Below are positions 1-26,122 of a DNA stretch of 26,122 nt, in pieces. Position 1 is the first letter of the stretch. Each line of letters starts with the position of its first letter. The notes under the pieces were generated by a model that was not told where the DNA came from, ran no database searches, and was given only the letters and a program-made list of their open reading frames with translations. A program made the position numbers and the translations under genes. The DNA lies in IMG/VR virus record IMGVR_UViG_3300036791_000323, positions 1 through 26,122 of that record; one strand, given 5' to 3'. Source of the stretch: a virus.

Positions 1-127
1 GCCGTCAAGGGCGTCGGCGTGGTGTTCGCGGTCGTCCCGCCCGGCCTGCTCGCGCAGTGGGGGCCGATCTTCCCGCCCGTCAACCCGTTCAACCAGCAGT
101 CGCCCGGCTTCAACGCAGGCAACTTCT
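1..127. repeat. Left copy of 127-bp terminal direct repeat (assembly overlap)
   Basis: These 127 bases are identical to 25996-26122. The repeat lies inside the capsid gene and keeps its reading frame when the ends are joined. An odd-numbered exact overlap of this size is what a de Bruijn assembler leaves on a circular contig, so it most likely marks a circular or circularly permuted molecule rather than a biological terminal repeat. The non-redundant genome is then 25,995 bp. Confidence 0.93.
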
Positions 128-360
128 CGAGTGGTCTGATGGGCCAGATCGCCGGGATCCCGATCTACGTGTCGCCGGCGGTGACGGCGAACACCGCGTT
201 GGTGCTGTCGTCGGCTGCCGGTGAGGTGTACGAGGAGCGGATCGGCTCTTTGCAGGTTGTCGAGCCGTCCGTGCTCGGCGTCCAGGTCGCGTACGCCGGC
301 TACTTCGCTCCGCTCGTGATCGAGGGCGGCGGGATCATCAAGATCACCAAGACGCCATGA
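1..360 (+). CDS. Major capsid protein, C-terminal part (gene continues from 25156)
   Basis: This is the 3' part of the HK97-fold major capsid gene, whose 5' part is at 25156-26122. Across the circle junction the reading frame is continuous and gives a protein of about 399 residues, a normal length for the family. The part here carries the late axial and peripheral segments, ending in a beta-rich tail (QVAYAGYFAPLVIEGGGIIK) typical of phage capsid C-termini. The protein forms the icosahedral shell. The next gene starts at 357 and overlaps the stop codon by 4 bases, so the two are translationally coupled. The apparent start at 19 in the linear window is an artefact of the cut. Confidence 0.9.
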   Translation, partial: AVKGVGVVFAVVPPGLLAQWGPIFPPVNPFNQQSPGFNAGNFSSGLMGQIAGIPIYVSPAVTANTALVLSSAAGEVYEERIGSLQVVEPSVLGVQVAYAGYFAPLVIEGGGIIKITKTP

Positions 361-605
361 GCGAGATCCTGTGGGACGCCCCGAATCAGCAGGTCGTTCG
401 TGAGGACGGCTCCGGCCCCGGCATCGACGGCGACGGCGACGCCGGCGAGACTGTCGAGCCCGTCGACGATACGGACGACCCGACGCTGGACGAGATGACG
501 AAGGCGCAGCTGCTCGAGTACGCCCAGTCCCGCGGGTACAGCCCGGCGAACGCGGCGATGTCGAAGGACGAGATCCGCGCGACGATCGACGCCAACGAGA
601 GCTGA
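357..605 (+). CDS. Small acidic protein with LEM/HeH-like C-terminus
   Basis: An 82-residue protein encoded directly after the capsid gene, with an ATGA overlap. Residues 15-45 are very acidic and Gly/Asp-rich, probably disordered. Residues 47-79 (MTKAQLLEYAQSRGYSPA...) look like a short helix-extended-helix (HeH/LEM, Rho-N-like) fold, which many phages encode just after the capsid gene. By position it may be a minor head protein or capsid-associated factor, but no function is established. The assignment to the HeH/LEM fold is by pattern only. Confidence 0.75.
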   Translation: MSEILWDAPNQQVVREDGSGPGIDGDGDAGETVEPVDDTDDPTLDEMTKAQLLEYAQSRGYSPANAAMSKDEIRATIDANES

Positions 606-608
606 CCT

Positions 609-956
609 GTGGCGTACGTCGACGTTTCCGAGCTGCAACGGGTGCTGCAGAAGCCCGTCCCGACAGCTGCGGAAGCGACGGCGATGCAACGCGTCGTCGA
701 CGAGGCGGGCCGGGAAATCGACTGGGAACTGTCCTACACCGTCGACAACCCGGCCCCCTCCGTCGACACGCCCGAGTACGCGATCCTCACCGAAGTCAAC
801 CTGGCCAGGGCGCATGAGCTGTGGCAGATGGAGTTCCGCCCATCAGGCCTTCTTACGGCCGGGGCTGACACGGTGCCGCTGCTGTCAGCCCGCGACTCGT
901 GGCAAAGGCACGGGCTCAGGCTGCTGCCGTTGAAGGTCAGCTTCGGGCTCGCGTGA
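609..956 (+). CDS. Head-tail connector (adaptor) protein
   Basis: A 115-residue, mostly helical protein with a GTG start at 609, three bases after the previous stop. It has the pattern of phage head-tail adaptors of the HK97 gp6 / SPP1 gp15 class: a short N-terminal helix (VSELQRVLQ), a second helix that pairs with it (EATAMQRVVDEAGREIDWEL), then a long helix (AILTEVNLARAHELWQMEF). Such proteins form a ring below the portal and begin the neck. Its place between the capsid gene and the tail genes fits this role. The assignment rests on helix pattern and synteny, not on a catalytic motif. Confidence 0.72.
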   Translation: MAYVDVSELQRVLQKPVPTAAEATAMQRVVDEAGREIDWELSYTVDNPAPSVDTPEYAILTEVNLARAHELWQMEFRPSGLLTAGADTVPLLSARDSWQRHGLRLLPLKVSFGLA

Positions 957-1387
957 CGCTGCTTGGGCTGATGGAAGCGATCGCCGACCAGCTCGAGCAG
1001 CAGCTCGTCTTCGAGTTCCCCACCCTCACCGCGTCGGCCGGCTGGAACTTCACACCGACGCCGCCCACCATCGACATCTACCCGCAATCCACCTTGTTCG
1101 TCGCGCAGACGTCGTTCGGGAACCCGAAGAACGTCCAGTGTGTCTTCACCGTCCGCGCCCGGGTGGTGCCGACGGACTGGGACAACGGCCAGTCGGTCCT
1201 TCTGCGGATGATGGACTGGGACGGCCCGGGCTCGGTCGTGCAGGCGCTCGCCGTCGACGACACGTTCGGCGGCGCCGCACAGAGCTCGACCGTCGAACAG
1301 CAGGACGGCTACGTGCTGTCACCGGACCCGTACGGACAGCAGGCCGACCTGCTCGGCACGACGTGGCAACTCCGGGTGATCCCGTGA
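953..1387 (+). CDS. Tail-terminator or tail-completion-like protein
   Basis: A 144-residue protein. I chose the GTG at 953 because it overlaps the previous stop as GTGA. The longer reading from GTG 899 would overlap the connector gene by 58 bases. The product starts with an amphipathic helix (LLGLMEAIADQLEQQL) followed by beta strands (TIDIYPQSTLFVAQTSF, VQCVFTVRARVV), the helix-then-sheet pattern of tail terminator or neck proteins in siphoviruses. It precedes two glycosyltransferase genes and the major tail protein. It probably caps the tail tube or joins tube to neck. Confidence in the exact role is moderate. Confidence 0.65.
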   Translation: MTLLGLMEAIADQLEQQLVFEFPTLTASAGWNFTPTPPTIDIYPQSTLFVAQTSFGNPKNVQCVFTVRARVVPTDWDNGQSVLLRMMDWDGPGSVVQALAVDDTFGGAAQSSTVEQQDGYVLSPDPYGQQADLLGTTWQLRVIP

Positions 1388-2547
1388 GGATTCTGTGGCT
1401 GTCGAACGCGCCGTGGGTGCCGTCCGGGTACGGTGAACAAACACGCCAGGTCGCCGAACAGATGCAGGCCGACGGCCACACCGTCGCGGTCGCGTGCAAC
1501 TTCGGGCTGCAAGGCTCACAGGTCGCCTGGCACGGCACCACCTGCTACCCGTCAGACGGCGTCTGGGGCAACGACACTCTCGGCGTCTACGCCGACGACC
1601 ACCGCGCCGACCTCGTGATCGCGTTGTGTGACGCGTGGGTGCTGCAGCCCGACCGGTGGCCGTTCGGCCTCGAGGTCGCGGTGTGGGCGCCTGTCGACCA
1701 CGAACCTCTGCCGCCTGCCGTCCGCAACGTGCTCGGCCACGAGCAGGTCACACCGGTCGCCATGTCGCGGTTCGGCGAACGGATGATGCAAGACGCCGGC
1801 CTCGACCCGCTCTTCGTGCCGCACGGCATCGACACAGGCCTGTTCCAGCCCAGACCCGAGCTGCGAGACCAGGTGCGGGACGAGCTCGAGATCCCGAGAG
1901 ACGCGTTCCTGGCAGGGATGGTCGCCGCCAACGTCGGCAACCCGTCGGTGATCAGGAAAGGCTGGCCGGCAGCGTTCGAAGCGTTCAGCCGTTTCGCTGA
2001 CGCTCACGGGGACGCGTTCCTGTACGCGCACAGTCACTCCGCGCCCAGTCCGGCCCGAGGCGGGATCAGCCTCGACAAGCTCGCCGACGCCGTCGGCTGT
2101 CGGCCAGGGTCGGTCAGGTTCCCGAACGACCGGACGCTCGCGCTCGGCGTCGACCGCGAACAGATGGCGGCGCTGTACCAGGCATTCGATTGCCTGCTGA
2201 TGGTTTCGATGGGTGAGGGGTTCGGCGTCCCGCTGATCGAAGCGGAAGCCTCCGGCGTCCCGGTGATCACGTCCGACCACTCGTCGATGCCTGAACTCGT
2301 CGGGGCAGGCTGGCCCGTGGCCGGCGATCCGTGGTGGGACGCCCTCCAGGATTCGTTCCTGCACGCCCCCTCGCACGACGCCGTCCACGAGGCGCTGGAA
2401 GCCGCGTACACGGCTCGCGGTGACCAGCTGCTCCGGCGTCGGGCTGTGGCGTTCGCGGCCGACTATGACGCCGACACCGTCTACAGCGACTACTGGAAGC
2501 CGGCTCTCGAAGCTCTCGCCGGCAGCCGACTGGCGGTCGTGTCGTGA
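1384..2547 (+). CDS. GT4-like glycosyltransferase (GT-B fold)
   Basis: A 387-residue protein with a GTG start overlapping the previous stop (GTGA). The N-terminus (RILWLSNAPWVPSGYGEQTR) is a typical GT-B first strand with a glycine loop. The C-terminal half carries the family-4 signature EGFGVPLIEAEASGVPVI, in which two glutamates (about 278 and 286) are spaced E-x7-E. MVSMGEGFG precedes it, as in retaining enzymes that use nucleotide sugars. No signal peptide or membrane helix is seen, so it should act in the cytoplasm. It lies inside the virion operon, directly before a second glycosyltransferase and the major tail gene, so sugar addition to a virion protein is more likely than DNA or cell-wall modification. 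Donor and acceptor are unknown. Confidence 0.9.
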   Translation: MRILWLSNAPWVPSGYGEQTRQVAEQMQADGHTVAVACNFGLQGSQVAWHGTTCYPSDGVWGNDTLGVYADDHRADLVIALCDAWVLQPDRWPFGLEVAVWAPVDHEPLPPAVRNVLGHEQVTPVAMSRFGERMMQDAGLDPLFVPHGIDTGLFQPRPELRDQVRDELEIPRDAFLAGMVAANVGNPSVIRKGWPAAFEAFSRFADAHGDAFLYAHSHSAPSPARGGISLDKLADAVGCRPGSVRFPNDRTLALGVDREQMAALYQAFDCLLMVSMGEGFGVPLIEAEASGVPVITSDHSSMPELVGAGWPVAGDPWWDALQDSFLHAPSHDAVHEALEAAYTARGDQLLRRRAVAFAADYDADTVYSDYWKPALEALAGSRLAVVS

Positions 2548-3203
2548 GTCGCGCCCTCGTCACGTTCGCGGTCGGTGACCACGAACAACTGCTCGACCTG
2601 TCCATCCCCGGCTTCGCGGATTACGCCGACCGGCACGGCTACCACCTCCAGGCGGACCCGCCGAGGATGCTGATGCGGCCGCCGTCATGGGGAAAACTCC
2701 CCGTTATCCGCGCCGCGCTCGACGACCACGACGAGGTGCTGTGGATCGACGCCGACGTCATCATCGTCGACGCGGACCGGGACATCGCCGACGAGGTGCC
2801 GGCCGACGCGTGGCAGGCGATCACCCGCCACCACACACCCGAAGGCGAAGTGCCGTCCTGCGGCGTCTGGCTCGTCCGCCGACCGATGTGGAAACCGCTG
2901 GAGGACATGTGGCGGCTGACCCGGTACATGAACCATCCGTGGTGGGAGCAGGCCGCGCTGCTCGACCGGCTCGGCTACAACCCGACTGTCCGCCCCGTCG
3001 TCCTCGACCGGCAGACGGACCTGTACGAGCGCACCTGCTGGGTCGGTGTCGAATGGAACGCGCTCGCGCCTGAGTTTCCGTCCGGGCTCGAGGAGATCGA
3101 CCCGCATGAGGCCAGGTTCGTTCACTGCGGCCCCGGCAGCACCGCTACTTATCGAGCCGGGCTGATGCGCCGGCTGACCGAGCTCGCACCGAAAGGAGCA
3201 TGA
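2544..3203 (+). CDS. GT-A-fold glycosyltransferase, GT34-like
   Basis: A 219-residue protein, GTG start with a GTGA overlap to the GT4-like gene. It contains a DxD motif (WIDADVIIVD, Asp69 and Asp71) for metal and nucleotide-sugar binding. KLPVIRAALDDHDEVLW precedes it and NHPWWEQAALLDRLGY follows it, the pattern of the galactosyltransferase GMA12/MNN10-like (GT34) group. The end (ARFVHCGPGS) resembles the family's conserved His-Cys/Gly C-terminal segment. The protein is soluble. Tight coupling to the GT4-like gene suggests that both act in sequence on one glycan. The gene sits 3 bases before the major tail protein gene, an obvious candidate acceptor, but this is inferred from position only. 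Confidence 0.84.
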   Translation: MSRALVTFAVGDHEQLLDLSIPGFADYADRHGYHLQADPPRMLMRPPSWGKLPVIRAALDDHDEVLWIDADVIIVDADRDIADEVPADAWQAITRHHTPEGEVPSCGVWLVRRPMWKPLEDMWRLTRYMNHPWWEQAALLDRLGYNPTVRPVVLDRQTDLYERTCWVGVEWNALAPEFPSGLEEIDPHEARFVHCGPGSTATYRAGLMRRLTELAPKGA

Positions 3204-3206
3204 CCG

Positions 3207-3638
3207 ATGTCCAAGTTCCTCTTGAACGACGTCAAAGTGGTGATCAACGGCGTCGACCTCTCAAGCCACGCGTTCAACGTCGACACGCCGTCAGCCAAAA
3301 CAGAGGTCGACGTGTCCGGGTTCAACCCGAACGGCACCAAGGAATACCTCCCCGGCCTGGCCGATCAGACGATCACCGTCCAGTTCGAGAACGACTTCGC
3401 CGCCGCGTCCGTGCACGCGACCCTGAACGGCCTCTACAACTCCGGATCGGCGTTCCCGATGTTCCTGCAGCCGGTCAGTGCCGCCGGAACCAGCGCCACT
3501 AACCCGATCTTCGGCGGCTCAGCGAACCTGTACTCCTACAACGGCCTCTCCGGCGCGCTCGAAGCACGGTCGGACACGACCGCGACGTTCAGGCCCGCGC
3601 CCGGGTCGCTGTTCGCGTGGGGAACCGTCGCGCCGTAG
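3207..3638 (+). CDS. Major tail protein (tail tube subunit)
   Basis: A 143-residue protein with a good ribosome site (AAGGAG at 3193-3198, 8 bases before ATG 3207), as expected for a highly expressed structural gene. It begins MSKFLLNDVKVVINGVDLSS, followed by alternating beta strands (KTEVDVSGF, QTITVQFENDF, TATFRPAPGS). This pattern matches short siphovirus tail-tube proteins of actinophages. It assembles as stacked hexamers around the tape measure protein. It is Ser/Thr-rich (for example SAAGTSATN), so it has many possible O-glycosylation positions for the two enzymes encoded just upstream. The ATG at 3200 is out of frame and is not the start. Confidence 0.82.
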   Translation: MSKFLLNDVKVVINGVDLSSHAFNVDTPSAKTEVDVSGFNPNGTKEYLPGLADQTITVQFENDFAAASVHATLNGLYNSGSAFPMFLQPVSAAGTSATNPIFGGSANLYSYNGLSGALEARSDTTATFRPAPGSLFAWGTVAP

Positions 3639-4031
3639 ATGCCCCCGGTTCCGATACGTGGCTTCGCCGAGCTGTATACCGCGCTCGCGAAAGCTGACCG
3701 GCAAACCCGGCTCGGTCTTCGCGCAGGCCTCCGAGATGTCGCAGAGCCCGTCCGGAAGGATGCGGAAACGCTCGCCGGCTCCGAGATTCGCCGGATGCCG
3801 TTGTCACCCAAATGGTCGAAAATGCGGGTCGGCGTTTCACGGAACCTTGTCTACGTCGCTCCTAGACAACGCGGCGTGAAAACACGCGGGCGGCAGCAGC
3901 TGAGGCGGCCGAACCTCGCAGACCTGCTGATGGACCGCGCGATGCAACCCGCCCTCGACAGGCACGAAAACGAGATCGTCGGCCGGTTCGACGAGATCGT
4001 CGGCCGCATCGTTGACGACTTCAACCGCTAG
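3639..4031 (+). CDS. HK97 gp10-like neck/tail protein
   Basis: A 130-residue protein whose ATG follows the previous stop codon directly. It starts with IRGFAELYTALAKADRQTRLGLRAGLRDVAEPVRKDAETLA, the helix-turn-helix opening of the HK97 gp10 family, then a basic central part (LSPKWSKMRVGVSRNLVYVAP) and a C-terminal helix (MQPALDRHENEIVGRFDEIVGRIVDDF). Family members act in head-tail joining or tail completion. The usual place of this gene is before the major tail gene; here it lies just after it. A short direct repeat (GAGATCGTCGGCCG) occurs in the last helix. Confidence 0.75.
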   Translation: MPPVPIRGFAELYTALAKADRQTRLGLRAGLRDVAEPVRKDAETLAGSEIRRMPLSPKWSKMRVGVSRNLVYVAPRQRGVKTRGRQQLRRPNLADLLMDRAMQPALDRHENEIVGRFDEIVGRIVDDFNR

Positions 4032-4042
4032 GACAAAAACCC

Positions 4043-4492
4043 ATGCCTCAGATTCATGTGAACGGCCGCGACTACCAGCTCGTCGCCGTCAACGACCTCA
4101 CCCTCGACGAAGCGATCGTCCTGCACGACTGGTCGAAGCTGACGCTCGACCGTGTCGCCGACGTCGACGGGTTCCATCCCGGCCTGATCGCCGGCCTCAT
4201 CCACATCAGCGTCGCCCGCGGCGAACCCGGCGAACCATCCGCGACGATCCGGAAGACGGTCGGCCGGATCCCGGTTGCCGACCTCGAGAAAGTGTTCATG
4301 GACGTCAGCGAAGAGGTCGCTGACGACGCGGACCCTCCGATCGTGAACGCGGAGACCTTACCGCCCGACGGTTCTGGCGACGGTTCGTCAGCCACTGGGG
4401 AGAACCACCCGGACTCCAGCCCGGCGAACGGTTCTGGCAGCCATGGCTCGGACACTGGTGCAACCTTCGACCAGCAGATCTCGGTGTCATGA
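4043..4492 (+). CDS. Tail assembly chaperone (short, in-frame product)
   Basis: A 149-residue protein located just before the tape measure gene, where siphoviruses encode the G / G-T chaperones. Residues 1-95 form the folded part (IHVNGRDYQLVAVNDLTLDEAIVLHDW...). From about residue 96 onward the protein becomes a low-complexity Gly/Ser/Asp/Pro tail (DGSGDGSSATGENHPDSS...) that ends just before the tape measure gene. The -1 frame of the tail encodes a Trp-rich extension that looks much more like a chaperone domain (see 4324-4545). The chaperone should bind the tape measure protein and recruit tail tube subunits; it is not expected in the virion. Confidence 0.78.
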   Translation: MPQIHVNGRDYQLVAVNDLTLDEAIVLHDWSKLTLDRVADVDGFHPGLIAGLIHISVARGEPGEPSATIRKTVGRIPVADLEKVFMDVSEEVADDADPPIVNAETLPPDGSGDGSSATGENHPDSSPANGSGSHGSDTGATFDQQISVS

Positions 4493-4545
4493 CCCCGTAC
4501 CAACTCGAAGCCTGCTCCGAGTGGGTGAGGGAGCAGACGAAGTAG
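4324..4545 (+). CDS. -1 frameshift extension of the tail assembly chaperone
   Basis: An open frame of 73 codons, offset by -1 from the chaperone gene, from the stop at 4321-4323 to TAG 4543-4545. It reads ARRFWRRFVSHWGEPPG...FWQPWLGHWCNLRPADLGVM...YQLEACSEWVREQTK. The rich Trp/Arg content and position match the T part of G-T chaperones made by programmed -1 frameshifting. It has no ATG/GTG/TTG start except ATG 4489, which would give only 18 residues, so expression by frameshift is the better reading. The shift must occur after 4320. No perfect slippery heptamer is visible there; CCCTCCG at 4333-4339 is the nearest candidate and is weak. Confidence 0.6.
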   Translation, partial: RRGPSDRERGDLTARRFWRRFVSHWGEPPGLQPGERFWQPWLGHWCNLRPADLGVMTPYQLEACSEWVREQTK

Positions 4546-7326
4546 ATGGCCCGGAAGCTGATCGTCGAGGTCATCGCCGACGCGGAGAACTTCGTCCGTG
4601 GCCTGAAGGGCGCCGAGAAGGCGTCGAGCCAGTTCGCCGCCGAAGTCACCGTCTCCTCGAAGAAAGTCGTCGACGCGCAGATCGCAGCCTCGGTGAAGAC
4701 GCAGGCTCGGCTCAGGGAGCAGATCGTGCTGTACCAGCAGGTCGCCGTGTCCGCCGAGAAGGGCAGCGCGGAGCAGGTCGCCGCGGCGCGGCTCGCCGGC
4801 GACGCGCAGAATCGGCTGCAGCGGGAGCTCGGCCAGACCAGCGTCAGCTACCAGCGCACCAGCGAGTCGGTAAGCAAGTTCGAGCGGGAGCTGTCCAGGA
4901 GCGTCAAGGGCGCGCTGTCCGGCACCGGCATCTTCCGCGGGCTGACCCGGTCGCTGGCGTTCGCGTCCGGCGGCTATCTCGCGTTCAGAGGGGTCACTGA
5001 GTCGATCCAGAAGACGATCTCGGTCGCGCAGGGCGCCGCTGTCGCCGAACGGTCGCTGCAGGCTCAGATGCGCGCGACCGGCGAATCGTTCAAAGACAAC
5101 CAGACACGGATCGAGCAGGCCGAAAACTCGCTCGCCAGGTACGGATTCACATCCGACGACTCCGCCAAAGCGCTCACCGTCCTCGACCGGGCGACCGGCA
5201 GCATCACCCGGTCGATGGGCCTGCAGGTCGGTGTCGCCAACCTGGCCCGCGCGAAGAACATCGACCTCGCGTCCGCGGCGGCCGTGGTCGCGAAGGTGTT
5301 CGGCGGCCAAGAAACCGCGCTGAGACGCGCGGTGCCGGGGCTGGACAAGCAGGCGCACGGGCTCGCGCTGATCGCTGAGGCGTTCGCGAAGCTGCGCGGC
5401 CAGGCCGCCGCGGCGACGACACCGTCTCAGAAGTTCAACGCGACTTTGTTCGACACCGAGAAGATCATCGGCACCGCCCTGTTGCCGATCATGAACCAGT
5501 ACCTCGGCTCGATCTCGAAATGGCTCGATAAAGCGAATAGGACAGGTGAGATCCAACGGGACGCTGCCGCCGGGGTGAAGCTGCTGAAAGACGCGATCCA
5601 GGTTGCAAAGGTCTTCGTCGATGGCATCACCGGCGCGTTCAACGACCTGAACACGATCACCGGCTCGACGAAACGGTCGCTCGAGTTTCTGGTCGGCGCG
5701 TTCGCAGCGTTCAAAACAGCGCAGCTCCTGACGGCGATCAAGAACATCGCGACCAACATCGGGCTGATCGGGTCCCAAGCTGAGACAGCGACGACCAAAA
5801 CAGGGCTCCTGTCCAAAAGCCTTCTGGGGATCTCACAGATAGGCGCGATCGTCGTCACGATCGACGTGCTCGAAAACTTCCTGCCGCAAGGAAAAGGAAG
5901 AAATCCGCTCAAGGGGATCCCGATCGCCGGGGCCAGTTTCGGTTTCGGGCAGTACCTGGGTCAGAAGCTGTTCGGCGGCGGCGGCGGCCAGCCGAGCTCC
6001 GCGATGGCCGCCGCCGCCGCCGCACACCCGGGCCAGTGGGTCGACGAGAACGGGAACGTCATCAATCAGGGGCTCTACGGGACAGCAGGCCCGGCCGGTA
6101 CCGCGGCCGCGGTAGCCGGCCGGTTCCCTGGCGGCCCGCCCGGCCTGACCGGCCCGGCCGGTACGGCCCCGCCGGGCGCGTCGGCGTCGCAGCGGAACAC
6201 GTGGTTCGACCAGATGATCAGCCGCAGCCTCGACCGTGTCCAGGACATCCCCACGCTACGCGGCCAGATCAGCAGGCTCCGGCAGATCGCGACGCTGGTT
6301 CAGCAGCGGATCGCCGCGACGAAGGACGTCACCCGGAAACTGACGTTGGGCGACACGCTCGTCGGTGTCACCCGGCAGATGAAGACGGATCAGCAGCAGA
6401 TCACGCAGAACATGAAGGCCGCGGCGGACGCCGCGAAACAACACGCGCTCGACGCTGCTCAGGTCGCCGTCGACCGGGCCGGCCTCACGGTCAGCCTCAC
6501 CGACGACCTGGCTGCGCTGCGGCATCAGCTGCAGGTGATGAAGGCGGAAGGAGCGACCGACTCGGACATCGTTTCTGTGCTGCTCGCGATTAAGGGCAAG
6601 GAAGCTGAGATCGCGCAGGCGCAGAAAGACCGGCTGGACGCTGTTCGCCAGCAGAAGCTTGACGCCGGGAACCTCGCCGTCGCGAGGGCCGGTCTCACGA
6701 CGACCCTCACCGACGATCTGAGAGCGAACCAGCGGCTGCTGGTGGTCATGCGAGCAACACACCAGTCCGCGATCGACATTGTGAACCAGCAGAAGGCGAT
6801 CCAGGGGATCCAGGATCAGATCACGCAGCAGCGGCAAGACGCGATCGACAAGGCGAACCAGGCCAAGGTCGACTCCGGGAACCTCGCGGTCGCGAAAGCC
6901 GGCCTCACATCCAGCCTCGCCGACGATTTGGCGGCGAACAAACGGATGCTCGCGATCCTCAAAGCGACGCACGCCAGCGCGATCGACATCGTGAACCAGG
7001 AGAAAGCGATCCAGGACATCACGAAGCAGATGGCCGGCACCGGTGACGTCACCAAGTTCCGGCATGTCAGCGCCACCAGCTTCCTCGGCGAGTACGGGCA
7101 GGGCCTGACACCCGGGCAGAGGCGCAGCATCGCGGCGGGCCTCGCCGCGGTCGGGCCGTCCGGAACTGTCCCCACACGGACGGGTCAGTTCGCGTTGGCG
7201 TCGTCCTCGTCGATCACCGTCACAGGCGGCATCCACCTGCACGGCGTCCAGAACGTGCCTCAGCTCGAGAACGAGCTCCACAAACGCGCCGCCGCAAGGC
7301 CGCAAACCAGACGGGGCGCGAGATAG
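4546..7326 (+). CDS. Tape measure protein
   Basis: A 926-residue protein, the longest in the genome, whose ATG follows the chaperone-extension stop directly. It is mainly Ala/Gln/Lys-rich helix and coiled coil, with a hydrophobic central region (about residues 380-445), a Gly/Ala-rich linker (about 475-500), and three 70-residue repeats near the C-terminus (about 636-830). The protein sets tail length and passes into the host envelope during DNA entry. By the usual rule of about 0.15 nm per residue the tail would be about 140 nm long. No peptidase or lysozyme motif was seen. The order chaperone, tape measure, distal tail protein is standard for siphoviruses. Confidence 0.92.
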   Translation: MARKLIVEVIADAENFVRGLKGAEKASSQFAAEVTVSSKKVVDAQIAASVKTQARLREQIVLYQQVAVSAEKGSAEQVAAARLAGDAQNRLQRELGQTSVSYQRTSESVSKFERELSRSVKGALSGTGIFRGLTRSLAFASGGYLAFRGVTESIQKTISVAQGAAVAERSLQAQMRATGESFKDNQTRIEQAENSLARYGFTSDDSAKALTVLDRATGSITRSMGLQVGVANLARAKNIDLASAAAVVAKVFGGQETALRRAVPGLDKQAHGLALIAEAFAKLRGQAAAATTPSQKFNATLFDTEKIIGTALLPIMNQYLGSISKWLDKANRTGEIQRDAAAGVKLLKDAIQVAKVFVDGITGAFNDLNTITGSTKRSLEFLVGAFAAFKTAQLLTAIKNIATNIGLIGSQAETATTKTGLLSKSLLGISQIGAIVVTIDVLENFLPQGKGRNPLKGIPIAGASFGFGQYLGQKLFGGGGGQPSSAMAAAAAAHPGQWVDENGNVINQGLYGTAGPAGTAAAVAGRFPGGPPGLTGPAGTAPPGASASQRNTWFDQMISRSLDRVQDIPTLRGQISRLRQIATLVQQRIAATKDVTRKLTLGDTLVGVTRQMKTDQQQITQNMKAAADAAKQHALDAAQVAVDRAGLTVSLTDDLAALRHQLQVMKAEGATDSDIVSVLLAIKGKEAEIAQAQKDRLDAVRQQKLDAGNLAVARAGLTTTLTDDLRANQRLLVVMRATHQSAIDIVNQQKAIQGIQDQITQQRQDAIDKANQAKVDSGNLAVAKAGLTSSLADDLAANKRMLAILKATHASAIDIVNQEKAIQDITKQMAGTGDVTKFRHVSATSFLGEYGQGLTPGQRRSIAAGLAAVGPSGTVPTRTGQFALASSSSITVTGGIHLHGVQNVPQLENELHKRAAARPQTRRGAR
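6451..7032 (+). repeat. Three tandem 210-bp repeats inside the tape measure gene
   Basis: Units start at 6451, 6661 and 6871, exactly 210 bp (70 residues) apart; the third is shorter. Each begins with a version of D-(A/S)-G-N-L-A-V-x-x-A-G-L-T-x-x-L-x-D-D-L and contains SAIDIVNQ(Q/E)KAIQ-like text in units 2 and 3. Unit 1 is the most diverged. The pattern indicates growth of the gene by in-frame tandem duplication, a simple way to lengthen the tail. Confidence 0.85.
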
Positions 7327-7370
7327 CCGACCCGACCGGACGGTTCTCGATCGCGTTCGACGACCCGACG

Positions 7371-8645
7371 TTGACGTGGGCGCCGACATGGACCCGCATC
7401 GACTCGCACCCGTCGCTGGTCGCGTCGTACACGATCGACCGTGGCCGCCAATACGAACTCGACCGCACCGACACCGGCCGCGCCACAGTCGCCATCAACG
7501 ACACCCACGGGATCCTCGACCCCACCAACCCCGACGGGCCCTACTACGGCAAGATCGAGCCGCTGCTGCAGGCGATCATCTGCCGCTGGAACCCCGTCAC
7601 CGACGTGTGGTGGTCACGGTTCCGCGGGTTCATCGAGGACTACGACTACGTGTTCGACCCGTCCCAACAGGTGAACCAGCTGCAGCTGACGCTCGTCGAC
7701 ATTTTCGAGATCCTGTCGGCGGTCGAGATGCAGCCGGGCGAGTTCGGCGACACGCCGCCGACCGGCTCCGAAGGGCAGGTGTTCTTCGACAACGCCGGCA
7801 TGGACGGCCGCATCAACCAGGTGCTCGACAACGCCGGCATCCCCGTCGACTACCGCGTCATCTTCACCGGCAACGTCGAGCTGTACGAGACCACGTACAG
7901 CCCCGCCGAATCCGCCATGACCGCGATCCAGGAGGCCGCCGACGGCGAGTTCTCGGGGGTCGCGAACGTGTACACGAACCGCATCGGCCAGATCTCCGCG
8001 CACGGCCGCCTAGCACGGTTCGACCCCGGCACGATCTCGAGCGAGACCGACCAGTGGGACTTCGTCACCTGGGCGGCCGGCGACGGCGCCGCCGTCGCCT
8101 CGGCGCCGCACGCGACCGCGCAGATCCGGCAGTTCTCGTTCAACCGCGGCCTCTCCAAAGTCATCAACTACGCGTCCGCGACACCGCTGAACATCGACGA
8201 CGCCGACGTCGCCGCCCAACTCGTCACCGACACCACGTCGATAGGCCTGTACGGGATCCGCTCCTGGTCAGCCACGAACCTGCTGACGAAGCACAGCTTC
8301 CTTGACGGCGGCGACGCGTTGGTCGAAACGAAAAGGGTGGCGCAGTATTACGTCGACAACTTCGCCGCGCCGAAGAACCGGGTCACCGCCTGCGCGTTCC
8401 GGTCGCTGCCGCCCGAGGACGACCGGGCCGGCTACCTGTGGCACATGCTGGGCCAGATCGACATCGCCGACGCCGTCACCATCACCGTCGGATCGCCCGG
8501 AGGCGGCGGCTTCACCGGCGACGAGTTCTTCGTCGAAGGGATCCACGAACAGGTCCAGCCTTTGGGCGCCGCATACGACGACGTCACGTTGTCGCTCGAC
8601 CTGTCACCCCGTGCGTATTTCGACACCGACCCGTGGCCCGACTGA
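7371..8645 (+). CDS. Distal tail / minor tail protein
   Basis: A 424-residue protein (from TTG 7371) that follows the tape measure gene, the usual place of the distal tail (Dit-like) or first baseplate protein. Conserved-looking opening text is PTWTRIDSHP...IDRGRQYELDRTDTGRATVAINDTHGILDPTNPDGPYYGKIEPLLQ, typical of actinophage minor tail proteins. The start is uncertain: the frame is open upstream through FSIAFDDPTLTW into the tape measure gene, yet there is no ATG, GTG or TTG between about 7191 and 7370, and no ribosome site before TTG 7371. The true start may therefore be non-canonical (for example ATA 7323). The gene ends TGATG, coupled to the next one. Confidence 0.78.
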   Translation: MTWAPTWTRIDSHPSLVASYTIDRGRQYELDRTDTGRATVAINDTHGILDPTNPDGPYYGKIEPLLQAIICRWNPVTDVWWSRFRGFIEDYDYVFDPSQQVNQLQLTLVDIFEILSAVEMQPGEFGDTPPTGSEGQVFFDNAGMDGRINQVLDNAGIPVDYRVIFTGNVELYETTYSPAESAMTAIQEAADGEFSGVANVYTNRIGQISAHGRLARFDPGTISSETDQWDFVTWAAGDGAAVASAPHATAQIRQFSFNRGLSKVINYASATPLNIDDADVAAQLVTDTTSIGLYGIRSWSATNLLTKHSFLDGGDALVETKRVAQYYVDNFAAPKNRVTACAFRSLPPEDDRAGYLWHMLGQIDIADAVTITVGSPGGGGFTGDEFFVEGIHEQVQPLGAAYDDVTLSLDLSPRAYFDTDPWPD

Positions 8646-9073
8646 TGCCAAACCAGCCGAGACCGATCCTGCACGGCCGCGACCACGAACACGGCGGCGC
8701 CGACCCGGCCCGGATCGTCTACGAAACCACCGGCGAAGCCGGGACGGGCGGCGGCATCCAGTTCGACACCGACAACGAAGGCGGCTGGCTCCAGATCACG
8801 ACGAACGACATCACCGAGGCCGGCGGCTCCGGCGGCCTCGGCATCGACCTCGAAGACTGGTCCGGCGGCGGCATCGTCATCAAAGCCGCCTCCGGCGGCC
8901 AGCTGGAGCTCGTCACGAACGGCGGCGGCGACATCGTCATCCAGCCCACCGGCAACCTCCGCCTCTTCGGCGGCGCCAGCCACAACATCATCATGCACGC
9001 GCTCCCGACAAGCGACCCCGGCGTCGCCGGCGCGCTGTGGGTCGACTCGAGCGGCTTCCTGAAGGTGTCATGA
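8645..9073 (+). CDS. Minor tail / fibre-associated protein
   Basis: A 142-residue protein with ATG 8645 sharing its A with the previous stop (TGATG). It opens with ILHGRDHEHGGADPARIVYE, continues with Gly-rich beta strands (GGWLQITTNDITEAGGSGG, GGQLELVTNGGGDIVI) and ends LPTSDPGVAGALWVDSSGFL, a segment common at the end of phage fibre or virion-surface proteins. The repeated Gly and the alternating hydrophobic pattern suggest a beta-helical or trimeric fibre piece. It lies between the distal-tail-like gene and a collagen-like fibre gene. The exact role is unknown. Confidence 0.7.
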   Translation: MPNQPRPILHGRDHEHGGADPARIVYETTGEAGTGGGIQFDTDNEGGWLQITTNDITEAGGSGGLGIDLEDWSGGGIVIKAASGGQLELVTNGGGDIVIQPTGNLRLFGGASHNIIMHALPTSDPGVAGALWVDSSGFLKVS

Positions 9074-10302
9074 CCGCCACGAAGTTCTCGAAGATCATCT
9101 TCGGCGCCGGGTTCACCGTCACCCCCGACACCACCGACCCGGCCGTCATCACCGTCGACGGCAGCGGCGGCCCCGCAGGCGCCACCGGGCCGCCCGGCGC
9201 CGACGGCGCCACAGGCGCCACAGGCGCCACAGGGGCGACCGGCCCGGCAGGCGCTGACGGCACAGACGGCGTCGGTGTCCCCGCGGGCGGCACGACCGGG
9301 CAGGCGCTCGAGAAGGCGTCCGGCACCGACTACGACACGCACTGGGTGACCCCGTCCGGCGGCTCGGTCGCGCACCTCGACGACGTCGGCGACGTCAGCG
9401 CACCCTCACCTGCTGATGAGGACGCGCTCACCTGGGACAGCGGAGTCCCAGCCTGGGTCGCGAAACCCGCTGTGCTCAAGGACATCGTCACGACGAAAGG
9501 CGACATGCTCGCCGCGTCAGGCTCAGCGGCTGTCGCCAGGCTGCCGGTCGGCTCGAACGGCCAGGTCTTGACCGCCGACTCGACGCAGACGCTCGGCGTG
9601 AAATGGTCGCCCGCCGGCGGCGGCATGGTCGCCGACACGCTCTGGGACGCGAAAGGCGACCTGGCGGTCGGCACCGGCGCCGACACCGGCGCCAGGCTCG
9701 CCGTCGGCTCCGACGGGCAGGTGCTCACCGCCGACTCCACCCAGACCACAGGGATCAAGTGGGCCGCCGCAGCAGGCGGCGGCGGCGGCGGCGGCATGAC
9801 GAAGCTGTTCGACTCGACGCTGACCTCGGACGCCGCGACGATCGACACCGGCGCGTCAGGGATCGCCGCCGGATACGCCGTCCTTCTCGTCTACGCCTAC
9901 CTCCGCGCAACCGCCGCCAGCACGACCACCTCGGTGCGGATCCGGGTCAACAACGACAGCGGGGCAGGCAACTACTCCTACCAGTACGTGCAAGGCACAC
10001 AGACAACCCCGTCGGCGGCCGGTGTCAGCACCACGTCCTGGTTCGGGGTGTTCCCAGGTGCCAGCTCGACCGCCAACGCGTTCGGCGCGCTGCAAATGTC
10101 GATCCCCAACTACGACAACACGGTCGGCTGGAAAGCAGCGTCATGGCTGGTAGGCATGGGCGACCCCACCGTCGCGAACGCCTCGTCAAACGCTTACGAA
10201 GGCGTCTGGGGAAGCACCGCCGCGATCAACCAGCTCGCGCTGATCCCGACCAGCGGGAACGTCAAGGCCGGTTCCCGTCTCATCATCTTCGGCGCCGGAT
10301 GA
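9070..10302 (+). CDS. Collagen-like tail fibre protein
   Basis: A 410-residue protein with an ATGA overlap. The N-terminus (MTATKFSKIIFGAGFTVTPD) is followed at about residues 35-65 by collagen-like Gly-X-Y repeats (GATGPPGADGATGATGATG). Next come two copies of a fibre repeat, (V/A)GS(N/D)GQVLTADSTQT(L/T)G(V/I)KW, coded at 9535-9606 and 9691-9762, 156 bp apart. A Gly-rich linker at about 237-244 leads to a C-terminal beta domain of about 165 residues that could bind the receptor. Such proteins form trimeric fibres at the tail tip. The C-terminal domain is the part likely to decide host range; I cannot name its fold. Confidence 0.8.
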   Translation: MTATKFSKIIFGAGFTVTPDTTDPAVITVDGSGGPAGATGPPGADGATGATGATGATGPAGADGTDGVGVPAGGTTGQALEKASGTDYDTHWVTPSGGSVAHLDDVGDVSAPSPADEDALTWDSGVPAWVAKPAVLKDIVTTKGDMLAASGSAAVARLPVGSNGQVLTADSTQTLGVKWSPAGGGMVADTLWDAKGDLAVGTGADTGARLAVGSDGQVLTADSTQTTGIKWAAAAGGGGGGGMTKLFDSTLTSDAATIDTGASGIAAGYAVLLVYAYLRATAASTTTSVRIRVNNDSGAGNYSYQYVQGTQTTPSAAGVSTTSWFGVFPGASSTANAFGALQMSIPNYDNTVGWKAASWLVGMGDPTVANASSNAYEGVWGSTAAINQLALIPTSGNVKAGSRLIIFGAG

Positions 10303-11186
10303 GCGAATGGTGGCAACAGCCGTACCGCGGCGGCCCGATGGTGCCGACACCCGGGTTCCCGCGCGAACTCCGCGTCGGCGACCCGGACGGCCCCGACGCC
10401 GTCGCGTACAAGCGCACCGTGTGGCGTGCGTGCCGCTGGCAAGGACCCGCCTCGAGGTTCGACGACAGCTACAGCGACCGGTTCGCGAACGGCGCCGGCC
10501 CGAACGTGATCGACACCGGCATCGCCGGAATCCAACGCCAACAGAACATGCCCGACACCGGTGCCGTCGACGAGAAGACGTTCAACACGCTCAGGTCGAT
10601 CCGGGTCCCGGACGGGAAGCCTCACGCCGGTGAGATGGCGATGGACGCCACCGCCGCGAACCTGGTCGCTGAGGCGTACGCCCGGTTCCACGCGCCGCCG
10701 GCGTCGACGGTGAAGCTCAGCACCCGCGAGCGGGCCCTGGACGGTGCGACCAGGTGGCTCGGGTACACGGAGCAGCCGGCCGGGTCGAACCACACCACGT
10801 TCGGGGAGTGGTACGGCGTCGACTACCAGCCGTGGTGTGCGATTTTCGCCACATACCTGTACATGGTCGAGGCGGACGGCTCGCCCAGCTTCGCCCGCGG
10901 CAGCCGGTGGGCGTACGTCCCCTACATCGTCGCCGACGCTGCGAACCTCCGCTACGGCCTCTCGATCACCACGACGCCGATCCCGGGCGACCTCGTCTGT
11001 TACGACTGGGAACGGGACGGCACCTTCGACCACGTCGGCCTGTTCGAAGCCGGCACGCCGAGCTCGTTCACCGCGATCGAAGGCAACACGTCCACGAGCA
11101 GCAACAGCAACGGCGGCGAGGTCATGCGCCGCCAACGCTCGACGTCGCAAGCCTCGATCGTGTTCGTCTCCGTCGCCGAGCCGTGA
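10299..11186 (+). CDS. Endolysin with CHAP catalytic domain
   Basis: A 295-residue protein, ATG 10299 with an ATGA overlap. The N-terminal part (about 1-110) resembles a peptidoglycan-binding PG_binding_1-like fold (NVIDTGIAGIQRQQNMPDTGAVDEKTFNTLR). The C-terminal part is a CHAP amidase/endopeptidase: catalytic Cys180 in PWCAIFATYLY, His245 in FDHVGLFE and an acidic residue at about Glu261 in IEGNTS. It should cut peptide bonds of host peptidoglycan at the end of infection. There is no signal peptide, so release depends on the holin encoded next. The binding domain precedes the catalytic domain, opposite to many Gram-positive phage lysins. Confidence 0.88.
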   Translation: MSEWWQQPYRGGPMVPTPGFPRELRVGDPDGPDAVAYKRTVWRACRWQGPASRFDDSYSDRFANGAGPNVIDTGIAGIQRQQNMPDTGAVDEKTFNTLRSIRVPDGKPHAGEMAMDATAANLVAEAYARFHAPPASTVKLSTRERALDGATRWLGYTEQPAGSNHTTFGEWYGVDYQPWCAIFATYLYMVEADGSPSFARGSRWAYVPYIVADAANLRYGLSITTTPIPGDLVCYDWERDGTFDHVGLFEAGTPSSFTAIEGNTSTSSNSNGGEVMRRQRSTSQASIVFVSVAEP

Positions 11187-11356
11187 GACCGGCCAAACGT
11201 CAGGCGGTGCTGATCGTGCTCGGGGCGGTCGCGCTCACCCTGGCATTGATCGTGTTCGCGACGGCGCACGAGGTCGACATCGACCTGCTCGCCGCGCTCG
11301 GGATCGTCGGCGCCGCCGCGATCATCGTCGTGTCGCTGCCGCCGAACGGCAAGTAG
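11183..11356 (+). CDS. Putative holin
   Basis: A 57-residue membrane protein, GTG 11183 with a GTGA overlap to the endolysin. Two hydrophobic segments (about residues 8-27 and 33-52) are joined by a short charged loop (HEVDID), with positive charges at both ends (RPAKR, PPNGK). This is the class II holin layout, and the position directly after the endolysin supports it. It would permeabilise the membrane to let the endolysin reach the wall. It is the last gene of the rightward late operon; the next gene is on the opposite strand, 2 bases away. Confidence 0.7.
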   Translation: MRPAKRQAVLIVLGAVALTLALIVFATAHEVDIDLLAALGIVGAAAIIVVSLPPNGK

Positions 11357-11358
11357 CG

Positions 11359-11661
11359 CTACGCCACGGTCTGCTGTGGGACGGTGCGGGCTGCCATCGC
11401 GAGCGCGACGACCCAGCCGACCAGCGTCCAGCCGAGAAACAGGTTGATGACCAGTACGGAGCCGCTGTTCGGCACCCTGCGGGACCAAGCGAGGAGCGCC
11501 GGCAGGAAGTAGCCGCCGACGGCCGCGAGGAAAGCGACGACGTAGATCAACCCGAGCCCGGTGCCATTGCTGCCGAACGCGACCATCACGATCACGACGC
11601 CGGCGAAGATCAGCAGGCCGTACAGCATCGCCCGGTCGAGCCTGGGCTTCCAGTAGTTCAT
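11359..11661 (-). CDS. Superinfection immunity (Imm-like) membrane protein
   Basis: A 100-residue minus-strand protein with three predicted membrane segments (about 12-30, 36-60, 67-90). The segment YFLPALLAWSRRVPNS...LVINLFLGWTLVGWVVALAMA matches the superinfection-immunity family (T4 Imm-like, Imm_superinfect): an FLP-A helix, a short basic loop, then N-x-F-L-G-W-T-L-x-G-W. Such proteins sit in the inner membrane and block DNA entry of a second phage. The ribosome site AGGGAG lies 9 bases before the start. Being opposite to the late operon and on the same strand as the small HTH gene, it is probably made in the lysogen. It ends 2 bases from the holin gene, so the two transcripts converge. 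Confidence 0.85.
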   Translation of the reverse strand: MNYWKPRLDRAMLYGLLIFAGVVIVMVAFGSNGTGLGLIYVVAFLAAVGGYFLPALLAWSRRVPNSGSVLVINLFLGWTLVGWVVALAMAARTVPQQTVA

Positions 11662-11827
11662 CGTTCATTCTCCCTTGTCCAGGTTCGCCCGGATATCGGG
11701 CGCCAAGCCGCCACGATACTCCGGTCGCTGCGTGGTGTGGTTCACCCGTTTGGGGGGTTACGTGGTGGGCTACCGTCCCGGTTCGGCCGGCTGCCGGTGC
11801 CTGTCCAGGTTCCCGGCGCCGGCCGGC
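11662..11827. other. Intergenic gap with hairpin and short direct repeats
   Basis: A gap of 166 bases between the two minus-strand genes. It contains an inverted repeat CGCCCG-GATAT-CGGGCG (11686-11702) and a GC-rich stretch with several GCCGGC palindromes (11783-11827) just downstream of the HTH gene, possibly a terminator without a T tract. TCCCTTGTCCAG occurs at 11671-11682 and again at 11852-11863 inside the HTH gene; a relative, TGTCCAGGTTC, is at 11676-11686 and 11802-11812. No coding frame is convincing here. Confidence 0.5.
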
Positions 11828-12076
11828 TTACTCCTCGGCCGCCAGCTCTCTTCCCTTGTCCAGCCACCCCTGCACGGTCTTCGCTGACTTGCCGAGCGTG
11901 ATGCCGATCCCGTACGTCGAAACGTCTTCGTCTTCGTGGATCCGGTAGACGAGCAGGTACAGCTCCTCGGTGGTACGCCGTAGCGCGTCGCCTTGTCTCT
12001 TCTGCTGCTCGAGCTTGCGGCGGAGCTGCTGGACGGCTTTCCTGGACGGCATCGGCTGAGGCTTGCGGGGCGGCAC
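11828..12076 (-). CDS. Small helix-turn-helix regulator
   Basis: An 82-residue minus-strand protein with GTG at 12076. Residues 10-50 form a basic coiled-coil-like helix (LRRKLEQQKRQGDALRRTTEELYLLVY). Residues 52-80 (DVSTYGIGITLGKSAKTVQGWLDKGRELA) fit a helix-turn-helix whose recognition helix is SAKTVQGWLDKGREL, as in MerR/homeodomain-like small regulators. It faces the XRE-type regulator across a 162-base gap rich in inverted repeats, the usual layout of a lysis-lysogeny switch. It may be co-transcribed with the superinfection immunity gene. An overlapping reading from ATG 12078 in another frame has no recognisable features. Which of the two regulators is the repressor cannot be told from sequence. 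Confidence 0.72.
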   Translation of the reverse strand: MPPRKPQPMPSRKAVQQLRRKLEQQKRQGDALRRTTEELYLLVYRIHEDEDVSTYGIGITLGKSAKTVQGWLDKGRELAAEE

Positions 12077-12238
12077 ATGGCTTAGTTAACTCCCGCCCGC
12101 TCAATCTATTTTGCCTGTGCCCACGTCTGAAACAGCCGCTATGTGCGGGACTTTTCGCACGGTGCGGGTTCATCACACGGTGATGTCTGTTAGGGATACA
12201 GGCTGGTTCTGGGAGACCTCTGCCTGGGGAGGGTTCGT
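12077..12238. promoter_or_regulatory. Divergent regulatory region between the two HTH genes
   Basis: This region separates two divergent regulators and is clearly more A+T-rich than its flanks near 12080-12120. It holds a perfect inverted repeat CATCAC-ACG-GTGATG (12171-12185), two direct copies of GTGCGGG (about 12143 and 12162), and a -10-like TAGGGATACA near 12191. On the minus strand, AAAATAGATT lies about 30-40 bases before the small HTH gene and may be a -10 element. GGGGAGGG (12226-12233) is a strong ribosome site for ATG 12239. Operators for one or both regulators are expected here; the exact promoters are uncertain. Confidence 0.55.
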
Positions 12239-12679
12239 ATGCCCTTGCCGTGGGGTGCCGAGGAGTTCCGCGACCTGTTGTCGCTGGCGGCGCGTGCGCG
12301 CGAGTTGGTCTCGTTACTCACATTCAACTCTCCCACCTTGTCTCAAAAGACACCAGTTGTTCCCTCGGTTTGTGCTAGGAGCGGGAGAAACCGGTTGCAA
12401 ATGAGACAAACCGGGACGTACGGTGCGGCGCCTATGGTGGCCGCAATCACCAACTGGGACACGATCGCGGGCCGGATGACCGAAGCGCGCACGCGACGCG
12501 GAATGACCCGCGCGATGCTTGCGGCCGCGGCTGGCTACAAGAGCGCGAGCACCGTCTACCGGTACGAACTCGGCAAGGTCGCCGAGCCTCACACGGACGT
12601 CGTGTTCCGGTTCGCGCAGGCGCTCGGCTGCAACCCGATGTGGCTGATGTACGGCCGCGAAGAGCCAGGATGGGAGTAA
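12239..12679 (+). CDS. XRE-family transcriptional regulator
   Basis: The C-terminal 80 residues are a clear XRE/Cro-CI helix-turn-helix: WDTIAGRMTEARTRRGMTRAMLAAAAGYKSASTVYRYELGKVAEPHTDVVFRFAQALGCNPMWLMYG. It ends with the usual ALGCNPMWLMYG segment after the fourth helix. The start is ambiguous. ATG 12239 has the best ribosome site (GGGGAGGG, 5 bases away) and gives 146 residues, with an amphipathic N-terminal helix (EEFRDLLSLAARARELVSLL) and then an odd linker. ATG 12401 or 12434 would give only the HTH domain and leave a TTGTCTCA/TGAGACAA pair upstream as operator. Function is likely control of lysogeny or of integrase. The integrase start overlaps its end. Confidence 0.8.
   Translation: MPLPWGAEEFRDLLSLAARARELVSLLTFNSPTLSQKTPVVPSVCARSGRNRLQMRQTGTYGAAPMVAAITNWDTIAGRMTEARTRRGMTRAMLAAAAGYKSASTVYRYELGKVAEPHTDVVFRFAQALGCNPMWLMYGREEPGWE
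12338..12409. promoter_or_regulatory. Spaced inverted repeat TTGTCTCA / TGAGACAA
   Basis: TTGTCTCA (12338-12345) and its exact reverse complement TGAGACAA (12402-12409) are 56 bases apart, in a stretch lower in G+C than its surroundings. Between them lies the palindrome AACCGGTT (12389-12396). This looks like operator half-sites for looping or cooperative binding just before the XRE HTH domain. If the regulator starts at 12239, the sites lie inside the gene. Confidence 0.4.
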
Positions 12680-13683
12680 CCTCCGTGCACTTCGAAGATA
12701 AGCCCGGCACCACCGCAATGGCCCGGGCACGGCACAGGAGGAATCAGCTCCCATGCACACACGATCTTACGCTGGCGCTCCTCGCACAGCTCGAGGACGC
12801 CATGCCCGCCCGTGACGTTCGCCACCAGGCCGCCGTCGCGTGGCCCGACGTCGAGGAATGGCTGACGCATCTCGAGCTCGGAAACAAGTCGCAGCGGACG
12901 CTGTACGCGTACGAACGCCAGACCGCGCCGCTCCTGCGCGCTCACCCCAGCACGATGCTCGCGGAGTTCACCGCGGCGGACATCAACGAGGAGCTGCGGC
13001 AGATTCCGCAGCGGTCCCGGTACATCAGCCGGTCGATCTACAACCAGCTGTTCGAGTGGGCTGTCTGGGACGAACGCGTGGACAGGAACCCGATGGCCAG
13101 GGTGCCGAAGATGTCGGCCGGCCACCGCCGCCCGAAGGACATCTACAGCCCCGAGGAGATCGCCACCCTGGTCGGGCTGCCGGTCCCGGACGGCCCGTTG
13201 TTCCGGATCCTGTTCGGCACCGGCCTCCGCCGCGGCGAAGCCCGCCGGCTGCGCCGCGGCCACATCGACCTGACCAGGATGCGGCTGATGGTGTACGCCG
13301 GCAAAGGTGACAAGGACAGGCAGGTGCCGTTCGGGATCGACGTCGCCGCCGCCGTCGCGGATCTGGATCTGCTCGAGCGGCTCGGCCCGACCGATCATCT
13401 CTGGTATCTGAAGCGGTACCCGGTCGGCGATCTCCGCCGTCGGCGTGACCCGGTCGGTGACACGACCTGGGACACCTGGTACCGCGACCGGGTGAAGGGC
13501 GCCGGGGTGCGGTGTCTGAATCCGCACCAGACCCGGCACACGTACGCGTGGCTCATCGACGAGGCCGGCCTCAGCCTGGAGGAGCGGCAGGCGCTGTTGG
13601 GCCATGAGTCGCCGGAGACGACGGTGCGGCAGTACGGCCGGCTGAACTTCGAGAAGCTCGCCGCGAAAGTCGCTGCGCTGTGA
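12670..13683 (+). CDS. int: Tyrosine integrase
   Basis: A site-specific recombinase of about 337 residues that should integrate and excise the phage genome. From ATG 12670 the catalytic set is complete: Arg187 (TGLRRGEA), Lys212 (GKGDKDR), His286-x2-Arg289 (HQTRHTYA), His312 (LLGHES) and the nucleophile Tyr322 (VRQYGRL). An N-terminal SAM-like core-binding domain (WLTHLELGNKSQRTLYAYERQ) precedes them. Other possible starts are ATG 12718 and ATG 12802; the latter has GAGGA 4 bases upstream. A strong AGGAGG at 12737-12742 serves none of these in frame; it precedes ATG 12753, which opens a 20-codon ORF (12753-12815). The C-terminus (KVAAL, stop) is repeated 178 bp downstream. Confidence 0.93.
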   Translation: MGVTSVHFEDKPGTTAMARARHRRNQLPCTHDLTLALLAQLEDAMPARDVRHQAAVAWPDVEEWLTHLELGNKSQRTLYAYERQTAPLLRAHPSTMLAEFTAADINEELRQIPQRSRYISRSIYNQLFEWAVWDERVDRNPMARVPKMSAGHRRPKDIYSPEEIATLVGLPVPDGPLFRILFGTGLRRGEARRLRRGHIDLTRMRLMVYAGKGDKDRQVPFGIDVAAAVADLDLLERLGPTDHLWYLKRYPVGDLRRRRDPVGDTTWDTWYRDRVKGAGVRCLNPHQTRHTYAWLIDEAGLSLEERQALLGHESPETTVRQYGRLNFEKLAAKVAAL

Positions 13684-13832
13684 GCGCTGACACTGACGGG
13701 CTGATCGCGCAGGCGCGGGCGCGGGAAGCGCTCAAACGGATCGAATATCTGGGCGAAGACGGAACCGTGCTAGGGATCGAGACTGCTCGCAGCATCGCTC
13801 GTGCTGCTCTCGCGGCCGGGAGCGGCGAATGA
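13680..13832 (+). CDS. Small helical hypothetical protein
   Basis: A 50-residue product with GTG 13680 overlapping the integrase stop as GTGA. It reads VSADTDGLIAQARAREALKRIEYLGEDGTVLGIETARSIARAALAAGSGE, here broken down as a charged helix (LIAQARAREALKRIEYL), a short turn and a second helix (ETARSIARAAL). Third codon positions are GC-rich, like those of real genes nearby. It has no known family that I recognise. The position between integrase and a zinc-ribbon-like gene suggests an accessory or excision-related role, but nothing in the sequence shows it. Confidence 0.6.
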   Translation: MSADTDGLIAQARAREALKRIEYLGEDGTVLGIETARSIARAALAAGSGE

Positions 13833-13861
13833 GCGACACCGACAAGGTCGCTGCGCTGTGA
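13829..13861 (+). CDS. Ten-codon micro-ORF coupling two genes
   Basis: ATG 13829 overlaps the preceding stop (ATGA) and the TGA at 13859-13861 overlaps the next GTG start (GTGA). The peptide would be MSDTDKVAAL; its last five residues equal the C-terminus of the integrase. It may only serve to carry ribosomes across the gap to the next gene, or be the remnant of a duplicated gene end. Confidence 0.35.
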   Translation: MSDTDKVAAL

Positions 13862-14166
13862 GAATCCCCGGCACGTTCGCGAAGCTGCATCGCCTCGAGG
13901 CGGACTGGGCGCTGATCGAGAACCCGGGCTACGCCGGGAAGACGCCGCGGATCATGCACGCCGAGTGCCACGACGGCACGCCGTTCGTGACGATCCAGTG
14001 TCGCTGCGGAAACGAGATGCACCAGCACGAGTCGCGCGTCGCCGGCGCGCCGCCCGACGCCGAGGTCGGGATGCCGTGCCTCGGCTGCGGTGAACTGCTC
14101 ATCTTCCCGCCGGGCTGGTTCGCCGAGGCCTTCGCGCAGATGCGCGCCGACGGGTGGATCGAATGA
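13858..14166 (+). CDS. Zinc-ribbon-like hypothetical protein
   Basis: A 102-residue protein, GTG 13858 in GTGA overlap with the micro-ORF. Residues about 37-78 carry a Cys/His pattern: AECHDGTPFVTIQCRCGNEM, a CxC pair, then MPCLGCGELL, a CxxC knuckle, with HQHES in between. This resembles a treble-clef or zinc-ribbon metal site. The N-terminal part (GTFAKLHRLEADWALIENPG) is unrecognised. It could bind nucleic acid or a host protein. The same operon has two more small CxxC proteins. Confidence 0.65.
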   Translation: MRIPGTFAKLHRLEADWALIENPGYAGKTPRIMHAECHDGTPFVTIQCRCGNEMHQHESRVAGAPPDAEVGMPCLGCGELLIFPPGWFAEAFAQMRADGWIE

Positions 14167-14328
14167 TGAACTTGCACATGCATGTTCAAAACGCGGTCCT
14201 GCAAATCTGCCCGGTCGATTCGGCTCTATCAGCCACGTACAGAGCCGACTGGTCTCCAAAGGCGTCTACAGCCGTTCGGGCTGATCCGCAGGCAGTCTGC
14301 CCGGCCGCGCACGGTAACGGGCGAACCC
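14167..14328. other. Atypical-composition segment with an 18-bp near-palindrome
   Basis: This segment is less G+C-rich than its flanks and breaks the tight gene packing. TTGCACATGCATGTTCAA (14172-14189) is palindromic except for one base pair, and ACGGG-CGAA-CCCGT forms a small hairpin at 14317-14330, overlapping the next start codon. Open frames exist (for example ATG 14163 to 14339, 58 codons, and ATG 14182 read through into the next gene), but their codon use differs from the neighbours. It may hold an operator, promoter or attachment site. Confidence 0.4.
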
Positions 14329-14487
14329 GTGCGTTCTGACGGCGGTCGCGTCTGCGGCGCGTGCGGCTCCGGCCGGCTCGGCATGGTCAGGTACGGGCCC
14401 GCCAAGGAGCCGTCGCTGTGCTTCTGGCGGAAGGAGTGCCTCACGTGCGGCTCCGCAGGACCGTTCCCGCTGGTCGGGCGGCCGTGA
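14329..14487 (+). CDS. Small zinc-ribbon protein
   Basis: A 52-residue protein (GTG 14329): CGAC near the N-terminus and CLTCGSAGPF near the C-terminus form two CxxC knuckles about 21 residues apart (VCGACGSGRLGMVRY, then LCFWRKECLTCG). This is the standard spacing of a zinc ribbon. A longer reading from ATG 14182 would add 49 residues with unusual, Arg-rich text, and I consider it less likely. Function is unknown; such mini-ribbons often act as nucleic-acid or RNA-polymerase binders. The stop overlaps the next start (GTGA). Confidence 0.6.
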   Translation: MRSDGGRVCGACGSGRLGMVRYGPAKEPSLCFWRKECLTCGSAGPFPLVGRP

Positions 14488-14684
14488 GCGACCTCTCGAC
14501 CGCGATCTTCGACGCGCTCGCCTGGTACGTCTCCGCGTTCAAAGCGGAGCACGGCGCGCACGGCCGCGACTGCTGGATCTGCAACGCCGCCCACGAGCAG
14601 CTCGACCACCTCGAGGAGGCGTTCGCGGCCGCGCTCGACGAGGCGCTCGAGCCGGAGGACGAGCTCGCCGAGGCCGCGGCGTGA
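14484..14684 (+). CDS. Small helical CxxC protein
   Basis: A 66-residue protein with GTGA overlap to the preceding gene. DCWICNAAHEQLDHLEEAF gives a CxxC and two histidines at helix spacing, flanked by acidic helices (FDALAWYVSAFKAEHG and LDEALEPEDELAEAAA). The acidic tail ends in AEAAA. It is possibly a one-zinc mini-protein. No family recognised. Confidence 0.6.
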   Translation: MSDLSTAIFDALAWYVSAFKAEHGAHGRDCWICNAAHEQLDHLEEAFAAALDEALEPEDELAEAAA

Positions 14685-14881
14685 CCGGCGCCCTCGTGGC
14701 CGTCGTGCTCCTGCTCGTGCTGCTCGGCGTGCTCGTCTGGCTCGTCCGCCGCGACGGCGACCCCGACGAGGCGGCCCGCCGGCGCACCGCCGAGGAACGG
14801 ATGCAGGCATTGGAGCGCCGCAACGTCAGGCGGCTCGGCGCCCCGGACGACGACGACGACATCTCGACCTCAAGGAGATGA
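14681..14881 (+). CDS. Single-pass membrane protein
   Basis: A 66-residue protein with GTGA overlap. Residues 4-22 (ALVAVVLLLVLLGVLVWLV) are one membrane helix; RRDGDPDE follows, so the C-terminal part, which is highly charged (ARRRTAEERMQALERRNVRRL) and ends with DDDDD, should stay in the cytoplasm. It belongs to the early operon. It is too short to be a transporter and lacks a catalytic motif. A small membrane adaptor or exclusion factor is possible, but the role is unknown. Confidence 0.6.
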   Translation: MTGALVAVVLLLVLLGVLVWLVRRDGDPDEAARRRTAEERMQALERRNVRRLGAPDDDDDISTSRR

Positions 14882-14885
14882 AGCG

Positions 14886-15680
14886 ATGGAGCTGAAGATC
14901 ATCGAGAGCGCGAAGCTTCAGATCGACCACGACGTACAGATCGAGTTCGCGATCGAGGAGCGCCGTTGGCGCGCGATGGCGGCGAACTGGAACACCGACG
15001 CCGTCGGCGTCCTGATCGTCGTCCCGGACGGCAATGGCGGCTACAGCATCATCGACGGCCGCCACCGCTTCTTGGCCGGGAACCTCATCGGCCTCGGCAA
15101 GTGGCGCTGCGACGTGCACAGCGACGTCGCGACCCCGGCCGAAAAGGCGCGCCTCAAGCTGGCGTTCGACCGCGACCGGCGCCGCGTCACGGCGCTCGAG
15201 CACTTCGTCGTGCGGAGGATCGCGCAGGAGCCCGCCGTCCTCGACATCTGGGCGATTGTCGAGGAGGCCGGGTTCCACTTCGGCAAGACGGGTCGCCGCA
15301 ACAAGCCCAACAACATCTCGGCTGTCACGGTCGTGGAGCGGATCTATGTCGCGCTGGGCCGCGACGGACTCGTCCGCGTCTGCAGACTCGCGGCGGTATG
15401 GAGTGGCGACGCGCTCGCCACCTCAGGTGACTGGCTCGATGCCCTCGGCCTGCTCGTACGCGACGACTATGACCTCGCCCTCGCCGAGGGAGGCCTTGAT
15501 CGCCTGCGCAGCGTCGTGCCGGCGACCACGATCCGACAGGCGCGAGGCGACCTCGCCGGTGGGGACACGGGCGGACGTGCCGTTGCGTATGCCGTGGCGA
15601 CGCGCTTGCGGAAGGTCGCTCGTCTACGCCCGCGCGAGCCCAAGGTGCACCCCAAGGCCGTCAGCGCTAAGAAGCTATGA
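14886..15680 (+). CDS. ParB-like (ParB/Srx fold) protein
   Basis: A 264-residue protein with a clear ribosome site (AAGGAG at 14872-14877, 8 bases before ATG). Residues 25-75 form a ParB-N/sulfiredoxin-like domain: RAMAANWNTDAVGVLIVV, then GGYSIIDGRHRFLAG, where DGRHR is the G-E-R-R/H-R nucleotide-binding box. The remaining part is helical and may bind DNA (LRSVVPATTIRQARGDL, basic C-terminus). Related phage proteins occur in replication regions and some show nuclease or CTPase activity. There is no ParA partner, so plasmid-like partition is unlikely; a role in DNA handling or regulation fits better. Confidence 0.75.
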   Translation: MELKIIESAKLQIDHDVQIEFAIEERRWRAMAANWNTDAVGVLIVVPDGNGGYSIIDGRHRFLAGNLIGLGKWRCDVHSDVATPAEKARLKLAFDRDRRRVTALEHFVVRRIAQEPAVLDIWAIVEEAGFHFGKTGRRNKPNNISAVTVVERIYVALGRDGLVRVCRLAAVWSGDALATSGDWLDALGLLVRDDYDLALAEGGLDRLRSVVPATTIRQARGDLAGGDTGGRAVAYAVATRLRKVARLRPREPKVHPKAVSAKKL

Positions 15681-16069
15681 CCGGCCGGCTCCGCGCCACG
15701 CTGCTCGCCGTCGGGCTGCTGCTCGTCGTCGTGCTCGCCGTCGCGGCCGAACAGGCACAGGCGTCGCGCGCCCGGGAGGCGCAGCAGGTCGTGAACGCGA
15801 TCACCGCCGAGTTCGGCGACGGCCCCCTGGGCGCGTGCTTCTGGCGGATCGCGTGGCGCGAGTCCACGCTCGACCCGCGCAAGGCGAACCGGTCGGACCC
15901 GAACGGCGGCTCGTACGGGGCGCTGCAGATCAACGGCGTCTGGCGCCGCCACGGCGAGACGGTCGACCACTTCGCGCGGCGGATGTTCGACCCGGCTGCG
16001 AACGCCCGGCTCGCGCACCGGATCTACCACCTGCTCGGGTTCCAACCGTGGGGCGGCCGCTGTGCCTGA
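15677..16069 (+). CDS. Secreted lysozyme-like (transglycosylase-fold) protein
   Basis: A 130-residue protein, ATG 15677 overlapping the ParB-like stop. It has a signal peptide or membrane anchor (RLRATLLAVGLLLVVVLAVAA), followed by a small lysozyme-like domain: CFWRIAWRESTLDPRKANRS with a catalytic-type Glu in RES, GGSYGALQINGVWRRHG and a closing LLGFQPWGGRC, which matches the SLT/actinobacterial lysozyme-like fold. Two Cys (in ACFW and GGRC) could form a disulfide outside the membrane. It would act on peptidoglycan. It is not in the lysis cassette but in the early operon between ParB-like and exonuclease genes, which is unusual. Confidence 0.78.
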   Translation: MTGRLRATLLAVGLLLVVVLAVAAEQAQASRAREAQQVVNAITAEFGDGPLGACFWRIAWRESTLDPRKANRSDPNGGSYGALQINGVWRRHGETVDHFARRMFDPAANARLAHRIYHLLGFQPWGGRCA

Positions 16070-16096
16070 ACCCGGCATCTCAACGAAGGAGGCCTG

Positions 16097-16402
16097 ATGG
16101 TCGCGAACGATCCGCAGACGTCGCTGTACGAGGACGTCGTCGAGAACGAGCAGCTCGAGCAGGCGCTGGAGGACTGGGAGAAGCTGAAGGCGAGGGCCGC
16201 GAAGGCCCGCAAGAACTACGCCGAGGCCAACGAACTGGCCAAGGCGCTCGCCGCCGAGATCCAGCTCGAGAACGGCCGCGCCGTCCGCGTCGGCAGGTTC
16301 GTGCTCACCCGCCGGTCGGTCGGCGGAAGGACGGTGCAGTTCGAGACGCAGCCGTCGTCGCGGATGACGATCTCGCTGCTGCCGGAGGACGGATCGTTCT
16401 GA
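16097..16402 (+). CDS. Coiled-coil hypothetical protein
   Basis: A 101-residue protein with a strong ribosome site (AAGGAGG, 16086-16092). Residues 14-55 form an acidic/basic coiled coil (NEQLEQALEDWEKLKARAAKARKNYAEANELAKALAAEI), then a beta-like part (RAVRVGRFVLTRRSVGGRTVQFE). Its stop overlaps the exonuclease start (TGATG). Proteins of this layout often precede recombination genes of actinophages. A role as a partner or inhibitor of nucleases (Gam-like) is possible but not supported by a motif. Confidence 0.65.
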   Translation: MVANDPQTSLYEDVVENEQLEQALEDWEKLKARAAKARKNYAEANELAKALAAEIQLENGRAVRVGRFVLTRRSVGGRTVQFETQPSSRMTISLLPEDGSF

Positions 16403-17217
16403 TGACCCGGCCGCGGAAGCCGCTGCCGCCGACGCGGTTCACGAAGTCGAACGTCTACCACCTCGACGGCGACCGGGTGCCCGGCCCGAGCAAGGTGCTC
16501 GGAGAGGGATTCCCGAAACCGGCGCTGATCAACTGGGCCGCGAACGCGACCGCCCTCTACGCGGCGAACAACTGGGACGAGCTCGCCGCGCTACCGCCGG
16601 GTGACCGGCAGAAGCGGCTCGAGAACGCCCGCTTCGAACAGACGAAGGAGGCGACCGAGCGCGGCCGCGAGGTGCACGACCAGATCGTCCGCTACCTCGC
16701 CCACGAACCGGTCGTGCCGCCCGAAGGGCTCGAGCTGCACGTCGACGCCGCGATCAAGTTCATCGAGGAGTGGCAGATGGCCGAGGTCGCCGTCGAGGCG
16801 GCGTGCTTCTCGCGCGAGTACGGGTACGGCGGCCGGTTCGACCTGGTCGCACGGCTCGCCGACGGGCTGCTGTGGCTGCTCGACTGGAAGACGTCGAGCC
16901 GCGGCCTCTACCTCGAGAACGTGCTGCAGCTCGCCGCGTACCGGTACGCCGACTTCTACGTCCAAGCGGGCGACCTGGACGACCGCGGCTGGTACCTGGA
17001 GCATCCGATGCCGGTCGTCGATCGCGTCGGCGTCGTCTGGGTCCGCGCGGACGGCTGCGAGCTCTACCCGGTCGCGGCCGGCCCCGAGGCGTTCGCCGTG
17101 TTCGGGGCCGTCCAGGCAGTCGCCGAGTTCCGGCAGTACGGCGAGCGTGGCGCGAGCGACGCGTGGATCGGCGAAGCGCTCCGGCCGCCCCCCATCGAGG
17201 AGAAGGAGGTCGCATGA
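16402..17217 (+). CDS. PD-(D/E)XK exonuclease (Cas4/RecB-like)
   Basis: A 271-residue protein, ATG 16402. The core motifs are seen: GREVHDQIVRYL (the His-containing helix), GGRFDLVARL with Asp147, LLDWKTSS with Asp161 and Lys163, and the helix QLAAYRYADFY. This is the RecB/Cas4-type nuclease fold. In phages it serves as 5'-3' exonuclease that makes single strands for annealing. It sits two genes upstream of the RecT-like gene; together they should form a two-component recombination pair of the RecE/RecT type. No iron-sulfur cysteine cluster is seen, so it is not a typical Cas4. Confidence 0.85.
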   Translation: MTRPRKPLPPTRFTKSNVYHLDGDRVPGPSKVLGEGFPKPALINWAANATALYAANNWDELAALPPGDRQKRLENARFEQTKEATERGREVHDQIVRYLAHEPVVPPEGLELHVDAAIKFIEEWQMAEVAVEAACFSREYGYGGRFDLVARLADGLLWLLDWKTSSRGLYLENVLQLAAYRYADFYVQAGDLDDRGWYLEHPMPVVDRVGVVWVRADGCELYPVAAGPEAFAVFGAVQAVAEFRQYGERGASDAWIGEALRPPPIEEKEVA

Positions 17218-17483
17218 CCGACGACTGGCGCATCAGCGACGCGAAGGCGATCGACACCAAGGTGATCAGGATCGGCGACTGCCTCCGCGAGCTCGAGGAC
17301 GTCCACGCGATCTGCGAAGCCGACAAGCTCCCGAACGCCGTCACCGAGATCCGCGCCACGCTCGCGCTGCTGCGGTCGCTCGCAGGCACCTACATCGACG
17401 AGGCGCGCGAGCTGCGCGCCGCCGCCCGCGACACGCCACGGCCCGAGGCTCACCGCGCCCACACGATCCGACGAGTCCAGTGA
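17214..17483 (+). CDS. Hypothetical helical protein
   Basis: An 89-residue protein, ATG 17214 with ATGA overlap and a strong AAGGAGG 4 bases away. It begins DDWRISDAKAIDTKVIRIGDCLRELEDVHAICEADKLP and continues with helices (AVTEIRATLALLRSLAGTYIDEARELRAAA) and a basic end. No motif recognised. It lies between the exonuclease and the RecT-like gene and is probably co-expressed with them. Confidence 0.65.
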   Translation: MTDDWRISDAKAIDTKVIRIGDCLRELEDVHAICEADKLPNAVTEIRATLALLRSLAGTYIDEARELRAAARDTPRPEAHRAHTIRRVQ

Positions 17484-17493
17484 GGAGGCCACC

Positions 17494-18555
17494 ATGACCA
17501 TGCAGCAGTACGAGCCGCCGGCGCCGCTCCCGGCGAGCCGACCAGGCGAAGAGCTCGAGCAAGGCCCCGTCGGCGACATCGCCCGCCTACGCGCCTACGC
17601 CGAATACGCAAGCTACGTCGCGAACACCGCCCTCGTACCCGAACCCTTGCGCGGCAAGCCCGACGAGGTCGCCGCCGTGATCCTCACCGGCAAAGAAGTC
17701 GGCCTCGACCCGATGGCCGCGCTCCGCTCGGTCGCGATGATCAAAGGCACCCCGACATTCAAGGCCGAAGCCTTGCGCGGCCTCGTGATCTCGAAAGGGC
17801 ACGAGCTCTGGCTCGAGGACTCGACGACCACGCGCGCGATCGCCGCCGGCCGTCGCGCCGGCAGCGAGCGGATCGGCCGCGTCACCTGGACGATGGACGA
17901 CGCGAAGCGCGCCGGGATCGGCGGGCAGCCGAACTACCAGCGCTACCCGCGCGAGATGCTCGTCGCCCGCGCGACCGCCGCGCTGGCCCGGCAGATGTTC
18001 GCCGACGTCGTCATGGGCCTCGTCGCCGCCGAGGAGCTCGACGAGTTCATCTACAACGGCGCCCCGGTCGCCGAGCTCACGGCGCCGGCCGACGCGCCGA
18101 AGCCCGAGCCGAAGACGTCGGCGCGAAGGCGCCGGCCGACGGCGCAAGCGCCCGCCGAAACGACCCCCCGATCGCCGGCGGGCGCCGCGCCCGTCGAGCC
18201 TAGCCCGCCCCCCGACCCGCAGCCCGAGCCCGAGATGCCGCCCGAGCCGCTCGCGACCGACGCCTACAAGCGACGGATCTTCGCGAGCATGCGCGACCTC
18301 GGCCTCGACGACCGCGACGAACGACTCACCTACACCTCACGCGCAGTCGGCCGCGAGATCACCTCGTCGAACGAGCTCACGCTCGGCGAAGCCACCCGGC
18401 TGATCGACCAGCTCGACGCCGACAAAGCCGCCCGCGACGCCGGCGAGAAAGCACTCCTCGACCAGCTCCGCGAAACCCTCGACGCAACCGACGTCACCGC
18501 GGACGACCAGGAGCCCGAGCCCGACCCCGCGCCCGCCGACGACATCCCGTTCTGA
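17494..18555 (+). CDS. RecT-like single-strand annealing protein with acidic C-terminal tip
   Basis: A 353-residue protein with a perfect AGGAGG 5 bases before ATG. The core (about 28-190) has the RecT-family pattern: VPEPLRGKPDEVAAVILTGKEVGLDPMAALRSVAMIKG, then a strand-and-helix part ending YPREMLVARATAALARQMFADVV. It anneals complementary single strands made by the upstream nuclease. A Pro/Glu-rich linker (about 195-250) leads to a small helical domain (about 255-315). The last residues, PADDIPF, match the SSB C-terminal tip (DDDIPF), which recruits exonucleases and RecQ/RecO-like factors. No separate SSB gene is seen in the genome. Confidence 0.85.
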   Translation: MTMQQYEPPAPLPASRPGEELEQGPVGDIARLRAYAEYASYVANTALVPEPLRGKPDEVAAVILTGKEVGLDPMAALRSVAMIKGTPTFKAEALRGLVISKGHELWLEDSTTTRAIAAGRRAGSERIGRVTWTMDDAKRAGIGGQPNYQRYPREMLVARATAALARQMFADVVMGLVAAEELDEFIYNGAPVAELTAPADAPKPEPKTSARRRRPTAQAPAETTPRSPAGAAPVEPSPPPDPQPEPEMPPEPLATDAYKRRIFASMRDLGLDDRDERLTYTSRAVGREITSSNELTLGEATRLIDQLDADKAARDAGEKALLDQLRETLDATDVTADDQEPEPDPAPADDIPF

Positions 18556-18758
18556 TGAGCAGCCGCGTGTACGGCAACGGCGGCCCGAACGGCATGCGCG
18601 TCTGGTGGCCCGTCGGACTCGCCGACCTCAACCCGGCCGCCCGCGCCGCAGCGCTCGAGCGCGGCTACTGGCCCGACGGCGACCACATCATCACCCGCGA
18701 CGGCCGACGCATCCACCGCCCTACCGAGGCGAAGCGGCTGCGCGAAACGCTCGGATGA
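18555..18758 (+). CDS. Small hypothetical protein
   Basis: A 67-residue protein whose ATG shares a base with the previous stop (TGATG). It contains VWWPVGLADLNPAARAAALERGYW and HIITRDGRRIHRPTEAKRLRETLG, the basic end suggesting nucleic-acid binding. Codon use fits the operon. No family recognised; the location between the annealing protein and the replication initiator suggests a role in DNA replication or recombination. Confidence 0.6.
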   Translation: MSSRVYGNGGPNGMRVWWPVGLADLNPAARAAALERGYWPDGDHIITRDGRRIHRPTEAKRLRETLG

Positions 18759-19300
18759 CCGACGCCGACCTGTGGGTCGTGATCCCGAACTGGGAGAGAT
18801 TCCAGCACTACACCGACCGGAACCCGGCGTGGATCAAGGTCTACACCGAGCTGAACAGCCGCGACGACTTCCGCGCTCTGACGTGGGCAGAGCGCGGGCT
18901 GCTGCTGTCGATCTGGTGCGAATACGCGCTCGCAAATGGGCTGCTTCGACAGTCTGACGTCGGTCCAAGGTGCGGTGCTTCGACACGGCGTCAACACTGG
19001 GCTTCGCTCAACGATGCGGGTTTCATCCAACTTTCTGCTAGCAAGCCGCTAGCACTTCGCGCGCGCGCGCGCGCGCTCGCGAGAGAAGAGACAGAGACAG
19101 AGAAGAACAACGCGCGCACGCGCGTAAGAAAACCCGCGACCGACGAACCGCGCGCAGCCGCTGCCGCCTACAAACCGCACGTCCCCGACGACGTCGGCGA
19201 CCTCGCCGACGCGGAGGTCGGCCTCGAGCTCGCGCGCCGCCTCGCCGGCCAACGACCGATGCCGCCCTCGAAGACGGATGACGACGACTTCTCCTTCTGA
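18755..19300 (+). CDS. Replication-initiator-like (winged-helix) protein
   Basis: A 181-residue protein, ATGA overlap. The N-terminus (ADLWVVIPNWERFQHYTDRNPAWIKVYTEL, then LTWAERGLLLSIWCEYALANGLL) matches the winged-helix head of phage replisome organisers. A second helix part (RRQHWASLNDAGFIQL) resembles a wing-containing HTH. The middle is low complexity (RARARALAREETETEK, coded partly by a CG tract). The end KTDDDDFSF is an acidic tip resembling the SSB C-terminal peptide, as in the RecT-like protein two genes upstream. No helicase or primase gene was found, so host factors must be recruited. Origin is unknown; initiators of this type often carry the origin within their gene. Confidence 0.72.
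   Translation: MTDADLWVVIPNWERFQHYTDRNPAWIKVYTELNSRDDFRALTWAERGLLLSIWCEYALANGLLRQSDVGPRCGASTRRQHWASLNDAGFIQLSASKPLALRARARALAREETETEKNNARTRVRKPATDEPRAAAAAYKPHVPDDVGDLADAEVGLELARRLAGQRPMPPSKTDDDDFSF
18942..18985 (+). repeat. Two TGCTTCGACA direct repeats in the initiator gene
   Basis: TGCTTCGACA occurs at 18942-18951 and 18976-18985, 34 bases apart, in a lower-GC stretch of the replication-initiator-like gene. Direct repeats inside an initiator gene can act as iterons (as in lambda O), but two short copies are weak evidence. Confidence 0.35.
19058..19076. repeat. Alternating CG tract
   Basis: A run of 19 alternating C and G bases, coding for the alternating Arg-Ala stretch, followed by purine-rich GAGA/ACAGAGACAGAG text. 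Two GCTAGC hexamers lie just before it (about 19037 and 19048). Alternating CG is the sequence type most prone to Z-DNA and to slippage; a change in its length by 2 would shift the reading frame. Confidence 0.9.
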
Positions 19301-19898
19301 GACGACACGCGTCGAGTTCACCGTCCTCGGCGAACCGCAGCCGCAAGGCTCGAAGACCGTGATCCAGCAGAAGGGCCGCCGGCCACGGATGATCGAGGAC
19401 AACCCCATGACCGAGCCGTGGCGCGCGACGGTCGCCGCAAGAGCGACCGCCGCGATGAACGGCCGCGAGCTCCGCACCGGGCCGCTGCGCCTCCGAGCGA
19501 CGTTCGTCTTCGCGCGGCCGGCGAGCCACTTCGGCACCGGCCGCAACGAGGGCCGCCTCAAGGCCTCCGCGCCGCTGTACGTCCGCAAGCGACCCGACGT
19601 CGACAAGCTCCTCCGGGCGATCGGCGACGCGCTCACCGGGATCGTGTTCCGCGACGACGCGCAGATCGTCGACGTCAGAGCCGAGAAGCACTTCGGCCAG
19701 CAGCCGTGCGCGCACGTCGTCGTCGAGGAGCTCGCGGTCGAGGACGACCGGCCGCTCGACGAGGGCGATCTCGACGGCCGCTGCGACGCGACCGAGGCGT
19801 TGGCCCGCTGCGTGCACGACCTCGGCCACGCCGGCCCGCACGAATGGGAACATCATCCGGCCCGCCGGATACGGTCGCGGGTCCAGCACCCGCGCTAA
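19278..19898 (+). CDS. RusA-family Holliday junction resolvase
   Basis: A 206-residue protein whose ATG lies 23 bases inside the previous gene. It has the RusA opening EFTVLGEPQPQGSKTV and the catalytic block KRPDVDKLLRAIGDALTGIVFRDDAQIVDVRAEKHF: Asp107 and Asp109 with Lys110 (DVDK), and Asp126/Asp127 (RDDAQI). The enzyme cuts Holliday junctions formed during recombination and prepares branched DNA for packaging. A C-terminal extension of about 45 residues (RCVHDLGHAGPHEWEHH), with Cys and His, is not part of the core family and may bind metal. It is the last gene of the early operon. Confidence 0.9.
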   Translation: MTTTSPSETTRVEFTVLGEPQPQGSKTVIQQKGRRPRMIEDNPMTEPWRATVAARATAAMNGRELRTGPLRLRATFVFARPASHFGTGRNEGRLKASAPLYVRKRPDVDKLLRAIGDALTGIVFRDDAQIVDVRAEKHFGQQPCAHVVVEELAVEDDRPLDEGDLDGRCDATEALARCVHDLGHAGPHEWEHHPARRIRSRVQHPR

Positions 19899-19924
19899 GC
19901 ACGGGTGACTGCGAAACGCCGCAG

Positions 19925-19955
19925 CGACGGCCACCTGGGCGACGGGTGGCCGTCG
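19925..19955 (+). terminator. Perfect 11-bp hairpin at the early/late boundary
   Basis: CGACGGCCACC (19925-19935) and GGTGGCCGTCG (19945-19955) are exact reverse complements separated by a 9-base loop. It follows the RusA gene by 26 bases. No T tract follows, so it is not a classical intrinsic terminator; it may still end the early transcript (as in many high-GC bacteria) or act as an operator for the promoter that follows. Confidence 0.6.
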
Positions 19956-19961
19956 TATACT
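19956..19961 (+). promoter_or_regulatory. Candidate late promoter -10 box (TATACT)
   Basis: TATACT is close to the bacterial -10 consensus and is rare in such a GC-rich genome. It lies directly after the 11-bp hairpin and 54 bases before the first gene of the late operon. No good -35 hexamer is at the right distance; the hairpin occupies that place, which suggests an activator-dependent or repressible promoter. Confidence 0.45.
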
Positions 19962-20014
19962 CACGTCCGCGGCTCGGCAGTCACCTCGGCGGGCAACCGA
20001 CAGGAGGCGACCGC

Positions 20015-20086
20015 ATGCCGATCGAAACACCAGAGCCGACCGAGCCGCAGCCGCAGCCCGACCCGGCACCCGACGACGACGAATAG
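20015..20086 (+). CDS. Acidic, Pro-rich 23-residue peptide
   Basis: A short reading frame with an ideal ribosome site (AGGAGG 20002-20007, 7 bases before ATG). The product starts MPIETPEPTEPQPQPDPA and ends DDDE; it is disordered and strongly negative. The stop lies 4 bases before the next gene start (GTG 20091), which itself has no ribosome site, so this ORF may act as a leader that couples translation into the operon. It could also be a true small protein. Confidence 0.5.
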   Translation: MPIETPEPTEPQPQPDPAPDDDE

Positions 20087-20090
20087 CACG

Positions 20091-20429
20091 GTGCCGGCGA
20101 CGCTGACAGCCACCGGAACCGGCCTGCCCGTCACCGCCAACCTCGCCGCCTACCACGGCGACAGCTGGTCACAAACGTTCCGGCTCCTCCAAGGCGACAC
20201 ACCCGTCGACCTCACCGGCTGCACCGTCACCTCCAGATGCCGCGGCACCACAGGCGACACCTACACCATGCTCCTCTGGATCGACGACCCGACCCAGGGA
20301 ACGATCCGCCTCGAGATCCCGGCCGGCGCGCAACCCGACTTCTACGACTACGACATCCAGGTCGCCGACGCCGGCGCCGTCACCACCTGGGTCAAAGGTC
20401 GACTTCAAATCAGAGGCGACGTCACATGA
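20091..20429 (+). CDS. Virion-type beta-rich protein
   Basis: A 112-residue protein. I chose GTG 20091 because the upstream part of the frame is not protein-like (Ser/Arg-rich and overlapping the promoter). It reads AAYHGDSWSQTFRLLQGDTPVDLTGCTVTSRCRG, then IRLEIPAGAQPDFYDYDIQVADAGAVTTWVKGRLQI. This strand pattern is seen in N-terminal domains of phage baseplate or fibre proteins (BppU-like). It overlaps the collagen-like gene that follows (ATGA). It is likely a small virion adaptor for that fibre. Confidence 0.65.
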   Translation: MPATLTATGTGLPVTANLAAYHGDSWSQTFRLLQGDTPVDLTGCTVTSRCRGTTGDTYTMLLWIDDPTQGTIRLEIPAGAQPDFYDYDIQVADAGAVTTWVKGRLQIRGDVT

Positions 20430-21199
20430 GCAGCATCGACGGCACACCAGCCACGATCGTCGAAGTCGTCGCGCCCGGCGGACCACCCGGGCCGCAGGGC
20501 CCGCAAGGACCGCCAGGCCCGCCCACGTCGCTCGTCGACCTCACCGACGTCACCGGCACCCCAGCACCCGGCCTCAGCCCCGTCTACGACAACACCGGCA
20601 TCGCGCCGCTCACCGCCATCACCACTCAGCAAGACCTCGACGCGATCCTCGCCCAGGTCGTCTGGCACAAAGTCCAAGACATCACCGCCGACCCGTGGCA
20701 GCCGTCCAACACAACAGCCGTGCTCACACCAGACGGCGTCACGTTCGGGCCGTACGCCGACGGATCAGCCGCAGGCGCATCGCTTCGCTACCTCGGCCTC
20801 AACGGCCAGCCGTTCAACGCTGTACGCAACCTCGCTTACAACATCCGTTACCGCTCCGACGACGAACAAACCGACCCGGGCGAAGCACCGTACTGCCGCA
20901 TCTTCACGACCGACAGCAACGGTGACCAACACGACGCCTGCTACACGCCAGGATCGCAGCTGTACACCGGCCTCGGCCCAGGGCCGATGCAAGAGCTCGT
21001 CGCGACCGCCGGCATGTGGCGATGGGACGACGACTCAGGCATCGGTGGTGTTCCGCTCACCGACCTGCAGCAGCAGTACGGCGACCAGACGATCATCAAG
21101 ATCACCATCACCGTCGGCTTCACCGCCGGCGTCAACCTCGTCGGACTGCTGCGGTGGTGGCAAATCAACGGCGACCACCTCGTGTTCGGCAGCGCATGA
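20426..21199 (+). CDS. Collagen-like virion fibre protein
   Basis: A 257-residue protein with ATGA overlap. Residues 18-33 are collagen-like (GGPPGPQGPQGPPGPP). Next comes LVDLTDVTGTPAPGLSPVYDNTGI, a common phage fibre linker, and a C-terminal domain of about 180 residues with many aromatic strands (LRYLGLNGQPF, YCRIFTTDSNGD, IIKITITVGFTAGVNLVGLLRWW). It is probably a trimeric surface fibre or capsid decoration. It lies upstream of the terminase, far from the other fibre gene at 9070-10302. Confidence 0.72.
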   Translation: MSSIDGTPATIVEVVAPGGPPGPQGPQGPPGPPTSLVDLTDVTGTPAPGLSPVYDNTGIAPLTAITTQQDLDAILAQVVWHKVQDITADPWQPSNTTAVLTPDGVTFGPYADGSAAGASLRYLGLNGQPFNAVRNLAYNIRYRSDDEQTDPGEAPYCRIFTTDSNGDQHDACYTPGSQLYTGLGPGPMQELVATAGMWRWDDDSGIGGVPLTDLQQQYGDQTIIKITITVGFTAGVNLVGLLRWWQINGDHLVFGSA

Positions 21200-21285
21200 A
21201 CGGCGGCGCCATCAGCCTTCCCGGTCTCGCGTTGGTCGTGATCGCTGTCGTTCTCGTCGTCGCGCTGTTCCACGGCTTCGGCTGA
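21196..21285 (+). CDS. Mini membrane protein (29 residues)
   Basis: A 29-residue product, ATGA overlap with the collagen-like gene: MNGGAISLPGLALVVIAVV, then LVVALFHGFG. Residues 7-26 form one membrane helix. It is too short for enzyme activity. Its coupled start makes it likely to be translated. It could be a small inhibitor or a holin-like partner; nothing decides this. Confidence 0.5.
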   Translation: MNGGAISLPGLALVVIAVVLVVALFHGFG

Positions 21286-21309
21286 AAAATGGGGGGCCTG
21301 TTTTTTAGC
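21281..21309 (+). terminator. Hairpin with T6 tract before the terminase gene
   Basis: GCTGAAAAA (21281-21289) can pair with TTTTTTAGC (21301-21309; one G-U pair) around a loop containing GGGGGG. The gap of 86 bases (21286-21371) has no gene. The weak A-T stem with a T tract may be a partial terminator. As the G-run also lies just before the terminase, the region is a candidate for the packaging (cos or pac) site. Confidence 0.4.
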
Positions 21310-21371
21310 TTCGACCGCCAGGTGACCCCCGTTCCTCAGCGAAAATCCACACTCCGAGGCGAGGCTGGCTG

Positions 21372-23141
21372 ATGCCGTCGCAGGCGAGGCCATCGACGAC
21401 GCTTCGCGGCTACGGGCCGCGGCATCGGGCGACACGGCGAGGCCTCGAGCCGTTCGTGCTCGCCGGCGGCGTCGACTGCGCCAGGTGCGGCGAGCCGATC
21501 AGCCCGGGCGAGGAGTGGCATCTCGGCCACACCGACGACCGCACCGGGTATACGGGGCCGGAGCATGCGCGCTGTAACGTGCGCGCCGGCGCCGAGAAGG
21601 CGACCAGGGCGCGTTGGTATCCGCCGCCGCCGCCGGAGCAGCAGCCGGAACCGGCCGCGTTGGGTGCCGATGACCCGCGTTGGCGGCGTTCGTGGCTCGA
21701 GGAGCTGCTTGACGTGCCGGCTGATGCGGTGTGGCCGCGATATATGACGGTGCCGCATCCGGCCGCGGGCGGATCGCTCGGCGAGGAGTTCATCGGGTGG
21801 GCTGAGGCGAGGTCGGAGCGGCGGCTGCGCTGGTGGCAGCGGCTGGTCGCGACGAGGCTGCTCGAAACCGACGCGGACGGCCGGCTGGTGTGGGAGACGC
21901 TGTTGTTGACGATGGCGCGGCAGCTCGGGAAGTCGTGGCTGCTGAGGGAGCTGTTGCTGTGGCGGATGCATCAGACACCACGGTTCGGCGAACCGCAGGA
22001 CGTGCTCCACACCGGCAAGGATCTGCAGGTCGTGAAGGAAGTAATGCGGCCTGCGCTGCCGTGGGCTTCTCACCGGCCGGGCTACAAGGTCAGCCGCGGC
22101 GCCGGCGACACGCAGATCGAGTGGCTCGAGCACAGGTCGCGGTGGCTGCTCAGGGCGAAGACGGCCGTGTACGGCTACTCGGTCAGCATCGGGGCGGTCG
22201 ACGAGGCGTGGAAGGTGAAGCCGGAGATCGTCGACGAGGGTTTGGCGCCGACGATGGTGGAGCGGGAGCAGCCGCAGCTGTGGCTGATCTCGACGGCGCA
22301 CCGCGAAGCGACAGCGTTGATGCTCGCGCGCCGCAAGGCGGCGATCGACAGGCTTGAGGCCGGCGACGGTGATCTGCTGATCGAATGGTCGACACCGAGA
22401 GCATGCGAGTTGGACGATGTGGCGGGGTGGCGGGCGGCGTCGCCGCACTGGACACCTCGGCGTGAACGGCTGATCCGCCGCCAGTTCGACGCGGCGCAGG
22501 CCGGCGAGGGCGAGGTCGTCGAGGACGAGGCCGACCCGGTCGAGGCGTTCCGGGCGCAATGGCTGAACCAGTGGCCGAACAGGACACTGTCGGTGATGGC
22601 GGGCGACCCTTTGCTGCCCGCCGGTTTGTGGGCGTGGCTCGCCGAGCCGGGCCTGGTCAGCGTCGGGCCGGTTCATGTCGCTGCGGAGGATCATTTCGGC
22701 CGCGGCGCCGCTGTCGCTGCCTGCGTCGAGCTCGACGCAGGCCGGTTCGAGGTCGACGGGTGGCTGTGCGACAACTGGAACGCGGCGATGGAGTCCGTCG
22801 AGGATCTCGGGATGTGCTGGGAGATCCGGTCGCTGCTTGTCGGAGCGTCGCTGCTCACGTCTGTCCCTGACAGGATGTCGCCGGAGCCGCAACCTGCTGG
22901 CGGCCGCGAGTCTCGGCTGGGGCTGCCGCTGCTGCGCGAGCTCGCCGCCGCCGGCCGGATCGTTCACGACCCGCCCGGCGAACGAACCGAGGACTTGGAC
23001 AGGGCGGTGATGTCGGCTCAGGTGAAAGAGCTGCAGACGGGGCTTGCGGTCTCGGCATCGACCGCGCCCCATCTCGTGCGGGCGTTGGCGTGGGCTGTGG
23101 GGGCGGCTCACGCCCGCGTGCCTGAGCCGGTGATCTACTGA
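21372..23141 (+). CDS. HNH endonuclease - terminase large subunit fusion
   Basis: A 589-residue protein joining two packaging functions. Residues 1-75 form an HNH domain: C36-x2-C39 (CARC), H50-L-G-H53 (WHLGH) and E64-H65-x2-C68-N69 (EHARCN). A Pro-rich linker (PPPPPEQQPEP, about 83-95) follows. The rest is the terminase large subunit: adenine/Walker A region (TMARQLGKSWLL, about 180-191), Walker B (IGAVDEAW, Asp277-Glu278), coupling motif (LISTAH), and a C-terminal nuclease with an acidic site (HVAAEDHF, about 440). It cuts concatemers and pumps DNA through the portal. HNH proteins are usually encoded separately beside the terminase, and no small terminase gene was identified here. Confidence 0.9.
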   Translation: MPSQARPSTTLRGYGPRHRATRRGLEPFVLAGGVDCARCGEPISPGEEWHLGHTDDRTGYTGPEHARCNVRAGAEKATRARWYPPPPPEQQPEPAALGADDPRWRRSWLEELLDVPADAVWPRYMTVPHPAAGGSLGEEFIGWAEARSERRLRWWQRLVATRLLETDADGRLVWETLLLTMARQLGKSWLLRELLLWRMHQTPRFGEPQDVLHTGKDLQVVKEVMRPALPWASHRPGYKVSRGAGDTQIEWLEHRSRWLLRAKTAVYGYSVSIGAVDEAWKVKPEIVDEGLAPTMVEREQPQLWLISTAHREATALMLARRKAAIDRLEAGDGDLLIEWSTPRACELDDVAGWRAASPHWTPRRERLIRRQFDAAQAGEGEVVEDEADPVEAFRAQWLNQWPNRTLSVMAGDPLLPAGLWAWLAEPGLVSVGPVHVAAEDHFGRGAAVAACVELDAGRFEVDGWLCDNWNAAMESVEDLGMCWEIRSLLVGASLLTSVPDRMSPEPQPAGGRESRLGLPLLRELAAAGRIVHDPPGERTEDLDRAVMSAQVKELQTGLAVSASTAPHLVRALAWAVGAAHARVPEPVIY

Positions 23142-24394
23142 TGGCGTTCTGGACGAGGGCGATCCGGCCCGACCCGTCGTCGGAGATCCCGAACGACAAC
23201 CCGGCCGGTGTCCCGCCGGCGTCGGTGGGTGCTCCTGACGCTGTGCCGGGCGACCCGCACGGCGTCGAGCTTGTCGGCGACGACCCCGGCTGGGCGCCGC
23301 CGCCGACGATCACCCCGTCGGCGTGGTCGGGCTGGCCGGCCGACTGGGCGACGCCGTACTGGGGGTCGCCTGGGATGTCGGTGCTGACCGACACCGCCTG
23401 GATGTGCCTCGACCGGAACTCGTCCGTGTTGGCGGCGATGCCGCCGTATCTCGTGAACGCGGCGTCGACGTTGTCGGCGGACTGGCTGAACAACCCTAAC
23501 CCGGCCGTCTACACCGACTGGCGCGAATTCCTGCACCAGTTCGCGTGGGACTACCAGCTCGGCGAGGCGTTCGTGCTCGCGACGTCGCGGTACTCGACCG
23601 GCTGGCCGTCCCGGTTCCACGTCGTGGCGCCGTGGTACGTGAACGTCGAGATCCGAGGCGGCCTCAGGTATTACGACATCGGCGGCGAGGACGTCACCGA
23701 CGACATCCTGCACGTCCGGTACAAGTCGCAGGTCGGGTTCGCGCACGGCATCGGTCCGCTGACAGCAGGGTCGATGCGGATGGTCGCCGACCAGATGCTG
23801 ACGCAGTACGGCACGAAGCTCGCCATCACGGGCGTCCCGACGGGGGTCTTGACTCACCCGGCGAACATCAGCCAGGCGCAAGCGCAGAAGCTACAAGCGG
23901 ACTGGGTGGCTGCTCGCGCGTCGACGATCGGGGAGCCGGCCGTTCTCGGCGGCGGGATCACGTGGGCGCCCACGCAGCTGAACCCATCAGAGATGGGGCT
24001 CCTGGACCTGCTCCGGTTCAACCAGTCCAGGATCGCGGAGCTGCTCGGTATCCCGCCTGTCATCGTCGGGCTCCCCAGCGGCGGCGATCCGATGACGTAC
24101 CGCAACGTGGCGATGCTGTACGACCAGCACTGGCGCTCAGGCCTGCGCCCGAAAGCCGCCGCGCTGATGTCGGCGCTGTCCGGGTGGGCGCTTCCACGCG
24201 GTACCGTCGTCGAGTTGAACAGCGACGACTACGTCCAGGGCGAGCCGCTCGAGCGGGCTCAGGCTTACCAGATTCTCGCGTCGATCGTCGACCCGGTCAC
24301 CGGACAACCGGCGATGACCGTCGACGAGATCCGCGCCGCGGAACGGCTCGACAATTCCACCCCCACCGACCTCGCCGCAGGAGTACTGAAATGA
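23141..24394 (+). CDS. Portal protein
   Basis: A 417-residue protein of the HK97-type portal family; ATG 23141 shares its first base with the terminase stop. It has the expected order: N-terminal arm, WMCLDRNSSVLAAMPPYLVN near the start of the stem domain, DWREFLHQFAWDYQLGEAFVLA, LHVRYKSQVGFAHGIGPL, LRFNQSRIAELLGIPPVIVG, and a C-terminal helix (ERAQAYQILASIVDP...MTVDEIRAAERL). The dodecamer forms the DNA channel at one capsid vertex. The overlap order terminase, portal, protease, capsid is standard. Confidence 0.9.
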   Translation: MAFWTRAIRPDPSSEIPNDNPAGVPPASVGAPDAVPGDPHGVELVGDDPGWAPPPTITPSAWSGWPADWATPYWGSPGMSVLTDTAWMCLDRNSSVLAAMPPYLVNAASTLSADWLNNPNPAVYTDWREFLHQFAWDYQLGEAFVLATSRYSTGWPSRFHVVAPWYVNVEIRGGLRYYDIGGEDVTDDILHVRYKSQVGFAHGIGPLTAGSMRMVADQMLTQYGTKLAITGVPTGVLTHPANISQAQAQKLQADWVAARASTIGEPAVLGGGITWAPTQLNPSEMGLLDLLRFNQSRIAELLGIPPVIVGLPSGGDPMTYRNVAMLYDQHWRSGLRPKAAALMSALSGWALPRGTVVELNSDDYVQGEPLERAQAYQILASIVDPVTGQPAMTVDEIRAAERLDNSTPTDLAAGVLK

Positions 24395-25029
24395 CGGTGA
24401 CGCTGCAAGAGACCGAGTTTGAGCGGAGGGACGCACAGCTCGTCGAGGTCGACTTCCCGAAGCGGCTGATCGAGCTGGTCGTGATGCCGTACGAGTCGCC
24501 GACGACGATCAATGAGCAGGGCCGGACATACACCGAGGTCGTGTCGCGCGGCGCCTACGACGGGGTTGAGAAACGCGCCGGCCAGATCAAGGTCAACCGC
24601 GCCCATGTGCTCGATAACGTCGTTGGGAAGACGGTGGCGCTGCACCCGTCCCGGGATGTGGGGCTGGTGGCGGAGATCAGGATCAGCCGCACCGCGCTCG
24701 GCGAGGAGACGCTCACGTTGGCCGGTGACGATCTCCTCGGCGCCTCGGCTGGGTTCCTGCTGATGCGTGAGAACGGCAAGGTGAAAGCGGGCGCCGAAGT
24801 GTGGGAGAACCAGACCAGGCGGCGGCTGAATCACCTGTTCCTCCATCACATCGCGATGACGTCTGACTCGGCCTACCCGGACGCCCGTGTGATTACCGTC
24901 AGGGGCGCACAGGAATCCCCTGCAGGCGACGAAACGTCCAGGGTGACCCCGAACCTCGACCGGATAGAACTGGAGCGTTACAGGGCATTGGCGGCTGACC
25001 TCGACCGCCGCTATGGTTTGGCCCGCTAG
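24391..25029 (+). CDS. Prohead protease (S78/HK97-type)
   Basis: A 212-residue protein, ATGA overlap with the portal. The core reads PYESPTTINEQGRTYTEVVSRGAY, NRAHVLDNVVGKTVALHP with catalytic-type His72, and LLGASAGFLLM with Ser119, fitting the Ser-His herpesvirus-like prohead protease fold. RRRLNHLFLHHIAMTSDSAYPDA resembles the family's 'L-x-E-V-S-x-V-x-x-P-A-Y' region, though with Leu-His-His in place of the acidic residue. It should remove the N-terminal scaffold part of the capsid protein during maturation. Gene order supports this. Confidence 0.86.
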   Translation: MTVTLQETEFERRDAQLVEVDFPKRLIELVVMPYESPTTINEQGRTYTEVVSRGAYDGVEKRAGQIKVNRAHVLDNVVGKTVALHPSRDVGLVAEIRISRTALGEETLTLAGDDLLGASAGFLLMRENGKVKAGAEVWENQTRRRLNHLFLHHIAMTSDSAYPDARVITVRGAQESPAGDETSRVTPNLDRIELERYRALAADLDRRYGLAR

Positions 25030-25143
25030 AGCAGGCCATGCCTCCGGCCGCCAGAGACCAAACGCGCAGAGCGCGGGCGGACGTAGATGGGGAAGGCGCT
25101 CGAGCACGGGAACCCGAAACGTCCCTTGTTCGCGCTACCCGTC
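25030..25143. other. Leader region before the capsid gene
   Basis: A 114-base gap, unusual in a genome whose genes otherwise overlap. The capsid reading frame is open from ATG 25087, but the first 23 codons of that reading lack a ribosome site, while a perfect one lies at 25144. An out-of-frame ORF from ATG 25038 is not convincing. The gap may hold a promoter or a structured 5' leader for high capsid expression; no clear -10 box was found. Confidence 0.4.
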
Positions 25144-25149
25144 AGGAGG
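25144..25149 (+). promoter_or_regulatory. Ribosome binding site deciding the capsid start
   Basis: AGGAGG, fully complementary to the 16S tail, lies 6 bases before TTG 25156, which is in the capsid frame. ATG 25087 upstream has no such site. The strength of the site can compensate for the weak TTG codon. Confidence 0.75.
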
Positions 25150-25155
25150 CCCAAA

Positions 25156-26122
25156 TTGGGCGCAACAGACCAGATGCTCGCCCGCTACGTCGCGGAGATC
25201 GAAGACCGTCAGCAGCTGATCGACAGCCTCGTCGAGTCATCGAAAGGTGAAGACCTGAGCGACGAGAAGCTCGAGCTCGTCACGAACGCGAAGAACCGGA
25301 TCGAGACGATCAACCGGCAGATGCAGCCGCTCGAGGAGGCCCGCAAGATCAGCGGCGACTCGGCCGAACGGATCCGCCAGCTGGCCGTCTACATGCAGGG
25401 CGACGAGAACCGGCCGAAGGAAGTCGAGTACCGCACCGCCGGCCAGTACGCGCTCGACCTGTGGCGCGGCGGCCTCGGCGACAGCGAGGCCCGACACCGG
25501 ATCGATACGTACAACCGGGCGGCGTCGCACCAGACGACCGCGGACAACCCGGGCCTGATCCCGACGCCGATCCTCGGCCCCGTCGTCGACTTCGTCGATT
25601 CGAACCGGCCGCTCGTGTCCGCGCTGGGGCCGAGGCAGCTGCCGGGCCAGAACTGGTCGAGGCCGAAGGTGACCGTCCACACCACCGTCGGGCTGCAGTC
25701 CGCTGAGAAAGCGGAACTCACGTCGCAGAAGATGACGATCACGAAGCTCGCCGGGACCGCCGCAACTTACGGCGGCTACGTCAACGTCTCGAGGCAGGAC
25801 ATCGACTTCACGACCCCGGGTGTGATGGACATCGTCATCACCGACCTCGCCGCCCAGTACGCGATCCAGACCGAGTCCGCCGCCGCGACCGCGTTCGCCG
25901 CGGCGGCGACCGCCGGCGCGACGCTCGTCACCGGCGTGAACACGTCCGACCAGATCGCCGGCGCGTTGTGGTCGGCCGCGTCGGCGATCTACACCGCCGT
26001 CAAGGGCGTCGGCGTGGTGTTCGCGGTCGTCCCGCCCGGCCTGCTCGCGCAGTGGGGGCCGATCTTCCCGCCCGTCAACCCGTTCAACCAGCAGTCGCCC
26101 GGCTTCAACGCAGGCAACTTCT
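25156..26122 (+). CDS. Major capsid protein, N-terminal part (continues at 1-360)
   Basis: The 5' part of the HK97-fold capsid gene, starting at TTG 25156. Residues 1-75 are a charged coiled coil (MLARYVAEIEDRQQLIDSLV, KLELVTNAKNRIETINRQM), the delta or scaffold domain that the prohead protease removes. The folded part follows (ADNPGLIPTPILGPVVDFVD, FNA/E-loop-like text, AELTSQKMTITKLAGTAATYGGYVNVSRQDIDFTTP, then DLAAQYAIQTESAAATAFA), typical of Actinobacteria-phage capsid proteins. The last codons in this copy overlap positions 1-127 of the window. The combined product has about 399 residues. ATG 25087 would add 23 residues. Confidence 0.92.
   Translation, partial: MGATDQMLARYVAEIEDRQQLIDSLVESSKGEDLSDEKLELVTNAKNRIETINRQMQPLEEARKISGDSAERIRQLAVYMQGDENRPKEVEYRTAGQYALDLWRGGLGDSEARHRIDTYNRAASHQTTADNPGLIPTPILGPVVDFVDSNRPLVSALGPRQLPGQNWSRPKVTVHTTVGLQSAEKAELTSQKMTITKLAGTAATYGGYVNVSRQDIDFTTPGVMDIVITDLAAQYAIQTESAAATAFAAAATAGATLVTGVNTSDQIAGALWSAASAIYTAVKGVGVVFAVVPPGLLAQWGPIFPPVNPFNQQSPGFNAGNF
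25996..26122. repeat. Right copy of the 127-bp terminal repeat
   Basis: Identical to bases 1-127. Joining the copies restores one uninterrupted capsid gene, which supports a circular map of 25,995 bp. Confidence 0.93.

Follow-up and report, generated by a model that had tools for sequence, protein, structure and literature searches.

SSB-like C-terminal tips on a RecT-like annealing protein and an initiator-like protein as candidate docking peptides in phages without a recognisable SSB

A recombination module in a virus record of IMG/VR raises the question of why two neighbouring proteins, neither of them a single-strand binding protein (SSB), should end in a peptide that looks like the extreme C-terminus of SSB, and what such tips would bind. 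The window analysed here is the entire virus record of 26122 bases, to which no host is attached. The module comprises an exonuclease, a RecT, a small gene, an initiator and a RusA resolvase, and its relevant features are listed below.

16097..16402, + strand: 101-aa protein, function not assigned, ending LLPEDGSF (host-SSB profile score 4.8, p 0.003)
16402..17217, + strand: exonuclease of the recombination module, without a tip (phrog_298)
17494..18555, + strand: RecT-like single-strand annealing protein, 353 aa, with an annealase core at about residues 30-180 and a disordered linker at residues 187-240 (PHROG 4171, E 1.9e-41; AlphaFold2 model; PDB fold matches)
18238..18450, + strand: Red-beta-like C-terminal domain of the RecT, residues 249-319 (VIA Z 9.2 to 8tg7_A; profile E 4.7e-5)
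18532..18552, + strand: RecT tip PADDIPF, at the end of an acidic disordered tail (sequence; host-SSB profile score 16.1)
18755..19300, + strand: initiator-like protein, 181 aa (phrog_26426, E 3.9e-6; homologues in viral contigs)
19277..19297, + strand: initiator tip DDDDFSF (sequence; host-SSB profile score 8.4; junction DNA)
19278..19898, + strand: RusA-like Holliday junction resolvase, without a tip (PF05866, E 7.7e-18; phrog_140)

The start of the initiator-like gene was placed at the ATG at 18755, and the GTG start of a longer mechanical open reading frame was rejected. Both endings named in the preliminary description were confirmed: the RecT terminates in ...EPEPDPAPADDIPF and the initiator-like protein in ...PSKTDDDDFSF. 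The annealase core of the RecT is identified by its match to PHROG 4171 and by the fold of the Red-beta N-terminal domain (7ujl, Z 7.2). The identity of the initiator-like protein is weak. Its match to phrog_26426, annotated as 'replication protein', covers 45 residues only (11-55), and the structure model is of low confidence. Searches of both proteins returned no Pfam match, and neither contains the OB-fold SSB domain PF00436. Disordered display of both tips is predicted, with pLDDT below 50 at residues 350-353 of the RecT and 124-181 of the initiator, and with no secondary structure in the RecT after residue 332. Elsewhere in the window, a tail-region protein at 9070-10302 contains a collagen-like GATGATGATG stretch.

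Resemblance to SSB was scored with a profile built solely from 81 distinct host SSB heptamers. The SSB genes were sampled from Actinomycetota genomes because cultured relatives of the RecT mostly have actinobacterial host genera (Salinibacter phages match too); SSBs of a few non-actinobacterial genomes also entered the sample, and the sampled phylum may not be that of the phage's host. A search for RecT in Actinomycetota genomes, intended to identify the host, gave a match in just 2 of 198. The sampled Actinomycetota tips are varied and include DDIPF, DEPPF and DEEPF as well as EEGGF, DEGSF, EDYPW and EETPL types. Among the host SSB loci (L161-L233), endings such as GGDDW and VEDEVVF also occur, and some proteins finish with EETPLDAG and so lack the final aromatic residue. 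An earlier tip definition, an aromatic end with three acidic residues in the last eight, was dropped as too crude, having missed both window genes.

The profile was applied to 1052 genes, called with our own script, from 22 related phage records including the window. Internal heptamers of the same proteins served as background for expected counts and p values, and these p values overstate independence, since the homologues are related. At a threshold score of at least 7, 14 of the 1052 genes were hits against 1.1 expected. The window RecT tip ranked first among all 1052 genes (p <1e-4) and is identical, letter for letter, to the ending of one Actinomycetota SSB in the sample (L188). The initiator tip, which ends in FSF and lacks the proline, has a p of about 5e-4. 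Five of the seven initiators and two RecTs with the strict tip are among the hits, and nine of the 14 are a RecT, an initiator, a helicase or a gene without assignment that lies downstream of a RecT. By sequence, the RecT and initiator tips resemble the SSB C-terminal tip (SSB-Ct) in having an acidic stretch at the extreme C-terminus and a terminal Phe, to a degree far above chance under the 81-tip profile. The 101-aa protein adjoins the exonuclease on its upstream side, and its LLPEDGSF, similar to the host SSB tips EEGSF and DEGSF, is possibly a third, weaker tip.

The remaining five hits belong to one minor head protein family with the ending FDDSDIPF, found in four phages. These MuF/VG15-like proteins (phrog_1522) adjoin the portal gene and end in a conserved FDDSDIPF or YDDSDIPF; tipped members lie at L235:4783-5406, L255:18-611, L265:17864-18514 and L271:1945-2592. 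The FDDSDIPF protein had been considered as a new replication protein, a candidacy rejected on account of its head-protein family. Its ending shows that the motif also occurs outside DNA metabolism, and its presence in a structural protein cautions against inferring function from the motif alone. The same head-protein C-terminus is encoded at both ends of record G028 (L265 and L264), which suggests that this record is terminally redundant.

The preliminary description also noted that no SSB gene was visible, and this was borne out: PF00436 has no match in the window and is missing from nearly all of the related virus records searched, many of which may be fragments. The same search does detect an SSB in one additional related record (L012). 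Tipped and untipped records alike lack SSB, so that its absence does not discriminate between them, and SSB presence was therefore dropped as a contrast.

Conservation of the tips in homologues beyond that of the preceding linker, proposed earlier as a check, gives a mixed picture. The strict SSB-like tip occurs in just 4 of 81 distinct RecTs and 7 of 76 initiators; the broad initiator alignment was too diverse for scanning, and a smaller set was used. A second tip, FPEGF/FPEGY or close variants, is present in 12 of the 81 RecTs. Tips of either kind are missing from 65 RecTs, 69 of the initiators have none, and none was found in nine cultured actinophage RecTs. Within the FPEGF group, identity reaches 82% over the last five residues, compared with 27% over the preceding 30 and 59% over the N-terminal domain, which is the pattern expected of the check. 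In the first-round loci, the FPEGF-like ending is nearly exclusive to RecT, the sole other open reading frame being a non-RecT frame ending in LPAGY. As a host SSB tip, FPEGF was not seen among the 81 distinct sampled tips. One RecT clade, with support of 100/98, is tipped in all seven members, five with FPEGF and two with SSB-like endings. Over the core, the RecTs of the window and of locus L001 share 97% identity, yet their tips differ. A further RecT (L047, match at 3240-3812) has two tandem Red-beta-type C-terminal domains followed by an FPEGF tip. Read from these sequences, the tips are often gained, lost or exchanged, yet kept in part of the family.

Similar endings occur on other proteins of the module. 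In L001, the initiator slot holds a non-homologous 662-aa primase-helicase-like protein, which ends in DDDYGF and lies directly before RusA. Its family has an aromatic end in 12 of 17 members, including TDDDIPF and DADIPF, versus 6.3% of all genes, and seven of the 17 exceed the SSB-tip threshold. In the 4.5 kb that follow RecT, tip genes are over-represented (17/392 versus 6/601; p 9e-4, kinship ignored). The DNA leading into RusA (GACGACGACTNC...CTTCTGA) appears to be homologous in the window and L001, though the upstream genes are not. Such a junction hints that the tip may have been retained while the gene body was exchanged, as judged from about 20 bases.

Three proteins of the module that share no homology thus bear tips, which are either retained or replaced by FPEGF/Y as the linker diverges. 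Since such tips recur in related phages with no recognisable SSB, on various recombination and replication proteins that are not related to one another, they are probably working docking peptides. The reading we favour, with somewhat better than even confidence, is that the tips are selected SSB-tail-type docking peptides, displayed on disordered acidic tails by the recombination and replication proteins of phages with no recognisable SSB. They would take part in the known handshake between annealase and SSB tail. Against this reading stand the lack of such tips on most RecTs and initiators, the similar ending of a head protein, and the absence of FPEGF from the sampled host SSBs.

A candidate receptor lies within the RecT itself. 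In the AlphaFold2 model, built with the family alignment, the C-terminal domain is predicted confidently; its best PDB matches are the C-terminal domain of lambda Red-beta, including the SSB-peptide complexes 8tfu and 8tg7 and the lambda exonuclease complex 6m9k. The superposition on 8tg7_A spans 66 residues at an rmsd of 2.1; Foldseek E-values for the Red-beta matches are modest (0.04-0.1). When the sequence profile of the domain was compared with all PDB sequences, Red-beta was the sole significant match. In lambda, the Red-beta C-terminal domain binds both the exonuclease and E. coli SSB, SSB contact is required for recombination, K253 is needed for SSB binding and recombination, and K214 is one of two lysines implicated in SSB binding (PMC8303780). 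By weak alignment, R274 of the window protein, an invariant basic residue of the domain family, falls within about one residue of K214, and the residue matching K253 is kept solely in near relatives. From this match we infer that the RecT can read SSB tails while bearing such a tail: on model and sequence grounds, it probably carries an SSB-tail reader together with a copy of its ligand.

The docking-peptide reading leaves two receptors of about equal weight, the host SSB partners and the RecT domain in cis or trans. Under the first, the tips mimic host SSB and recruit its partners (primase, RecO, PriA, helicases, nucleases) to sites of phage recombination and replication, with the RecT's own tip reaching pockets on these proteins. 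Capture of the host SSB interactome had been the preliminary explanation; with a candidate receptor inside the same RecT, it becomes one of several models and not the default, and we regard it as possible without favouring it. The tip sequences do match host SSB tips, the related phages lack SSB, and the tipped initiators and helicases would profit from recruitment of host primase. Weighing against such mimicry, the cell already contains plenty of host SSB with a tail of its own, and none of the host SSB tips in the sample matches FPEGF.

Under the second, an equally tentative proposal, the RecT tip would dock on the Red-beta-type domain of the same subunit or of the one next to it, either as a subunit link or as a switch. 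In the latter case, the tip would occupy the domain until displaced by host SSB tails. Host SSB tails and the tip of a phage initiator or helicase would dock on the same domain, with the RecT as a hub. The domain match to a Red-beta solved with SSB peptide and the position of R274 near K214 are consistent with this arrangement. So is the tendency of tipped RecTs to adjoin a tipped downstream replication gene (7/15 versus 8/46; p 0.04, kinship ignored). On the other hand, almost every RecT of the set has the domain, with or without a tip, the K253 equivalent is restricted to near relatives, and the residue mapping comes from a weak alignment. A more elaborate version, doubtful at present, would be a docking code internal to the phage. 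It would pair a Red-beta-type annealase that has both an SSB-tail reader and its own tail with matching tips on the initiator or primase-helicase of the same phage. The RecT would then join replication and recombination as a hub without a phage SSB, with FPEGF/Y as another tip of this code, not described before.

Two further explanations would deny the tips a specific partner. Acidic C-terminal tails are familiar as shields of DNA-binding surfaces in T4 gp32, T7 gp2.5, RecA and SSB, and a non-specific electrostatic shield here would make the terminal residue irrelevant. This appears unlikely, as what is conserved is the terminal aromatic residue and a fixed FPEGF pattern rather than charge alone, and the FPEGF tail bears little charge. 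Least probable is that the tips arose by coincidence or from the make-up of the DNA at gene junctions (GAC runs, with TTC-TGA overlapping the next start codon): the RusA start at 19278 does overlap the initiator tip codons by 23 bases (19278-19300) and the tip-stop-RusA junction seems homologous in the window and L001 despite non-homologous upstream genes, but genes at large have aromatic ends at the background rate (6.3% versus 6.7%), and in some loci (e.g., L063 and L003) the tip codons are free of any overlap with the following gene.

Annealases are efficient in some hosts only, and contact with the host SSB tail is a suspected reason in the recombineering literature. An annealase that carries its own SSB-like tail beside an SSB-tail-reading domain would offer a natural test case for that contact. 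In the open literature searched, no direct precedent emerged for phage proteins that mimic SSB tails, and the nearest comparisons are with the following systems.

The tips share with SSB-Ct (DDDIPF in E. coli) a short acidic stretch, a hydrophobic residue, a proline (in the RecT tip) and a terminal Phe on a disordered tail; unlike SSB-Ct, they are borne by annealing and initiator-like proteins without the SSB OB-fold domain. Lambda Red-beta resembles the window RecT in combining an annealase core with a C-terminal domain of three helices that agrees in both fold and sequence profile. We know of no SSB-like tip on Red-beta, whereas the window RecT has domain and tip in one protein. In two phage pairs, the annealase acts by way of the final residues of an SSB's tail: Sak4 with the HK620 SSB (NDYPPF; PMC5928155) and Sak with the 80alpha SSB (PMC11846896). 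There the tail sits on a phage SSB, whereas here it sits on the annealase itself and a phage SSB was not found. Deinococcus DdrB, whose fold is unrelated to the proteins described here, has an SSB-like tail that was reported to be unnecessary for radioresistance (PMC3834827), a point of caution for the tips. A further parallel is offered by the T7 primase-helicase gp4 and gp2.5, replication proteins that also have an acidic tail with a terminal Phe and dock partners by it; the T7 primase-helicase docks its polymerase in this manner (PMC12230644). The known receptor of gp4 is the T7 DNA polymerase, and the phages considered here are unrelated to T7. If the tips on non-homologous replication proteins do act as proposed, phages without a recognisable SSB would reuse one short docking signal across their replication proteins, in a manner comparable to the T7 helicase tail.
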